A stretch of DNA of 64,000 nt. It comes from a candidate division WOR-3 bacterium (GTDB lineage: Bacteria; Hydrothermota; Tepidihabitantia; Tepidihabitantales; CAIPLT01). The stretch covers positions 62,001 through 126,000 of the forward strand of contig JBDRUV010000002.1 in the NCBI GenBank assembly GCA_039801505.1. The letters run 5' to 3'. The translations under genes and the position numbers were made by a program. Shown here piece by piece: positions 1 to 64,000 of this stretch; the stretch's first letter is position 1, and each line of letters begins with the position of its first letter. The notes below the pieces were generated by a model that had not been told where the DNA came from, did not search any database, and worked only from the letters and a program-made list of their open reading frames with translations.

Positions 1-1582
1 TAAGTTCTTTAACTAGGCCTTCTTGAATCTTTTGCTGTAATTCTACTAAACCTAATTTATTAGCTGCAAGCTGCTTTAATTTTGTATCACGTTTAAGTAG
101 TGCTCGACGCGTTGCAATTTCTCGGGCTGTGCGTTCATCAGCGACCACCTCGAAACGTTCCCCAGGTTCAGGGAGTCCTGATGACCCCAAGACCTGAACC
201 GGTATCGAAGGGGTTGCTTCTTCTAGCCGCTCAAAATTCTCGTTTAGTAAATCTCGCACTCGGCCGTAGTATGACCCACATACAAATGCGTCGCCTTTTC
301 TTAAGGTACCTTGTTGGACCAACAAGGTAATGATATTCCCTCGACCCCGATCCCGACGGCTTTCAATTACAACGCCCTTGGCTGGCCCATCATAAACTGC
401 ACTTATTTTGAGTTCTTCTGCTAAAAGCAAAATTGCTTCCAGTAAATCTTCTATGCCCATACCGGTTCTTACAGAGGTTAATACGCATAGGGTATCCCCA
501 CCGTACCCCTCAACCCGTAAACCGTGTTGGGCTAATTGACTTTTTACCATTTCTGGATTTGCCGTGGCTAGGTCACATTTTGTGATTGCAACAATAATTG
601 GTACCCCAGCAGCCCGGGCGTGATTTATCGCCTCAATAGTTTGGGGCATAACTCCGTCATCAGCCGCAACTACAAGCACTGCAATATCGGTAACTTGAGC
701 ACCGCGAGCGCGCATTGCTGTAAATGCCTCATGACCTGGGGTATCAAGAAAAGTAATTTTTTTATCTTTATAATGGACCAAATATGCACCAGTATGCTGA
801 GTAATTCTTCCGTACTCTTTTTCGGCAACTTTAGTTTTTCTTATATAATCAAGCAGAGAGGTTTTTCCATGGTCAACATGCCCCATTACTACAACAACAG
901 GTGGACGTTCTTTAGGTTCTCCGGTTACAGTAGTAGGGGCAATAATCTCTTCTTCAATTTCCACTTCAAGCTTGAATTCGTCAGCCAAGAGCAAAATAGT
1001 CTCGGTGTCAAGCCTTTGATTTACCGTAGCTAAAAGCCCGATGTTTAAACATTTTTTGATAATTTCGGCTACGGAAACCCCAAAAAGACTAGCTAATTCG
1101 GCAACACTAACATAAGGGGGAACTTTAATTTTTTTACTTACTTCAACCGGCTTTTGCTCTCGCTCTCGATGTTTTTCTGGACGAGGTCTTGGTCGCGGTT
1201 GTGGAGTAATTATTTTAGGGCTAACCAATTTAGGAGCTGAATTAAATTTAGGTGGTTGAGGTGATGCCGGTATTTGAAGTTTCTTTTTTAATGACTCTTT
1301 AACTACAAATTTCTCTTGCTTAACCCGCGCTTTAACTTTTTCAAATTCTTCTTGGGTAATGCGAGCCGTAAAACCCCGCGGTGGATAACCTAGTTCTTTT
1401 AAAATACTAACAAAGGCCTCACAAGAAAGATTTAGGTATTTAGCTGCAACAAATAACTTTAATCCCTTGCTCTCTTTTTCTTTACTTTTTGTTTGTGTTT
1501 TTGGTTTTTCGCTTTTAGCGGCATTGGTTGGTTGGTCTTTAGAATTCGAGAGATCCTTATGCGGTTCTTTTATTTCTTCCAT
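1..1582 (-). CDS. infB: Translation initiation factor IF-2, N-terminal part (runs off the left edge)
   Basis: IF-2 is the GTPase that brings initiator tRNA to the 30S subunit. The reverse strand reads open from ATG at 1582 to base 1, about 527 residues, without reaching a stop. Visible parts are a Lys-rich N-terminal region, a first IF2_N-like segment, a Pro/Arg-rich linker, a second IF2_N segment (VSVAELASLFGVS) and the G domain with [12 protein letters not shown] (G1), DTPGHEAF (G3) and TKCD (G4). After it comes a domain II beta-barrel ending in a PGERFEVV-type segment. The start overlaps the end of nusA by 13 bases, indicating translational coupling in a rimP-nusA-infB operon. The C-terminal domains lie outside the window. 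Confidence 0.96.
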   Translation of the reverse strand, partial: MEEIKEPHKDLSNSKDQPTNAAKSEKPKTQTKSKEKESKGLKLFVAAKYLNLSCEAFVSILKELGYPPRGFTARITQEEFEKVKARVKQEKFVVKESLKKKLQIPASPQPPKFNSAPKLVSPKIITPQPRPRPRPEKHREREQKPVEVSKKIKVPPYVSVAELASLFGVSVAEIIKKCLNIGLLATVNQRLDTETILLLADEFKLEVEIEEEIIAPTTVTGEPKERPPVVVVMGHVDHGKTSLLDYIRKTKVAEKEYGRITQHTGAYLVHYKDKKITFLDTPGHEAFTAMRARGAQVTDIAVLVVAADDGVMPQTIEAINHARAAGVPIIVAITKCDLATANPEMVKSQLAQHGLRVEGYGGDTLCVLTSVRTGMGIEDLLEAILLLAEELKISAVYDGPAKGVVIESRRDRGRGNIITLLVQQGTLRKGDAFVCGSYYGRVRDLLNENFERLEEATPSIPVQVLGSSGLPEPGERFEVVADERTAREIATRRALLKRDTKLKQLAANKLGLVELQQKIQEGLVKEL

Positions 1583-2811
1583 AAGGCTTCTTTTATCGTC
1601 TGTTTGATTTCTTCAATTTTTTCTGGCGCGTAATTTGTTCTTTCCGCCAGCTGTTCGGTCGGAACCGATAAAACATCAAAAGCCGTAAAAATTTCAGCAT
1701 CGTTTAATTTTGCAACTACTTCTTCGTCTAAATTTAAGTCTTTAATTTTTACTGTTCGACCCTTATCCGTTAAAAGTTTATCTTCGTATGACGATGCCTT
1801 TAATACTTCTAATTCTACTCCAACAAGTTTGCCAGCCAAAGTAACATTTTGTCCTTTCTTGCCAATTGCCACCGATAAATCTTCATCTGGAACAATTACA
1901 AAATATTTGTCGTTTTCCTTAAAGATTTCTTTAATTGAAGCTGGAGCTAATGCTCGACTGATAAAGGTTGCAATGTCTTTAGAATAAAGAACAATGTCAA
2001 TTTTTTCTCCGGAAAGTTCTTTAATAATTGTTTGAATTCGTGATTTCCGATACCCAACACATGCCCCCACCGGATCAACCTTATCGTCGTTGGAAGTTAC
2101 CGCAACCTTGGCTCTGATACCGGGAATTCTGGCAATTGCCTTTATTTCCACAATTCCCTCGCGAATTTCTGGGACCTCCTGATATAAAAGTTTCTTTAAA
2201 AAGTCATTGTGAGCACGAGACAGGTAGATTCTTGGTCCAATTGGAGTTTTTTCGACCCGATAAATAAGTGCTTTAATTGCCCCGCCGATTCGATAATGAT
2301 CTGTTTTGAGCTGGTCCCGATTTAAAAGAATTGCTTCTACAAGTCCAATGTTAACAGTGATTTCGTTTTCGTTGATTTTAGTTATTGTACCTGACACAAT
2401 TTCGCCGCGTTTTCGGTTATATTCATCAAACAGTTTATTGCGCTCGGCCTCGCGCAATTTGACCATTAATTCATCAGAAGCTTTACGAATAGCACTACGG
2501 CCAATTTCTAATAACGGAAGTGGTACGCGAATTGTCATGCCAATTTGGGCTTCAGGATTTGATTTTAAAGCATCCTCTAATTTAATCTCGGTGATTGGAT
2601 CTTTAGGATTTTCAACTACTTTCTTAAGTAAATAGACATTTAATTCTGAGTTATCAGGCTTAAACTCAACCTCGGCTTTTACATTTTTGCCAAAACGTCT
2701 TTTTAATCCTTCCAGGATTGCTAATTTTAAAGTTTCGATAACGTAAGTAATATCAACATTTCGAATACGAGCAAGTTGTGTTATTAAGGCTGATATCTCT
2801 TTCTGATTCAT
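1570..2811 (-). CDS. nusA: Transcription termination/antitermination factor NusA
   Basis: RNA polymerase-binding elongation factor controlling pausing, termination and antitermination. The 413-residue protein has the NusA N-terminal domain (about 1-135), an S1 domain (about 136-200, VSGTITKINENEITV), then two KH domains (DPVGACVGYRKSRIQTI near 230-250 and VAIGKKGQNVTLAGKLVG near 315-330). A short C-terminal helix-hairpin-helix-like tail follows (LNDAEIFTAFDVLSVPTEQ). It lacks the duplicated acidic repeats of enterobacterial NusA, as is usual outside proteobacteria. The start overlaps the rimP stop by one base and its end overlaps infB, so all three genes form one transcript. Confidence 0.96.
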   Translation of the reverse strand: MNQKEISALITQLARIRNVDITYVIETLKLAILEGLKRRFGKNVKAEVEFKPDNSELNVYLLKKVVENPKDPITEIKLEDALKSNPEAQIGMTIRVPLPLLEIGRSAIRKASDELMVKLREAERNKLFDEYNRKRGEIVSGTITKINENEITVNIGLVEAILLNRDQLKTDHYRIGGAIKALIYRVEKTPIGPRIYLSRAHNDFLKKLLYQEVPEIREGIVEIKAIARIPGIRAKVAVTSNDDKVDPVGACVGYRKSRIQTIIKELSGEKIDIVLYSKDIATFISRALAPASIKEIFKENDKYFVIVPDEDLSVAIGKKGQNVTLAGKLVGVELEVLKASSYEDKLLTDKGRTVKIKDLNLDEEVVAKLNDAEIFTAFDVLSVPTEQLAERTNYAPEKIEEIKQTIKEALWKK

Positions 2812-3323
2812 TAGGCCTCCTTGCAGTTATTTTCGCGATTCAAATCTTTTCGCTTTTTATGCGATGAAAACAGTTCTTCTGTGGAAACTTTAAGTTGCGC
2901 GAATGTAATATCCTCATAACTAATAGTATTTTGAGAAATTTCGTTATTGGAAGAGATGGTTTCTAGTACAATACCCTCCGGCGAAATTTTTTCTAGTTTA
3001 CCTATATAACTTGAGGATTTAGTCCGAACTAAGACAGTTTTCCCAACCACTTCTTCAAAATCGCGTTGATGTCTAAGCTTTCTTTCGATCCCGGGCGAAG
3101 ATACTTCTAAAAAATAGCGGTGAAATATTAAATTAGCCTTATCAAGCGCGTCAGATAATACTTCAGATACTCGGGCGCAAGTCTCTATGGTTATACCATC
3201 TTTACTGGTAATAAAGACCCTAAGGGTACGACCTTTAAATTCCACGTCATATACTTCCAGGCCACAGGCATTTACCGTTTTATTGATTAACGCTTTTAAC
3301 TCAGGTGTTAACTGGCTATTCAT
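2811..3323 (-). CDS. rimP: Ribosome maturation factor RimP
   Basis: RimP assists 30S subunit maturation. The 170-residue protein has the usual N-terminal alpha/beta domain with the family signature LEVSSPGIERKLRHQRDFEE (about residues 92-111), followed by an SH3-like C-terminal domain (GKTVLVRTKSSSYIGKLEKI). The GGAG ribosome site lies about six bases before ATG 3323. It is first gene of the rimP-nusA-infB operon. A strong promoter lies about 75 bases upstream on the minus strand. The C-terminal tail is Lys/Arg-rich and probably disordered. Confidence 0.93.
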   Translation of the reverse strand: MNSQLTPELKALINKTVNACGLEVYDVEFKGRTLRVFITSKDGITIETCARVSEVLSDALDKANLIFHRYFLEVSSPGIERKLRHQRDFEEVVGKTVLVRTKSSSYIGKLEKISPEGIVLETISSNNEISQNTISYEDITFAQLKVSTEELFSSHKKRKDLNRENNCKEA

Positions 3324-3375
3324 ATGCTTCTCCGCCTGCTAAATGTTTAATTTTTAAATAACGAAAAAGGCGGCT

Positions 3376-3389
3376 CGGACCTTGGTCCG
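3376..3389. repeat. 14-bp palindrome at the predicted rimP transcript start
   Basis: CGGACCTTGGTCCG is a perfect inverted repeat lying 8-21 bases downstream of the rimP -10 box, at the predicted transcript start. It could be a protein operator or a 5'-terminal hairpin protecting the mRNA. The palindrome is seen; the role is inference. Confidence 0.5.
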
Positions 3390-3396
3390 TATGGAT

Positions 3397-3424
3397 ATTA
3401 TAATTGATTTTGGCGCTAAGTCAA
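3397..3424 (-). promoter_or_regulatory. Sigma-70-type promoter of rimP-nusA-infB
   Basis: On the minus strand TTGACT (3424-3419) is followed after 16 bases by a perfect TATAAT (3402-3397). It predicts a start near 3390 and a leader of about 65 bases. The match is to the general bacterial housekeeping consensus. Confidence 0.75.
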
Positions 3425-3533
3425 GAGTTATAGGAAAATTATTAAAGCCCCTTGGGCTCCAAGATAATAAATTCAGTTTTATTGGGTTAGTAAATATAGT
3501 CTAAGCCGTTTTTTAAACACGATAATCGGGCTA

Positions 3534-3611
3534 TTGAAATTTTTTATTTTTTGTTTATAATATATGTTAAAACAAAATAAATATTGACAAACCAAAAATT
3601 TTAAGTAAAGT
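3534..3611 (+). promoter_or_regulatory. Promoter(s) of rpsO-pnp
   Basis: TTGAAA (3534-3539), 16 bases, TATAAT (3556-3561) is the best match. A second candidate, TTGACA (3584-3589), 16 bases, TAAAGT (3606-3611), lies closer to rpsO. A GGAGG ribosome site follows at 3625-3629. The 311-base divergent intergenic region also holds a small AGCCC/GGGCT hairpin at 3446-3458. Confidence 0.65.
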
Positions 3612-3634
3612 TAGGAAAACATACGGAGGCATTT

Positions 3635-3907
3635 ATGGTAATGACTAAGGAGCAGAAGAGTAAGCTGATCAGCGAATTTAGGCTTCACGAGAAAGACACC
3701 GGTTCTCCTGAAGTTCAAATAGCCTTATTAACAGAAAGAATTAGAATTCTCACTGAACATTTAAAAGCGCACCCGAAAGACAAACATTCACGACGCGGTC
3801 TTATTAAAATGGTTAATGAGCGCCGTCGGCACTTAAATTATCTTTTCAAGTATCATAAAGACCGATATCAAAAAATTGTTGAGCGCTTGAATCTTCGTGG
3901 ATTATGA
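3635..3907 (+). CDS. rpsO: 30S ribosomal protein S15
   Basis: S15 is a primary 16S rRNA-binding protein of the 30S platform. The 90-residue product matches the family length and contains its hallmark [19 protein letters not shown], then [11 protein letters not shown] and the RRHLNYL helix near the C-terminus. GGAGG lies five bases before ATG 3635; a second in-frame ATG two codons later is a weaker alternative. The stop overlaps the pnp start (ATGA), the widespread rpsO-pnp pairing. Confidence 0.98.
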
Positions 3908-6027
3908 AAAAGGTTGAGCTTGAAATCAACCGGCGGCGGCTAATTCTAGAAACCGGGGTCTTGGCTCGACAAGCAGCGGGAAGCGTTTTAGTACGCTACG
4001 GTGACACGGTAGTATTGGTTTGTGCGGTCTACAATAAGGACTCAATTAGCCAAGAGGATTTTTTACCTCTTACAGTTGATTATCGGGAACCGACCTATGC
4101 TGCAGGTAAAATACCCGGCGGATTTTTTAAACGCGAGGGTAAACCCCGGGATAAAGAAATTCTGGTTTCACGATTGATGGACCGACCAATTCGGCCGCTT
4201 TTTCCCAAAGACTATCATATTGAGACTCAAATCGTTGGATCGCTCCTTTCCAGTGATTTGGAAAACGAAGGAGATTTTTTAGGAATAATTGGGGCCTCTA
4301 CGGCGCTTTTGATTTCAGAAATTCCCTTTACAATTCCAGTTGGGGCTGTCCGGATTGCCAAAATTGACAATGATTATATAATCAATCCGACTCTTACCGA
4401 GCAAGATCGGTCCATTATGAATTTTATTGTGGCTGGTACTAAAGATTCTATTGTGATGATCGAGGGTAGTGCTCGGGAAGTCAGTAATGAAGATTTTATT
4501 CGCGGGTTAGAAATTGCTCATCAGGAGATTAAAAAAATTGTGGAATTACAAGAAGAGCTAGCCGGAGCAGTAGGCAAGCCCAAATTGGAAATTGAAGAAT
4601 GGTATCCCAAAGAACTTCAAGAAACCAGAAGTCAAATTGAGGGTATAATTAAAGAAAAAGTGAAAGAGTTAGTAGTTGAGGCTAATAACATCCAAGAAAA
4701 ACAACAGCATGCTCGGGCTTTAAATGAAGTTATAAACAAAGCATATGAGATGGTGTCAACCCAGTATCCTAATGCTAAGAGTATTGTAACAGCAATTGTG
4801 GACGACATTGTCCGGGAAGATGTTCGACGGAGAATTTTAGAACAAAGGCAACGCCTAGATGGCCGTAGCCCAAATGATATCCGCCCTATAACCTGTTCGA
4901 TTGGTATTTTACCTCGCACCCATGGTTCGGCATTATTTACTCGAGGACAAACTCAGGCCTTAGCGGTAACGACTTTGGGTACGAAATCGGATGAGCAAAT
5001 AGTTGATGATCTTGAACGGCAGGAAACTAAATCGTTTATGCTACATTACAATTTCCCTGGTTTTTCCACCGGAGAAGTGAGGCCATTTAAGGGGCCAAGT
5101 CGGCGCGAGATTGGCCACGGAGCATTAGCTGAGCGAGCACTGGAGGCGGTTTTACCTTCTGAGGAATGTTTCCCCTATACAATTAGGGTTGTTTCTGATA
5201 TTTTAGAATCTAACGGTTCTTCATCTATGGCCACGGTATGTAGTGCTTCTTTGTCCTTAATGGACGCTGGTGTTCCGATTAAACGGGCAGTTGCGGGTAT
5301 ATCAATCGGACTGGTAAAAGAAGATAATAATTATGTATTACTTAACGATATTATTGGCGCTGAGGATCATTACGGCGATATGGATTTTAAGGTAGCCGGG
5401 ACCAGCATAGGTATTACCGCAGTGCAATTAGATTTAAAAATCACCGGTGTCCCCATCGAAATTTTAAAAGAAGCTTTAGACCGAGCCACGGTAGTAAGAA
5501 ATGAAATCTTAAATATTATGGCCAAGACAATCGATGCGCCAAGGCGCAGTATTTCTCAGTATGCCCCGAGAATTACAGCGTTTAAAGTTAAAAAAGATAA
5601 AATTGGTGATATTATCGGGCCCGGCGGTAAGGTAATAAGGAGAATTATTGACGAGACCGGGGCGACAATTGACATCGACAATGACGGCGAAGTTACCATT
5701 TCGGCACCCACAGATGAGCAACTTCAAAAGGCCCGCGATATGATTTTAGAAATTGTTGAAGAAGTTCAAGTTGGCAAAATTTATACTGGCACTGTAAAAC
5801 GAATCGCAAATTTTGGAGCTTTTGTGGAAATTTTACCCGGTAAAGAAGGATTGGTGCATATTTCACAGTTGGCTAAACACCGGATAAGGAATGTCAACGA
5901 TGTGGTGAAGGTGGGGGATATAATTAAAGTTAAAGTGATCGGTATTGATGATATGGGCCGTATTAATCTCTCAAAGCGATTAGCCGATCAAGCAAATAAC
6001 TCTTCATCGTTTAAACCACGACGTTAA
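3904..6027 (+). CDS. pnp: Polyribonucleotide nucleotidyltransferase (PNPase)
   Basis: Phosphorolytic 3'-5' exoribonuclease of RNA turnover. The 707 residues give the standard order: a first RNase PH domain ([17 protein letters not shown], later [12 protein letters not shown] and [12 protein letters not shown]), an all-helical linker, then a second catalytic RNase PH domain ([41 protein letters not shown]). A KH domain with the GPGGK loop (about residues 570-574) and an S1 domain ([19 protein letters not shown], about 625-695) follow. ATG 3904 overlaps the rpsO stop. In many bacteria pnp mRNA is autoregulated through rpsO; nothing here shows that directly. Confidence 0.98.
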
Positions 6028-6071
6028 TAATTACGCATAAGTTCAACTGAAAAGAGGTTGTTAATTAAACA

Positions 6072-7334
6072 ATGGCTGAGGAGCATGTTGTTTCGCTAGA
6101 ACTTACTGATGGTCTTGCAGTGGTAGTAGAAAAAATACCCGATCTTAAATCCGGAGCATCGGTAATATGTTTTAGATGCGGGAGTCGCAATGAGTTGCCA
6201 AACAAGTCAGGACTTACTAATTTACTTTTAGGATTAATGTTTAGACAGACAAAGAACAAAACCTCTAGGGAAATTCAACGGTATATTGAAAGTTTGGGGG
6301 CCGTACTAGATTCTTTTGTTTCAAAAGAAATTTCGGGAATTTATGCCCGTTATCTGACGGATAAATTAGTTGATGTTTGGAACTTAAGTGAAGAAATTAT
6401 TAGTTTACCGCTCTTTACTGAGGAGGAACTTCAGAAAGAAAAAAAACTAATTGAAAACGAAATCATTTCTGACGAAGATGATGCCGAGAAATATTTGTTT
6501 ACCCGATTTTACAAGCAACTGTTTCCGGCTCATCCATTAGGTAACCGAATCGTCGGAGAAATTGCAAGTATTTCTCAAATTTTATTAGACGACATTAAGA
6601 ATTACTATAATTATTTTCTAGGTGCTCCGCTTTGTATTTCTGTAGCAGGAGACATTGATTTAAACTTTGTGGTCGAAAAAGCAGAACAATTAAAGAGCAT
6701 CTTAAAACACTCTGCGACTAATTCCTTAATCAATATTAATCAAAAGGTACCCCAAAATATTAAATTTTCTTCTATTAATATAAAAAAAGCCGGTTTACTT
6801 CAAAGTTACACGGCAATTGGATGGTATACCTACTCGTACTTAAGTAAGTACTATTTCCCGATGGTTCTTGCTAATACAATTTTCGGTGGTTGTATTAGCT
6901 CCCGTTTATATTACGAAATTCGAGAGAAGCGGGGTCTTGTGTATTCAATTTCGTCATTTTTAGATTTTTATTCGGATGTTGGCATCTGGGGTATATATTT
7001 TGTAACCCAACCTAAACTTGTTGATAAGGTTACTGAGATTATATTAAATGAAGTTCAGCAACTTCGAACTAGAGGTATCTCTCACGAAGAGCTTGATTTA
7101 GCTCGAAATTATATCAAATCCGACATTGTAATTCGCAATGAAAATCCCCTAGCTCGAGCAATGCGTAATGCCCGCAACAAGTTGCTTTTGAGTCGAACTC
7201 CAACGATTCTTGATACTTTACAAGAAATCGAAGATGTTACTTTGTCCCAAGTTAATGAAGCCATTGCTGGATTGGAAGGTGAACCTCTGGTAGTAAATCT
7301 AATACCTGAAGAAAATGACAGAATCAGCGATTAA
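6072..7334 (+). CDS. M16 family peptidase-like protein, catalytically degenerate partner subunit
   Basis: M16 zinc metallopeptidase fold (two pitrilysin-like halves, 420 residues). The zinc motif HxxEH expected near residue 50 is missing; the segment reads SGLTNLLLGLMF. The C-terminal half keeps the substrate-binding Arg/Tyr region (YYEIREKRGLVYSISS). The neighbour starting at 7315 has the opposite pattern, so the two should form a heterodimer with the active site on one chain, as in bacterial M16B pairs and mitochondrial processing peptidase. The gene lies 44 bases after pnp, with which M16 genes are often clustered. The substrate is unknown. No signal peptide is evident, so it is probably cytoplasmic. 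Confidence 0.85.
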   Translation: MAEEHVVSLELTDGLAVVVEKIPDLKSGASVICFRCGSRNELPNKSGLTNLLLGLMFRQTKNKTSREIQRYIESLGAVLDSFVSKEISGIYARYLTDKLVDVWNLSEEIISLPLFTEEELQKEKKLIENEIISDEDDAEKYLFTRFYKQLFPAHPLGNRIVGEIASISQILLDDIKNYYNYFLGAPLCISVAGDIDLNFVVEKAEQLKSILKHSATNSLININQKVPQNIKFSSINIKKAGLLQSYTAIGWYTYSYLSKYYFPMVLANTIFGGCISSRLYYEIREKRGLVYSISSFLDFYSDVGIWGIYFVTQPKLVDKVTEIILNEVQQLRTRGISHEELDLARNYIKSDIVIRNENPLARAMRNARNKLLLSRTPTILDTLQEIEDVTLSQVNEAIAGLEGEPLVVNLIPEENDRISD

Positions 7335-8649
7335 CATTATAAAACTCAATCAACGAGTAACGGTTGTCACCGAGAGCATGCCTTGGCTAAATTCTTTAGC
7401 CTTGGGCTTTATGTTCGAAACCGGAAGTCGCGATGAGGACTTAACCAATAATGGCATTACACATTTTATTGAACATATGACTTTTAAGGGCACCGAAGAT
7501 AAGACTGCCTATGATATCGCCCGAACCCTTGAACGGTTAGGGGTATTTGTTAATGGTTACACGACTCAAGAAGAAATGACAATATACGCGTCGATGCTTA
7601 AAGAAAAATTCAGCGAGGTTTTTCCAATACTGGTTTCGATGCTCAAGAGACGTAAATATAACCCCCAAGACTTTGATTTAGAAAAGAATGTCATAATTCA
7701 AGAAATTTTAGAAGCCCAGGATGACCCCGAGGAATTTCTTCCCGAGGTCTTTTTTCAAGAGATGTTTCCGCAAAATTCCTTAGGATTAGCGGTAGGGGGC
7801 AGTGTAGGGACGGTCCGGGGGATAACCCAGGCAATGCTTGAAGAACGCCTTGAGCACAACTGGTTAAACAGACGGTTGTGTATCTCGGTTGCCGGCAATT
7901 TAGAATTATCCGAAGTGTTAAGTCAAGCGAGAGCCCAAGGCATCTTTGGCGCAAATGAAGTTTATCAGCTAAACTGGGTGACTCCGACTAAAAACCTTAG
8001 CACAACCTTAGGGATAATTAGGCGAAACGATTTAAAACAAGTCTATGGGTTAATTGGAAATTATACCATTCCCATTACTGACCAACGCCGTTTTGCCTTA
8101 GCAGTTCTAAACCAGATAATTGGTGCCAGTCGCAGTTCGCGTCTAGTGAGCCTACTAGAGGAGGAAAAGGCCCTGGTATCTTATATCAGTAGTTTTTACG
8201 AACTGTTTTCTGATATTGGAATATGGGGAATATTTTTCGCAACTTCACCCGATTCGTTGTCTGAGGTTTTAGGATTAATAACAGAAGAGTTGAAAAAGCT
8301 TCAAAATTTTGGTATAACTAAAGATGAAATGGATAAAGCAATTAATTATCGCAAGGGATTTTTGGCCATGGCTTCTGAAGCCCCATCCTTTCGAATGCAA
8401 ATTAATGCCCGAAATTACCTGCGACTGGGCACGGTTCCGACTTTACAAGAAGTTTTAAACGAATATGATAGACTCACGCTAGACGAGGTAAACTACGGGT
8501 TAAATCTTTTAGATATTGACAATTGGCGCGGTGTGCTTATGGGGCCAATTGATAACAAACAGCTATTAAATATTAATGAATATAGACCAATTAAAGAACT
8601 TAATTTTTTACTAGAAACAAACAAAAAACCAGAAATGGGGGTTACATGA
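7315..8649 (+). CDS. M16 family zinc metallopeptidase, catalytic subunit
   Basis: Zinc endopeptidase of the pitrilysin/MPP family, 444 residues. The catalytic HxxEH is intact (HFIEH, residues 50-54) and the third zinc ligand is Glu near residue 128 (NVIIQEI). The motif that is normally REKRGLAYS in the C-terminal half has decayed to LEEEKALVSYISS, the part its partner retains. The start overlaps the upstream partner by 20 bases and its stop overlaps the alanine dehydrogenase start, so the genes are translationally coupled. Likely a cytoplasmic peptide- or protein-processing enzyme; the substrate cannot be read from sequence. Confidence 0.9.
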   Translation: MTESAINIIKLNQRVTVVTESMPWLNSLALGFMFETGSRDEDLTNNGITHFIEHMTFKGTEDKTAYDIARTLERLGVFVNGYTTQEEMTIYASMLKEKFSEVFPILVSMLKRRKYNPQDFDLEKNVIIQEILEAQDDPEEFLPEVFFQEMFPQNSLGLAVGGSVGTVRGITQAMLEERLEHNWLNRRLCISVAGNLELSEVLSQARAQGIFGANEVYQLNWVTPTKNLSTTLGIIRRNDLKQVYGLIGNYTIPITDQRRFALAVLNQIIGASRSSRLVSLLEEEKALVSYISSFYELFSDIGIWGIFFATSPDSLSEVLGLITEELKKLQNFGITKDEMDKAINYRKGFLAMASEAPSFRMQINARNYLRLGTVPTLQEVLNEYDRLTLDEVNYGLNLLDIDNWRGVLMGPIDNKQLLNINEYRPIKELNFLLETNKKPEMGVT

Positions 8650-9641
8650 AAACCTTATTTATCAATAAGGATGAAGTAAAAGAACTCTTAACGATGGAAG
8701 ATACAATCAAGGCCGTGGAACAAGCGTTCGAGGCTAAGGGACGAAAAAAAGCGGAAATGCCGTGTAAAGTATATCTTTTTTATCCTAAATACAATGGGGA
8801 TATTCGAGTGATGCCATCGTATTTACCAGAACTCAACATTTCCGGCGTTAAAGTTGTAAATGTTCATCCCGATAACCCCAAAAAATATCGTTTGCCGAGT
8901 GTGATGGCTACCATTGTGTTAATTAATCCCAAAAATGGCTTTCCAATTGCGATCCTCGATGGAACTTGGATTACCGATATGAGAACTGGTGCAGCCGGTG
9001 GTGTGGCATGTAAGTATTTAGCCCGAAAAAATTCTACTGTATTAGCCTTGATTGGGGCTGGAGTTCAGGCCGAGACGCAACTTCAGGCGATCGTTCAGGT
9101 CCGTCCGATAAAGAAAGTTAATGTTTTTGATATTAACGAACGAATCAGTAAGGCATTTGTAAAAAAGCAAAAAAAATTATTTTCGTCGATTGAATTTTAC
9201 ATTGCCAAGTCAATTAAAGACTGCGTCGCCGATGCCGACATTGTTTCTACTCAAACACCGGTCCGAAAACCCATAGTTATGAAAGATTGGATAAAACCTG
9301 GGACTCATATCAATGCCATTGGTGCTGACGCTCCGGGCAAACAAGAACTTGATCCAGAGCTTTTGCGGGTAAGTAAAATTGTCATTGATGACTGGGAACA
9401 AGCTAGCCACTCCGGAGAAATTAATGTGCCATTAACCAAAGGGATAATTACCCAGCAGGATATTTATGCCGAAATCGGCGAGGTTGTTGCCGGACTTAAG
9501 AAAGGCCGGGAATCTGACGAGGAAATTACTATATTTGATTCCACCGGCCTAGGCATTCAAGATCTAACAACTGCCTATCGAGTATATCAGATCGCTAAAC
9601 GACAAAAAATCGGCACATGGTGTTCACTTGTGAGTAAATAA
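8646..9641 (+). CDS. Alanine dehydrogenase / ornithine cyclodeaminase family protein (archaeal type)
   Basis: NAD(P)-dependent mu-crystallin/ornithine cyclodeaminase superfamily enzyme of 331 residues. The closest recognisable type is archaeal alanine dehydrogenase, which converts L-alanine to pyruvate and ammonia reversibly. Visible are the substrate-side segment SGVKVVNVHPDNP with the likely catalytic Lys69, DGTWITDMRTGAAGGVA, the Rossmann loop LIGAGVQAETQLQAI and the C-terminal SGEINVPLTKGII. It starts within the stop of the M16 gene (ATGA). The product pyruvate would feed the pyruvate oxidoreductase encoded at 14117-18458. Ornithine cyclodeaminase or another imine reductase activity cannot be excluded. 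Confidence 0.82.
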   Translation: MKTLFINKDEVKELLTMEDTIKAVEQAFEAKGRKKAEMPCKVYLFYPKYNGDIRVMPSYLPELNISGVKVVNVHPDNPKKYRLPSVMATIVLINPKNGFPIAILDGTWITDMRTGAAGGVACKYLARKNSTVLALIGAGVQAETQLQAIVQVRPIKKVNVFDINERISKAFVKKQKKLFSSIEFYIAKSIKDCVADADIVSTQTPVRKPIVMKDWIKPGTHINAIGADAPGKQELDPELLRVSKIVIDDWEQASHSGEINVPLTKGIITQQDIYAEIGEVVAGLKKGRESDEEITIFDSTGLGIQDLTTAYRVYQIAKRQKIGTWCSLVSK

Positions 9642-9671
9642 TTTTGATTTTCTTTAGTTAACTATTGGATA

Positions 9672-10832
9672 GTGAAAAAGCCGCTTCGAATTTGCATGGT
9701 TTCTGACACCTACTATCCTTATGTGGGGGGGATTCCTGAGCACATTTTTAATCTATCACGACAATTAAGAATTCGAGGACATACGGTTAAAATTCTTACA
9801 ACCAATTTTTCCCGACGCCTTTTTTATTTAGATAGTCCAATTCCTGACGAAGAATATGTCTATCGAATTGGCCGCGGACTTTTAATAAGTGCCAACAAGT
9901 CTTTTGCTCAAATACCGATTGGCTGGCGGCTTTCTGATAAGATCGAGAAATTTTTTCGGAAGGAAAATTTTGATATCGTCCACATTCACGGATCGCTTGC
10001 CCCCACCTTGCCAATTTTGGCGTTAAGACATTCACGGGCAATAAATTTAATTACCTACCACGCTGAGCATCCTAAGGATTATAAATATCTTTTGGCCTAT
10101 GAAGTTCTTTTACCATATCAACGGAAACTGCAAGGTCGTATCGCAGTGTCTGAACCGGCATATATTTCTAATATGCATATGTATTCCCGGGCGGATTGTC
10201 GGATTATTCCTAATGGCGTCGATACCAATACATTCAATCCCAATGTTCAACCTTTACCAATATATCAGGATAACCGACCCAAAATTTTGTTTCTTGGGCG
10301 AATTGAACCTCGTAAGGGACTGAAATATCTGCTGTTGGCATTTAGAAATGTCGTAAAAAAATTTCCTAATGCATTGTTAATTATCGTCGGTAAGGGGCTT
10401 TTGGGATATTCCTATCAACAATACATTACAAGTGAGATTAAAAACAATATTCATTTTGTTGGGCTTATTCCTAATCACATTAAACCCCAATATTATGCCA
10501 GTTGCGATGTTTTTTGCGCTCCCTCGGTCGGCCGAGAAAGTTTTGGGATTATTCTTCTAGAAGCAATGGCTACCGGTAAGCCGGTCGTGGCCTCAAATAT
10601 TAGCGGATATCGGACAATTATTGAAGACGGGGTTGATGGTTATCTGGCTCAACCTAAAGATCCCGAAGACATCGCGACGAAGATTATTAAGATTTTAGAG
10701 GACGCGGCATTGCGTAAAGAACTTGGTACAAGGGCTCGAGCGAAAGCACTTAGGTATTCTTGGGAAAAAGTTTCCGCACAGGTTGAGGAATATTACTATG
10801 AGTTAATTGCTCGATATAAGAGAAATATTTAA
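9672..10832 (+). CDS. GT4 family glycosyltransferase
   Basis: GT-B fold retaining glycosyltransferase, 386 residues, starting at GTG 9672. The N-terminal domain begins with CMVSDTYYPYVGGIPEHIF, typical of PimA/PimB-like mannosyl- or glucosyltransferases. The C-terminal nucleotide-sugar domain has FLGRIEPRKGLKYLL and the EX7E motif in GRESFGIILLEAMATGKPVV. The family acts on lipid or polysaccharide acceptors at the cytoplasmic membrane face. The donor and acceptor are not predictable. It is followed after 17 bases by an MFS transporter, suggesting an envelope-related operon. Confidence 0.9.
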   Translation: MKKPLRICMVSDTYYPYVGGIPEHIFNLSRQLRIRGHTVKILTTNFSRRLFYLDSPIPDEEYVYRIGRGLLISANKSFAQIPIGWRLSDKIEKFFRKENFDIVHIHGSLAPTLPILALRHSRAINLITYHAEHPKDYKYLLAYEVLLPYQRKLQGRIAVSEPAYISNMHMYSRADCRIIPNGVDTNTFNPNVQPLPIYQDNRPKILFLGRIEPRKGLKYLLLAFRNVVKKFPNALLIIVGKGLLGYSYQQYITSEIKNNIHFVGLIPNHIKPQYYASCDVFCAPSVGRESFGIILLEAMATGKPVVASNISGYRTIIEDGVDGYLAQPKDPEDIATKIIKILEDAALRKELGTRARAKALRYSWEKVSAQVEEYYYELIARYKRNI

Positions 10833-10849
10833 TAGCTATCAGGTGCTAG

Positions 10850-12265
10850 ATGTCTGAAGATTTATTGACCAAAGCAGATGGCAATATAGAGGTTTTTTCT
10901 GCTTATCGGTCGAGAAACGAATTTCTGTCGGTGCTAAAAATTAAGAATTTTATGGTGTTTAGTCTTTCTCAAGCGGTTTCCCTGTTTGGCGACAAGGTTG
11001 ATTATATGGCGCTTCTAGCGATGATTGCATACTTTTCAGAAAAACTAGGGTGGCAAAGCTCCCGAGCCCTTTCGTATCTTTCCATTGTCATTACCTTACC
11101 GACTATCCTTCTTGGACCGTTAGCTGGTGTATTTGTTGACCGCTGGAATCGACTGAAAGTACTTGTTTTCTGCGATTTAAGCCGGGCAATACTGGTGTCG
11201 ATGATTCCCTTGATAATTCTAAAAACTACCTCTCTTTACTTGGTCTATATAATCACATTTTTAGTGTTTCTCTTTGGGCTATTTTTTAATACCGCCAGGC
11301 TAGCAATAATTCCTAATTTAGTAGCTCGCCGTCGATTACTTTCAGCTAATGCTTTTATTAATTTTATTGGACGAGTCGCTACATTTATAGGGGTTCTGGT
11401 CGGTGGTCTAGTCGTAGACTGGCAAATATGGCACAAATTAGGCATTAAACCCGCCTGGGCGGCCGGATTTTACTTAGACGGCATTTCTTATTTAATTTCC
11501 GTCCTAGCTTTGTTATTTATCTGGACTAGAACCTCGTTTGGAGAAAGAATAACCCAATCAGCTATGAATAAAGAGTTGATTCAGGCTCAACCTGATTCTC
11601 AGATTATTACAGCTGCGCAATCAGCCAGTAAAAGGTTCTTACAAGAAATTACATTTGCTGTCCAATTTGTTCGAGAAAATCTGCTTGTCTTCTATGTATT
11701 TATAACGATTATTATCCTCGTACTATTGGGGGCTGCGACATTTATTCTCTTAATTCCCTATATTCAAGCACCTACGGTTAAAATGGGTCTCGGATGGGGT
11801 ACCAAGGGCGTAAGTCTAGTAGTTGCGGCTGGGGCTGTAGGATTAGTTTTAAGCTCTGTGGGGTATGGAATAATTGGGCATCGCATTAACAAATATACCT
11901 TATTGCCAGTAAGTTTAATAATTATTGCGCTTATTATTGTAATTTTGCCGTTTATAAATAAATTTCTAATTATGACCTTTTTGGCTTTTTTATTAGGACT
12001 TCTCGTTTCTCCGATCTTTATTGCCCAGGATACTATTATCCAAGAGATTGTGCCTTCAGAAATTCGCGGGCGAATATTCTCGGGTCGAGAGTGGATTTTA
12101 CACGTCTCATTTGCGATATGTGCCCTCTTGATTGGAGAACTTTCTAATTTTCTTTCCCGCAAGGTGCTCTTACTTATTATTAGCACAATTGCCATAATTT
12201 TTAGTAGTTTGCTTTTGACAATTTTAAAAAGAAAATCTAATTACAAAATTAGCTTAAGGAGCTAA
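10850..12265 (+). CDS. Major facilitator superfamily transporter
   Basis: Integral membrane protein of 471 residues with about 12 hydrophobic segments. The first is near residues 33-60 (FSLSQAVSLFGDKVDYMALL). An MFS loop 2-3 signature GPLAGVFVDRWNRLKVL precedes the next helices, and a second half begins near residue 280 after a hydrophilic central loop (about 228-265). It resembles the drug:H+ antiporter DHA3/MFS_3 type, which includes macrolide exporters; the substrate is unknown. The next gene, yjbQ, starts one base after its stop. Confidence 0.85.
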   Translation: MSEDLLTKADGNIEVFSAYRSRNEFLSVLKIKNFMVFSLSQAVSLFGDKVDYMALLAMIAYFSEKLGWQSSRALSYLSIVITLPTILLGPLAGVFVDRWNRLKVLVFCDLSRAILVSMIPLIILKTTSLYLVYIITFLVFLFGLFFNTARLAIIPNLVARRRLLSANAFINFIGRVATFIGVLVGGLVVDWQIWHKLGIKPAWAAGFYLDGISYLISVLALLFIWTRTSFGERITQSAMNKELIQAQPDSQIITAAQSASKRFLQEITFAVQFVRENLLVFYVFITIIILVLLGAATFILLIPYIQAPTVKMGLGWGTKGVSLVVAAGAVGLVLSSVGYGIIGHRINKYTLLPVSLIIIALIIVILPFINKFLIMTFLAFLLGLLVSPIFIAQDTIIQEIVPSEIRGRIFSGREWILHVSFAICALLIGELSNFLSRKVLLLIISTIAIIFSSLLLTILKRKSNYKISLRS

Positions 12266-12266
12266 C

Positions 12267-12674
12267 ATGTATTGGGTAATAGAAGTCAAAACCACCCAAA
12301 GAATTGAGATGGTCGATATTTCAGATCGACTTTTTGAATTAATTAAGAAAAACAAAATAACCTCAGGTATTTTGGCGCTCTTCTGTCCTCATACCACCTG
12401 TGCACTTACGATTAACGAAAATTACGATCCAACGGTTAAACAGGATATTCTGAACGCACTTTCTAGGCACTTTCCTCACAATTATCATTATGCTCACACC
12501 GAAGGTAATGCTGATGCCCATATAAAGACCTCAATCATCGGCAGTTCAGCAACCTTGTTTGTTGAGGATGGCAAACTGATCTTAGGGACTTGGCAGGGTG
12601 TTTTTCTTTGTGAATTTGACGGCCCACGCACAAGAAAAGTCCTGGTAAAAGTTATACCAGATGAGAATATCTAA
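12267..12674 (+). CDS. yjbQ: YjbQ family protein (UPF0047; thiamine phosphate synthase-like)
   Basis: Small conserved protein of 135 residues, the usual family length. Signature segments are FCPHTTCALTINEN (about 39-52), HTEGNADAHIKTSIIGSS (about 76-93) and LGTWQGVFLCEFDGPR. The histidines and glutamate sit where the family's metal-binding trimer needs them. E. coli YjbQ has weak thiamine phosphate synthase activity; the physiological role is unsettled. AGGAG lies just upstream, inside the end of the MFS gene. Confidence 0.9.
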   Translation: MYWVIEVKTTQRIEMVDISDRLFELIKKNKITSGILALFCPHTTCALTINENYDPTVKQDILNALSRHFPHNYHYAHTEGNADAHIKTSIIGSSATLFVEDGKLILGTWQGVFLCEFDGPRTRKVLVKVIPDENI

Positions 12675-13083
12675 AATTATAACATTATAATGATAAAAAA
12701 ACTTAATGGCCCAGCGCAAAACCTTCTGAGGCGAATTCGGCTGCGGTTCCGGAGATTAAAACTTTTAGCTAATCTTAAGTTCTTACCGTACCCCCTACGG
12801 TCCGGAGACCGTCCTCCGGGTGACCTTCAATAAAACATGATAGTGGTTCAGGGTTTTATACGACATCGAGATGGGAGTTTAATTAAGCATTTAAACTTGC
12901 TTGGCGTCCTTCAGGATAAGCTCGTTTTTCTTAGGTTAGACTCCTTTCCAACGGTTTTGGGGGTCACCTATAAGTTTGGGACTGGTCACCTCCTACATTC
13001 TTTACCGGTCAAAACCCTGAAATATTGGCGTGTAATCAGCCAAATAGCCCTACAGATGCTTGAACGGTTTATAAATGTTAAAC
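12675..13083. other. Intergenic region with GC-rich hairpins and an 11-bp inverted repeat
   Basis: About 410 bases without a convincing gene. It contains two adjacent GC-rich hairpins (12785-12819), a direct repeat GGTCACC (twice between 12960 and 13000) and an 11-bp inverted repeat TTCAGGGTTTT (12847-12857)/AAAACCCTGAA (13011-13021). A 47-codon Arg-rich reading frame (12690-12833) and a 95-codon frame (12837-13124) exist but lack ribosome sites and protein-like composition. A structured RNA or a decayed element is possible. Confidence 0.4.
12785..12819. repeat. Paired GC-rich hairpins (intergenic palindromic element, copy 1)
   Basis: ACCGTA-CCCCC-TACGGT (12785-12801) is followed directly by CCGGAG-ACCGTC-CTCCGG (12802-12819), two perfect stems in AT-rich surroundings. 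The ACCGT/ACGGT core recurs at 33989-34022 and 46599-46626, suggesting a dispersed REP-like family. Confidence 0.5.
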
Positions 13084-13112
13084 TTGACGAAATAAGTTTT
13101 ATTGGTTATATT
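13084..13112 (+). promoter_or_regulatory. Promoter of fabH-por operon, giving a leaderless mRNA
   Basis: TTGACG (13084-13089), 17 bases, TATATT (13107-13112). Only eight bases separate the -10 box from the GTG start at 13121, so transcription would begin at or within two bases of the start codon. No Shine-Dalgarno sequence is present. Confidence 0.6.
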
Positions 13113-13120
13113 ATTAAACT

Positions 13121-14101
13121 GTGAAAAAGTTAAAAATCGTTGGATTAGGCGCAGAGCTTCCCAAGCGTATCCTGACTAATTTTGATTTAGAAAAAATGGT
13201 TGACACTAGCGATGAATGGATTACCGAGCGCACCGGAATCAAAGAGCGGCGGATTGCTGATCCGGATGTGGCCACATCTGATTTAGTGGTAGAAGCAACT
13301 AAAGAAGCCCTAAAACAGGCCGGTCTTAAGCCCTCAGATCTTGATACAATAATTGTTGGCACCTCAACCCCGGATACTGTTTATCCTTCAACCGCCTGTT
13401 GGGTCGAAAAAGCCCTCGGGCTTTCTGGGCCAGTGGCATTTGATGTCAATGCTGGATGTTGCGGCTTTCTTTATGCCCTCGAGATTGCAGCCAATTTAAT
13501 TGCTGGGGGCCGGGCCAAAAAAGTCCTAGTGGCTGGAGCCGAGGTTATGTCAAAGGTAGTTAACTGGGAAGATCGACGGACTTGTGTCCTTTTTGGCGAC
13601 GGCGCCGGGGTCTGTATTGTGGTACCTACGGATGAGGAACGGGGAATTGTTACATCCAATTGGGGTTCGGACGGAACATTAGCCGAGCTTCTTTATCAAC
13701 CGGCTGGCGGCACAAGAATGCCGGCAACTAAAGAAACTGTGGAGAAAAAACTTCATACGGTTCATATGGTTGGTAATGAAGTTTTTAAGAATGCCGTACG
13801 CGAAATGGAAAACGCCACACTTCAGGCCTTAGCTGATGCTAAGCTCTCCAGTGCTGATATTGATTTATTTATACCACACCAAGCGAATTATCGGATTATT
13901 GATGCGACGATTAAACGCACTAATATTCCATTAGAAAAAACTTATTTAGTAATTCACAAATATGGTAATATGTCTGCAGCAACAATTCCGGTAGCCTTAC
14001 ACGATGCCTATTATGAGGGCCGGATAAAGGATAATAATTATATCCTGTTTGCGGCCTTTGGAGCCGGCTTTACCTGGGCCGCAATGATTTTAAAATGGTA
14101 A
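13121..14101 (+). CDS. fabH: Beta-ketoacyl-ACP synthase III
   Basis: FabH condenses acetyl-CoA (or another acyl-CoA primer) with malonyl-ACP to start fatty acid synthesis. The 326-residue thiolase-fold protein has the nucleophile Cys113 in DVNAGCCGFLYAL. The His of IPHQANYRIIDA and Asn of HKYGNMSAATIPVAL complete the Cys-His-Asn triad. The N-terminal TSDEWITERTGIKERR is a family hallmark. The GTG start sits at a likely leaderless promoter. The gene is 15 bases ahead of the pyruvate oxidoreductase genes, which make acetyl-CoA, a sensible substrate link. Confidence 0.95.
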   Translation: MKKLKIVGLGAELPKRILTNFDLEKMVDTSDEWITERTGIKERRIADPDVATSDLVVEATKEALKQAGLKPSDLDTIIVGTSTPDTVYPSTACWVEKALGLSGPVAFDVNAGCCGFLYALEIAANLIAGGRAKKVLVAGAEVMSKVVNWEDRRTCVLFGDGAGVCIVVPTDEERGIVTSNWGSDGTLAELLYQPAGGTRMPATKETVEKKLHTVHMVGNEVFKNAVREMENATLQALADAKLSSADIDLFIPHQANYRIIDATIKRTNIPLEKTYLVIHKYGNMSAATIPVALHDAYYEGRIKDNNYILFAAFGAGFTWAAMILKW

Positions 14102-14116
14102 GAAAGAGTAGGGCGT

Positions 14117-14686
14117 ATGAAAGAAATTAGATTTCACGGGCGAGGTGGTCAAGGTGCGGTTATCGCCTCAGAGATTTTGGCCACAGCCCTTTTTGCCGAT
14201 GGAAAATATGTGCAAACCTTTCCTGAGTTTGGCGTAGAACGACGTGGTGCTCCGGTCCAGGCTTTTTTGCGATTTGATACCAAACCAATTTTACTACGAT
14301 GTAAGGTTTACACCCCGGATGATATTGTGGTGCTTGACCCGATGCTTGTGCGGACCGTAAATATTACCCAAGGGCTCAAACCTAATGGTTGGATTTTATT
14401 AAATTATCCAGACAATTTAAATATTCATAAAACAATCGAAGCGCACCCTGAGTTGAAAAATTATCGAATAGCCACGGTCGATGCTACGCGGATTGCTATA
14501 AAATATCGACTAGGACCCAAAACTGCACCGATTGTCAATACCGCAATTTTAGGAGCCTTCGTTCGGCTTACTAATTATGTAACTTTAGAACAGATTATCG
14601 AGGGAATTAAAGAATATGTTCCAGTAAAGATCGAAGAAAACATTGAAGCTACAAAGGAAGCTTATGAAATGGTTAGAGAAATATAA
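14117..14686 (+). CDS. porG: Pyruvate (2-oxoacid):ferredoxin oxidoreductase, gamma subunit
   Basis: Gamma subunit of the thiamine-diphosphate enzyme that interconverts pyruvate + CoA with acetyl-CoA + CO2 + reduced ferredoxin. The 189 residues open with the family signature RFHGRGGQGAVIASEILA, followed by TFPEFGVERRGAPVQAFLRF. The C-terminal part has NTAILGAFVRLTNYV. It is the first por gene; the next overlaps its end by 23 bases. The oxoacid specificity (pyruvate rather than another 2-oxoacid) is inferred from the overall subunit type. Confidence 0.93.
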   Translation: MKEIRFHGRGGQGAVIASEILATALFADGKYVQTFPEFGVERRGAPVQAFLRFDTKPILLRCKVYTPDDIVVLDPMLVRTVNITQGLKPNGWILLNYPDNLNIHKTIEAHPELKNYRIATVDATRIAIKYRLGPKTAPIVNTAILGAFVRLTNYVTLEQIIEGIKEYVPVKIEENIEATKEAYEMVREI

Positions 14687-16397
14687 AGTTAACTATCCCA
14701 GCTTAAATAAAGAGGCCGATTATCCTGAATGGGCGATTTCCCTTACCAGCACCTTACTTAATCGCACCGGTTCCTGGCGGACTTTTCGGCCAATTTATGA
14801 AAATAAAACCCCACCCTGCAATTATCGCTGTCCGGTACATGAAAAAATTCCCATATATTGCGATTACCTAAAACGCGGCTTAATAAAGGAAGCTTATCTG
14901 ACGATTATTGAAAACAATCCGTTTCCAGCAATTACAGGCCGGGTTTGCTATCACCCATGCGAACAAGAATGTAATCGCAAAGACTATGATGAGAGCGTAT
15001 CAATTCATAATATTGAGCGCTATATCGGCGATTGGGGACTCAGTGAAGTCTCGGGTAAAGATTTACGGGGTGTATTCTTAAAAAATTCTAAAAAACCCCA
15101 ACATAAATTAAAGATCGCCATTGTTGGATCGGGTCCAGCCGGAATGAGTGCCGCATTTTATCTGGCGTGTTACGGTCATGATGTGACAATTTACGAAAAA
15201 CAACCGAAATTAGGTGGACTACTTCGTTATGGTATTCCCGCTTATCGTTTGCCCAAAAAGGTATTAGATAACGAATTAAATAAATTGACATCGCTCGGAA
15301 TTAAGTTCCAGACAAAAACGAGTCTCGGTAAAGATTTTACTTTGACAATGCTTAAAGCAAATTTTGATTACGTAGTAATAGCATACGGTGCCCATAAAAA
15401 TCGACCATTAGGTGTTCCCGGCGATGATGCCGTGGGCATTTTTTCGGGTCTAGAATTTTTAGCCCAAGTAAATAGCGGCAAAAAACCCAAATTAGGCCGA
15501 AGGGTTGTAATAATTGGCGGTGGCAATACCGCAATTGATGCAGCACGGGTAGCCTTAAGACTAAAGCGAAAGCCTGTTATTTTATATCGACGCAGTCGTA
15601 ACGAAATGCCCGCTAATCCCCAAGAAGTAAGTGATTGCGAAAAAGAAGGAGTAAAAATTGAATTCCTCGTAGCACCGGTGAAAGTGATTACTAATAAGAA
15701 AAGAAAAGTTGTTGGTCTTGAAGTTGTTAAAATGAAATTGGGGAAGCCGGATGCTTCAGGGAGAAGAAAACCAGTGCCAATTCCTAATTCTAATTATATT
15801 GTAAGTTGTGATACAATAATTACGGCAATTGGCGAACAGGTTGACCTAAGTATTATTCCTAATGAACTTGAAAAAACTTCATGGGGAATTAAAACCGATG
15901 AGCACGGACAAACCAACTTAGAAACCGTCTATGCCATTGGTGATTGCGTGACTGGGCCAAAAACAGTTACCGAAGCGATCGCGATGGGACGTCAAGCAGC
16001 AATGAGTATTATGAATATAAAAGAAGAATCTACATGGAGCCCATATGTGGTAAAAATTTCAGACCTTAATCTAAACTATTTTAACCTAATACCTCAAACA
16101 AAAAATCGGGAACTACCAGCGGCTGTAAGAAAAGAAAGTTTTAAAGAAATTCATTTGGGATTTTCAGAGAATGATGCAATTAAGGAAGCCGAGCGGTGTT
16201 TTTCTTGTGGTATATGCAATAAATGTGATAATTGCTATGTCTTTTGCCCGGATCTTTCGGTGCTTAAGGATAATGATAACTATAAGTTTGATTACGATTT
16301 CTGTAAAGGCTGCGGGGTTTGCGCCTACGAGTGCCCTCGCAAAGCGATAACCATAGTTGAAGATAGTCAAATAATCGAAGAAAACGATAAGGAGTAA
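14664..16397 (+). CDS. GltD-like FAD/NAD(P)H oxidoreductase fused to PorD-type 2[4Fe-4S] ferredoxin
   Basis: A 577-residue fusion starting at ATG 14664. Residues about 45-130 form a GltD-type N-terminal iron-sulfur region (CNYRCPVHEKIPIYCDYL, GRVCYHPCEQECNR). Then comes the FAD domain with VGSGPAGMSAAFYLACYG and LGGLLRYGIPAYRLPKKV, and an NAD(P)H site with IIGGGNTAIDAARVALRL and RRSRNEMPA. The second FAD motif is YAIGDCVTGPKTVTEAI. The last 65 residues are a PorD ferredoxin with two cysteine clusters (CFSCGICNKCDNCYVFCP and CKGCGVCAYECP). The protein probably links NAD(P)H to the iron-sulfur chain of pyruvate oxidoreductase. An upstream in-frame TTG at 14643 is a less likely start. Confidence 0.9.
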   Translation: MKWLEKYKVNYPSLNKEADYPEWAISLTSTLLNRTGSWRTFRPIYENKTPPCNYRCPVHEKIPIYCDYLKRGLIKEAYLTIIENNPFPAITGRVCYHPCEQECNRKDYDESVSIHNIERYIGDWGLSEVSGKDLRGVFLKNSKKPQHKLKIAIVGSGPAGMSAAFYLACYGHDVTIYEKQPKLGGLLRYGIPAYRLPKKVLDNELNKLTSLGIKFQTKTSLGKDFTLTMLKANFDYVVIAYGAHKNRPLGVPGDDAVGIFSGLEFLAQVNSGKKPKLGRRVVIIGGGNTAIDAARVALRLKRKPVILYRRSRNEMPANPQEVSDCEKEGVKIEFLVAPVKVITNKKRKVVGLEVVKMKLGKPDASGRRKPVPIPNSNYIVSCDTIITAIGEQVDLSIIPNELEKTSWGIKTDEHGQTNLETVYAIGDCVTGPKTVTEAIAMGRQAAMSIMNIKEESTWSPYVVKISDLNLNYFNLIPQTKNRELPAAVRKESFKEIHLGFSENDAIKEAERCFSCGICNKCDNCYVFCPDLSVLKDNDNYKFDYDFCKGCGVCAYECPRKAITIVEDSQIIEENDKE

Positions 16398-16401
16398 AGC
16401 C

Positions 16402-17556
16402 GTGAAAAAAGTCGTTACTGGAAATCATGCAGTTAGTTTCGGAGTAAAATTAGCCAGAGCCCAAGTAATTGCGGCGTATCCAATTACACCCCAGACCCAG
16501 GTCGTTGAACTTCTATCAGAATTTTGCGCGAGTGGCAAACTTAATGCCAAATTTATTAAAGTCGAATCCGAACATTCAGCAATGGCTGCATGTATATCAG
16601 CATCGGCTAGCGGAGCTCGAGCTTTTACTGCAACCTCGGCTCACGGACTAGCTTTAATGCACGAAATGCTACACTGGGCCGTTGGTGCTCGAACCCCAGT
16701 TGTGATGGCTAACATTAATCGGGCCATGGGCCCTGGCTGGTCAGTATGGACAGATCAAAATGATTCCTTATCGCAGCGCGATGTTGGTTGGATTCAGATT
16801 TATTGCGAGTCTAATCAAGAGGTTTTAGATACCACGATTCAAGCATTTAAGATTGCCGAACGGGTATTATTGCCGGTAATGTTGGTTCTCGATGCGTTTG
16901 TCTTGTCTCATACATCTGAACCAGTCGATATTCCGGAGCAAGAACTTGTCGATGAATTTTTACCGCCATATAATTTAAAAACAAAATTAGATATTAACAA
17001 CCCTCGAGCTTATGGTGGACTTACCAACCCGGATCATTATTACGAACTTAGATATAAAATTCAAAAAGCCCATAACGAAGCTTTGGTGGTGATAAAAGAA
17101 GTCTGCGACGAGTATCAGAGATACTTTGGCCGTCAATATGGTTTAGTAGAAGCATATCGTTGTGAGGATGCTAAAGTGATTCTTGTGACTTCCGGAACAA
17201 TTACTTCCACAGCCCGATTAGTAATTGATGAGATGCGGGAAGAAGGACGAAAAGTTGGATTATTAAAATATCGCGTTTTTCGACCAACCCCTCGAGAACT
17301 TTTACGCGACATTCTTTATCGAGCCCAGAAAATTTGTGTGATTGACCGTAATCTCTCTTTCGGTCATGGGGGGATTTTCGCTCAAGAGATAAAATCTGTG
17401 TTGTATGGGCTACCGGCCGCACCACCGGTTTATTCATTTGTTATTGGCTTGGGTGGGCGAGATGTTACCCCAAAAGACATACGAGAAATGATTGAATACA
17501 CTTATAAAGAAGAAATACCGACTGAATCTATAATCTATCGAGGAGTTAGATTATGA
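16402..17556 (+). CDS. porA: Pyruvate:ferredoxin oxidoreductase, alpha subunit
   Basis: Alpha subunit (384 residues) carrying the pyrimidine-side domain of the thiamine-diphosphate site and a transketolase C-terminal-like domain. Family motifs are AYPITPQTQVVELLSEF, KVESEHSAMAACISAS, SAHGLALMHEMLHWA and NINRAMGPGWSVWTDQND. The C-terminal half has VTSGTITSTARLVIDEMR and LLKYRVFRPTPRE. An AAGGAG ribosome site precedes GTG 16402. The stop overlaps the porB start (ATGA). Confidence 0.95.
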   Translation: MKKVVTGNHAVSFGVKLARAQVIAAYPITPQTQVVELLSEFCASGKLNAKFIKVESEHSAMAACISASASGARAFTATSAHGLALMHEMLHWAVGARTPVVMANINRAMGPGWSVWTDQNDSLSQRDVGWIQIYCESNQEVLDTTIQAFKIAERVLLPVMLVLDAFVLSHTSEPVDIPEQELVDEFLPPYNLKTKLDINNPRAYGGLTNPDHYYELRYKIQKAHNEALVVIKEVCDEYQRYFGRQYGLVEAYRCEDAKVILVTSGTITSTARLVIDEMREEGRKVGLLKYRVFRPTPRELLRDILYRAQKICVIDRNLSFGHGGIFAQEIKSVLYGLPAAPPVYSFVIGLGGRDVTPKDIREMIEYTYKEEIPTESIIYRGVRL

Positions 17557-18458
17557 CAACAAAGACGCAGATTAAAAATTTTGTAATTCCTGAAAAGGAA
17601 TACATGTATCCCGGCCATGTTGCCTGCCCAGGTTGCGGTGGGGTTTTGGCGATGCGGTTGGCACTTAAAGCGTTAGGCAACAAGACTATTGTAGTAATTC
17701 CGGCTTGCTGCTGGACGATTATTGATGGGCCATTTCCGATGCATTCCCTTCATGTCCCAGTGTATCACACTGCATTTGAAACAGCAGCGATTGCAGCGGC
17801 GGGAATAAAAACGGCGTTAGAAATTCAAGGCCAAAAAGACATAACTGTTTTGGCATGGGCTGGGGATGGTGGCACACTTGACATTGGTATTCAGGCCCTA
17901 TCAGGCGCGGCCGAAAGAAATGATGATATTATTTATGCCTGTTATGATAACGAAGCATACATGAACACTGGAATTCAAAGATCTTCAGCAACACCTAAAG
18001 GTGCGTGGACTACTACAACACCGGTAGGTAATCCTAAGGGTGAACCCAAAAAAAATATCGCTGAGATTATGATTGCACATCGCGTTCCTTATGTAGCTAC
18101 TGCAACATTAGCTTATCCGGAAGATTTGGTTAATAAATTTCGGAAAGCCCAACAAATAAAAGGCACAAAATTTATACATATTTTTGCTCCGTGTCCAACC
18201 GGTTGGAAAATGGCTCCAGAATTGATGATTACAATATGTCGTCTTGCGGTACTAACGAATGTATTTCCGTTATACGAATGTGAAAACGGAATTAAATATA
18301 CAATAAATGTAGTGCCTTCAAAACCTTTGCCGGTAGCAGAATATTTGAAACTCCAAGGACGATTTAGTCATCTTCAGGAAAGCGACATTGAACAAATCCA
18401 GAAAATGGTTGATTTTGAATTTAATTTTTTATTAAAAAAAGCTCAACTTTTAGTATAA
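17553..18458 (+). CDS. porB: Pyruvate:ferredoxin oxidoreductase, beta subunit
   Basis: Beta subunit (301 residues) that binds the thiamine diphosphate and a proximal [4Fe-4S] cluster. Cysteines occur in HVACPGCGGVLAMRL and IPACCWTI. The TPP motif is AWAGDGGTLDIGIQAL followed by ACYDNEAYMNTGIQRSS. A conserved FAPCPTGW occurs near residue 210 and supplies a further cysteine. Together with the alpha, gamma and fused delta subunits this makes a complete heterotetrameric enzyme, usable for pyruvate oxidation or reductive CO2 fixation. Confidence 0.95.
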   Translation: MTTKTQIKNFVIPEKEYMYPGHVACPGCGGVLAMRLALKALGNKTIVVIPACCWTIIDGPFPMHSLHVPVYHTAFETAAIAAAGIKTALEIQGQKDITVLAWAGDGGTLDIGIQALSGAAERNDDIIYACYDNEAYMNTGIQRSSATPKGAWTTTTPVGNPKGEPKKNIAEIMIAHRVPYVATATLAYPEDLVNKFRKAQQIKGTKFIHIFAPCPTGWKMAPELMITICRLAVLTNVFPLYECENGIKYTINVVPSKPLPVAEYLKLQGRFSHLQESDIEQIQKMVDFEFNFLLKKAQLLV

Positions 18459-18524
18459 ATATTCGAAAAATCTAACAAAAATACCAGCTTTGTAAACAAT
18501 TATGATAAATCGATTATAGGTGAG

Positions 18525-19793
18525 ATGAAAAACCAGCACAGCCTAATTGAATTTGGCGTTCTATTTGTTCTTTGTACAGGCTGCATATATATTTTTAATT
18601 TAGGATTGTCAAAAGACATATTGATTATTGCGGGAATTATTTGGGGAATAATTGTTTTTTGGAGTTATATTTTTGGAGAATATTCTAGTTTTTTAAGGCC
18701 ACATTTCGGAATCAATTTAAAGACGCAAAAAATTTTTTTGTTTACTGTGCTTACAATTCTTATTCTACGTAGTGCTACGAAGAAGTTCGCTATGGTTCAC
18801 AATTATTTTGAAGCTTTCGGTGTGCTATGGATCTACATGAATTTCGCAGCTCCCTTTTTACGAATCTTTTTACAAAAGTATATACCGAAACCAATAATTT
18901 TTGTAACTAGTAATAGTGTCCCACCGTTTCACCTGTTCTGGAAAAGTGCCAGAAAATTGACATTTGAAAAGTTTTTAGAACTTTTAGTAAATTCCTGTTT
19001 TGAGGACTTAAATAAAAATTATTTTGTAGTTGTCGAGAGTAAGCACTTAAACGAACAAATTAAAGGTATCGATGCTCGAAAAAAGGGATTGTATAAACTT
19101 GTTATTATTAAAAATAAAAGTTTCATTAATTATCTTTTCGACACGCACATAAAAAACATAGAACCTGCGCCAATGGAGTCTTCTGAATATCGATTAAAGA
19201 GAATTATCGACTATACTTTGGCGATAATCGGATTATTGCTACTTTTACCCGTGTTTTTAGTTATAAGCCTGTGCATAAAATTAGAGAGTCCTGGAGGTGT
19301 CTTTTATCGTCACAAACGGTTGGGCATACATATGCGCACATTTAATCTTTATAAATTTCGAACAATGTATGTAGATGCAGATAAAATACTAAATGATCTT
19401 TTGCAAAACAATCCACGTTTTCGTAAGGAATTTGAAACCACCTTTAAGTTGCGCAAAGATCCTCGAGTAACAAGAATCGGAAGAATTTTGCGTAAATTAA
19501 GTCTTGACGAACTACCCCAACTAATAAACGTTTTAAAGGGGGAAATAAGTTTAGTAGGACCTCGCCCAATTGTTAAAGAAGAGATCCCATATTATCAAAA
19601 AATTTCCCTTGATTTGTTTACGGTTTTACCGGGTCTTTCAGGGTTATGGCAAATTTCAGGAAGATCCGACACGAGTTATAATGAACGTGTAAGACTCGAC
19701 ACCGAATACGCAAAAACATGGTCACTTTGGAGCGACTTAAAAATCATGTTTAAAACCCTACCTATTATTATTTCCGGCCGGGGTGCTTATTAA
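18525..19793 (+). CDS. Exopolysaccharide polyprenyl glycosylphosphotransferase (WcaJ/PglC family)
   Basis: Transfers a sugar-1-phosphate to undecaprenyl phosphate, the first committed step in surface glycan assembly. The 422-residue protein has about four N-terminal membrane helices (residues 5-125), a variable region without the usual Rossmann signature, and the catalytic bacterial sugar transferase domain from about 225. That domain has the re-entrant helix RIIDYTLAIIGLLLLLPVFL, then VFYRHKRLGIHMRTFNLYKF and DELPQLINVLKGEISLVGPR, ending with LPGLSGLWQISGRS. An AGGTGAG ribosome site precedes ATG 18525. The sugar is not predictable. Confidence 0.92.
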   Translation: MKNQHSLIEFGVLFVLCTGCIYIFNLGLSKDILIIAGIIWGIIVFWSYIFGEYSSFLRPHFGINLKTQKIFLFTVLTILILRSATKKFAMVHNYFEAFGVLWIYMNFAAPFLRIFLQKYIPKPIIFVTSNSVPPFHLFWKSARKLTFEKFLELLVNSCFEDLNKNYFVVVESKHLNEQIKGIDARKKGLYKLVIIKNKSFINYLFDTHIKNIEPAPMESSEYRLKRIIDYTLAIIGLLLLLPVFLVISLCIKLESPGGVFYRHKRLGIHMRTFNLYKFRTMYVDADKILNDLLQNNPRFRKEFETTFKLRKDPRVTRIGRILRKLSLDELPQLINVLKGEISLVGPRPIVKEEIPYYQKISLDLFTVLPGLSGLWQISGRSDTSYNERVRLDTEYAKTWSLWSDLKIMFKTLPIIISGRGAY

Positions 19794-19797
19794 ACTT

Positions 19798-20706
19798 ATG
19801 ATTATTGATCAAACAGATGTAGCGATAATTAGGTCGTTAGAGATCAATGGTTTCTTACCCGAGGTACAAATAAAAGAACTTAATATTTCGGAGGAGGAGT
19901 TAAATAAAAGAATAAATGTATTAAAAAAGCATGGGGTTATTTCTGGTTTTAAGGGCGTAATATTCGTTCCGAAGTATTTAGGGGGGCAGTGGTCGTTTTG
20001 TTGTATTTTTGCTTATGCTCGTAATCGCGGAACCGTCTTAAAGGAGATTTGTTCTTCCCTGCCTTATGTTACTGAGATTTGGTTAAATACTAATGTGCCA
20101 GCTGAGTGTGGACACAATTTAGCCTTATTATTTTATTCTCAAAATGTCGAACAAGAAGTTGAATTACTAAGAAGGATAAAAGAAATTTCATTGTTATCAT
20201 GGCAGGTAATTCTTAAATATGAATTTCCAGCCCCATGTCTACTAACAGCTGATGAAAAAACTGTTCTCATGGCGATTTTAGATCAACCCGATGCATCGAC
20301 TGAGATATGGGCTAAAACTTGTAAAATTAATAGAAGATGGCTCGGATCTGAAGTTAATTCGCTGTTACGATGGAGAGAAAATCCTGATGGAATTATTCAA
20401 ATTTTGCCTGAAGTTAAATTTACTCAAGCGGAGAATTTCGCACATTGTCATTTTATCCTCGAGTGTAAAAAAAATGTAGAAATGGTTTTCGAAGAATTGA
20501 GCGTGTCAGGTTTTAAACCTATAATACCGCTGAATACCGGATTTCAGAAATATTTTCAATTAGAAAACGACATTTGGGGGTTGGCTGACCTTTCGTTCAA
20601 GATTAGACATTTAAATAGTTTTAATGAAATAAAACTCCGAGGATTAGTGATTGCAGAAGAAAAACGGATAGCTGCCGACTGGGCACGTAATCTACTTCAA
20701 CAATAA
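19798..20706 (+). CDS. Lrp/AsnC-like protein with two HTH halves
   Basis: A 302-residue protein from ATG 19798 (GTG 19783 is a possible longer start overlapping the previous gene). The N-terminus resembles an AsnC-type winged HTH (IDQTDVAIIRSLEINGF, then LNISEEELNKRINVLKKHGV). A sensor-like alpha/beta segment follows (GGQWSFCCIFAYAR). A second HTH-like block begins near residue 160 (LTADEKTVLMAILDQP), again followed by an alpha/beta segment. This is a tandem duplication of the Lrp layout, as in the heme-pathway NirD/AhbA-AhbB group and some archaeal regulators. The metallo-hydrolase gene 12 bases downstream is a likely co-transcribed partner. Confidence 0.65.
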   Translation: MIIDQTDVAIIRSLEINGFLPEVQIKELNISEEELNKRINVLKKHGVISGFKGVIFVPKYLGGQWSFCCIFAYARNRGTVLKEICSSLPYVTEIWLNTNVPAECGHNLALLFYSQNVEQEVELLRRIKEISLLSWQVILKYEFPAPCLLTADEKTVLMAILDQPDASTEIWAKTCKINRRWLGSEVNSLLRWRENPDGIIQILPEVKFTQAENFAHCHFILECKKNVEMVFEELSVSGFKPIIPLNTGFQKYFQLENDIWGLADLSFKIRHLNSFNEIKLRGLVIAEEKRIAADWARNLLQQ

Positions 20707-20718
20707 GCTATTGCTTTT

Positions 20719-21534
20719 ATGAGAGCGATAACAGCAGGCGATAAAAACAAGCCAGACACGAATTTTATAGTTTTTTTGGGCACGGGAGGCGCTAGATTCG
20801 TTGTATCAAAACAATTAAGAGCAACAGGTGGAATTTGGTTTTCATTAAATCATACTAATTTTATCGTTGATCCCGGACCAGGAGCTTTAGTACTGGCAAT
20901 TAATTCTAAGCACAACCTGAAACCAGAAACATTGGATGCGATTTTAATATCCCACAAGCATATCGATCACTCTAATGACGTTAACGTTATGATAGAAGCC
21001 ATGACGTGTGGAGGCATAAAAAAGCGAGGTGTTCTTTTGTGCCCTCAAGAAGTTGTTGAAGGAGAGGATCGAGTTGTTTTACCATACTTGAAAAATTATT
21101 TGCAAGAAATTGTTATTCTTAAAGAAGGCATGGTGCACCAGATTAATCAAATTGAAGTCTTTACCCCAATTAGGCACAAACATCCCGGTGAAGTATACGG
21201 TTTTTTGTTCGGGTTTTTTCTTAATGAAAACAATAAAATAAAAATAGCTTATATTGCAGATACAAAATATTTCGATCAACTTACTACCTTGTATAAAGCA
21301 GACGTTATGATTTTTAACGTTATTAAACTAGAAAGGTCTGATTTAGAGCATCTTTCTGTTGAAGATGTTAAGATGATTATAAAAAAAGCAATGCCCAAAT
21401 TGGCAATTTTAACCCATTTTGGTATGACATTGTTGAAAGCCAAGCCTCACAAGATTGCAGAGTCTTTAAGTGGTGAATTAGAAATTAAAGTCGTTGCCGC
21501 CTATGATGGCATGAAAATAAATCTTGATATTTAA
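20719..21534 (+). CDS. Metallo-beta-lactamase fold hydrolase
   Basis: A 271-residue MBL-fold enzyme. It has VFLGTGGARFVVSKQLRATGG at the N-terminus, the metal motif HxHxDH as SHKHIDHSNDV (about residues 78-88), a further metal ligand His in IRHKHPGEVYG, Asp in YIADTKYFD and the final His in LAILTHFGMT. Order and spacing resemble RNase Z/phosphodiesterase-like and UlaG-like members, but the substrate cannot be assigned. It follows the Lrp-like gene closely and precedes mutL. Confidence 0.82.
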   Translation: MRAITAGDKNKPDTNFIVFLGTGGARFVVSKQLRATGGIWFSLNHTNFIVDPGPGALVLAINSKHNLKPETLDAILISHKHIDHSNDVNVMIEAMTCGGIKKRGVLLCPQEVVEGEDRVVLPYLKNYLQEIVILKEGMVHQINQIEVFTPIRHKHPGEVYGFLFGFFLNENNKIKIAYIADTKYFDQLTTLYKADVMIFNVIKLERSDLEHLSVEDVKMIIKKAMPKLAILTHFGMTLLKAKPHKIAESLSGELEIKVVAAYDGMKINLDI

Positions 21535-21552
21535 AAAACTTCTGTTTATAAT
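21524..21552 (+). promoter_or_regulatory. Promoter of mutL-miaA
   Basis: TTGATA (21524-21529), 17 bases, TATAAT (21547-21552). The -35 box lies inside the end of the upstream gene. It predicts a leader of about 20 bases before ATG 21581 without a clear Shine-Dalgarno sequence. Confidence 0.6.
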
Positions 21553-21580
21553 TATTTTCCCAAGATAATATAAATAATTT

Positions 21581-23179
21581 ATGGCTAAAATCAAAGTCTT
21601 ACAAGAAGATGTAGTACGAAAAATTGCCGCGGGCGAGGTAATTATTCGTCCAGTATCAGTAGTAAAAGAGTTAATTGAAAATTCACTAGATGCTCACGCA
21701 CAAAAAATTTCCGTTGAATTAAAAAACGGCGGGAAGGACTTGATTAAAGTAATAGATGATGGGGAAGGTATGTCGCGCGAAGATGTTAGGTTAGCAATTT
21801 CCAGACACGCAACAAGCAAGATTACCTCGATTGATGATTTACTAAAATTAAGAACTTATGGATTTCGTGGCGAAGCATTAGCAAGCATCGCGGCCGTGTC
21901 AAGACTTAAAATTGAAACCAACGATAATGATGTATATTCAACCGGAACTTACATTTTGGTTGAAGGCGGCGAGATCAAAGAGATTAAAGAAATTTCTCGT
22001 ACCCGCGGCACGACAGTAACAGTAGAAACTCTATTTTATAATCTTCCGGTGCGACGAAATTTTTTGAAATCGGATAGTTATGAGTTAAAACTTATTGTAG
22101 AACTTGTAGCCGTATATACTATCGCACATCCTCAATTACATTTCACATTAATTTCCGACGGCAAAGAACTTTTTACACTCCCTAGGGTCCAGACATATAA
22201 AGATCGATTGAAATATTTTGTAGACAAGCCAACATTTAGTAATTTAATTGAATTTAAGTACTCTAACCCATTGCTTAGTTTTTTTGGTGTAATATCTTTA
22301 CCCGAAGCAGCAAAAAATTACGCCGAGATTCAGCAGATTTATTTTAATTTACGACCAGTTAAAAACCGAACGGCAAGCAAAGCAATATATGACGGCTACG
22401 CCGGCCGACTTATGGGACGCAATCCCTCCTTTGTGGTGTTTTTTGAGACTGATCCAAAAAATTTAGATGTGAATATCCATCCCACTAAAACAGAAGTGCG
22501 GTTTACTGATGAAAAATTTTTGTACGATTTCGTGTCCCAGGCCATAAAAAAGACACTTGGACTAAAAGATCGGGAAGAATTACCGGAAAACTTATTATAT
22601 CAAGACCAAATAAATTTTACGGAAAACAGGCGATTAGAGTTTTGGCAATTGCATGGAACTTATATTTTCGCTCAAATTCCATCGGGTTATTGTATTATTG
22701 ATCAGCATGCAGCATCGGAGCGAATTATTTTTGAAGACATATTAAAAAAAGATGAACCAGTTAAAACCCAAGGATTACTTTTTCCAATAATCTTGGAATT
22801 GTCACCCGAGGAATTCGTAATTTACGAGGAAATTAAGGCTATTTTAAGTAGTCTTGGAATTGAAAGTAAGGCGTTTAGTAATTTCTCGGTTGTAATCGAA
22901 GCGGTTCCCGCCAATAGTAATTTATCAAAAGAAGACTTAAAGGAATTTTTTGCAGAACTTGCTCATGGTGATCGTCAAGAAATTACTCAGAAAGAAGTGA
23001 TTGCACAAAAGGTTGCTTGTAAGTGTGCAATAAAAGCTAATCAAATACTTTCTCAAGCAGAAATTGAAACGTTAATTAATAGGCTGTTTGCTTGTCGTGA
23101 CCCGTACTTCTGTCCCCACGGTCGTCCAACCGTTATTAAAATAACCCGCGAAGAATTAGATCGCAAGTTCGGTCGTTAG
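21581..23179 (+). CDS. mutL: DNA mismatch repair protein MutL (endonuclease type)
   Basis: MutL couples mismatch recognition to strand incision. The GHKL ATPase domain has IAAGEVIIRPVSVVKELIEN, DDGEGMS and YGFRGEALASIAAVSRL. The C-terminal domain carries the nickase motif DQHAASERIIFE (residues 374-385, the DQHA-x2-E-x4-E pattern), the ACKCAIKA segment and CPHGRP, so strand cleavage activity is expected. At 532 residues it is short because the linker between domains is only about 30 residues. mutS is not in the window. miaA follows after 10 bases, a common pairing. Confidence 0.96.
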   Translation: MAKIKVLQEDVVRKIAAGEVIIRPVSVVKELIENSLDAHAQKISVELKNGGKDLIKVIDDGEGMSREDVRLAISRHATSKITSIDDLLKLRTYGFRGEALASIAAVSRLKIETNDNDVYSTGTYILVEGGEIKEIKEISRTRGTTVTVETLFYNLPVRRNFLKSDSYELKLIVELVAVYTIAHPQLHFTLISDGKELFTLPRVQTYKDRLKYFVDKPTFSNLIEFKYSNPLLSFFGVISLPEAAKNYAEIQQIYFNLRPVKNRTASKAIYDGYAGRLMGRNPSFVVFFETDPKNLDVNIHPTKTEVRFTDEKFLYDFVSQAIKKTLGLKDREELPENLLYQDQINFTENRRLEFWQLHGTYIFAQIPSGYCIIDQHAASERIIFEDILKKDEPVKTQGLLFPIILELSPEEFVIYEEIKAILSSLGIESKAFSNFSVVIEAVPANSNLSKEDLKEFFAELAHGDRQEITQKEVIAQKVACKCAIKANQILSQAEIETLINRLFACRDPYFCPHGRPTVIKITREELDRKFGR

Positions 23180-23189
23180 CAACATATCA

Positions 23190-24110
23190 ATGAAAATATT
23201 TGCTCTAGTTGGCCCCACAGGCGTCGGTAAAACTGCAATTAGTATTAACTTAGCCCGAAAATACAATATAGAAATAATTTCGGTCGATTCCAGACAGATC
23301 TATAAACACTTAGACATCGGTACCGCTAAACCTCCCGCAGAAATTCGAAGGACGATAAAATTCCATATGATAGATATTATCGACGTCGACAAAATATTTT
23401 CAGCTGGCGAGTTTGCTCGAGAATGCAAAAAATTAATTTATGCATTAAGTAAAGCTGGACGAAATTTTATTTTGGTTGGGGGATCTGGACTATATTTCAA
23501 GGCACTTTTTGAGCCTCTTTTTGAATCTCCGCCACGGGATCTTGGACTTAGAGAAAAACTTGCCCAGGTGCCAACGGAGCAATTGCATGCCAAACTTCAA
23601 AAAATTGATCCAGTTTGGGCTGATCGCATTTCTCCTCACGACCGCCAACGAATTATAAGGGCATTAGAAATCTATGAACAAACCCAGCGACCAATCTCGT
23701 ATCATATTACGCGTAAAGTAAACAGCGAATTTGTTCCATATTATGTTGGGATTACAATGAACAGGGTAAGACTATATCAGTTGATAAACCAGCGTTTTGA
23801 TGATATGATAAGTAAGGGGCTGATAAACGAGATTCAAACAATTTTAAAAATGGGATATTCAGAAAATCTAAACGCGTTAAAAAGTATCGGGTATAAAGAA
23901 ATTATAGGATATTTACAGGGCAAGTATTCGCTACAAGAGGCGATTCGCCTTGCGAAAAGAAACTCACGAATGTATGCAAAAAGGCAACTTACTTGGTTTA
24001 AACGAATGCCTGGGATTAGGTGGATTGAATATACTAACTTAGAAGAAACCACAGAGCGAGTTGCATACGAATACGAAAAATATTTAAGCGAACGAGAAAT
24101 GAATAATTGA
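23190..24110 (+). CDS. miaA: tRNA dimethylallyltransferase
   Basis: Adds a dimethylallyl group to N6 of A37 in tRNAs that read U-starting codons. The 306-residue protein has the P-loop LVGPTGVGKTAISINLA, the substrate motif IISVDSRQIYKHLDIGTAKP, FHMIDIIDVDKIFSAGEFA and GGSGLYFKAL. The C-terminal part carries IGYKEIIGYLQGKYSLQEA and RNSRMYAKRQLTWFKR. Length and motif order are typical. It probably shares the mutL transcript. Confidence 0.97.
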   Translation: MKIFALVGPTGVGKTAISINLARKYNIEIISVDSRQIYKHLDIGTAKPPAEIRRTIKFHMIDIIDVDKIFSAGEFARECKKLIYALSKAGRNFILVGGSGLYFKALFEPLFESPPRDLGLREKLAQVPTEQLHAKLQKIDPVWADRISPHDRQRIIRALEIYEQTQRPISYHITRKVNSEFVPYYVGITMNRVRLYQLINQRFDDMISKGLINEIQTILKMGYSENLNALKSIGYKEIIGYLQGKYSLQEAIRLAKRNSRMYAKRQLTWFKRMPGIRWIEYTNLEETTERVAYEYEKYLSEREMNN

Positions 24111-24134
24111 CTTTCGCCGAAGTTTTGATAAAGT
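24107..24134 (+). promoter_or_regulatory. Promoter giving a leaderless mRNA for the 24142 gene
   Basis: TTGACT (24107-24112), 16 bases, TAAAGT (24129-24134). Seven bases later comes the GTG start at 24142, so the predicted transcript begins at the start codon. The -10 match is only four of six. Confidence 0.45.
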
Positions 24135-24141
24135 TAATTAA

Positions 24142-24660
24142 GTGATTGCCTGTTTACTTGTATCAGCAGTTTTATTTCAAAATATCGCAGTATCAGTCGG
24201 TTTTGGTCCAGCAGTATGGACCGGAAAGATGTTTGACAATTATTGTGTGGGCAATGATATTTCTTTTAGCGCATCCTGGAAAACCATTGAATTGGATTAC
24301 ACCAACGCTAATTTCATCGGCCGCACAACCGTGAACGATAGGATTTCTTCCTGGCAAATCGGTGTTACTTTTTATAAAAATATTTTACAAAATAACAGAA
24401 GAACATTTCAGATGGGAATTGGAACGGCCTATTGGATAATTAATCGTAGTTACAATACAGCACACGAAAAAGGAGGTTTATTAGGGCTTAAATACACACT
24501 AAATTTCGAGTTCCCCTTGTCAGGTAAAAAGATGATTGCGCTTACGACAAGAATAGCAATCAATGAGCTCTTAGAATCTAGAATATGTAATTCTTTACTG
24601 CTGATACATTCTCAAACCTTATTAATTACTAACGTGGGCATTAAATTAAAACTTAAATGA
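24142..24660 (+). CDS. Hypothetical envelope protein, possible small outer-membrane beta-barrel
   Basis: Not a family I recognise. The 172-residue product begins with a hydrophobic signal-like stretch (LLVSAVLFQNIAVSVGFG), then alternates polar and hydrophobic residues with many aromatics (SFSASWKTIELDYTN, WQIGVTFYKNI, FQMGIGTAYWII, LKYTLNFEFPL) and ends in an amphipathic strand (NVGIKLKLK). This is the look of an 8-stranded outer-membrane barrel. GTG 24142 is chosen because a promoter ends just before it. The stop overlaps the next gene (ATGA), a predicted lipoprotein. Confidence 0.55.
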   Translation: MIACLLVSAVLFQNIAVSVGFGPAVWTGKMFDNYCVGNDISFSASWKTIELDYTNANFIGRTTVNDRISSWQIGVTFYKNILQNNRRTFQMGIGTAYWIINRSYNTAHEKGGLLGLKYTLNFEFPLSGKKMIALTTRIAINELLESRICNSLLLIHSQTLLITNVGIKLKLK

Positions 24661-25295
24661 AATCTGTAACAACCAAGGTAACTTTAATTTTATGCTTCCT
24701 TTTAATGTATGCGTGTAATTGTGACAATTGGATTTTATACCGGGCTACTTCAGAATATTTTCCACTTTCTGTTGGCAACCGATGGGTTTATAAAAAAGGG
24801 GATGAACTTCGATTTGTTGAAGTGTGCAGTGAAACGATAATCGGCGGTTATTCGGCTTTTGTTATTAGAAACAATTTTCAAGACGAGTTTTGGAAAATAA
24901 ACGAAGGACGAATAGAAAAGTTAATACAGCGATACATTATAATTGCCGGTAATGAATATTTACTAAAGAGACGGTGGGGTATACGGTACCAGATACCACT
25001 TATTTGGGGGAACCACTGGAATGACTACGAACGAGATTCTATTAATGTACTGGGGCAAAATTACTCTTTTGAATATGTTGCTAACTGGCAAATCGTTGGA
25101 TGCGAAGACGTGATTACACCTGCGGGTAGTTTTATAGAATCGTATCGACTAGACTTTTTTGAAGAAATAACCATAAATGGCGAGCACGAAATCTATCAAG
25201 GTTCTGAATGGTTGGCACCGAATGTCGGGTTGGTTAAAAGGGTAATTAATGGCCAAGAAGAACTATTAATTGATTACACAATTGTCAACAAATAG
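24657..25295 (+). CDS. Hypothetical lipoprotein
   Basis: A 212-residue protein with a lipoprotein signal peptide: basic start, hydrophobic core and lipobox LMYAC with Cys20 as the lipidation site. The mature part opens with YFPLSVGNRWVYKKGD, a pattern common to uncharacterised secreted beta-rich proteins, and ends with a TPAGSFIESYRLDFF-type segment. No enzymatic motif is visible. It overlaps the upstream barrel-like gene, so the two may work together in the outer membrane. Confidence 0.7.
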   Translation: MKSVTTKVTLILCFLLMYACNCDNWILYRATSEYFPLSVGNRWVYKKGDELRFVEVCSETIIGGYSAFVIRNNFQDEFWKINEGRIEKLIQRYIIIAGNEYLLKRRWGIRYQIPLIWGNHWNDYERDSINVLGQNYSFEYVANWQIVGCEDVITPAGSFIESYRLDFFEEITINGEHEIYQGSEWLAPNVGLVKRVINGQEELLIDYTIVNK

Positions 25296-25314
25296 AAATG
25301 GTTAAATTTACGAG

Positions 25315-26601
25315 ATGACATTAAACATGAATTATTTTCAATTTATTACAATTCTAGTTTTTATTTCAGTGTACATAACAATAATTGTCTTCCATCATTT
25401 CCGAGTATGGGCCGTATCGTTAGGAATATTATTATTGATCGGTTTAAAAATTTTAGAACCTAAAGACATTTTTATTTATATAGATTGGAATGTACTAGGT
25501 GTTTTAATTGGAACAAGTATTGTTGCCGAACTTTTTATTCAATCGCGAATTCCAGCGTATTTGGCTGAGCGTCTTGTTGATCGAACTCAAAACTTACTTT
25601 CGGCATTGCTTGTTTTATCTTCATTTACGGGAATTCTTTCGGCATTTATTGAGAATGTTTCTACAACTTTAATAATGGCTCCGATCGCTTTCGAAATTGC
25701 AACAAAACAGAAAACATCACCGGTTCCGTTTGTATTAGGAATCTGTTTATCATCAAATCTTCAAGGTACTGCAACATTAGTTGGCGATCCTCCCAGCATG
25801 ATTTTAGCGGCACATGCTAATATGAGTTTTAATGATTTTTTTATTTTTAATGGCAAACCGGGACTGTTTTTTGCCGTTCAAGTTGGAGCGTTAGCGTCTT
25901 TAGGAGTTTTATACCTTTTATACCGTAACACCAATAAACCTTTAATTCCTATTACACCCGAACGAGTGGTTAGCTGGATCCCGGGGGTTATTTTAATGCT
26001 TTTAATATTATCTTTAGTTGTTGCTTCATTTTTTAAAAGCAAAACAGGTAACATTGCTGGTTTTATTTGTCTGGCCTACGCTATCGTTTCAATTGTTTAT
26101 GTCCATGTGTCAAAAAAATTTTCTAGGGTATATGGAGTAATCAGGGGAGCTGATTTCAATACTTTGGTATTCTTAGCCGGCATTTTCGTGTTGGTCGGTG
26201 CATTACGAAAAACCGGTACTGTTCAATTGCTGGCAGACAAAATTGGTTTTCTTCTAAGGGATAATGTTTTCGTAGCTTATATTATCCTTATTTTAATTTC
26301 CTTGATTATTTCAGGCTTCATCGACAATATTCCTTATTTTACAGCGGTAGTGGGGATAATAAGTAACCTAGCAAAAACCTTTAATTATCCAATATACTTA
26401 CTTCTTTTCGGTACAATTATTGCAACAACGGTTGGTGGAAATATTACGCCAATTGGTGCAACAGCGAACGTGGTAGGAACAGGACTTTTGCGAAAAAGAG
26501 GATATTCAATAAGTTTCTGGGAGTTCATGAAAACAGGTATTCCATTCAGTTTGGTAAGTACATTTGCTGCTTCTTTATTCATATGGCTTTTCTGGCGTTA
26601 A
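25315..26601 (+). CDS. ArsB/NhaD-type (SLC13 family) anion or Na+/H+ permease
   Basis: Integral membrane protein of 428 residues with about 11 hydrophobic helices. It shows the ion transporter superfamily pattern of two similar halves: SAFIENVSTTLIMAPIAFEI in the first, SGFIDNIPYFTAVVG in the second. A conserved GNITPIGATANVVG lies near the C-terminus. These motifs are shared by ArsB, NhaD and the P-protein group, so the substrate (arsenite, sodium, dicarboxylate) is open. Neighbouring genes give no specific hint. A second ATG four codons in is possible. Confidence 0.8.
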   Translation: MTLNMNYFQFITILVFISVYITIIVFHHFRVWAVSLGILLLIGLKILEPKDIFIYIDWNVLGVLIGTSIVAELFIQSRIPAYLAERLVDRTQNLLSALLVLSSFTGILSAFIENVSTTLIMAPIAFEIATKQKTSPVPFVLGICLSSNLQGTATLVGDPPSMILAAHANMSFNDFFIFNGKPGLFFAVQVGALASLGVLYLLYRNTNKPLIPITPERVVSWIPGVILMLLILSLVVASFFKSKTGNIAGFICLAYAIVSIVYVHVSKKFSRVYGVIRGADFNTLVFLAGIFVLVGALRKTGTVQLLADKIGFLLRDNVFVAYIILILISLIISGFIDNIPYFTAVVGIISNLAKTFNYPIYLLLFGTIIATTVGGNITPIGATANVVGTGLLRKRGYSISFWEFMKTGIPFSLVSTFAASLFIWLFWR

Positions 26602-26660
26602 TTTCAAATACAATTAAACTTTTCGTTGGATTATTGGTCTAAATAGTTAGGTGTATTAAA

Positions 26661-27872
26661 ATGGTTTTTACTAATATTTTATCTTTATTTATAATAACAA
26701 CCTATGAACTTAGTTTGACTCAATGTATAGCACTAGCTAAACAATATAATCTTGAATTACAAGAAGTTAAAACCAATGTTCAAATTGTCAATTCGCAGCT
26801 GAAAGAAACATACAGTAGTTTTTATCCCGCGATCGAGGTTTCAGGTGGATATCAAACTTTTGAAGAAAAAAATTGCCAATACTCCTGGGGAATTTCAAGT
26901 CGATACACTATCTATCGGGGCGGCACAAGAATATGGAATTTAAAAATTTCCCAACTGCAGTTAAAAGATGCTAAAGAATTATACCGACAAAAGGAAAATC
27001 AAATTATTCTTCAAGTAAAACAAAATTTCTACAAAATCGTAAAATTACAGGAAACCGAAAAGCTTTTAAGACATATTTTAAATCGCCGGAGGGAAAATTT
27101 AGAACTTATAGCTCTTAATTACGAAAGCGGCCGGGAATCAGCTCTTAATCTTGAATTATCGAGAATAAATCTTGAACAAATTGAATATGAACTACAGAAA
27201 TTAAAAACAGAACTTAAATCGGCCAAATACGAACTAGCAACTTTTTTAAATTTAGCAGATACCGATTTTGTTTTGCAGAACGAAACAAAAATCGCAAAAA
27301 TTCCGAATTTAGACAGCATGATTGAAATTGCTTTGAAGAAACGACCAGAGTTGATTCGGGAAGATATTGCCGAGAAAATATATCAATTTCAATTAAAAAC
27401 CAAGTGGGCCAATTATTTACCTTTAATAAGTTTTAATTCATCATATGGAGGTAATGGACAAACGCTGCCGACATCGAGAAATACTTGGGGTGCCGGAGTG
27501 TCATTAGGGATAACATTATTTGACGGTTTTAGTCGCGAAGCCCAGATTAACGAAGTAAAATTAGCATTAAAAAATCAAAGTTATCGAAAAGAACGCACTA
27601 AGCTTAATATTATTAACGAAGTTCGGAAAGCATTTGATATGTACTTTAATGCCATACAGTATTTGGAAATAGCTAGCAGGAAAAAATCAGTACTAACTGA
27701 TGCTTATCGGCTTACCAAGTTACAATATCAACAGGGGCGTACATCATACTTTTTTTTAGAGCAAAAAGAAAATGAACTTACGCAGGCGGAGTCTGATTAT
27801 ATAAACGCCCTGTATAATTTAAACAACGCATGGGCTCAATTAATATATGCTATAGGGGGAGAAATATTATGA
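26661..27872 (+). CDS. tolC: TolC-family outer membrane efflux protein
   Basis: Outer-membrane channel of a tripartite exporter, 403 residues. It has a short signal-like N-terminus followed by LTQCIALAKQYNLELQEVKT, the classic start of the first helical hairpin. Long alpha-helical repeats follow (residues about 95-200 and 290-400), with strand segments YPAIEVSGGYQTF and LPLISFNSSYGG at the expected places. The stop overlaps the macA start (ATGA), giving a tolC-macA-macB operon. Confidence 0.9.
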   Translation: MVFTNILSLFIITTYELSLTQCIALAKQYNLELQEVKTNVQIVNSQLKETYSSFYPAIEVSGGYQTFEEKNCQYSWGISSRYTIYRGGTRIWNLKISQLQLKDAKELYRQKENQIILQVKQNFYKIVKLQETEKLLRHILNRRRENLELIALNYESGRESALNLELSRINLEQIEYELQKLKTELKSAKYELATFLNLADTDFVLQNETKIAKIPNLDSMIEIALKKRPELIREDIAEKIYQFQLKTKWANYLPLISFNSSYGGNGQTLPTSRNTWGAGVSLGITLFDGFSREAQINEVKLALKNQSYRKERTKLNIINEVRKAFDMYFNAIQYLEIASRKKSVLTDAYRLTKLQYQQGRTSYFFLEQKENELTQAESDYINALYNLNNAWAQLIYAIGGEIL

Positions 27873-28867
27873 AAAAAGTATTTTTTTTAATCGTCGTCAT
27901 GGTTTTAATTGTAGGTGGTGTAGGTTATATTGTTCATAGGAGGAAAGCCAACAGTCGAGCTAAAAGTACACAACAAGAAGTATACGAAGTTCATCGAGGT
28001 AATCTAGAAGTTAAAGTTCTAGCAACTGGGGTTATAAAACCTTATACACGAGTTGAGGTCAAATCTCCAACAAATGGGCGAGTTGACCAGGTTTTAGTTG
28101 ATGAAGGGTTTCATGTTAAACCGGGCGATATTTTGGCGTGGATTTCTAATGAAGACCGGGTTGCATTACTTGATGTGGCCCGAGCGATGTTAGATGAAGC
28201 TCAAAAAACTGAAGATGATTCTATAATTAAAGAAGCTCAAAAATCCTACGAAATTGCGCAACGCGCTTATAAACCAATTCCAGTTACTAATTCTATTTCT
28301 GGTGAAGTAATAGCTCGAAGTTGCGAACCAGGACAAAATGTTTCAACTCAAACAACGCTTTTTGTAATTTCGGACCGCTTGACTGCTTCAGTATCTGTGG
28401 ACGAAACCGACATTGGTAAAATTAAATTAGGACAATTCGCAACGATTATCGTTGATGCCTTTCCTGAAGAAAAAGTACTAGGTCGGGTGATTAAAATCGC
28501 CAAAGAAGCAGCAACGGTCTCTGATGTAGTGGTCTATGCTGTAATAGTCGACCCCCTTAAGGTCCCCGAGCATTGGAGATCGGGTATGACAGCTAATGTT
28601 GAATTTCTAGTGTTTAAAAAAGAAGGCGTATTGCTTATACCAACTAAATCGGTGAAACAGCGAGGAAGTCAAAAATATGTTATTACGATACATAACAAAC
28701 GTCAAGAGGAACGATTAATAGAAACAGGCAGTACTGATGGGCGAAATATTGAAGTTATCTCTGGTCTCAAGGAGGGCGACAAAGTAGTTATAAGTCAGAA
28801 TGTATTTTCTTCAAAAAGTTCATCGAGTTTTCAGCGTATTCAACCAATGATGAGAATGATCAGATGA
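27869..28867 (+). CDS. macA: MacA-like periplasmic adaptor (membrane fusion protein)
   Basis: HlyD/RND-family adaptor linking an inner-membrane ABC pump to TolC. From ATG 27869, preceded by AGGGGGA, the protein is 332 residues. It has one N-terminal membrane anchor (FFLIVVMVLIVGGVGYIV) and a biotinyl-lipoyl half (VKSPTNGRVDQVLVDEGFHV). A short helical hairpin of about 45 residues follows, then the second lipoyl half (SISGEVIARSCEPGQNVST) and a beta-barrel domain (VSVDETDIGKIKLGQFATI). The short hairpin suits the compact MacA/YknX-like subgroup. Confidence 0.9.
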   Translation: MKKVFFLIVVMVLIVGGVGYIVHRRKANSRAKSTQQEVYEVHRGNLEVKVLATGVIKPYTRVEVKSPTNGRVDQVLVDEGFHVKPGDILAWISNEDRVALLDVARAMLDEAQKTEDDSIIKEAQKSYEIAQRAYKPIPVTNSISGEVIARSCEPGQNVSTQTTLFVISDRLTASVSVDETDIGKIKLGQFATIIVDAFPEEKVLGRVIKIAKEAATVSDVVVYAVIVDPLKVPEHWRSGMTANVEFLVFKKEGVLLIPTKSVKQRGSQKYVITIHNKRQEERLIETGSTDGRNIEVISGLKEGDKVVISQNVFSSKSSSSFQRIQPMMRMIR

Positions 28868-30810
28868 TAAAGCTTAAAGAGCTTAGTAAAATTTATCAGC
28901 TAGGCAAGATATCTGTTCCAGCTCTTAGTAATATCAATCTCTGTATAAATACTGGAGAATTTGTTGCTATTATGGGGCCTTCGGGTTCCGGAAAGTCTAC
29001 TTTGTTAAATATTCTAGGTTTATTAGATATTCCCACAACAGGTGATTATTATCTCGACGGAGTTAATATAAGTAAATTTTCTGAAAAGGAACTAGCAAAA
29101 CTCCGTAACCAAAAAATCGGTTTTGTTTTTCAGAATTATAATTTACTCCCTCGTTTATCAGCGTTTGCTAATGTTGAACTGCCGCTAATTTATTCTGGCA
29201 ATAACGAAAGAAGAGAAAGAGTAATTAATGCCTTAAAGAAAGTGAATCTTTTAGAACGAGCTTACCATCGTCCTACTGAAATGTCTGGTGGCGAACAACA
29301 ACGAGTTGCAATTGCGCGGGCCTTGGTGAATAATCCGACATTGATTCTTGCCGATGAGCCCACAGGAAACTTAGATTCTAAATCCGGCGAAGAAATAATG
29401 AAAATTCTTACCGAACTAAATCATCAGGGCATTACTATTATTATGGTTACGCATGACGAACATGTGGCTTCATATGCCAACCGGATCATTCGATTAAAAG
29501 ATGGACAAATTATAAAAGACGAAATTATTAGACCACAAGATACAAAGAAAATCAGTAGTTTTATTGACCAAAAAAGTCGTCGCTATTTTAGTTTTGCCGA
29601 ACTTAAAGAAAACTTATTAATGGCCATTTCTTCAATTTTTGTTAACAAATTACGGAGTTTTCTTACAATGCTAGGAATTATTGTTGGGGTTTCAGCGGTA
29701 ATTGCCATGATCGCAATAGGCCAGGGGGCTAGCACCCAAGTGACCCAGAGAATTAGCCAAATGGGTGCAAACCTTTTAATGATTTTTCCAGGTTCATCGC
29801 AACGTGGCCCGGTACGCGGTCCCGGGGGCGGTATCACCACTTTAACATATGAAGACGCCATAGCAATAGCTCGAGAATGCCAATATGTACAGAAAATTGA
29901 TGCCATTTTTTCTCGAAACGCACAAGTTGTATATGGTAATAAAAATACCAACACCTTGATTCAGGGTGTTACAGAAAATTTTCCTGAAATACGAAATTTT
30001 CCTGTAGAAAATGGTTCATTTATCACTGAGGAAGACAATCGTTATATGCGTCGAGTTGCGGTATTGGGAAAAACAGTGGTAAGAAATCTTTTTGGCGATG
30101 AAAATCCAATAGGACAATATATAAAAATAAGACGCACAATTTTTCAAGTAATTGGTGTGATGAGCACCAAGGGGACTACAGGATGGCGCGACGAAGACGA
30201 TGTGGTATTTGTACCACTCCGAACTGCTCAAAAGCGGCTCTTTGGGGTTGATTATGTTACTACGATCAATGTAATGACTGTTTCGCAGGATGTTATGGAA
30301 AAAGCTGAAAAAGAAATCACCCAGCTTCTTAGAATGCGACATAAAATAAGAGAAGGTGAAGATAATGATTTTACAATTCGTTCTCAAAAAGAAATTTTAT
30401 CTACGATGCAAGAGACTGCACGAACATTTACATTGCTTTTAGCTAGTATTGCTATTGTGAGTTTAATTGTAGGTGGTATTGGCATTATGAATATCATGCT
30501 GGTATCAGTGACTGAACGGACTCGTGAAATCGGGATAAGAAAAGCCATTGGTGCTCAAAAACGAGATATTTTGGGACAGTTTCTTATTGAATCTATTATT
30601 ATGTCATTAACCGGCGGAATATTAGGAATAATTGTGGGAATTTTAGCAAGTAAATTAACCAGTCATTTAGCTGGTTGGCCAACCCTAATTACACCTCAGG
30701 CCGTTATTCTTTCGTTTAGTTTTGCTTTTGCTGTAGGCTTTTTCTTTGGATTTTATCCAGCTCGCAAAGCAGCCAACTTAAATCCGATTGACGCTTTAAG
30801 ATATGAATAG
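28864..30810 (+). CDS. macB: MacB-like ABC transporter (fused ATPase and permease)
   Basis: A 648-residue fusion. The N-terminal ATPase (1-230) has Walker [11 protein letters not shown]-loop [20 protein letters not shown], signature [15 protein letters not shown] and Walker [14 protein letters not shown]. One helix near 265-290 ([20 protein letters not shown]) precedes a periplasmic MacB_PCD domain, and the FtsX-type permease block with three helices is at about 520-640 ([20 protein letters not shown]). With MacA and TolC it would export peptides, lipids or drugs by a periplasm-to-outside mechanism. Its stop lies four bases from the convergent cDPG synthetase gene, with no terminator visible between. 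Confidence 0.94.
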
Positions 30811-30814
30811 ATTG

Positions 30815-32164
30815 CTAATCACTTTCCGGTTTTGTAGTTCGTTCGTTAAGGAAACTCGTAATAATATCTTTTAGATCCGGCCGGGAAATTTCCTTAAGAC
30901 TATAGTCAACATTAACAATTGGTTTATTAACCTTCAAAATTAGCGAAAGATTTATGGGCGTCGCAGTAATTACTAAATCGGCCGGGGTGTTATTAATGGT
31001 TTCCTCCAGTTCTCGAATTTGCACTGCGCTATATCCAAGTGCCGGTAAGCATTTTTTAAGATGTGGGTATTTTTCATAGGCATCTAAGATTGAGCCTGTG
31101 GCAAAGGGCATTGGTTCGATAATTTCTCCGGCACCATACCGTTGGGCAGCAACGGCACCGGCCCCATATCCCATCTCACCGTGTGTGAGGGTCGGACCAT
31201 CTTCAACTACTAAAACTCGTTTACCGCGAATAAGATCGGGATCGGACACCGTAAGTAACGAGTGGGCTTCGACAACTTTAGCCTTAGGATTAAATTTTTG
31301 TAAATTCTCCTGAATGATTTTTATCTGCTCAGGTGTTGCAGAATCCATCTTATTGATAACAATTACCTGTGCTGCTCTAAAGAGAATACTACCCGGATAA
31401 TAACTGATCTCGTGGCCAGCGCGTAGAGGATCGACGACAGTTATCAGCAAATTGGGTCGATAAAACGGAAAATCGTTATTACCACCATCCCAGACGATCA
31501 CATCAAAGTCCTTTTCAGCCTCAAGGAGAATTTTTCCATAATCGACGCCGGCAAAGACAGTATTACCTCGAATAATATGCTTTTCATATTCCTCCCGTTC
31601 TTCGATCGTGCATTTATAACGGTCCAGGTCTTCTAACTTTTCAAAACGCTGGACTTCTTGTTCTAAAAGGTCGCCGTAGGGCATTGGATGGCGAACCACA
31701 CAAGCTTTTTTGCTAAGTTCCTTAAGAATTTCTGTAACGCGTCGTGTGGTTTGGCTTTTACCGGCACCAGTTCGCACTGCACAAACAGCAATTACGGGCT
31801 TTTTGGCTTTTAACTGCGTGGAGCGTGGTCCTAAAAGCCAGTAGTCAGCGCCGTAAGCCATCGCTTCACTAGCCTTATCCATCACATAGCCGTGCGAAAC
31901 ATCAGAATAAGAAAAAACGACAATGTCGACGCGATACTTTCGAATTAGGTCTGGAAGTTGAGCTTCAGGATAAATCGGAATACCATCGGGATAAAGTTTG
32001 CCGGCCAATTTTGCGGGATAGACCCGATTATCAATATTTGGAATTTGTGCCGCGGTAAATGCCACTACCTCGTAGTTATCGTTATCCCGGAAAAATACAT
32101 TAAAATTATGAAAATCGCGGCCAGCGGCACCCATAATAATAACTCTTCTTCTTCTTTCATTCAC
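30815..32164 (-). CDS. Cyclic 2,3-diphosphoglycerate synthetase
   Basis: Forms the intramolecular phosphoanhydride of 2,3-diphosphoglycerate, a thermoprotectant known from hyperthermophilic methanogens. The protein (449 residues from GTG 32164) opens with VIIMGAAGRDFHNFNVFFRD. It has a P-loop AVRTGAGKSQTTRRV near residue 135, VRHPMPYGDLLEQEVQRFE, DVIVWDGGNNDFPFYRP, and the C-terminal VEDGPTLTHGEMGYGAGAV. AAGGAGG five bases upstream decides for GTG 32164 over a TTG at 32188. It is downstream of, and probably co-transcribed with, the P5C dehydrogenase gene. Bacterial members may have another role, so the product name is family-based. Confidence 0.85.
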   Translation of the reverse strand: MNERRRRVIIMGAAGRDFHNFNVFFRDNDNYEVVAFTAAQIPNIDNRVYPAKLAGKLYPDGIPIYPEAQLPDLIRKYRVDIVVFSYSDVSHGYVMDKASEAMAYGADYWLLGPRSTQLKAKKPVIAVCAVRTGAGKSQTTRRVTEILKELSKKACVVRHPMPYGDLLEQEVQRFEKLEDLDRYKCTIEEREEYEKHIIRGNTVFAGVDYGKILLEAEKDFDVIVWDGGNNDFPFYRPNLLITVVDPLRAGHEISYYPGSILFRAAQVIVINKMDSATPEQIKIIQENLQKFNPKAKVVEAHSLLTVSDPDLIRGKRVLVVEDGPTLTHGEMGYGAGAVAAQRYGAGEIIEPMPFATGSILDAYEKYPHLKKCLPALGYSAVQIRELEETINNTPADLVITATPINLSLILKVNKPIVNVDYSLKEISRPDLKDIITSFLNERTTKPESD

Positions 32165-32197
32165 AAGTTCCTCCTTAATCTTAATCAAATTTATAGT

Positions 32198-33751
32198 TTA
32201 CAACCGTTCTGATATTGACTTGGCTTGAAGGAAGAGAGCTAAATAATCGCGGCCACCAGCCTTAGAATCTGTGCCCGACATATTAAAACCACCGAAGGGG
32301 TGAACACCGACTAATGCCCCAGTACATTTACGATTTATATAGAGATTACCACAATGAAGTAAGCGTTTGGCCTGGGCGATTTTCTTTCGGTTGCGCGAGT
32401 AGACCGACCCGGTCAGGCCATATTCAGTATGATTAGCAATTCGAATTGCTTCCTCAAAGGATTCTGCTTTAATTACAGCTAAAACTGGTCCAAAAATTTC
32501 TTCTTGGGCAATACGGGCATCAGGTGCGACATCGGTAAAAATCGTTGGTTCAATGAAATATCCTTCCTTGGCTAAAGCTGATTCTTTGCCCCCTAATACC
32601 AGTTTACCTTCTTTTTTACCCAACTCAATATAGCTCATAATAGAATTATAGGCATTGGCATTAATTACCGGTCCTAGAAAATTCTCCTGATATTCGGGTG
32701 GTCCAACTTTAATTGTTGCTGCCGCATCAGTTAGCATTTTAATAAATTTATCGTAGATATCCCGATGCAGAATAAGCCGGGAGCACGCCGAGCATTTCTG
32801 CCCCTGAAAGCCAAAGGCTGAGGCAATTACGCCAGGCAAGGCATCAACTAAGTCCGCTTCGTTATCAATGATTATAAAGTCTTTACCGCCCATTTCGGCA
32901 ATCACCCGTTTGATCCAGATCTGGCCGGGCTGGGTTTTACTAGCATTTTCCACAATCTCTAAACCAACCTGTTTTGAGCCAGTAAAGGCGATAAAACGGG
33001 TTTTCGGATGGCTTACTAAATAGTTTCCAGCAATGGAACCCGGTCCGGTCAGATAGTTAATTACCCCGTCAGGTATTCCGGCTTCCATCATTACTTCCAT
33101 AAACTTATATGCGATTAATGGTGAATCCGAAGCCGGCTTTAATACCACAGTATTACCGGTCACAACCGCAGCTGAGGTCATGCCACAAAGGATTGCCAAG
33201 GGGAAGTTCCACGGTGGGATTATAATTCCGACTCCTAATGGAATATATTTAAGTTCGTTAAACTCTCCGGGATACGCGGTTAAGGGTTGATCTTGCGCAT
33301 ACCGAATTGCCTCCCGGGCGTAAAACTCTAAAAAGTCGATCGCTTCTGCGGTGTCAGCATCCGCCTCTAACCAGTTTTTACCGACTTCATATACCATCGT
33401 AGCGTTAAGTTCAAAACGTCGTTTGCGCATAATATTGGCCGCACGCAGAAGAATCATCGCCCGTTCTTTGGTGCTGAAAAATCGCCAGTCCTCAAACCGC
33501 TTCAGCGCGGCATTTATGGCTAGCTCAGCCTCTTTTTCTTGAGCCTTCTGAAAGACCCCCAAAACCTCGTCCTTTTTGGCCGGATTATACGATTTGAACT
33601 TGTCATTTGCTTTAATATATTGACCGTCAATGATTAAGTCGTACTCTCGACCGAATTCGCTTCGAACCTTGGCCAATGCTTCTTTCATCTTTTTGATGTT
33701 TTCTTCTTTGGTAAAATCGGTTAATGGTTCATTGGTAAAATCTTTAATCAT
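32198..33751 (-). CDS. Delta-1-pyrroline-5-carboxylate dehydrogenase (RocA/PutA-type aldehyde dehydrogenase)
   Basis: Oxidises glutamate-gamma-semialdehyde to glutamate with NAD+, the second step of proline or arginine/ornithine catabolism. The 517-residue ALDH has the cofactor segments IIPPWNFPLAILCG and FTGSKQVGLEIVENAS, Glu in VIAEMGGKDFIIID, the catalytic Cys in GFQGQKCSACSRLIL and EEIFGPVLAVIKA. The C-terminal HPFGGFNMSGTDSKAGG is diagnostic for the P5C dehydrogenase branch. The GGAGG ribosome site overlaps an upstream ATG at 33763, so ATG 33751 is the real start. No proline dehydrogenase gene is in the window. Confidence 0.92.
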   Translation of the reverse strand: MIKDFTNEPLTDFTKEENIKKMKEALAKVRSEFGREYDLIIDGQYIKANDKFKSYNPAKKDEVLGVFQKAQEKEAELAINAALKRFEDWRFFSTKERAMILLRAANIMRKRRFELNATMVYEVGKNWLEADADTAEAIDFLEFYAREAIRYAQDQPLTAYPGEFNELKYIPLGVGIIIPPWNFPLAILCGMTSAAVVTGNTVVLKPASDSPLIAYKFMEVMMEAGIPDGVINYLTGPGSIAGNYLVSHPKTRFIAFTGSKQVGLEIVENASKTQPGQIWIKRVIAEMGGKDFIIIDNEADLVDALPGVIASAFGFQGQKCSACSRLILHRDIYDKFIKMLTDAAATIKVGPPEYQENFLGPVINANAYNSIMSYIELGKKEGKLVLGGKESALAKEGYFIEPTIFTDVAPDARIAQEEIFGPVLAVIKAESFEEAIRIANHTEYGLTGSVYSRNRKKIAQAKRLLHCGNLYINRKCTGALVGVHPFGGFNMSGTDSKAGGRDYLALFLQAKSISERL

Positions 33752-33784
33752 AATAGCCTCCATTAAATATCGTTTTAAGGTATT

Positions 33785-33813
33785 ATATTACCGAATCTTT
33801 GCTAATAAGTCAA
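33785..33813 (-). promoter_or_regulatory. Promoter of P5C dehydrogenase-cDPG synthetase operon
   Basis: On the minus strand TTGACT (33813-33808), 17 bases, TAATAT (33790-33785), giving a leader of about 28 bases containing the GGAGG site of the gene starting at 33751. Confidence 0.65.
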
Positions 33814-34076
33814 GATGATGGTATTAGGGGTAGCTCCTTAGCCTACTCGGATTTTTATCGCTTAACAATGGTTAAGATATTACTTTTGGTTATTTTACCT
33901 GCTAACATAACTTGAGATTTGGGGATGGATTGTACGATATAGAGCTGGAGATCTTGTGGATCTCGAACAATTACGAATTTAGTTGTTAGGGGTTAACCCC
34001 CATACCGTCCCGGGTACGGTATTTTTAAGTCTCGTAATTATACTATAATCATACTTAATCATACTTATTACCCAGA
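33814..34076. other. Divergent intergenic region with hairpins and a possible gene remnant
   Basis: No complete gene. It holds GAGATC-TTGTG-GATCTC (33948-33964), the palindromic element at 33989-34022, and on the minus strand an open stretch of about 41 codons (about 33980-33857) with protein-like composition ending in NILTIVKR and a stop. That stretch lacks a start codon and is cut off upstream by a stop in the palindromic element, so it may be the tail of a lost gene. Confidence 0.35.
33989..34022. repeat. Paired hairpins (intergenic palindromic element, copy 2)
   Basis: GGGGTTAACCCC (33989-34000) is a perfect palindrome. Next to it is ATACCGT-CCCGGGT-ACGGTAT (34002-34022), followed by a run of T on the plus strand like a terminator stem. 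No plus-strand gene ends here, so termination is not obviously needed. The ACCGT/ACGGT stem matches copies near 12785 and 46599. Confidence 0.5.
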
Positions 34077-34105
34077 TTGACATTTTTATTAGCTGAGATT
34101 AATAT
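34077..34105 (+). promoter_or_regulatory. Promoter of the 34115 MFS gene, near-leaderless
   Basis: TTGACA (34077-34082), 17 bases, TAATAT (34100-34105); nine bases (34106-34114) to the ATG, with no Shine-Dalgarno sequence. The predicted leader is zero to three bases. Confidence 0.6.
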
Positions 34106-34114
34106 TTTCTCTTA

Positions 34115-35470
34115 ATGAAAGGGCCTGGTTTTAATTACGCACTTCGCATGTCGATCTTTCAGGGGGTTTTTACCAATGTCCATATTACGCTAACCGCAGG
34201 CATGTTTTTAGTAGGTTATGCCCTTTATTTAGGTGCCACACCATTTCATATCGGCGTATTGGCAGGCATTCCGGCTTTTCTTACCGGTTTAGGTTTTGTG
34301 GCTGCCTATTTAATTAATCGTGTTACCTACCGCAAAGCTATTACTATGATCACTTCAGGGATTGCCCGGCTGCTTTTTATTATTCCAGTTATCTTTTTGG
34401 CCTTGGGATCGAAAATGCCCCTGCTATCGTTTTTGATAATGATTGGATTTTTTAATGCCCTACTAGTAATCGCTGATAATGCCTGGCTTTCCTGGATGAG
34501 TGACTTAGTGCCTCAAGATATTCGCGGTCGATTTTTCGGAATTCGAAATACAGCCATGAGTCTTGTTGGGATGGTGGTTGCGATTAGCGGAGCCCGGCTC
34601 TTAGATTATTTTAAAGCCCAAAATAAACCAGAAATTGGATTTATCATAATTTTTTCGGCGGCAACAATTTTTGCATTTGTGGGGATAATTTTTCTCTCAA
34701 AACAGCCAGAGATCCAGAGTGTTCGCAAAAAAGTTGATTTTAAGACAATATTTTTAGCGCCACTTAAAAATCAGAACTTCCGGAATTTTCTTAAATTTAT
34801 GGCCTTTTGGAACTTAACTAGCGGTATTGCTAGCCCATTTTATATAGTATTTATGTTAAACCACCTAAAAATGCCTTATTCCCGCGTCGCCATTTACTCT
34901 ATAATTGCCGGCGTGATGATTTTGATCTTCGGCCCGTTGTGGGGTCGAGCGATTGACCGATTTCGGTCCAAGCCGGTTTTGTTTCTGAATTTTCTTGGTA
35001 TTGGATTTTTGCCTTTTCTGTGGCTTTTCCCGAAAGAAAATTTTCTCTTCCCGGTATGGCTTGATGCTTTTCTTACTGGGGTTTTTTGGCCGGCGGTAAA
35101 TTTAGGGGTATTCAATATTGTATTATCTCTTTCAGAAAACGAGGAACTTAAAGAAAGTTACTTTGCAATCTACTCGACAATAACCGGGATGGCTGGGTTT
35201 ATCTCTTCGCTTATTGGTGGTTATCTAGCCAATCTTACGAAACATTTATCACTAACAGTTTTCGGGCTCCACCTAGTCAATTATCAGTTTTTCTTTGTGT
35301 TTGCCGGGCTGACCCGATTCCTAAGCCTTATATTTCTACGCCGGGTCTCTGAGGCTTATGAAAGCTCACCAACTTATATGTTGGGGATTATGACCGATTA
35401 TGCCCTCCGTCGGCTCAATTATGGTAAAGACTTTATTTTAAGCACCCTTCGGACTTTTCGCCGCCGATGA
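34115..35470 (+). CDS. Major facilitator superfamily transporter
   Basis: Membrane protein of 451 residues with about 12 hydrophobic helices. The first spans GVFTNVHITLTAGMFLVGYA. Conserved MFS-like loops are SDLVPQDIRGRFFGIRNTAM and GPLWGRAIDRFRSKPVLFL at the start of the second half. It belongs to the less-studied MFS group in which the loop-2 motif lies after helix 4, often seen in FCB and candidate-phylum genomes. The substrate is unknown. It is monocistronic with its own promoter and converges on the M23 peptidase gene with an eight-base gap. Confidence 0.82.
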   Translation: MKGPGFNYALRMSIFQGVFTNVHITLTAGMFLVGYALYLGATPFHIGVLAGIPAFLTGLGFVAAYLINRVTYRKAITMITSGIARLLFIIPVIFLALGSKMPLLSFLIMIGFFNALLVIADNAWLSWMSDLVPQDIRGRFFGIRNTAMSLVGMVVAISGARLLDYFKAQNKPEIGFIIIFSAATIFAFVGIIFLSKQPEIQSVRKKVDFKTIFLAPLKNQNFRNFLKFMAFWNLTSGIASPFYIVFMLNHLKMPYSRVAIYSIIAGVMILIFGPLWGRAIDRFRSKPVLFLNFLGIGFLPFLWLFPKENFLFPVWLDAFLTGVFWPAVNLGVFNIVLSLSENEELKESYFAIYSTITGMAGFISSLIGGYLANLTKHLSLTVFGLHLVNYQFFFVFAGLTRFLSLIFLRRVSEAYESSPTYMLGIMTDYALRRLNYGKDFILSTLRTFRRR

Positions 35471-35478
35471 TTTTTTAA

Positions 35479-37423
35479 TTATTTTAAATAAAAGGTTTTG
35501 CCCAGGACTAGTAATTTTTGTCTTTTGTTTTCATTTAAGATAAAATATACCCCGGATGGTAAAGATGTCAACGGGCTATAAGTTTTTTGGCCCAAAACGC
35601 CATAAATTTGGTGTCGGAAGGCCAGATTATTGATCAAGTTACTTTGTTCATAAGAAATTCCTTGGGGATTATTGACCGTCACCAGCATCGAACATACAGT
35701 AGTGTTATTACTAGCATCGGTGGCATACACCTTTATCCAATATTCACCATTGGGGAACTCACTTGTCCGCCAAGCAAAACTAGCATCGGTGAGTTCTATT
35801 ATGCTATCACCATCGGTATTTGTAACGATAAAATAATAGTCGCGATAGTTGTAATCACCGCGGCTTCGACAAACGTTGTCTTCTTTGTACACCACATTAA
35901 TTGTATTAGTAGGAGCAATCCGTTTATCGAAAATAATCGAAAATAAATGATAGCTCGCGAGGTTTTGATTGGGGGCCGGTAATTTCGTATTCAATTTTTA
36001 ACGGAATTAGCCGATCCCAAATCGTATCACCAGTTGAACAGGAGAACTTATCATACACCTTAGCGATAATATCAACATCACCGTTGAGATTGGTCGGTGA
36101 AAGATAGGTCGAGGTATTATTACGGCAAAAAGCTAACAATGAGCCAACCCGGGCATTTTCAAAGGTCGGTGGGAAAGTATCAAAATTGGGATGTAAAGAA
36201 AGCAGCGGATTAAATACGAAGTCCCAATCGGCAACTGGCCACGTTGCACCACGGTCACGAATCTTAGCAAAATGCAGATGATGAAAATGGGCACTATCAA
36301 CCGGCCAATACACCAAATAACCAATGAGCTCACCAGCTTCTACGGTATCACCAACATTTTTATGAAACCGAGACGAGTCAATATGGGCATATAGATATGC
36401 ATCACAAGAGTCGGTATAATTTAAGGAAGAGTCAGCAATTGCTAATCGCCAGTAAAGATAATTACCAGTAGTTAGCCAAGCTTTAACATAGCCGCGCTTT
36501 ACGGCATAGACTGGCACATTGGGCTGATAGGGCGAAAGTATGTCGACACCTGGGTGATAATAAGATAAGCCACCGTAATTCTGGAATTCACCCCAGTTGT
36601 TGCCTATTGGATGTAACACATCAAGAGGTCCCAGGGGCCAAGATATACTGTCCCCGGAAAGCTTTATGATACTATTAGTAGCTAACTGGGATTCTGTATC
36701 TTCGTTTGCTTTGTTTTCTGTAACTACCCATTTCCGAAGGTGAGTTTGGGCTACGATATTTTGGTCTACGATTTCAATGTTTTGAATCTGTTCTTCATAA
36801 TTTTGATAACTAAACGGCACATTGGTAATCAATTGTCCATTAGTATTAATGATATACACATGACCACAAAGATTATTGCGCTCTTCGGTGACCAAAAGAA
36901 TTGTATCCTGGCTGTGGAATTTACCCCATATTAGCGGGCGAGAAAACTCTTTTAACCATTCGGTTTTCTTCTCCAAAAGATTTATTAGTAAAAAATGATT
37001 TCGGCAGATGACCCCAATATATTGGTTATACGGGGAAAAAATAATTGAATGTATGGCAGCCGATGGTAATAAAATTTCAAAGTCTTTTTGACCCTCCTTA
37101 TAGATTCTAACTTTCTTCTCTGAGGCACATGCCATATATTTATTATCTGAAGAAAAAGCCCAATGTCCCCAATCACCAATGAAGTTGGTTCTATGTCCCA
37201 AGGCATTATACACCTCTAATCCCTTATCAGTTATCAGATATAAATATTGCTTATCGGATGCAATTTTATAGCTATAGATCGGAATATCTTTTATTTCGGC
37301 GATTAAATTTTTTTGTAAGTCATAGAAACGAAACACTGCCCAATTTTCATGTTGGTCAATATTCAAAAGCGAGTTATCTAAGGGTATAAGGCTCGTGATC
37401 AATGTTAATAAAATTGTAAGCAT
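35479..37423 (-). pseudogene. M23 (LytM) peptidase with N-terminal beta-propeller, split by a 10-bp duplication frameshift
   Basis: From ATG 37423 the first frame encodes 499 residues: a signal-like segment (MLTILLTLITSLIPL), a WD-like beta-propeller (about 30-250) and an M23 zinc peptidase domain with YHPGVD (His290, Asp294), YAHID (His347) and HLH (His382, His384). It stops at 35924. The second frame (open from 35994 to 35479) continues naturally with an Ig-like domain and a C-terminal tail SLPSGVYFILNENKRQKLLV, which looks like a type-IX-style anchor. Removing one copy of a perfect 10-bp tandem repeat (35927-35946) joins the frames into one protein of about 644 residues. M23 enzymes cut peptidoglycan crosslinks. 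The truncated form would keep the peptidase but lose the C-terminal tail. Confidence 0.8.
35927..35946. repeat. 10-bp perfect tandem duplication causing the frameshift
   Basis: TCGAAAATAA occurs twice in direct succession (35927-35936, 35937-35946). On the coding strand one copy gives the in-frame reading SFIFDKRIA; two copies give SFIFDYFR and a stop. A unit length of ten is not a multiple of three, so gain or loss of one copy switches the frame. Confidence 0.85.
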
Positions 37424-37429
37424 TTCAAA

Positions 37430-37458
37430 ATAATAAAGATAGCTTTTGATATTGTCAA
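37430..37458 (-). promoter_or_regulatory. Promoter of the M23 peptidase gene, leaderless
   Basis: On the minus strand TTGACA (37458-37453), 17 bases, TATTAT (37435-37430). Six bases then separate it from ATG 37423, so the transcript should begin at the A of the start codon. This also supports 37423 over an upstream TTG at 37477. Confidence 0.65.
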
Positions 37459-37468
37459 TGTGGGAATA

Positions 37469-37496
37469 TTGACACAAAAAATTATTTAGTTATAAT
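37469..37496 (+). promoter_or_regulatory. Promoter of the four-gene ATPase-helicase operon
   Basis: TTGACA (37469-37474), 16 bases, TATAAT (37491-37496), a perfect consensus match. Its -35 box and that of the divergent M23 promoter form an inverted repeat (TGTCAAT at 37453-37459 and ATTGACA at 37468-37474), so one regulator could cover both. The leader before ATG 37519 is about 15 bases with no clear ribosome site. Confidence 0.75.
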
Positions 37497-37518
37497 ATTG
37501 TTTATCTCAGTAAAAATT

Positions 37519-38358
37519 ATGGTAGTTGATCTTGAGCAGTTTCTAAAAGACCTAAATAAAATAGCAAGTAAATTAAAGGCTTACGAAAAGTTTATTGAGC
37601 ATTCACGCCTCGAAGATAGTTACGAACGGAGTCGAATGCTTTCAGAATTAGAGGGATTAATAAAAAATCAGTCAATTCGAAATATTCTTAACGGTAGTTC
37701 GTTATTAATAACTTTTGACAATTTTTTAGCTCAAGAACGCGAAAAAATCGCGCAAGAACAGGAAGAATTTCACTTTAATCTAAGCTTAAAACTAGCTGAA
37801 CGACTATCCGGGTTCGGCGAATTAAAAGGGCAACTACCAATTTTACGAATTAAATATTACACGCTGAAATTTAATTTTAATGCTGGAACAGTCTCGTTAT
37901 GGTGGGGACCAGAAAAAGAGTTAATAAAAAATTTACCGCTTAATTTAGACCTAATCAGCGAAACGATAAAGAAATTTGACAGTGGCTTACAAAGTCGTTG
38001 GCGTAGTTACGTAGAGTTTTATGAGTTGTTGAAAAATGCTTATAATCGCTATTTGATTTTTAATAATTTGTCATGGGGGGAGAAGGTAAATCTTTTAGAA
38101 ATCCTTAGAGAATTAGTGATGCTCAGCCAGAGCAAGGCCTTTTGGATTAACCCCATTAAAAATAATTTTCGCGAATATTCACGAATTTCCTTTAGCTACG
38201 ACCTCTACCGATTAAAAATTATTCCTGAGTTTGCCCAAAAGTTTCAACTGGCTGTGGCGACATTCGCCCTAACCGAAAACAAAGGCAGGTCCATATGGAT
38301 ACCGGACAATGATTTGGGTGGCGGCACGCATTATTCAACTATAGCCTTTCAACAATAA
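37519..38358 (+). CDS. Protein of unknown function, first gene of the BrxD-like ATPase/helicase operon
   Basis: Not recognised. The product is 279 residues from ATG 37519 (a TTG at 37498 lies inside the promoter and is rejected). The N-terminal 100 residues are charged and helical (LEQFLKDLNKIASKLKAYEK, then FLAQEREKIAQEQEEFHF), suggesting a coiled coil. A mixed central part contains FNFNAGTVSLWWGPEKEL and a helical part includes LLEILRELVMLSQSKAFWI. The C-terminus is DNDLGGGTHYSTIAFQQ. No catalytic motif or membrane segment is visible. It is six bases from the first ATPase gene, so it is probably a subunit or adaptor of the same complex. A remote TerB-domain or scaffold relation is possible but not shown. 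Confidence 0.6.
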   Translation: MVVDLEQFLKDLNKIASKLKAYEKFIEHSRLEDSYERSRMLSELEGLIKNQSIRNILNGSSLLITFDNFLAQEREKIAQEQEEFHFNLSLKLAERLSGFGELKGQLPILRIKYYTLKFNFNAGTVSLWWGPEKELIKNLPLNLDLISETIKKFDSGLQSRWRSYVEFYELLKNAYNRYLIFNNLSWGEKVNLLEILRELVMLSQSKAFWINPIKNNFREYSRISFSYDLYRLKIIPEFAQKFQLAVATFALTENKGRSIWIPDNDLGGGTHYSTIAFQQ

Positions 38359-38363
38359 AATTT

Positions 38364-39650
38364 ATGGATAGGAAAGTCGCATTGTTAATAATTAATAAAT
38401 TAGGTAGTAGCGGCACACCACCCGAAGTTGGTGTAGAGGCATTTAGTATTGGCTTAGATAAATACTTAAAAACCATTGAAGACGAATACTTAAATGGTAT
38501 ATTAAAAAATTATCATCTTTCGTCGTTTAAATTGGTCGTTGGAAATTACGGCGGTGGTAAGACGCACTTTTTGTACTCGGTAAGAAATCTGGCCTTCAAA
38601 CATGGCTATGTGGTAGTATATGTTTCATTAAATCCCACTGAATGTCCTTTTGATAAGTTAGAACTTGTTTATAAACAGATTATAAATAATATTCAAATTA
38701 CCCCACCGACTAAAGAAACTCTATCGTTTCCGTTAACAGGCATTGAAGCGTTCATTGAACAATGGTACTCTCAGGTTAAAGAAAAACTAAATCAAACTAC
38801 AGCAATAAATGATTATCTGAGCACCCTACGAGGTATCGAGAGCAGCAGTTTTCTAAATGCCATAAAGGGAGCTTTCTTTAATTGGGGCACGTCTAACATT
38901 GAAGAATTTAATGCTATTATTCAATACTTAAAGGGCGAGGAAATTGGTAAAGAAATTCGAGCTCGTTATCGAATTTCTGAGCGAATTGATAAAGCGACAG
39001 CATTTCGAATGATTAGAAGCTTTATTCAGTGGGTTCACCTTATTGGTTATAATGGAGTCGTGTTTTTATTTGATGAGGCTGAACGAGGCATTTCTATGTC
39101 TAGCTCGAAAGATAAACGGCGGGCACTGGATAACTTACGGCAGATTGTTGACGAATGCGGTAACAGTCGATTACCAGGTGCAATGTTTTTTTATGCTATC
39201 CCTGATGAAAATTTACTTTTAGAAGGCGCTGGTGGAGTTTACGAAGCATTGAAACAACGATTAACAACCGTTTTTTCTAATATTAATCCACTGGGTGTAA
39301 AGATTGATTTAGAAGAACTAGGAATTTCACCGCAGGAGTTTCTTATTGCCTTGGGTGAAAAATTAATAGAAATTTTTAATACTGCCTATGATTTTACACT
39401 AGCCCCAGAAGAACGAAAAAAATTAATCAAAATTTTTTCTGAACGATCAGCACAAGCTTATGGTTTTGATATTAGCTATCGTCGATTGTTTATAGTAACG
39501 ATGCTTGGTGCGCTACAAAGAATAAAAAATGAACCAGAGGCTTTAAAAAAAATTTTATCTAATCCTCAGGAGGTTGATCGACTTCTTAGAATTACCAGCC
39601 GAAAACTTATTAGCGAAGAACAAAGGGATATAACCGAAACCGAATTTTAG
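38364..39650 (+). CDS. BrxD-like P-loop ATPase (DUF2791 type), first copy
   Basis: A 428-residue P-loop ATPase. The N-terminus, INKLGSSGTPPEVGVEAFSI (residues 10-29), is characteristic of BrxD of type-2 BREX defence loci. Walker A is GNYGGGKTH (60-68), Walker B is VVFLFDEAE (232-240), and an arginine-containing segment follows (SKDKRRALDNLRQIVDECG). A helical C-terminal region carries SAQAYGFDISYRRLFIVTML. These are ORC/STAND-like ATPases thought to act with helicases on DNA. Here it sits between an unknown protein and a second, different ATPase, and upstream of an Lhr-like helicase. The family call rests on motif recognition only. Confidence 0.75.
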   Translation: MDRKVALLIINKLGSSGTPPEVGVEAFSIGLDKYLKTIEDEYLNGILKNYHLSSFKLVVGNYGGGKTHFLYSVRNLAFKHGYVVVYVSLNPTECPFDKLELVYKQIINNIQITPPTKETLSFPLTGIEAFIEQWYSQVKEKLNQTTAINDYLSTLRGIESSSFLNAIKGAFFNWGTSNIEEFNAIIQYLKGEEIGKEIRARYRISERIDKATAFRMIRSFIQWVHLIGYNGVVFLFDEAERGISMSSSKDKRRALDNLRQIVDECGNSRLPGAMFFYAIPDENLLLEGAGGVYEALKQRLTTVFSNINPLGVKIDLEELGISPQEFLIALGEKLIEIFNTAYDFTLAPEERKKLIKIFSERSAQAYGFDISYRRLFIVTMLGALQRIKNEPEALKKILSNPQEVDRLLRITSRKLISEEQRDITETEF

Positions 39651-39661
39651 TTCCGGATAAA

Positions 39662-41074
39662 ATGGTAAAAGATCGGCAAGTATTTCATCCAGTTTTTGGT
39701 AAGGGCATTTTGCTGTCGGTTCGGAAATCACCCATAAGGCTTCAAACCGAATGTTTTGTAAGTTTTGAATCCGGGCTTAAATTATGGATACCGGCTTATC
39801 GGTTAAGCGGGGTAGATAAAGAACTCACCCAAGGGATTGTGAAAGATGGTAGAGTGCTTAAGGAGGAAGAATTAAAAATTAAGGCTCATCGTATGATAGA
39901 AGCATTTCGCTTAGGAATTGTTCCAGCCGAAGATGTTTCTGATTTTACTTTTGGACGTGAGGTTGAAACCAAAGTAATTCAAAAACTACTAAACAATCTT
40001 AAAGAAGGATCGGGTGGGGCAATACTTATTGAGGGTAGCTACGGTGCTGGTAAATCCCATTTTTTAGAGTATATAAAATCAGAAGCATTGAAACAGAAAG
40101 CCCTGGTAAGTTCAGTGGTGCTTTCCACCCAAGAGACGACGCCAGCTCGTCCTAAACGAGTATATCGGGATATAATAGCTAATTTGCGTTATCGGAAGGA
40201 TAATTTTCTTAAACCACCATCATCAGGTATTTTTTTAGAAACGATTGAGGGGGGATTTCGAGATTTGTTGTTTAGTGCCGCAAAAAATTATCGGGCGCCT
40301 GATTTTTTAGATATGAAGGAACACATCTTTTGGGCACCGGTCTTAAAACAATTACAGCGAATTGAAGAAGATAGTTATAAGGCTGAAGTTTTTTGGCAAT
40401 GGATTGAAGGCGAGAGCACCAAGGAATACGCAGTCGGGCGGTACGTACACAACAAGAGAATAGTTATGCCGTATCGGATTTCTGGTGGTTGGCGGATTCC
40501 GGCACTGTATGATTTTTCTACAGCGATCGACTTTTATTGTTATTTAATCTCCGGGCTTTCTTATTTGGCTCGGAAACTTAATTATTCCGGATTAGTGCTA
40601 CTAATGGATGAGGTAGAAACGATTGCTTTTCACGGTAATTCTTTTTACTACGAACGCGGCACAGCATTTCTTGACGGACTTATCAAGATGGCACAGAATA
40701 GTCCGGCGCTTAAAAGCTTTAATACCCAGCTGATTCACAATCAAGTTCGACCAACACCTTATATCTATAAAGACAGTTACGTTTTATTAGTTTTAGCCAG
40801 TACACCCGAACCAGCTACAATGCGGTTTAAGAGTATGGTTAACGCACATATTGAACTTGAACCGTTGACAGCTGAGCATCTTTCAAGTTGTTTTGAGGCC
40901 TTATTAGAGTACTACAAAATAGCTTTCCCTAATGTCGAAATTTTATCTACTACTAAACGACAAATTCTTGAAAATGCATTAAAATACCACAAAGCCGGCG
41001 TGCGGTATTTTCTTAAATATGTAGTGGAAAGTTTGGATACTATAAGAATTAATCGAACTTTTAAATTCGCCTAA
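39662..41074 (+). CDS. BrxD-like P-loop ATPase (DUF2791 type) with N-terminal Tudor/CarD-like domain, second copy
   Basis: A 470-residue ATPase. Residues 5-50 (FHPVFGKGILLSV and following strands) look like the small CarD/UvrD-tail Tudor fold that binds RNA polymerase or nucleic-acid partners. Then comes AFRLGIVPAEDVSDFTFGRE (81-100), a DUF2791 hallmark, Walker A GSYGAGKSH (125-133) and Walker B LVLLMDEVET (311-320). The protein differs strongly from the upstream ATPase, so the two may form a hetero-oligomer. The helicase gene starts at the base after its stop, strong evidence for a joint complex. Confidence 0.75.
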   Translation: MVKDRQVFHPVFGKGILLSVRKSPIRLQTECFVSFESGLKLWIPAYRLSGVDKELTQGIVKDGRVLKEEELKIKAHRMIEAFRLGIVPAEDVSDFTFGREVETKVIQKLLNNLKEGSGGAILIEGSYGAGKSHFLEYIKSEALKQKALVSSVVLSTQETTPARPKRVYRDIIANLRYRKDNFLKPPSSGIFLETIEGGFRDLLFSAAKNYRAPDFLDMKEHIFWAPVLKQLQRIEEDSYKAEVFWQWIEGESTKEYAVGRYVHNKRIVMPYRISGGWRIPALYDFSTAIDFYCYLISGLSYLARKLNYSGLVLLMDEVETIAFHGNSFYYERGTAFLDGLIKMAQNSPALKSFNTQLIHNQVRPTPYIYKDSYVLLVLASTPEPATMRFKSMVNAHIELEPLTAEHLSSCFEALLEYYKIAFPNVEILSTTKRQILENALKYHKAGVRYFLKYVVESLDTIRINRTFKFA

Positions 41075-43111
41075 GTGAATTTCCAAATTAAAAAGCTTTT
41101 ACCTAAAACCTATTTTCCATTTTTAGGCCGATTCAGTGCCTTAACAGAGGTTCAGATGAAAGCAATTCCCGAAATTATGCAATATAAAGATGTACTAGTA
41201 ATTTCGCCTTCGGCTTCTGGAAAGACCGAAGCGGTAGTAGCACCGTTACTTGAACAGGCGTTAAGCGAAAATTGTGCAGGATTAAGGATTCTTTATATTT
41301 CACCAACACGAGCCCTAGTAAATGATCTTTACCGTAGACTTTTAGAGCCAGTTAATTATTTGGGATTAACAATCGAACGGAAAACCGGGGATTACCCTCA
41401 AATTTCTGAAAAAAAACTCCCTTACATCATTTTAACTACTCCAGAATCCTTTGATTCGCTTTTATGTCGTCACCCTAAAATTTTTCTTATGCTCCACGGG
41501 GTAATATTAGACGAACTTCATCTTTTACACGGAACACCTCGGGGTGATCAGCTTAGAATTTTACTAAAGCGACTAGAACGGATTTTAGGCGGACGAAAAA
41601 TAAGTTGTGCGGCGCTTTCAGCAACAATCGATGACTTTCAGATAGCCAATTATTATTTTCCTGACCCTCAAAAAATTAGTGTCATTTCTGTACCGGAGAG
41701 AAGACTACTTGATTATAAACTAATTCCAGCACACAAGGGATATTTGACTGAGTTAATTACAGAATTTATCACTAAGGGTTTTCGAAAAATTCTTTGGTTT
41801 TTTAACGCTCGAAGTCTTGTCGAAGAGTTTATGTTAAAATTAAAAAAACTATCCCCGCCGTATCCAGTACTAGGGCATCACTCGTCGCTTTCTAAAAAAG
41901 AAAGAGAATCAATTGAGCATTTTATGAATACTTCATCAAGGGCAATTCTCTGCGCCACGTCGACTTTAGAATTGGGCATTGATATTGGAGATATCGATTG
42001 CGTTGTGCAGTATCGCCCACCTCCTAATGTTAGTTCGCTTCTTCAACGCATTGGACGTGGGAATCGGCGTAATCACGAGCGACTTTATACTATTGGTATC
42101 TATGCTTCACTACTAGACCGGATTGTTTTTGAAACTTTCTTTGAATGTGCCCGTGATGGCAAGCTTTACACTCGTCCCTACCTGCCGTCACTTGCCGTGC
42201 TACCTCAGCAAATTTTTTCTTACGCCTATCAACGACGACGGGTCGGTTTAACCTTTGAAGCGTTTAATAATGTTACCAATCATTACCTTGACGATTTTGA
42301 GATAAAGTCTAAGGTTTTTGAGTTTACCGTGCAAAAAGGTTATTTGCGGGAAGTAAGACGTGGCATATATTTTCTTACCGAAAAGTTAGAAAAAAAACTC
42401 ACTTATGGTAAAATTCACTCAAATATTCAAGAAAAAAGCTTTGGGGCATATGCAGTTTACGATGCCGAAAGCGGACGGTTTTTAGGACAAATATTCTATT
42501 TGAGCGAGCGATTTATTTTGGGCGGTAAAACTTATGAGGTGCTGCGGATTGACGAAAAAGAATTCAAAGTATTTGTTCGGCACTTAGAAGACGAGATTGG
42601 TTCTACTAAAATTTTTGAGGGTACCGGGGCCTTGGGGTATCATTATCAGATGATTCCTTTATTTATTAAAAAAATTTTCCCGAATCTATCGCAAACCGGA
42701 TTTCCTTATTTCGTAAAAGCTAATCAGACAGCAATTATTCACATGCTCGGTGGGCTTTATAGTTTTATTATCAAACAGGCTCTTAAAAAAGAAGGAATTC
42801 GAGTCACAGATTTTGAAGGGGTAATGTTTGTGTTTGACTGGCCCCATTTAACATACTTCCCGGTTCCTGAAAAGCAGACAATTCGCGAGGTTATTAATGA
42901 AAATTTATTTCGACTTGAGGACAATTTAGGTTCGGGGGCTTTTTTTCGATATTTGCCGCGGGAGCTACAAATCGAAGAACATTATCGGGCATTGGACATC
43001 GACGGACTTCTTGATTTCATTAGCTCCTGGCCTTTGGTTAGAATATCTATAGATGATATGATAAATCTAGATCCCCAAACCCTATCAAATACTAGTAAAA
43101 TTGAAAATTAA
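41075..43111 (+). CDS. Lhr-like DEAD/DEAH-box helicase (BrxHI-like)
   Basis: Superfamily 2 helicase of 678 residues starting at GTG 41075. Motifs in order: Q-like LTEVQMKAIPEI, I SPSASGKTEA (44-53), Ia SPTRALVNDLYRR, II DELH (146-149), III ALSATI, IV WFFNARSLVEEF, V ATSTLELGIDIGD and VI QRIGRGNRRN. The Lhr-type region after the core extends to residue 678 and is shorter than in full-length Lhr (about 1500). It resembles the helicases paired with BrxD in type-2 BREX. It would unwind or remodel DNA in an ATP-dependent way, fed or regulated by the two upstream ATPases. Confidence 0.85.
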   Translation: MNFQIKKLLPKTYFPFLGRFSALTEVQMKAIPEIMQYKDVLVISPSASGKTEAVVAPLLEQALSENCAGLRILYISPTRALVNDLYRRLLEPVNYLGLTIERKTGDYPQISEKKLPYIILTTPESFDSLLCRHPKIFLMLHGVILDELHLLHGTPRGDQLRILLKRLERILGGRKISCAALSATIDDFQIANYYFPDPQKISVISVPERRLLDYKLIPAHKGYLTELITEFITKGFRKILWFFNARSLVEEFMLKLKKLSPPYPVLGHHSSLSKKERESIEHFMNTSSRAILCATSTLELGIDIGDIDCVVQYRPPPNVSSLLQRIGRGNRRNHERLYTIGIYASLLDRIVFETFFECARDGKLYTRPYLPSLAVLPQQIFSYAYQRRRVGLTFEAFNNVTNHYLDDFEIKSKVFEFTVQKGYLREVRRGIYFLTEKLEKKLTYGKIHSNIQEKSFGAYAVYDAESGRFLGQIFYLSERFILGGKTYEVLRIDEKEFKVFVRHLEDEIGSTKIFEGTGALGYHYQMIPLFIKKIFPNLSQTGFPYFVKANQTAIIHMLGGLYSFIIKQALKKEGIRVTDFEGVMFVFDWPHLTYFPVPEKQTIREVINENLFRLEDNLGSGAFFRYLPRELQIEEHYRALDIDGLLDFISSWPLVRISIDDMINLDPQTLSNTSKIEN

Positions 43112-43130
43112 GGCTTGTTAAATTTTCCTC

Positions 43131-43158
43131 TTGACATATTTCTAAAATTTGTTATATT
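43131..43158 (+). promoter_or_regulatory. Promoter of the Kelch/CARDB secreted protein gene
   Basis: TTGACA (43131-43136), 16 bases, TATATT (43153-43158), a strong match. It predicts a leader of about 150 bases, the longest in the window. Confidence 0.7.
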
Positions 43159-43164
43159 ATAGCT

Positions 43165-43313
43165 GAAACGTTAAACTAAATTATTCGGACGAGTGCGACT
43201 GATGGTATTAATCGCAAGTGCGGACGGTTTTTAACAAATAACTAACAAAAAGAAAGGAGGGGTTTATTATATTAGCCCCCCGATTAAAAACAAAAAGAAA
43301 GGAGGGTTCTCCT
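43165..43313 (+). promoter_or_regulatory. Structured 5' leader with duplicated ribosome-site segment
   Basis: An 18-base segment containing AGAAAGGAGGG is duplicated exactly (43244-43261 and 43289-43306). The first copy's GGGG can pair with CCCC downstream (43259-43262 with 43276-43279). The second, true ribosome site can fold as GGAG-GGTT-CTCC (43301-43312) just before ATG 43314. A further TGCGA/TCGCA stem lies upstream near 43195-43216. The first copy has no start codon at the right distance, so it may be a decoy or standby site. The repeats are seen; regulation is inference. Confidence 0.5.
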
Positions 43314-46300
43314 ATGCAAAAAATAACTATACTAACAACAATATTACTCGCTACCCTGGTGTTTGCTGAGGTCTCGCCCGATTATGCGCCAGGCACGGTA
43401 ATGCTACCCCAAACCAATGAGGGTCCGGCTGATCCTAGTTGGTTTACAAAGCGGCCATTCCCGACAACCCGTGCGCATTGTATGGTTTCTCCGGTAATCG
43501 AAGTTGATGGTGTTAAGAAATACTATCTATTTGGCGGTCCTAATGTTTCTGGCGGTGCATATACCAATGAGTGCTGGGAATATAATACGGTGCTTGATAC
43601 CTGGATTCAAAAAGCCCCGATGCCTACAGCTCGGGGTATTGGTCGGGCTGTGGTGGCTGGTGGTAAAATCTATGTCATCGGTGGCTGCGTGACATTTGGC
43701 AGCGGTCTTGATGTCGTGGAGATCTATGATCCAGTAACCAATACCTGGACAACCGGCCCTTCAATGCCTGTTGGTAATCATGACTTTGGAGCGGCAGTCT
43801 ACCGCGACACCTGGATTTATGTGTGTGGTGGTGGTAACTGGTCCTCAGGTTCGCCGCCAACGGCCAATGTCTATGTGCTAAATCGTGTGACTGGGGTCTG
43901 GTCAACAGCAACACCAATGCCGACGCCGATGGGAACGCCTGGTTGTGGTATCATTGGCAACAAGATCATTATGGCCACTGGTTATGTCTCTGGAGCTGGA
44001 AGCAACATTGTCCAGATTGGCACAATCAACCCAGCTGATCCTACGCAAATTACTTGGACTTCTGGACCATCAATGCCAGGAAGCACTGTATATCGAGCCA
44101 ATTCCGGAACTTGTCAGGGGTTCTTGTATATTATGGGTGGTAATCTCACAAGCGGTGTTTCCAACCAGGCATACAAATTTGACCCAGCCACTAATACTTG
44201 GACTCAACTACCCAATATGCCAACCGCTCGTTCTAATGTCTACGGTTTAGGAACTGATCCTGCGGGTAAGGTCTACTTCCCAGTTGGTTATAGCGGCACA
44301 GCATATCTGACGGTTCACGAAATGCTCGACGATCAGGTTTATGCCAATGATGTTGGAGTAGATGCCATTCATAGCCCGGGAGCTACACATTTAGTCAATA
44401 CGCCGATGACTCCGCGTGCTCGCGTTAAAAACTACGGAACTGCAGCTCAAGCCAGTTTCTCAGTAGTCTGTTCTATCATTGGTACCGGCGGTGCCGTTCG
44501 TTATACAAATACCCAGACCGCGCCAGCTTTGGCGCCGGGTGATACAGCGTTAATCACCTTTACTACTTGGACGCCGACAACTTCTGAAAATGTAACCGTA
44601 ATCGTCCGAACATTGCTGGCCAACGACCAGAATCCGGACAATAATCGAATGACTAGAACAACAATTATTGGAAGCTTCTTAGCGTTTGCCGATTTTAATG
44701 ATCCGACCTTCCCACCACCGGGTTGGCAGGCCGTAATTATTAGCGGCACTTATAATTGGGAACGGTTTACCTCCGGTACTTATCCGACTTGCACGCCGTA
44801 TGAGGGTGAAGGCATGGCTGGTTATCGGTCCTGGTATGCCTCTAGTGGTAGTCAGGCCCGGTTATTTACTCAGGTGACACCGACCGGTCCATCCTTGTGT
44901 ACCTTAAAATTTTACATGATGCATGATCCGGGATATTCTACAGTGCAGGAGAGTGTGATTGTTGAGACATCACTTGATGGGACTAATTTTACTCGGGTTG
45001 CCGCATTTCGTCGTTATGAGCCGACCCAGGGTTGGCAAGAGCATGCGGTCTATCTGGGTAATTTCTCGACGCCGTTCTATGTTGGTTTCCGTGCCTTGTC
45101 GGGATATGGTAACAATATGTATATCGATTTTGTGCGCGTGACCGGTGCTTTGCCAATGGCAAACGATATCGGAGTGGAAGCAATTCGGGCCCCGGGTGCT
45201 GTGCATCAGATAAACACCTCGATGACCCCAGTTGCCTTGATTAAGAATTATGGTACCAATGCTGCGACTAATATTGTGGTGCGTTGTTCGATTATTGGTA
45301 GTGGCGGTGCCGTACGTTATACGGCCAGTGCCAATGTTGCTTCTTTGGGTGTTGGTGATACCGCGCGGGTGAGCTTTACCTCTTGGACGCCGACGATTTC
45401 TGAGAATGTCACGGTTATTATGCGGACATTCTGGGCACAGGATCAGAATCCCAACAATGACCGGTTGACTCGGACGACTTTAATTGGCGCGATCACTTAT
45501 TATGATTTTGAGACCTCTGATGGTGGGTTTATACCGGATCCGGCCGCTGGTGGTTGGGAGTGGGGTGTGCCGACTTCAGGTCCTGGTTCAGCTTATTCTG
45601 GTCAGAAGCTTTGGGCTACGGTGTTGGGTGGCAATTATGTCAACAATGCGGACTGGAAGCTAACGACGCCGACCTTTACGGCTTCGGTGAATAATCCGGT
45701 TTTGAAGTTTTGGCACTGGTATTATATTGAGACTAACTGGGATGGTGGAAATGTGAAGCTGTCGACAGATGGTGGTACAACTTGGAATGTGATCAGTCCG
45801 GTTGGTGGTTATAATGGGGTTGCGAATACGGCTAATGTTGCGATACCTGGTGAGTCTTGTTATACTGGTTCGATGCAGAGTTGGAATGAGGCGGTATTTA
45901 ATTTACCGGTGAATGCTGGGCAGCAGTTTAGTTTGCGTTGGCATTTTGGTTCGGACGCTTCGGTGGTGTATGCTGGTTGGTATGTTGACGATGTGATGTT
46001 AATTGGTGCTGCAGCTGCTGGTATTAGTGAGGGTAAGACTGGTGGTGTTCAGGTGACTGCGCTTAAGGGTATTCGGAATCCGGTGCGTGGTGGTGGATAT
46101 ATTGGGTTTAGTTTAGCTGCGCCTTCGGATGTGCGGTTAAGTATTTATGATGCTTCTGGTCGACTGGTGCGGACCTTGGTGAGTGGTTATCAAGGGGCTG
46201 GTGAGTATAATATCTTCTGGAATGGTCGGGATGATGCCAATCGTGAGGTGAGTGAGGGTATTTATTTCTATAAGCTTGAGACTACTGGTTACGCTCAGAC

Positions 46301-46325
46301 GCGTAAGCTCATCTACACCCGCTAA
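43314..46325 (+). CDS. Secreted Kelch-repeat/CARDB protein with FlgD-like C-terminal sorting domain
   Basis: A 1003-residue exported protein. It has a signal peptide (ITILTTILLATLVFAE) and five to six Kelch repeats (about 40-340, units such as APMPTARGIGRAVV and KIYVIGG) forming a beta-propeller. Two long repeats follow, each a CARDB-type domain plus a jelly-roll-like domain. They begin at NDVGVDAIHSPGATHLVN (about 344) and NDIGVEAIRAPGAVHQIN (about 616) and share GGAVRYT, SENVTVI and DQNPDNN-like segments. The last 85 residues are a FlgD-Ig-like domain with LSIYDASGRLVRTLVSG and GIYFYKLETTGYAQTRKLIY, the form used as a type-IX-like sorting tail. It is probably surface-anchored or released. 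The 3' third has a strong G-over-C skew on the coding strand. Confidence 0.88.
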   Translation: MQKITILTTILLATLVFAEVSPDYAPGTVMLPQTNEGPADPSWFTKRPFPTTRAHCMVSPVIEVDGVKKYYLFGGPNVSGGAYTNECWEYNTVLDTWIQKAPMPTARGIGRAVVAGGKIYVIGGCVTFGSGLDVVEIYDPVTNTWTTGPSMPVGNHDFGAAVYRDTWIYVCGGGNWSSGSPPTANVYVLNRVTGVWSTATPMPTPMGTPGCGIIGNKIIMATGYVSGAGSNIVQIGTINPADPTQITWTSGPSMPGSTVYRANSGTCQGFLYIMGGNLTSGVSNQAYKFDPATNTWTQLPNMPTARSNVYGLGTDPAGKVYFPVGYSGTAYLTVHEMLDDQVYANDVGVDAIHSPGATHLVNTPMTPRARVKNYGTAAQASFSVVCSIIGTGGAVRYTNTQTAPALAPGDTALITFTTWTPTTSENVTVIVRTLLANDQNPDNNRMTRTTIIGSFLAFADFNDPTFPPPGWQAVIISGTYNWERFTSGTYPTCTPYEGEGMAGYRSWYASSGSQARLFTQVTPTGPSLCTLKFYMMHDPGYSTVQESVIVETSLDGTNFTRVAAFRRYEPTQGWQEHAVYLGNFSTPFYVGFRALSGYGNNMYIDFVRVTGALPMANDIGVEAIRAPGAVHQINTSMTPVALIKNYGTNAATNIVVRCSIIGSGGAVRYTASANVASLGVGDTARVSFTSWTPTISENVTVIMRTFWAQDQNPNNDRLTRTTLIGAITYYDFETSDGGFIPDPAAGGWEWGVPTSGPGSAYSGQKLWATVLGGNYVNNADWKLTTPTFTASVNNPVLKFWHWYYIETNWDGGNVKLSTDGGTTWNVISPVGGYNGVANTANVAIPGESCYTGSMQSWNEAVFNLPVNAGQQFSLRWHFGSDASVVYAGWYVDDVMLIGAAAAGISEGKTGGVQVTALKGIRNPVRGGGYIGFSLAAPSDVRLSIYDASGRLVRTLVSGYQGAGEYNIFWNGRDDANREVSEGIYFYKLETTGYAQTRKLIYTR

Positions 46326-46346
46326 TTAGCTTAATAAAATCTAACC

Positions 46347-46391
46347 CTGGGGTGCAGGTCTTTAATTGTTCTGCACCCCAGTTGTTTTATT
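46347..46391 (+). terminator. Rho-independent terminator of the Kelch/CARDB gene
   Basis: Perfect 11-bp stem CTGGGGTGCAG (46347-46357) and CTGCACCCCAG (46371-46381), loop of 13, then TTGTTTTATT. It starts 21 bases after the stop codon and is the clearest terminator in the window. Confidence 0.9.
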
Positions 46392-46678
46392 ACCGATTAA
46401 TGGACACCGGGGCTACGCAAAATTAGAAGATGATATTTGTCTAACCTACCTCAGCGGATATCGGCGCTACTAATGCGGCTACCGGGTGCAATTTCATACC
46501 GACGACGGCAAAATTTTAATTCGGCGATTACAAGCCCGGCGTTATATTGGTTTTTATTGGTTAAATTGCTAATTAGGGCTTAACCTGTGATATCCCCCGG
46601 ACCGTCCCCAGACCGTACCGGGTACGAAGCTGGTATTTAAGCTGTTTTTGTATTAACGAGATAAAATTTATTTTAATC
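46392..46678. other. Intergenic region with palindromic element and possible decayed reading frame
   Basis: No intact gene. One plus-strand frame from about 46391 to the stop at 46570 reads as protein-like except for one stop near 46469, giving segments such as GYAKLEDDICLTYLSGYR and VQFHTDDGKILIRRLQARR. It has no start codon and could be a relic. The palindromic element of 46599-46626 follows, and then the acpP promoter. Confidence 0.3.
46599..46626. repeat. GC-rich palindromes (intergenic element, copy 3)
   Basis: GGAC-C-GTCC (46599-46607) and CGTACC-G-GGTACG (46614-46626), with the direct repeat GACCGT between them. It is the third GC-rich paired-palindrome cluster with an ACCGT core in the window. 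None lies within a convincing gene. Confidence 0.45.
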
Positions 46679-46706
46679 TTGACATTGTAAATATTATTTG
46701 TAAAAT
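46679..46706 (+). promoter_or_regulatory. Promoter of acpP-fabF and downstream genes
   Basis: TTGACA (46679-46684), 16 bases, TAAAAT (46701-46706). The leader of about 40 bases contains AGGAGG at 46742-46747, eight bases before ATG 46755. Confidence 0.65.
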
Positions 46707-46754
46707 AAAACATTAAGTTATGACGGGTAATTTAAATAGCCAGGAGGTAGATAT

Positions 46755-47000
46755 ATGGCATTAGCTGATGATGTAAAAAACATTATTATTGAACAATTAC
46801 ACGTGCCGCCAGAGAAAGTTACCGAAGAGGCCTCTTTTGTTGAAGACCTGGGAGCTGATTCGTTGGATATTGTGGAGCTGGTCATGGCTTTTGAAGAGAA
46901 ATTCGGTATCCAGATCCCTGACGAAGATTCAGCCAAGATTGTGAAAGTGGGCGATGCGATACGATATTTAGAAGAAAAGATTGCCCAAAAGTCTCAATAA
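46755..47000 (+). CDS. acpP: Acyl carrier protein
   Basis: Acidic 81-residue carrier of growing fatty acyl chains. The phosphopantetheine site is the Ser in [19 protein letters not shown] (about residues 34-52). Length, acidity and helix layout are standard. AGGAGG lies eight bases upstream. fabF follows after 25 bases, the usual acpP-fabF order. It is probably first gene of a run to the nitroreductase at 54336. Confidence 0.98.
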
Positions 47001-47025
47001 CTTTTAGCTACCCCTATTAAATCTC

Positions 47026-48270
47026 ATGGGCTCCCGACGGGTTGTGGTCACCGGATTAGGCGTTGTAAGTTGCTTAGGTGTTGATATCGATACTTTTTGG
47101 CATAATCTTCTAGCCGGAAAGTCCGGAATTACACGGATCACCCGATTTGATGCTTCAAAATTACCAGTGCAAATTGCCGGGGAAGTAAAAGACTTTGATC
47201 CGACCAAAAAGTTTGATCCCAAGACTCTCCGGCGCTACGACCGATTTACCCAATTTGCGATGTGGGCAGCACTTGATGCGGTGGCGGATGCTGGATTAGA
47301 CTTCAGGAACGAGGATAAGAACCGCGTTGGCGTAATTATTGGTTCAGGCATGGGTGGTATTGAGACCTGGGAAAGACAGCACGAGATATTTTTAACCAAA
47401 GGTCCAGACCGGGTCTCACCGCTACTTATTCCAATGATGATTCCGGATATTGCCTCAGGAAACATTTCGATCTATTTTGAACTTCGAGGTCCAAACTATT
47501 GCACAACTTCAGCTTGTGCCTCAGGCGCTCATGCCATTGGCAATAGCTTCAGACATATTAAAGATGGAGACGCTGATATTATGATTACCGGTGGTAGCGA
47601 GACCCCAATTACTGCCTACTGTATTGCCGGTTTTGCGAATATGGGGGCATTAAGTAAGCGGAATGACGCCCCAGAAAAGGCTTCCCGGCCATTCGCTAAG
47701 GACCGTGATGGCTTTGTGATTGCTGAAGGTGCCGCTGTTGTGATTTTAGAAGAACTAGAACATGCCCTTAGACGTAATGCCAAGATTTACTGTGAGGTCT
47801 CCGGATATGGTATAACTGGTGACGGATATCATATTACCGCACCGGCTCCAGAAGGAGCTGGCGCCTACGAAGCGATGCGATTAGCAATTCAAGAAGCTAA
47901 CCTTACCCCTGAGGATATTGATTATATAAATGCCCATGGGACATCAACTGATTTAAACGACCGGACCGAAACCCAGGCGATAAAGAAACTGTTTGGTGAA
48001 CGGGCAAAGAAGATTCCCGTAAATTCTACCAAATCGATGATTGGGCACGCCTTAGGCGCCGCCGGCGCAATTGAATTCGTGGTAATGTGTCTTTCAATTA
48101 AACATCAAAAGGTTCATCCAACTATTAATTTAGAAAATCCCGACCCGGAATTAGATCTCGATTATGTTACCGAGGGGGCACGGGATATTGAGATTCGAGC
48201 TGCAATTTCTAACTCATTAGGTTTTGGTGGCCACAATACGACACTACTCGCTAAACGCTTCAATTATTAA
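47026..48270 (+). CDS. fabF: Beta-ketoacyl-ACP synthase II
   Basis: Elongating condensing enzyme of type II fatty acid synthesis, 414 residues. It begins VVVTGLGVVSCLGVDIDTFW. The catalytic Cys lies in TTSACASGAHAIGNSF, the first His in YINAHGTSTDLND and the second in STKSMIGHALGAAGAIE; NSLGFGGHN closes the protein. All catalytic residues are present. Together with fabH at 13121 and acpP it covers chain initiation and elongation. Confidence 0.97.
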   Translation: MGSRRVVVTGLGVVSCLGVDIDTFWHNLLAGKSGITRITRFDASKLPVQIAGEVKDFDPTKKFDPKTLRRYDRFTQFAMWAALDAVADAGLDFRNEDKNRVGVIIGSGMGGIETWERQHEIFLTKGPDRVSPLLIPMMIPDIASGNISIYFELRGPNYCTTSACASGAHAIGNSFRHIKDGDADIMITGGSETPITAYCIAGFANMGALSKRNDAPEKASRPFAKDRDGFVIAEGAAVVILEELEHALRRNAKIYCEVSGYGITGDGYHITAPAPEGAGAYEAMRLAIQEANLTPEDIDYINAHGTSTDLNDRTETQAIKKLFGERAKKIPVNSTKSMIGHALGAAGAIEFVVMCLSIKHQKVHPTINLENPDPELDLDYVTEGARDIEIRAAISNSLGFGGHNTTLLAKRFNY

Positions 48271-48304
48271 TTGGAGATATCCCTAAATATTTTGGCAGTT
48301 TTTA

Positions 48305-48925
48305 ATGGTAAAACTAGGAATTGGTGGGCAACTTGGTGCCGGTAAAAGTGAATTAGCCAAGATATTGCAAGAATTGTTTAGCACTGATGGTGATCGGGCG
48401 ACAATAATTAATGCTGATGAAATCGCTTGGCAGTTATACACCTCTAATAGCCCAGTGTATAAAAAAATTCTTAAGACGTTTGGTGAGCGGGTCTTAGATA
48501 CCCAACATCAGATCGATCGTAAAAAATTAGCCCAGATAGTTTTTGCTAGCCGTATGCAATTAAGAAAGCTTAATCAAATTGTGCACCCGGTTTTAATTAA
48601 AGAGCTTAACCAAAGGCTTAACAAATCACCAGGCGAGATTAAAATATTAGATGCCGCATTACTTTTTATGTGGAATAAAAAAATACCATTAGACATACGA
48701 ATCTTAGTACGCGCGCCGGATGAGCAAAAAATTAGCCGAATGGCACAAAAAGGTTTTTTAGGCGAGGAAATTAAAAATCGGCTTAGACTTCAAATGTCTG
48801 AAGACAAAATGGAAGAGTTGGCTGATTTTGTAATTACTAACGATAGTTCTTACGAAGTATTTAAAGAACGAGCCCAGAGGCTATATCAAATTCTTCGGAC
48901 TTATCTTAAAGACAAACTTTCTTAA
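48305..48925 (+). CDS. coaE: Dephospho-CoA kinase
   Basis: Last enzyme of coenzyme A synthesis, phosphorylating the 3'-hydroxyl of dephospho-CoA. The 206-residue P-loop kinase has GGQLGAGKSELAKIL (residues 7-21), INADEIAWQLYT with the substrate-binding Asp, RKKLAQIVF and HPVLIKELNQRL. The usual LLFE segment here reads DAALLFMWNK. It is a standard-length member following fabF, fitting a CoA/lipid theme. Confidence 0.92.
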   Translation: MVKLGIGGQLGAGKSELAKILQELFSTDGDRATIINADEIAWQLYTSNSPVYKKILKTFGERVLDTQHQIDRKKLAQIVFASRMQLRKLNQIVHPVLIKELNQRLNKSPGEIKILDAALLFMWNKKIPLDIRILVRAPDEQKISRMAQKGFLGEEIKNRLRLQMSEDKMEELADFVITNDSSYEVFKERAQRLYQILRTYLKDKLS

Positions 48926-48936
48926 AGACATAAGTT

Positions 48937-49983
48937 ATGAGATTAGAACAAATTCCAATTGTTAACTTGGAGGTAAAAAATAATATCGTTCATTTCACGA
49001 CACCGTTAGATTTTGAGCGACAAGAAATACGAGAACTAGCTGTCGATGTATTTAGAACTTATAAGAAAAAAATCAATTTCGGACTTACTTCGATTGGTGA
49101 AGAAAAACACGAAGCCAATGCCATTATTTTTTCCTTTTGCCGGCGGGGCAATTCCGCTCTATATTTTAATGCGATTTTTGACACGGATAAGACTCATTTT
49201 TCGATAGAAACCGCCAACCAAGTAGAAGCGTCAAAGGTTTTTCGCCTGTTGCGCGAACAGTACCGAACCGCTTTTGACATTAATTTATTGTCCAAACTAA
49301 GAGGAAACCTTTCGGAAATTGTAGCCGCTTTTTTGTGGCAAATTGGCGCAATAAAAGTAAGTCTCGGGGATATTAAACCATTTTTTAAAGTCGACGATCG
49401 GAAAAATTTTAGCCCAATTTATATTGACATTAAGATCCTTCCTTCATTCCCTTTGATATATAATTTTATAATTTCTTGTGCTTGTTTAATTTTAGAAACT
49501 GTTGAGTTCGACTTAATATGCGGCATTGAAGCCGGTAGTATCACATTAGCTAATTCCCTAGCCCAAAGATTTTGCCGACCGAGTTTGTTTGCTCGAAGAC
49601 ATCGTCGCTATCCTGAGGCACCACTCCTAGAGGGAATTAACCCGGCATTACTTTTACATAAAAAGGTTCTCGTAGTTGACGATACTATTGTTTCCGGTCA
49701 AACAAAACTAAATGTTTGTCAAGAAATCAGGCGGCTTGGGGGTCAAGTTGATAAATGTTTTGTAATTTTCGACCGGTGCGAAAAAGGGGCTGAGGTTCTT
49801 CAAGAGATAAATGTCGAGTTACTTTCCCTAACGAATATTCACGCAGCGCTTTCATCTAATATTCCGCGTGAGGTTACCCAGTTGATTCCTGAAGAGTATA
49901 CGGAATTAAAAGAGTATTTTCGATCACCCAAAATGTGGCACCTACAAAAGGGACTTAAATACTATGAGAATAAAATTTCATAG
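48937..49983 (+). CDS. Orotate phosphoribosyltransferase-like protein with long N-terminal extension
   Basis: A type I phosphoribosyltransferase of 348 residues. The C-terminal 200 residues match orotate phosphoribosyltransferase: SPIYIDIKILPSFPLIYNFI, CGIEAGSITLANSLA, a basic loop FARRHRRYPEAPLLEG and the PRPP motif VLVVDDTIVSGQT. Normal PyrE is about 200 residues. The first ~150 here (with FERQEIRELAVDVFRTYKKK and FSFCRRGNSALYFNAIFD) are not recognised and may be a regulatory or substrate domain. Downstream purD also acts in nucleotide synthesis. It probably makes OMP, but another nucleobase is possible. Confidence 0.8.
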   Translation: MRLEQIPIVNLEVKNNIVHFTTPLDFERQEIRELAVDVFRTYKKKINFGLTSIGEEKHEANAIIFSFCRRGNSALYFNAIFDTDKTHFSIETANQVEASKVFRLLREQYRTAFDINLLSKLRGNLSEIVAAFLWQIGAIKVSLGDIKPFFKVDDRKNFSPIYIDIKILPSFPLIYNFIISCACLILETVEFDLICGIEAGSITLANSLAQRFCRPSLFARRHRRYPEAPLLEGINPALLLHKKVLVVDDTIVSGQTKLNVCQEIRRLGGQVDKCFVIFDRCEKGAEVLQEINVELLSLTNIHAALSSNIPREVTQLIPEEYTELKEYFRSPKMWHLQKGLKYYENKIS

Positions 49984-49996
49984 AATAAAATAAGCT

Positions 49997-51241
49997 ATGA
50001 TCAAAGTTTTAGTCGTCGGTTCTGGAGGTCGCGAACATGCGTTAGTTTGGAAGCTTAATCAAAGTCAATGTAAAGTATATTGCGCACCAGGGAATGGCGG
50101 TATCGCTCAGTTAGCCACGTGTGTTCCTATATCAAGTGATAATATTTCGGGACTTCGAGCATTTGTTAAACAAGAAAATATTGATTTAACCGTGGTCGGA
50201 CCAGAATTGCCGTTGAGTTTAGGAATTGTTGACGAATTTCAACGCTATGGCCATAAAATCTTTGGGCCAACCCAAAATGCTGCTCGACTTGAAACTTCAA
50301 AAGCCTTCGCCCGAGAGTTCTGCCGAAAATACAATTTACCTATCCCAAATTTTGAGATTTTTAAGGATAGTAAAAAGGCTATAGATTATTTACAGACGAA
50401 AAACTTTCCTGTTGTAATAAAAGTTTCCGGACTAGCACAAGGCAAAGGAGTTTTTATTGTTCATGATCTTAATGCGGCAACTTCGGTTATTAATGATATT
50501 TTAGAAAAAGGTTCTTTTGGCACGGCTGGGGATACAATTGTTATTGAGGATTTTATAAAAGGGAAAGAAGTGTCATTATTAACCTTATGCGATGGCAATA
50601 AAATTATTTCTTGTATTCCGGCCCGAGACCACAAACCGCTATACGACGGAAATGTTGGCCCAAACACCGGAGGTATGGGAACTTATGCGCCAATACCAGA
50701 ATTAACTGAAGAATGGTCGAGAAAGATTGAAAGAGAATTATTAGCGCCGTTAATATCTGCATTACAAAAAGAAAATATTGAATATCGTGGGGTATTGTAT
50801 ATCGGATTAATAATAAGTGATGACAAATGTTATATTTTGGAGTTCAATTGTCGCTGGGGCGACCCCGAAGCTGAGGTGCTTTTGCCTTTACTTAAAAATG
50901 ATTTTATTGAGACTTGTGTAGAAGTAATTGACGGCAAACTTTCCAATCTTAGTTGGCAAAAGCGATATGCACTTACGGTTATAATGGCGTCGGGCGGATA
51001 TCCTGGAAAATATGAAGTCGGAAAGATAATAGAAGGGGATTTAGTCGAGGACAAAAATACAATAATTTTCCACTGCGGAACCAAGAAGATTAATCACAAT
51101 TTTTACACGAATGGCGGACGAGTTTTGGCCGTAACTGGGCTTGGTGACACTCTAACTGAAGCACGAGAATATGCATATCAAAGGGTTGCTAATATTAAAT
51201 TTGAGAATATGTACTACCGAAAAGATATAGGACTTTTATGA
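49997..51241 (+). CDS. purD: Phosphoribosylamine-glycine ligase
   Basis: Second step of purine synthesis (PRA + glycine + ATP to GAR). The 414-residue ATP-grasp enzyme begins VLVVGSGGREHALVWKL. It has TVVGPELPLSLGIVDEF, the ATP-grasp block FPVVIKVSGLAQGKGVFIV, ARDHKPLYDGNVGPNTGGMG and the metal-binding LEFNCRWGDPEAEVLL. Its stop overlaps the phosphatase start by four bases (ATGA). Other pur genes are not in the window. Confidence 0.96.
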   Translation: MIKVLVVGSGGREHALVWKLNQSQCKVYCAPGNGGIAQLATCVPISSDNISGLRAFVKQENIDLTVVGPELPLSLGIVDEFQRYGHKIFGPTQNAARLETSKAFAREFCRKYNLPIPNFEIFKDSKKAIDYLQTKNFPVVIKVSGLAQGKGVFIVHDLNAATSVINDILEKGSFGTAGDTIVIEDFIKGKEVSLLTLCDGNKIISCIPARDHKPLYDGNVGPNTGGMGTYAPIPELTEEWSRKIERELLAPLISALQKENIEYRGVLYIGLIISDDKCYILEFNCRWGDPEAEVLLPLLKNDFIETCVEVIDGKLSNLSWQKRYALTVIMASGGYPGKYEVGKIIEGDLVEDKNTIIFHCGTKKINHNFYTNGGRVLAVTGLGDTLTEAREYAYQRVANIKFENMYYRKDIGLL

Positions 51242-51747
51242 AGAATTTAGTAAAACCACGAGGCGTGTTTAGAATGCTTTTTGTATGTTCTGGAAATTCC
51301 TGCCGTAGTCCGATGGCTGAGGCCTTGATGGATAAAATTATAAACGAAAACAAAGCGCCGTTACCTGTAAAAATTCGCACTGCATCTTGTGGCACAACAG
51401 CGGTAAATGGCGCCCCACCATCAGAAAATGCTATAAAAGTTTTATTAGAATACGGAGTCGACATCACCCATCATCGGGCTCGAAGACTTTCCCGGACTGC
51501 AATTAAAAACGCCAATTTAATTTTGGTGATGGAAAAGCAGCACAAAGAAACAATATTAAAAATGATGCCCAATGCCCGCAATAAAACCTTTTTGATATCA
51601 GAGTTCGCAAATAGTCGAATAAAAGAAATTTCTGATCCCATTGGAATGCCCATCGATGTTTATCGTAAAACCGCTCAAGAATTATATAATTTATTAAAAA
51701 AAGTCTACATGAAATTAAAAAGGGTTATAATTCAAAAATATAATTAG
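51238..51747 (+). CDS. Low-molecular-weight protein-tyrosine-phosphatase family protein
   Basis: A 169-residue phosphatase of the LMW-PTP/arsenate reductase fold. The catalytic loop is CSGNSCRS (Cys17, Arg23), and the general acid Asp lies in ISDPIGMPIDVYRK. An internal ATG (51274, MLFVCSGNSCRS) gives the usual family N-terminus and may be the true start. The overlap with purD favours the longer form only for coupling. It may act on tyrosine-phosphorylated proteins of the exopolysaccharide pathway, or on sugar phosphates; no neighbour settles this. Confidence 0.85.
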   Translation: MKNLVKPRGVFRMLFVCSGNSCRSPMAEALMDKIINENKAPLPVKIRTASCGTTAVNGAPPSENAIKVLLEYGVDITHHRARRLSRTAIKNANLILVMEKQHKETILKMMPNARNKTFLISEFANSRIKEISDPIGMPIDVYRKTAQELYNLLKKVYMKLKRVIIQKYN

Positions 51748-51755
51748 GAGGAATT

Positions 51756-52916
51756 ATGCTAAATTATTTTTTAACTGAAGAACAACAACGAATAAAAGAA
51801 TTAGCTCGCCAACTTGCCGAAAAGTATGTGTTACCTAGGCGACAGGAGTTAGACGAGAAGGGGGAATTTCCAAACGATATTATGCAAGAATTTGCTAAGG
51901 TCGGTCTTTTAGGAATATATATACCTGAAGAATACGGCGGCGCTGGTGGTGGAGTGTTTGAAATGTGTCTTGTTGTTGAAGAAATTTCAAGAATATGCGG
52001 AGGTGTCGGTGTCTGTTATGCTGCTAACGGGCTTGCTGCTTACCCAATAATTCTTTCAGCTTCAGAAGAGCAGAAGAAACGAATTTTACCTAAAATGGCC
52101 AGCGGTGAATGGCTAGGTGCATTTGGTCTTACCGAACCCAATGCCGGTTCTGATGCTGCTAGTGTTCAGACGACTGCTGTTAAAGATGGCAAATATTATA
52201 TTATTAACGGCCGAAAATGTTTTATTACTAATGGTGGGGTAGCTCATATTTATACAATCATCGCATCCACCGATCCATCTCGTGGCGGACGGGGACTTTC
52301 CGCCTTTATTGTCGAAAAAGGAACACCGGGTTTTAGTTTTGGAAAACACGAAAATAAAATGGGCATTAGAGCATCCGTGACCGCCGAACTAATTTTTGAA
52401 GATTGCCGGGTGCCTGAAGAAAATCGAATTGGACCTGAAGGAACCGGTTTCATCACGGCCATGCGAACTTTTGATCGAACTCGTCCCGGGGTAGGTGCCC
52501 AGGCCGTAGGGATAGCCCAGGGGGCATTAGAAGCAGCAACCGCCTATGTTTCAAAACGAGTTCAATTTGGAGCTCCGCTTTCCTCGTTTGAGGGAATTCA
52601 GTTTCGCCTAGCGGAAATGGCCACTAAAATTGAAGCAGCCCGTGCGTTAGTATATGCAGCAGCCCGGCATGCCGATTCCGGCGCTAAAGACATTGCAGCC
52701 TATTCGTCAATGGCTAAATTATTTGCCTCTGATGTGGCAATGCAGGTGACAATTGAGGCCGTTCAACTTTTTGGTGGTTACGGCTATATGAAAGATTATC
52801 CAGTAGAAAAAATGATGCGTGATGCCAAGATAACTCAAATATATGAGGGAACCAACGAAATTCAACGACTAGTAATTGCACGTGAACTTCTTAAGGGTAA
52901 GTTGTTTAATTTTTAA
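51756..52916 (+). CDS. Acyl-CoA dehydrogenase
   Basis: FAD-dependent dehydrogenase introducing a 2,3-double bond in acyl-CoA, 386 residues. The N-terminal helical domain contains LGIYIPEEYGGAGGGVFEMC. The FAD-binding middle has AFGLTEPNAGSDAASVQTTA and FITNGGVAHIYTIIAS. The C-terminal domain has VQLFGGYGYMKDYPVEKMMR and the catalytic Glu in IYEGTNEIQRLVIAREL. A strong AGGAGG precedes the ATG. It most resembles short/branched-chain or butyryl-CoA dehydrogenases. No electron-transfer flavoprotein genes are nearby. Confidence 0.93.
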   Translation: MLNYFLTEEQQRIKELARQLAEKYVLPRRQELDEKGEFPNDIMQEFAKVGLLGIYIPEEYGGAGGGVFEMCLVVEEISRICGGVGVCYAANGLAAYPIILSASEEQKKRILPKMASGEWLGAFGLTEPNAGSDAASVQTTAVKDGKYYIINGRKCFITNGGVAHIYTIIASTDPSRGGRGLSAFIVEKGTPGFSFGKHENKMGIRASVTAELIFEDCRVPEENRIGPEGTGFITAMRTFDRTRPGVGAQAVGIAQGALEAATAYVSKRVQFGAPLSSFEGIQFRLAEMATKIEAARALVYAAARHADSGAKDIAAYSSMAKLFASDVAMQVTIEAVQLFGGYGYMKDYPVEKMMRDAKITQIYEGTNEIQRLVIARELLKGKLFNF

Positions 52917-52930
52917 ACTACTCCTTGATA

Positions 52931-53728
52931 ATGAAAGCGATATTACGTTTTTTAAGATCGTGGCTACCGGTTATTCTAGCAGTTCTTTTGCTTCGTTCGT
53001 TTGTAGTTGAGGCTTTTATGGTACCAACACCATCCATGGAATCAACTATAATGGTTGGTGATTTTCTTTTGGTAAATAAATTTATTTACGGGATAAAAAT
53101 TCCTTTTACGAATAAAACATTAGTTCCTGTCCGAAATCCTAAACGTGGCGAGATTATAGTATTTCGATATCATTTAGATCCAGAAATGCCGGAGCCAGCT
53201 GAGGATTATATAAGAATTTTCCCTAGGGCACTACCACTACTACCGTTATACTGGAACAAACGGACAAATTTTTTTGCTTGGTATACTCCTCGAAATTTTG
53301 TAAAAAGATGCATCGCAGTAGCTGGGGATACTGTAGAAATCATTAATAAAAGGGTCTTTGTTAACGGCAAAATGCTTTACGAACCATATGTCCAGCATAT
53401 TGACAGACGAGTTTTTCCGCGGCTAAATTTATCGCAAGAAGAATTTCAAAAAGAGTGGGTTAACGCCAGATTTATTGAACGTGTTGATGGTTATATGGTC
53501 CGAGATAATTTTGGTCCAATAGTTGTCCCCAAGAACACTGTGTTTGCCTTAGGGGATAACCGAGATAACTCGTCAGACGGGAGATTCTTTGGTCCAATTC
53601 CATTAGAATACATTAGGGGAAAACCATTAGTTATTTATTTTTCATCGAAAGCGGCACCTAACATTGCTCGAATTATTTTAAGTCCTCACCAAATAAATTG
53701 GTCTCGAATTGGATTAGTAATTAAATAA
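52931..53728 (+). CDS. lepB: Signal peptidase I
   Basis: Membrane serine protease that removes signal peptides. The 265-residue protein has one N-terminal membrane helix (LPVILAVLLLRSFVVEAFMV). The nucleophile is Ser35 in PTPSMESTIMVGDF, the base Lys125 in NFVKRCIAVAGDTVEI, and box E is GDNRDNSSDGRFFGPIP. The region between box B and D (about residues 85-120) is somewhat expanded. ATG 52931 is chosen over a TTG two codons upstream. Confidence 0.94.
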   Translation: MKAILRFLRSWLPVILAVLLLRSFVVEAFMVPTPSMESTIMVGDFLLVNKFIYGIKIPFTNKTLVPVRNPKRGEIIVFRYHLDPEMPEPAEDYIRIFPRALPLLPLYWNKRTNFFAWYTPRNFVKRCIAVAGDTVEIINKRVFVNGKMLYEPYVQHIDRRVFPRLNLSQEEFQKEWVNARFIERVDGYMVRDNFGPIVVPKNTVFALGDNRDNSSDGRFFGPIPLEYIRGKPLVIYFSSKAAPNIARIILSPHQINWSRIGLVIK

Positions 53729-53739
53729 AGAATACAGCT

Positions 53740-54336
53740 ATGGAATTCTGGGATGTTATAAAAAATCGTCGTAGCATCAGGAACTTTTTGCCAAGACCGG
53801 TGGAAAACGAAAAGATAATCGAGGTTCTTGAGGCTGCCCGTTTAGCTCCATCATGGCAGAATCGGCAATGTTGGCGGTTTATCGTGGTTACCGACCAAGA
53901 AAAAATAAAAAGAATTGGCCAATTAGATCCTTTTAATTATAACATTAATTTTTTTCTACGAAATGTTCCAGTTATCATTGTTGCCTGCGCTAATCCTAAA
54001 GATAGCGGCCACCGAGCAGGGATTGAATATTATCTTGTCGATACTGCAATTGCAATGGAACATTTAGTTCTCGCGGCCACTAATTTAGGACTTGCAACAT
54101 GTTGGATTGGCGCCTTTGATGAGAACATGATTAAAGATATTTTAAAAATTCCAAAAGAGATTCGGGTGGTTGCCCTTACACCCTTAGGTTATGCCCGAGA
54201 AAAATTCAGTATTGTTGATCGTATAAGCAAAATAATTGCCCGAGGTGGTATTCGTAAACCCCTTGAAGAAATTGCTTATTTAAATTTGTGGGGCGAGAAA
54301 TTCGTTAAACAAAGTACGAATAATAGAAAATCTTGA
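53740..54336 (+). CDS. Nitroreductase family protein
   Basis: FMN-dependent oxidoreductase of 198 residues. The FMN phosphate-binding start is IKNRRSIRNFLPRPVENEKI, followed by ARLAPSWQNRQCWRFIVV and a central AIAMEHLVLAATNLGLATCW. VALTPLGYAREKF lies near the C-terminus. Such proteins reduce nitro groups, quinones or flavins; the physiological substrate is unknown. It is the last gene before the tRNA-tuf operon promoter. Confidence 0.9.
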   Translation: MEFWDVIKNRRSIRNFLPRPVENEKIIEVLEAARLAPSWQNRQCWRFIVVTDQEKIKRIGQLDPFNYNINFFLRNVPVIIVACANPKDSGHRAGIEYYLVDTAIAMEHLVLAATNLGLATCWIGAFDENMIKDILKIPKEIRVVALTPLGYAREKFSIVDRISKIIARGGIRKPLEEIAYLNLWGEKFVKQSTNNRKS

Positions 54337-54361
54337 CTAACCTAAGGGTTTTAATTATAAT
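54333..54361 (+). promoter_or_regulatory. Promoter of the tRNA-tuf operon
   Basis: TTGACT (54333-54338), 17 bases, TATAAT (54356-54361), starting inside the stop region of the nitroreductase gene and ending eight bases before the first tRNA. Confidence 0.8.
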
Positions 54362-54369
54362 TAATTAAC

Positions 54370-54442
54370 GCCGACATAGCTCAGTTGGTAGAGCAGAGGT
54401 TTTGTAAACCTCTGGCCGGGGGTTCGAATCCCTCTGTCGGCT
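54370..54442 (+). tRNA. tRNA-Thr (anticodon TGT)
   Basis: Full cloverleaf: acceptor GCCGACA/TGTCGGC, D arm with GCTC/GAGC, anticodon loop TTTGTAA giving TGT (reads ACA), and TTCGAAT in the T loop. The discriminator is T; CCA is not encoded. Confidence 0.97.
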
Positions 54443-54468
54443 TAAACCTACTAAAATAGTAGGAAAAT

Positions 54469-54552
54469 GGACAGGTACCCAAGTGGCCAAAGGGGGCAGA
54501 CTGTAAATCTGCTGGCGTTATGCCTTCGGAGGTTCGAATCCTTCCCTGTCCA
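54469..54552 (+). tRNA. tRNA-Tyr (anticodon GTA)
   Basis: Acceptor GGACAGG/CCTGTCC, anticodon loop CTGTAAA giving GTA, and a long variable arm as required for bacterial tRNA-Tyr. The discriminator is A; CCA is not encoded. Confidence 0.97.
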
Positions 54553-54563
54553 TTTTGGAAAAA

Positions 54564-54635
54564 GCGGAGATAGCTCAATGGTAGAGCTTCTGCCTTCCAA
54601 GCAGAAGGTTGCGGGTTCGAATCCCGTTCTCCGCT
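54564..54635 (+). tRNA. tRNA-Gly (anticodon TCC)
   Basis: Acceptor GCGGAGA/TCTCCGC, anticodon loop CTTCCAA giving TCC (reads GGA/GGG), T-loop TTCGAAT. The discriminator is T; CCA is not encoded. Confidence 0.97.
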
Positions 54636-54655
54636 TTTAATTAAAAAGCTCAGTA

Positions 54656-54683
54656 TTGACAAATTAAAATTTTTTAGTATAAT
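54656..54683 (+). promoter_or_regulatory. Internal promoter for tRNA-Thr(GGT)-tuf
   Basis: TTGACA (54656-54661), 16 bases, TATAAT (54678-54683), a perfect consensus between tRNA-Gly and the second tRNA-Thr. It would give extra transcription of tuf. Confidence 0.8.
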
Positions 54684-54696
54684 AATTATTTATACT

Positions 54697-54769
54697 GCCC
54701 ATGTAGCTCAGTCGGCAGAGCACTTCCTTGGTAAGGAAGTGGTCGTCGGTTCGATTCCGACCGTGGGCT
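54697..54769 (+). tRNA. tRNA-Thr (anticodon GGT)
   Basis: Acceptor GCCCATG/CGTGGGC with one G-T pair, anticodon loop TTGGTAA giving GGT (reads ACC/ACT), T-loop TTCGATT. Order Thr(TGT)-Tyr-Gly-Thr(GGT)-tuf equals that of the E. coli tufB operon. Confidence 0.97.
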
Positions 54770-54814
54770 AGTAAAAGTGGATATAAGAAAACAAACTAGT
54801 TAGGAGGCGATAAA

Positions 54815-56023
54815 ATGGCAAAGGCGAAGTTTGAACGAAAAAAACCACATGTGAATGTGGGTACAATTGGACATGTCGACCATGGCAAAACGGTATTAAC
54901 CTCGGCAATCACTCGTGTTCTATCTACTAAAGGTTTAGCGGAGTATAAGAGTTACGATGAAGTGGCGAAGGCCAGTATTGCCCATGGTCGTCGAGATGAA
55001 ACAAAAATTTTGACGATTGCAGTCTCGCATGTTGAATACGAGTCAGAAAAACGGCATTATGCTCATATTGATTGTCCGGGTCACGCTGATTACATTAAAA
55101 ACATGATCACTGGTGCCGCACAGATGGACGGTGCAATTTTGGTTGTTTCAGCAGCCGATGGTCCTATGCCCCAGACTAAAGAACATGTGCTATTAGCCCG
55201 TCAAGTAAATGTCCCAGCAATAGTTGTATTTATCAATAAAATTGATTTAGTGGAAGATCCGGAATTGATTGATCTGGTAGAGCTTGAGGTGCGCGAGATT
55301 CTAAATAAATATGAATTTCCTGGTGATAAGACACCGGTAATTCGTGGCAGTGCCCTTAAAGCCTTAAAATGCGCGTGCGGTACTTGTCCTGATTGTCAGG
55401 CGATTTGGGATTTAGTTAAGGCGCTTGACGATTTCATTCCTGAGCCAGTGCGCGAGATTGATAAACCGTTTCTTATGCCCATCGAAGACATTTTCTCGAT
55501 TACCGGCCGAGGGACGGTCGTGACTGGAAAAGTTGAGCGCGGTAAACTAGAACCTGGTAATGAAGTTGAAATTATAGGTTTTGGTAAGCAATTCAAAACC
55601 GTTGCCACAAGCCTTGAAATGTTCCGTAAAACCCTTGATAGCGCCATTGCCGGAGATAATGTAGGAATATTATTACGTGGAGTTGAAAAGGACGAAGTCG
55701 CCCGGGGTATGGTTGTTGCTGCGCCTGGTAGTATAAAGCCACATAGGAAATTTAGCGCTAGTGTGTATGTGCTAACTAAAGAAGAAGGCGGACGTCATTC
55801 ACCATTTTTCAGTGGATATCGACCACAGTTTTATGTACGAACTACCGATGTTACCGGAACAGTTCTTCTTCCTGAGGGGGTTGAAATGGTTATGCCTGGC
55901 GACAATGTCAATTTAGATGTCGAACTAATTACTACAATTGCTCTTGAACCTGGTTCACGGTTTGCGATTCGCGAAGGGGGTAGAACAGTTGGCGCTGGTG
56001 TTGTGACAAAAATTATTGAATAA
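54815..56023 (+). CDS. tuf: Elongation factor Tu with variant switch I and a four-cysteine cluster
   Basis: Delivers aminoacyl-tRNA to the ribosome. The 402 residues have G1 GHVDHGKT (19-26), G3 [13 protein letters not shown] and G4 NKIDLV. The usual RGITI switch I segment is replaced by a longer version, [19 protein letters not shown] (58-76), keeping the Mg-coordinating Thr equivalent. Where most EF-Tu have an acidic loop, residues 186-194 read CACGTCPDC, a possible metal-binding knuckle. A related switch I form is known to me from planctomycete-type EF-Tu. An AGGAGG site precedes the ATG. Domains 2 and 3 look normal. Confidence 0.97.
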
Positions 56024-56025
56024 CA

Positions 56026-56172
56026 ATGCGAATTATTATTACCCTTGCGTGTAAAGACTGTAAAAATCGCAATTATACAACAACAAAAAACAAAAAAGAG
56101 CAAGAACGGTTAGAATTGCGTAAATATTGTCCGGCGTGTAAAAAACATACAGTTCACAGAGAAGTAAAATAG
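56026..56172 (+). CDS. rpmG: 50S ribosomal protein L33
   Basis: A 48-residue ribosomal protein between tuf and tRNA-Trp. It has two CxxC pairs (CKDC near residue 9 and CPAC near residue 35), the zinc-ribbon form of L33, and the family tail [19 protein letters not shown] 56026 is two bases after the tuf stop. The TAG stop at 56170 shares two bases with the tRNA-Trp acceptor stem. Confidence 0.95.
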
Positions 56173-56244
56173 GCCTGTAGCTCTAACGGCGAGAGCACCT
56201 GACTCCAAATCAGGGGGATGGGGGTTCAAATCCCTCCAGGCCTG
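56171..56244 (+). tRNA. tRNA-Trp (anticodon CCA)
   Basis: Acceptor AGGCCTG/CAGGCCT, anticodon stem CCTGA/TCAGG with loop CTCCAAA giving CCA, T-loop TTCAAAT, discriminator G. Its 5' end overlaps the rpmG stop codon by two bases. The rpmG-trpT-secE order is a common bacterial arrangement. Confidence 0.97.
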
Positions 56245-56253
56245 TTAAAATGT

Positions 56254-56439
56254 ATGATAAGAAAGATACGTGATTACTTGCGTAATGTTTATTCCGAGCT
56301 TAAAAAAGTAAGTTGGGCTCGGCCAAAAGATCTATTTCAAACGACTTTGGTTGTGATATTACTTTCTATCATAGTTTCGTTATTTATAATGGTGTGCGAT
56401 TTGATTTTTTCGAATGCATTACGATTAATACTAAGATGA
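56254..56439 (+). CDS. secE: Preprotein translocase subunit SecE
   Basis: Essential small subunit of the SecYEG channel. From ATG 56254 it has 61 residues: an amphipathic cytoplasmic helix (IRDYLRNVYSELKKVSWARP) and one membrane helix (LVVILLSIIVSLFIMVCDLI). An upstream in-frame ATG lies within the tRNA-Trp gene and is rejected. The stop overlaps the nusG start (ATGA). Confidence 0.95.
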   Translation: MIRKIRDYLRNVYSELKKVSWARPKDLFQTTLVVILLSIIVSLFIMVCDLIFSNALRLILR

Positions 56440-57023
56440 AGTATTTTGTTGTTCATACTTACACTCAGCAAGAGAAGAAAGTGCGGGATATACTTGTGCG
56501 TTTAATTGAGCAGCATAATCTTTCACATTTATTTGGAAAACGAAAAGTAAAAATAAGACACCCTGACGGCAGGGAAGAAGAAATTGAGGAGTATAATATC
56601 ATTATCCCGACAGAACAAATAACTCGATTTAAAAAAGGGAAATCCGAACCTGAGGCTGTTGAAAGAAAACTCTACCCGGGTTATATTATTGTCGAAATGG
56701 AACCAACCGAAGAAACCTTCAAATTGGTTAATTCTATACCCGGGGTGACCCATTTATTAGGTTCGAAAAGACAACCGATTCCTTTAGACGAAGGAGAAAT
56801 AAAAAGTATTTTATCCCAAATTGAATCGGGTACTCAAAAAGCTAAGGCCGAAGTGCCATTTACCAAAGGCGAACCAGTAAAAGTTATCAACGGCCCATTC
56901 AGTGGATTTTCGGGAACCGTAGAGGAAATTTATCCTGATCGGCGACGTGTTAAAGTTATGGTTACGATATTTGGAAGAGCAACACCAGTTGATTTGGATT
57001 TTTTTGAGGTTCAACCAATTTAA
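56436..57023 (+). CDS. nusG: Transcription antitermination factor NusG
   Basis: Binds RNA polymerase and couples it to ribosome or Rho. From ATG 56436 it has 195 residues. The NGN domain starts YFVVHTYTQQEKKVRDILVR and contains VERKLYPGYIIVEM and NSIPGVTHLLGSK. The KOW domain has KGEPVKVINGPFSGFSGTVE. An insertion of about 15 charged residues (KVKIRHPDGREEEIEEYN, near 41-58) lengthens the NGN loop that sits near the upstream DNA fork in known structures. Confidence 0.95.
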   Translation: MKYFVVHTYTQQEKKVRDILVRLIEQHNLSHLFGKRKVKIRHPDGREEEIEEYNIIIPTEQITRFKKGKSEPEAVERKLYPGYIIVEMEPTEETFKLVNSIPGVTHLLGSKRQPIPLDEGEIKSILSQIESGTQKAKAEVPFTKGEPVKVINGPFSGFSGTVEEIYPDRRRVKVMVTIFGRATPVDLDFFEVQPI

Positions 57024-57045
57024 ATAGTTGAACAGGAGTTAAAAA

Positions 57046-57474
57046 ATGGCTAAGAAAGTTGTAGCTGTCGTAAAATTACAGGCACCAGCAGGTAATGCAA
57101 CACCAGCACCACCGGTAGGACCGGCACTGGGTCAACATGGTGTTAATATTATGGAGTTTTGCAAACAATTTAATGCGTTAACCAAAAATCATCCTCCGGG
57201 GATTACTATTCCGGTAGTATTGACCGTTTATTCTGATCGTTCATTTAGTTTTGTGATAAAAAACCCACCCACTGCAGTCTTGTTAAAGCAAGCAGCGGGA
57301 TTAGCAAAAGGATCGGGAGAACCTAACCGAGTTAAGGTTGCAACAATTAAACGTGAAGTACTCCGGGAGATCGCTAGGAAAAAATTATCCGACCTAAATA
57401 CGAGTGATATTGAAAAAGCAATGAAAATCATAGAAGGAACTGCTCGTCAAATGGGGATTACTGTGGAGGACTAA
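57046..57474 (+). CDS. rplK: 50S ribosomal protein L11
   Basis: Part of the GTPase-associated centre. The 142 residues contain [20 protein letters not shown] and [15 protein letters not shown] in the N-terminal domain, the [18 protein letters not shown] link and the rRNA-binding C-terminal part ending [16 protein letters not shown]. Its stop overlaps the rplA start by one base. Confidence 0.98.
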
Positions 57475-58187
57475 TGGCTAAGCGAAGTAAACGATATCAA
57501 AATTCATTAAATATTGCAAAATCAAAACCAATATATTCATTGTCGGAAGCTGTGCAAAAAGTAAAAGAAACAGCTACTGCCAAGTTTGATGAAACAGTTG
57601 ATTTAGCAATAAATTTAGGCGTTGATCCTAAAAAACAAGATCAGTTGGTTCGGGGAACAGTTAATTTGCCCTATGGAACTGGTAAAAAAATTAGGGTTTT
57701 AGTATTAACGCGAGGGGAAAAAGAAAAAGAAGCTGTTGATGCCGGAGCAGATTACGTAGGATTTGAAGAGTACATAAATAAAATCAAAGACGGTTGGTTA
57801 GATTTCGATGTCGTGGTTGCGACACCGGATGTTATGTCAGAAGTAGGTAAATTAGGAAAAATCTTAGGTACAAAAGGTCTTATGCCCTCACCAAAAACCG
57901 GGACTGTGACTTTTGAAGTTAGCCAAGCAGTAAAAAGCCTTAAGGCTGGTAAAATTCAGATAAAGACCGATAAAACAGGAAATGTTCATACAATTGTAGG
58001 CAAAGTATCTTTCGAAAATGAAAAAATTGAGAAAAACATTTTAGCCGTAATTTCAGAATTGCTTAAATTACGTCCAGCTACAGTAAGGGGCCAATATATA
58101 CGGAGCGCGACGCTTTCTTCAACAATGGGGCCAGGATATCGACTTGACATAAAAGAATTAATGGAACTAGCACGAAAGGAAACATAA
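57474..58187 (+). CDS. rplA: 50S ribosomal protein L1
   Basis: Forms the L1 stalk and in many bacteria represses its own L11-L1 mRNA. The 237 residues include DETVDLAINLGVDPKKQDQL, GTVNLPYGTGKKIRVLV, LGKILGTKGLMPSPKTGTVT and the C-terminal ATLSSTMGPGYRLDI. No L1-binding mimic was identified upstream. The length is typical. Confidence 0.98.
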   Translation: MAKRSKRYQNSLNIAKSKPIYSLSEAVQKVKETATAKFDETVDLAINLGVDPKKQDQLVRGTVNLPYGTGKKIRVLVLTRGEKEKEAVDAGADYVGFEEYINKIKDGWLDFDVVVATPDVMSEVGKLGKILGTKGLMPSPKTGTVTFEVSQAVKSLKAGKIQIKTDKTGNVHTIVGKVSFENEKIEKNILAVISELLKLRPATVRGQYIRSATLSSTMGPGYRLDIKELMELARKET

Positions 58188-58189
58188 TT

Positions 58190-58711
58190 ATGGTGGCAAG
58201 TGAAAAATTTACTATTGTTGATAATTTAGTAGGCTTGTTGGCGTCGGCAAAAGCCATATACTTTACGGACTTAAGTAAAATTAACGCCAACGAAATTTCG
58301 CAGCTACGCGGACAAAGTCGTGCTTATAATGTGAAGATAAAAGTAGTGAAGAACCGATTATGTCAACTTGCACTTCAACGGATTAATATAACTGGAACGG
58401 ATCATTTTCTTGTAGGTCCAACTGCCCTATTTGTTTCATATGAAGATCCTTTGATTCCTATAAAATTAATAAAGGATTTTCGATCAAAAAATCCCCAACT
58501 TCAATTTAAAGGGGCTTACATAGAAGGAACTGTTTTTGAGGCTAATCAATTTGAGTATTTATCTAAAATTCCTTCAAAAATCGAATTATTCGGACAGCTT
58601 CTTGGGGCACTGCAACACTTAATTATAGAAAGTGTTTACAGCCTAGAAGCACTGCTTTGGCAGTTAGTGACTAGTTTGGAAGAAATAAAAAACAAAAAAC
58701 AGGCAGACTGA
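58190..58711 (+). CDS. rplJ: 50S ribosomal protein L10
   Basis: Base of the L7/L12 stalk. The 173 residues have the usual start (a region ending AKAIYFTDLSKINANEISQL), then NVKIKVVKNRLCQLAL and FKGAYIEGTVFEANQFEYLS. The C-terminal helix that carries L12 dimers ends LEEIKNKKQAD. Only two bases separate it from rplA, so the long leader through which L10 represses its operon in E. coli is absent. Confidence 0.97.
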   Translation: MVASEKFTIVDNLVGLLASAKAIYFTDLSKINANEISQLRGQSRAYNVKIKVVKNRLCQLALQRINITGTDHFLVGPTALFVSYEDPLIPIKLIKDFRSKNPQLQFKGAYIEGTVFEANQFEYLSKIPSKIELFGQLLGALQHLIIESVYSLEALLWQLVTSLEEIKNKKQAD

Positions 58712-58750
58712 AAAAGTTATGACAAAATTTACTATGAAGAGGAGGATAAA

Positions 58751-59152
58751 ATGAGCGACGAAAAAAACAATATTCAATCAATTATTAATGCAATTAGCGA
58801 ATTAAAGGTTGTAGAGTTGGCTGAACTGATATCTGCATTAAAAGAAAAATTTGGAATAACTGGTGCTGCGTTTGTTCCAAGTGTGGCAGGTATGGCAACT
58901 CAGGAACAAGCTGCAGGTTCTACTGCTCAAGAAGAAGCAAAGACCGAATATAAAGTTACCCTAGTATCGGTCGGTGATAAAAAGATTCAGGTATTAAAGG
59001 AACTTCGTGCGCTTACAAATTTAGGTTTGAAAGAAGCTAAAGACTTGATTGATAAAGCGCCTGCGGTTATAAAAGAGGATGCAACCAAGGAAGAGGCTGA
59101 AAAAATAAAAGCAAAATTAGAAGAGGTGGGAGCAAAGGTAGAAATTAAATAA
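58751..59152 (+). CDS. rplL: 50S ribosomal protein L7/L12
   Basis: Stalk protein recruiting translational GTPases. The 133 residues show the N-terminal dimer domain (LKVVELAELISALKEKFGI), an Ala/Glu/Gln-rich hinge and the C-terminal factor-binding domain (YKVTLVSVGDKKIQVLKELR, LGLKEAKDLIDKAP). The total is a little longer than usual because of the hinge. GAGGAGG precedes the ATG. Confidence 0.98.
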   Translation: MSDEKNNIQSIINAISELKVVELAELISALKEKFGITGAAFVPSVAGMATQEQAAGSTAQEEAKTEYKVTLVSVGDKKIQVLKELRALTNLGLKEAKDLIDKAPAVIKEDATKEEAEKIKAKLEEVGAKVEIK

Positions 59153-59187
59153 ATATTGTACCCCACGAGTGAGGTTTAGTATTTATT
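59148..59187 (+). promoter_or_regulatory. Hairpin between rplL and rpoB
   Basis: AATAAATA (59148-59155, over the rplL stop) can pair with TATTTATT (59180-59187), with inner ACC/GGT and CAC/GTG pairs. There is no T-run, so it is not a simple terminator. The position matches the rplL-rpoB attenuator or RNA-processing site of other bacteria; the function here is inference. Confidence 0.4.
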
Positions 59188-59240
59188 ATTTGTAAAAGAT
59201 TTAAAAAAGTATAGATAAAAAGTGTTTATAAGACTAAGTT

Positions 59241-62200
59241 ATGAAAGTAAAAGATTTTAGTAAATTGGCACAATTTTTAGAAATTCCTGATTTACTTTCA
59301 ATTCAACTAGATTCTTTCCGGGAATTTCTTCAATACGATAAAAAGCCCAAAGAACGAGCTAAAATAGGACTGGAAGCAATTCTATGTGAAAATCTTAACA
59401 TCCCTGATTTACGTAAAAATTATGCATTAGAGTATGTTAGCTATGAAATAGGCGTTCCTAAATATACCCCCGATGAGGCCATTGAAAAAATGGTTTCCTA
59501 TACTGTTCCTCTCAAAGTGAAAGTACGATTAATCAAGAAAGAAAAAGATTCGGAAAAAATAAAAGATATTATTGAAGAAGAGGTGTTTTTGTGTGATTTG
59601 CCGTACATGACCGAGAAAGGAACTTTCATTATAAACGGCGTTGAGCGTGTAGTTGTGAATCAGCTTCATCGGTCTCCCGGTATTTATTTTACCAGGGAAG
59701 ACAACGAATACCACGCGTTGATAATTCCTTATCGGGGTGCATGGGCCGAAATTATTATTGGAGATAACGATATTTTATACATTATATTAGATCGACGACG
59801 TCGAATAAATTTGGCAACATTTTTCCAAGCGATGGGTTATACTTATGAGAATGTTTTCCGACTGTTTTTTGATGTAAAATTCGATGAATTACAAGAAGGC
59901 TATGTTGTAGCTCAACAGATTGTCAGCGAAAATAATTTTGTCTTAGCTGAAGTTGGTGACAGATTAACCCCGGAATTGATTAAGCTGTTACAAGCTAAAG
60001 GCATTACAAAAAGTTGGGTTGTAAGCGAGAACGAAGTCGGGAGCCGAATATTGATAAAAACGATTAAATCCGAAAAACGAATGGATAAAGCAACCGCGAT
60101 TAAAAAGATTTATACAAGAATGCGAAATATCGTACCCCATTCTATAGAAATTGCAGAGAATATAATTCTTGGAATGCTTTTCGATCCCAAACGATTTAAT
60201 TTAGGTGAGGTTGGAAGATATAAATTAACACGGCGGCTAGGACCGGAAGTAAGTGACAAAGGGGATAGTTTTACTAAAGAAGATTTAATTCTAATTATTA
60301 AGAAACTTATATCCATAAAGGAAAACAGACTTCCAGTAGACGATATTGATCATTTGGCCAATCGAAGAGTCAGGCGGGTTGGAGAACTTTTAGAAAACCA
60401 AATGAGGGCTACTTTACAGCAATTAGCACAAAGCATTCGCGATCGCTGCAATTATATTGATATTTCCCGAGCGTCGCCTAACGATCTAATTAATGCAAAT
60501 ATTGTTGCGAATTCGGTAACAAAGTTTTTTACGCAAAACCAATTGTCTCAATTTATGGAACAGACTAATCCTCTTACGGAACTTATCCATAAACGACGCG
60601 TTTCCGCATTAGGACCAGGTGGGCTTACCAAAGAAACCGCTGGGTTTGAAGTTAGGGACGTTCATTACTCTCATTATGGAAGAATCTGTCCGATTGAGAC
60701 CCCAGAAGGACCTAATATAGGATTAATAGCAACGATTGCAACATATGCAAAAATTGATCGGTACGGCTTTATAGCCACACCTTACTGGAAAGTAAAGGAT
60801 GGGGTTGTCCAGAAAAAAATAGAATATTTAAACCCAGAAGATGAAGAAGGTAAGTGTATCGCGCAAGCCAATTCGCCTCTTGACGAAAACCGGCGATTTA
60901 TTGGACCCGAAGTGATCGCTCGCAAGCAGGGCGATGTAATTACAGTATCTCCCGAAGAAGTGGACTATATGGATATTACACCTAAACAATTGTTCTCGCC
61001 ATCGACAATTTTGATACCATTTCTTGAACACGATGATGCTGATCGGGCATTAATGGGGGCAAATATGCAACGACAAGCAGTGCCACTTCTGGTACCGGAA
61101 AAGCCCCTAGTAGCCACGGGTGTTGAGGGCAAATTTGCTCAAGCAGCTAACGCGGTAATTGTAGCTGATGACGATGGAGAAGTTATCAAAGTTGATTCGG
61201 AAACGGTAGTTTTAGCAACTGAGAACGGCGTTAAGGAGTTTAAATTAAAAAAGTTTGTAAAATCTAACCAGTATACTTGCTTATCTTTTAGGCCTAAAGT
61301 AAAACCAGGTCAAAAGGTAAAAAGGGGAGAATTGTTAGCGGATGGTCCAGCTACTGACGACGGTCAATTAGCTTTAGGGCGTAATGTTCTTGTAGCTTAC
61401 ATTCCTTGGTACGGATACAATTATGAAGATGCAATAATAGTATCTGAAGACTTAATTAAAAATGACACATTCACTTCAATTCAAATTTTAGAATTTGAAA
61501 TTCAAGCCCGTGACACAAAATTAGGGCCAGAAGAAATTACGCGGGATCTTCCCGGGGTATCTGAAACCGAACTAGAAAATCTTGATGAATTTGGTATTGT
61601 AAGAATTGGCGCTAAAGTTAATCCCGGTGATATTTTAGTAGGACGAATTACCCCTAAAGGGGAAACTGAATTTACACCAGAAGAACGGTTGTTACGCGCA
61701 ATATTTGGTGAGAAAGCATCAAATGTTCGTGACACCTCATTGCGTGTTGAAAGTGGAGTAAGTGGAGTTGTAATCGGACGGCAAATATTATCAAACTTTT
61801 CCAATCATAGTCCATTGAATAAATATCTCGAAGAAGAACGCAAACGCCAGATTGCCCAAAAATATACACTCCGGAAAAAATTTTTGCAGGATCGGACAGC
61901 TGTAAGAATGTTTAAAATACTTGAAGGTGAAAAAATAAGCCGTAATCTATATGATGAAAAAGAAACCTTAATTTTGAAATCAGGCGAGTATTTTACTTTA
62001 AATGCGTTGAAGAATGTTGTTCGGCTTAAGGCTGATAAATTACGCGGCATTTTAAGGTGTATTAACGATCCTGAAAAATTTTTAGAAGTTAAAAACATTT
62101 TATCAGAATTCGAGCAGGATATAAAAGAATTACAAAAAGCGCAGAAGGCTGAGCTAGAACGCGCATTACGTGGCGATGAGTTACCTAAAGGGGTATTGCA

Positions 62201-62930
62201 ATCTGTTCGAATTTTCATTGCACAAAAAAGGAAACTGTCCGTTGGTGACAAAATGGCCGGCCGCCATGGTAATAAGGGAGTAGTTAGTAAGATTCTTCCA
62301 AGAGAAGACATGCCCTATCTAGAAGATGGTACGCCGGTAGACATTGTGCTTAATCCGCTAGGTGTTCCTTCTCGTATGAATATCGGACAAATTTTAGAAG
62401 CACATTTAGGATGGGCAGCTCGGGAATTAGGATATCAAGCGATTACTCCAGTATTTGAGGGCGCTACAATTGATGAGATTAAGGAGGAACTAAAAAAAGC
62501 TGGCTTACCCGAAAGCGGAAAAATTAAACTTTATGACGGAAGAACCGGTTTACAGTTCGATAATGAAGTAGTTGTTGGTTGTATATATATGATGAAACTA
62601 ATCCATATGGTAGACGATAAAATTCATGCGCGCTCAATAGGACGCTATTCTTTAATAACACAACAGCCGTTAGGCGGAAAAGCACAATTTGGTGGCCAGC
62701 GGTTTGGAGAAATGGAAGTTTGGGCTTTAGAAGCACATGGTGCCGCAAATGCATTGCAAGAAATGTTGACTATCAAGTCTGACGATGTGGAAGGCCGAAG
62801 TGCTCTTTATAATGCGCTAATTAAAGGAGAAAATCCACCAGCTCCTAAAATTCCCGCCGGTTTTTCTGTATTAGTAAAAGAATTGGCGGGTTTGTGTTTA
62901 GAACTAATACCCGAAAAGGAGCGAAGATGA
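59241..62930 (+). CDS. rpoB: DNA-directed RNA polymerase subunit beta
   Basis: Catalytic beta subunit, 1229 residues. Recognisable conserved regions include [20 protein letters not shown], the rifampicin-pocket region [20 protein letters not shown] and [36 protein letters not shown], the [11 protein letters not shown] segment, [17 protein letters not shown] and the C-terminal [20 protein letters not shown]. Rifampicin-contact residues (Gln, Asp-equivalent Asn, His, Arg) read as QTN..IHKRR. Its stop overlaps the rpoC start. Confidence 0.98.
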
Positions 62931-64000
62931 TAGAAAAAGATTTTTTTGATTTTGATGTATTGCGAATAAGATTAGCCTCGCCCGAAACGATTAGATCGTG
63001 GTCTTCAGGTGAGGTTACAAAGCCCGAAACAATAAATTATCGAACCCAAAAACCAGAACGAGATGGACTTTTCTGTGAAAGAATATTTGGTCCTGTTAAT
63101 GACTATGAATGCAATTGCGGCAAATACAAAAAAGTAAAATACAAAGGTATTGTTTGTGATCGATGCGGCGTTGAGGTTACAACATCCAAGGTCCGACGAG
63201 AAAGAATGGGGCATATAGAACTAGTTGTTCCGGTGGCCCATACTTTATTTTATCAGGCGCCCCAATCAAAAATCGGTTTAGTACTAGGACTTTCTTCTCA
63301 AGAGGTAGAAGCAATTGTCAATTATGAAGTCTATGTAGTTTTGGAAAAAGGTAGTTCGCCCTATAAAGTAATGGACTTGATTTCCGAGGAAGATTATTTT
63401 AATGAACGTGATAAATATGAAGGTTTCGTGTGTGATACAGGAGCTCCAGCCTTAAAATATTTGTTAAGAAATATTGACTTAGAAGATTTGTCTTATGAAT
63501 TACGGGCTAAAATTAAACTTGAATCGTCAAGGAGATTTATGCTCTTACGGCGGCTGCGGGTTATCGAGTCGTTTCGTACTAGTGGCATAAAGCCTGAATG
63601 GATGATTTTAGATGTTTTACCTGTAATTCCCCCCGATCTGCGACCATTAGTACCCCTAGATGGTGGTCGGTATGCAACAGCCGATCTGAACGATCTTTAT
63701 AAACGCGTAATTGTGCGGAATAACCGCTTAAAACACCTCTTGTCAATAAAAACTCCTGAAATAATTCTAAAGAACGAGAAAAGAATGCTTCAAGATGCCG
63801 TCGATGCTCTCTTTAATAATGAAAAGCGTCCGCGACCTATAAGAGGCAAAGGCAATCGTCCGTTAAAAAGCCTTTGTGAAATTTTACGTGGTAAACAAGG
63901 ACGTTTTCGCCATAATTTGTTAGGAAAACGGGTGGATTACTCTGGGCGATCGGTAATTGTGGTCGACCCTAATTTAAAACTACATCAGTGCTCATTACCC
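62927..64000 (+). CDS. rpoC: DNA-directed RNA polymerase subunit beta', N-terminal part (runs off the right edge)
   Basis: The first 358 residues are present. They include [17 protein letters not shown], the [16 protein letters not shown] segment, the zinc finger CNCGKYKK...[27 protein letters not shown], the [16 protein letters not shown] region, [19 protein letters not shown] and [20 protein letters not shown]. The active-site NADFDGD lies beyond the window. ATG 62927 overlaps the rpoB stop (ATGA). Confidence 0.98.

Follow-up and report, generated by a model that had tools for sequence, protein, structure and literature searches.

A four-gene locus encoding paired BrxD-like ATPases and an Lhr-like helicase, related to type-2 BREX and Shango, in a candidate division WOR-3 bacterium and in other bacteria and archaea

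In type-2 BREX, BrxD, an AAA+ ATPase of the PF10923 family, accompanies the Lhr-like SF2 helicase BrxHI, and BrxD is proposed to load BrxHI (PMC12839542). Shango comprises a TerB protein (SngA), an ATPase (SngB) and a helicase (SngC), and gives protection against phage (PMC10250203). A four-gene set found in a candidate division WOR-3 bacterium, within the 64 000-nucleotide stretch of DNA analysed here (the window), resembles both. Like type-2 BREX it places a PF10923 ATPase beside an Lhr-like SF2 helicase, but it lacks PglX, PglZ, PglY and PglW, has two ATPases rather than one, includes an extra protein encoded by gene 1, and its genes 2 and 4 form groups of their own. With Shango it shares an ATPase, a helicase and one further protein, and genes 2 and 4 match SngB and SngC; however, the TerB protein is missing, a second, Tudor-bearing ATPase is present, and the clades are separate from those of SngB and SngC. 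No earlier description of the four-gene set was found in the portions of the open-licence literature that were consulted.

Organization of the operon and its products

The four genes occupy positions 37519–43111 on the forward strand, with intergenic gaps of 5 (genes 1 and 2), 11 (genes 2 and 3) and 0 bases (genes 3 and 4), as given in a preliminary description of this DNA. That description also reported a perfect promoter. A TTGACA-16-TATAAT site 5' of the operon (37469..37496, +) does match the consensus at 12 of 12 positions and is the best of 27 matches in the region, but 22 matches of any strength would be expected by chance; since promoter-like matches are no more frequent than in shuffled sequences, the site is suggestive only. 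The open frame of gene 1 itself begins upstream, with a TTG at 37498. The ATG at 37519 is most likely its start codon, because the closest relative of gene 1 starts there. Adjoining the operon on the reverse strand is a gene in two overlapping frames of 171 and 517 aa (35479–37477). Its relatives, in the same cluster, have a single frame of 638–654 aa, and the split is likely to be a frameshift or an assembly error. On the 3' side, a gene at 43314–46325 (+) encodes a secreted-looking, Kelch-type protein of 1003 aa with, as judged by eye, a sorting-like C-terminal tail.

Gene 1 (37519..38358, +) encodes a 279 aa protein with a helical N-terminal part followed by a mixed alpha/beta part. It belongs to a nameless but conserved family of 46–60 members that corresponds to no family in Pfam, NCBIfam or PADLOC. 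The AlphaFold2 model is confident (pLDDT 94.2), and neither the PDB nor a collection of viral structures contained a fold match at E≤1e-3; the family combines conservation with a confidently predicted fold that has no solved match. Several assignments were considered and rejected. A TerB protein was ruled out, as comparison of 46 members with Pfam gave no TerB match. The near-invariant residues do not include a conserved acidic catalytic set, which argues against a nuclease, and weak PADLOC and PDB matches were attributed to coiled-coil noise from the N-terminal helices.

Genes 2 (38364..39650, +; 428 aa) and 3 (39662..41074, +; 470 aa) both encode AAA+ ATPases matching PF10923 (BrxC_BrxD, formerly DUF2791), with scores of 145.7 bits (E 2.6e-42) and 87.3 bits (E 1.3e-24), respectively, against a Pfam cut-off of 22.2. 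In PADLOC, BrxD is nearest to each and SngB of Shango next; for gene 2 the values are 5e-34 and 1e-20. Scores against the NCBIfam BrxD equivalog (116 and 67 bits) are both under its cut-off of 350 bits. The two products bear a weak likeness to one another (about 28 % over 235 residues), and gene 3 is the more divergent from BrxD. In gene 2, the Walker A (GNYGGGKT) and Walker B (FLFDE) motifs are conserved. After alignment, both motifs are recognizable in 32 of 32 gene 2 and 33 of 33 gene 3 proteins, with alanine in place of the first glycine of Walker A in one gene 2 product and in the three plasmid-type gene 3 products. The view of these genes as two distinct ATPases of BrxD type with intact Walker motifs is therefore upheld, and the contrary outcome, that they would prove unrelated to DUF2791/BrxD, did not occur. 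The window's genome contains two PF10923 genes, both of them in this operon.

The AlphaFold2 model of the gene 3 product (pLDDT 86.7) finds its best PDB match in archaeal Orc1/Cdc6 (2qby, E 3.5e-5), and several ORC chains are in the top ranks, although the TM-scores to the ORC/Cdc6 fold are low (0.27–0.33, normalized by query). The structure 2qby is a heterodimer, again a pair of different ORC-type ATPases; unlike it, the gene 3 protein carries an additional Tudor domain and is encoded with a helicase and the gene 1 protein.

This Tudor domain, of the UvrD/PcrA type, comprises approximately residues 1–60 of gene 3 (39662..39841, +). A Tudor-like N-terminal fold had been noted before, and it is supported by a profile of 21 gene 3 N-termini, which matches the UvrD Tudor PDB chains 7egs (E 1.9e-4) and 6yi2 (E 2.8e-4). 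Pfam PcrA_UvrD_tudor reaches 0.0014 in the best family member. The N-terminus of the window's gene 3 has no Pfam match as a single sequence, single sequences being too short for a clear one, and the model shows four strands in this region. The likeness to UvrD/PcrA is one of sequence profile; in those proteins the Tudor domain is C-terminal on an SF1 helicase, whereas here it is N-terminal on an AAA+ ATPase. Part of the gene 3 family, including both plasmid-borne proteins, lacks it.

Gene 4 (41075..43111, +) encodes an SF2 helicase of 678 aa resembling Lhr, BrxHI and SngC. Both helicase domains are present (DEAD, 7e-30; Helicase_C, 1e-19), in agreement with the earlier assignment. PADLOC matches are BrxHI (2e-68) and SngC (7e-68), and the best PDB relative is the ATP-dependent DNA helicase 5v9x (1e-26). 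Of 30 family members, a simple pattern identified helicase motif V in all and motif VI in 27. The core is common to Lhr and ligase-associated Lhr-like helicases. Gene 4 differs from the latter in scoring far below the NCBIfam ligase-associated DEXH cut-off (3.9e-56, 190 bits, cut-off 850), in its length of 525–680 aa, with two forms of about 670 and 525 aa, and in being accompanied by genes 2 and 3 where sampled.

Distribution, inheritance and mobile copies

Genes 1 to 4 occur in a row in 23 loci outside WOR-3, in bacteria and archaea. A scan of GTDB genomes with gene 3 revealed relatives in many groups, named here from the record titles: Gemmatimonadota, Aminicenantes, Acidobacteria, Desulfobacterales, Brocadia, Chloroflexi, Poribacteria, Clostridia, Myxococcales and others amongst bacteria, and Methanomicrobiales, ANME-1 and Archaeoglobaceae amongst archaea. 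Sampled by gene 1, presence is patchy: 4/58 genomes in the class to which one archaeal locus belongs, and 12/247 in the phylum containing a locus from Terriglobia (Acidobacteriota). Neither PglX nor PglZ was found beside the sampled chromosomal copies, so the expectation that the four-gene order would recur in distant genomes free of pglX/pglZ neighbours was borne out.

The window's own lineage was sampled with 100 genomes (G000–G099), consisting of the window's genome and its relatives. Gene 3 is present in 56 of them; gene 1 was found only with gene 3 (52/52 genomes), as was gene 4 (49/49), giving Fisher values of 4e-24 and 2e-21, respectively, uncorrected for relatedness. Order and co-occurrence are retained amongst related genomes, well beyond what chance would give, and a lack of co-conservation, which would have spoken against the preliminary description, was not seen. 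In the taxonomic order of the window's genome, 27 of 28 genomes carry gene 3. Two families of the class, f6 (21/23) and f9 (4/4), have it in 25 of 27 genomes, and it is absent from three others, f7, f8 and f10 (0/10 genomes); many absences concern assemblies that are fragmented or incomplete. A split operon still has its parts on other contigs; genome G095, for example, has gene 1 on contig C24, genes 2 and 3 on C92 and gene 4 on C49. In one family (loci L054–L056, L101, L104–L107), genes 2 and 3 are together and genes 1 and 4 are not adjacent; gene 1 was found elsewhere in these genomes where searched for.

Distances for these proteins follow those of RpoB, with r of 0.90 for gene 3, 0.80 for gene 4 and 0.85 for gene 2, the last leaving out two genomes in which gene 2 is cut by a contig end and gene 3 is picked instead (0.39 with them); 0 of 5000 permutations gave values as high. 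The gene trees and RpoB mostly agree at family level, and several genera of f6 share their flanking genes. Together with the near-fixation, this indicates that the set is mainly inherited vertically in the window's lineage. Transfer also happens, as is evident from genome G041, in which two cassettes of different clades (L057 and L058), one with the short form of the helicase, include a second, divergent copy. Housekeeping genes surround the window copy, and no defence gene was seen in its vicinity. Being near-fixed, vertically inherited and in such surroundings, it does not suit the designation of a stand-alone defence island.

In other lineages, patchiness is combined with mobile carriage, a pattern that is not seen in the window's order. 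A conjugative plasmid of Aulosira laxa carries the four-gene set directly after type-2 BREX PglZ, BrxD and BrxHI, and plasmid pDESTI.01 of Desulfomonile tiedjei carries it near an AbiE toxin–antitoxin pair. A third copy comes from IMG/VR; its contig also has tail and portal-like genes and was judged by eye to be a prophage. Gene 1 matches on the plasmid and prophage copies range from 5e-15 to 4e-10, and the copies are divergent, with gene 1 15–18 % identical. On the prophage contig, a UvrD-like helicase gene is situated directly upstream of the cassette (L143:1286–3592), and genes resembling, by eye, a mercury-resistance cluster are also present (L169:1050–4146). Some chromosomal copies have defence-like neighbours, namely SIR2, an OLD-like AAA_15 protein, a type I restriction subunit and AbiEii. 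PADLOC analysis of 124 flanking genes from other lineages, which had no random control, gave few defence matches, and there was no BREX amongst the 25 commonest families; this result is taken as proof neither of enrichment beside defence genes nor of its absence. In a locus of the same class as the window (L062:5666–9739), genes 3 and 4 are separated by an inserted AbiEii/AbiEi-like pair together with an AAA_15 protein.

Shared history and possible function

In phylogenetic trees, the ATPases resolve into four groups (gene 2, gene 3, BrxD and SngB) and the helicases into three (gene 4, BrxHI and SngC), gene 4 being set apart from BrxHI plus SngC with full support. Support for the gene 2 (80) and gene 3 (75) groups is moderate; a short search produced the trees, which are unrooted and include few BREX and Shango members. 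Distances for genes 2, 3 and 4 correlate pairwise at 0.88–0.91 (Mantel 0/2000 for genes 2 and 3). These separate groups and correlated distances indicate an old ATPase pair that has remained alongside its helicase.

The best explanation, which we consider slightly better than an even chance, is that the cassette is an undescribed, nuclease-free relative of the BREX-2 and Shango ATPase–helicase pairs which acts on invading DNA, with a mixed ORC/Cdc6-like pair loading or gating the helicase, and which is resident in the WOR-3 lineage. The four-gene system would be a sister of the BrxD–BrxHI and SngB–SngC pairs. The products of genes 2 and 3, as different ORC/Cdc6-like AAA+ ATPases, may come together on DNA as a mixed ring or clamp that, powered by ATP, loads or gates the gene 4 helicase-translocase. 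The new-fold gene 1 protein, for which the preliminary description proposed a possible specificity or scaffold role, could be an adaptor or sensor, in the position held by the TerB protein in Shango, and the gene 3 Tudor domain, where present, might attach the complex to RNA polymerase or to DNA. Foreign DNA would be stripped, stalled or unwound; cutting is not envisaged, since no recognizable nuclease or methylase is encoded. This putative mechanism draws on fold, on composition and on the proposal for BrxD and BrxHI (PMC12839542). The loading or gating of the helicase by the ATPases, already suggested in the preliminary description, can be inferred from the ORC/Cdc6-like fold of gene 3 and the conserved pairing. 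Helicase loading is open to experiment in this system, since its two ATPases can be mutated separately.

Defence is favoured by kinship, mobile carriage, patchiness and the one BREX-2 neighbour, so that the suggestion of a defence complex retains some inferential support, and the module may spread on mobile elements in many lineages while being resident and near-fixed in the window's order. That near-fixed, RpoB-like inheritance is, however, unusual for a defence system and counts against this explanation, as do the housekeeping context in the window, the few PADLOC matches in flanks (for which there was no random control), the divergence of the mobile copies and the lack of a Tudor domain in the plasmid gene 3 proteins. 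Resident maintenance is favoured by the near-fixation, the inheritance and the surroundings. The system could accordingly be one of housekeeping genome maintenance, in which the Tudor domain sits on RNA polymerase and the ORC-like pair loads the Lhr-like helicase, clearing stalled polymerases, R-loops or lesions, the mobile copies being borrowed host functions. Gene 3 in 27 of 28 genomes of the order and in nearly all of f6 and f9, the RpoB-like distances with agreeing family-level trees, the flanks common to several f6 genera and the Lhr kinship of gene 4 are all consistent with this. So is the binding of RNA polymerase by UvrD/PcrA Tudor domains (PMC7585439, PMC5397179). We nevertheless regard it as somewhat unlikely, as the cassette is missing from f7, f8 and f10 and, in other phyla, from most genomes, some gene 3 proteins lack the Tudor domain, two plasmids and a prophage carry the set, in one case directly beside BREX-2, and the nearest characterized relatives are defence modules. 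A more speculative and rather improbable view would unite the two: a bacterial and archaeal surveillance machine, in which an ORC/Cdc6-like pair, docked on RNA polymerase through Tudor, loads the Lhr-like helicase together with the new-fold protein, serving maintenance where resident and defence where mobile.

A set of neighbours held together by common expression only, with no interacting system, seems barely credible. In some relatives gene 4 or gene 1 is indeed on another contig, but co-occurrence persists when the genes are unlinked, their order holds in both bacteria and archaea and their distances are correlated. Also improbable, though a little less so, is a reduced BREX-2 or Shango that has lost methylase, phosphatase or TerB parts. 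The resemblance of genes 2 and 4 to BrxD/BrxHI and SngB/SngC and the adjacent BREX-2 pair in Aulosira would fit such an origin, but the BREX-2 and Shango loci examined have no counterpart of gene 1 or gene 3, and the separate clade of gene 4 contradicts it. In Aulosira, moreover, BREX-2 BrxD and BrxHI score 552 and 929 bits, against 121 and 326 for the cassette's diverged copies; a full BREX-2 pair beside these indicates a second system and not a remnant. If the reading as a defence relative is correct, the cassette would add an undescribed member to the ATPase-plus-helicase group to which BREX-2 and Shango belong. It would also provide a case in which a system found on plasmids and a prophage elsewhere is now part of the chromosome, and nearly fixed, in a single lineage.

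None of PglX, PglZ, PglY and PglW is amongst the genes read beside the window operon. BREX elsewhere in the window's genome was considered and dismissed, as its sole PglZ-domain protein is a CheY–PglZ response regulator. The gene for this regulator (L245:847–2370) is situated beside that of a histidine kinase, and its product presumably resembles PorX of type IX secretion.
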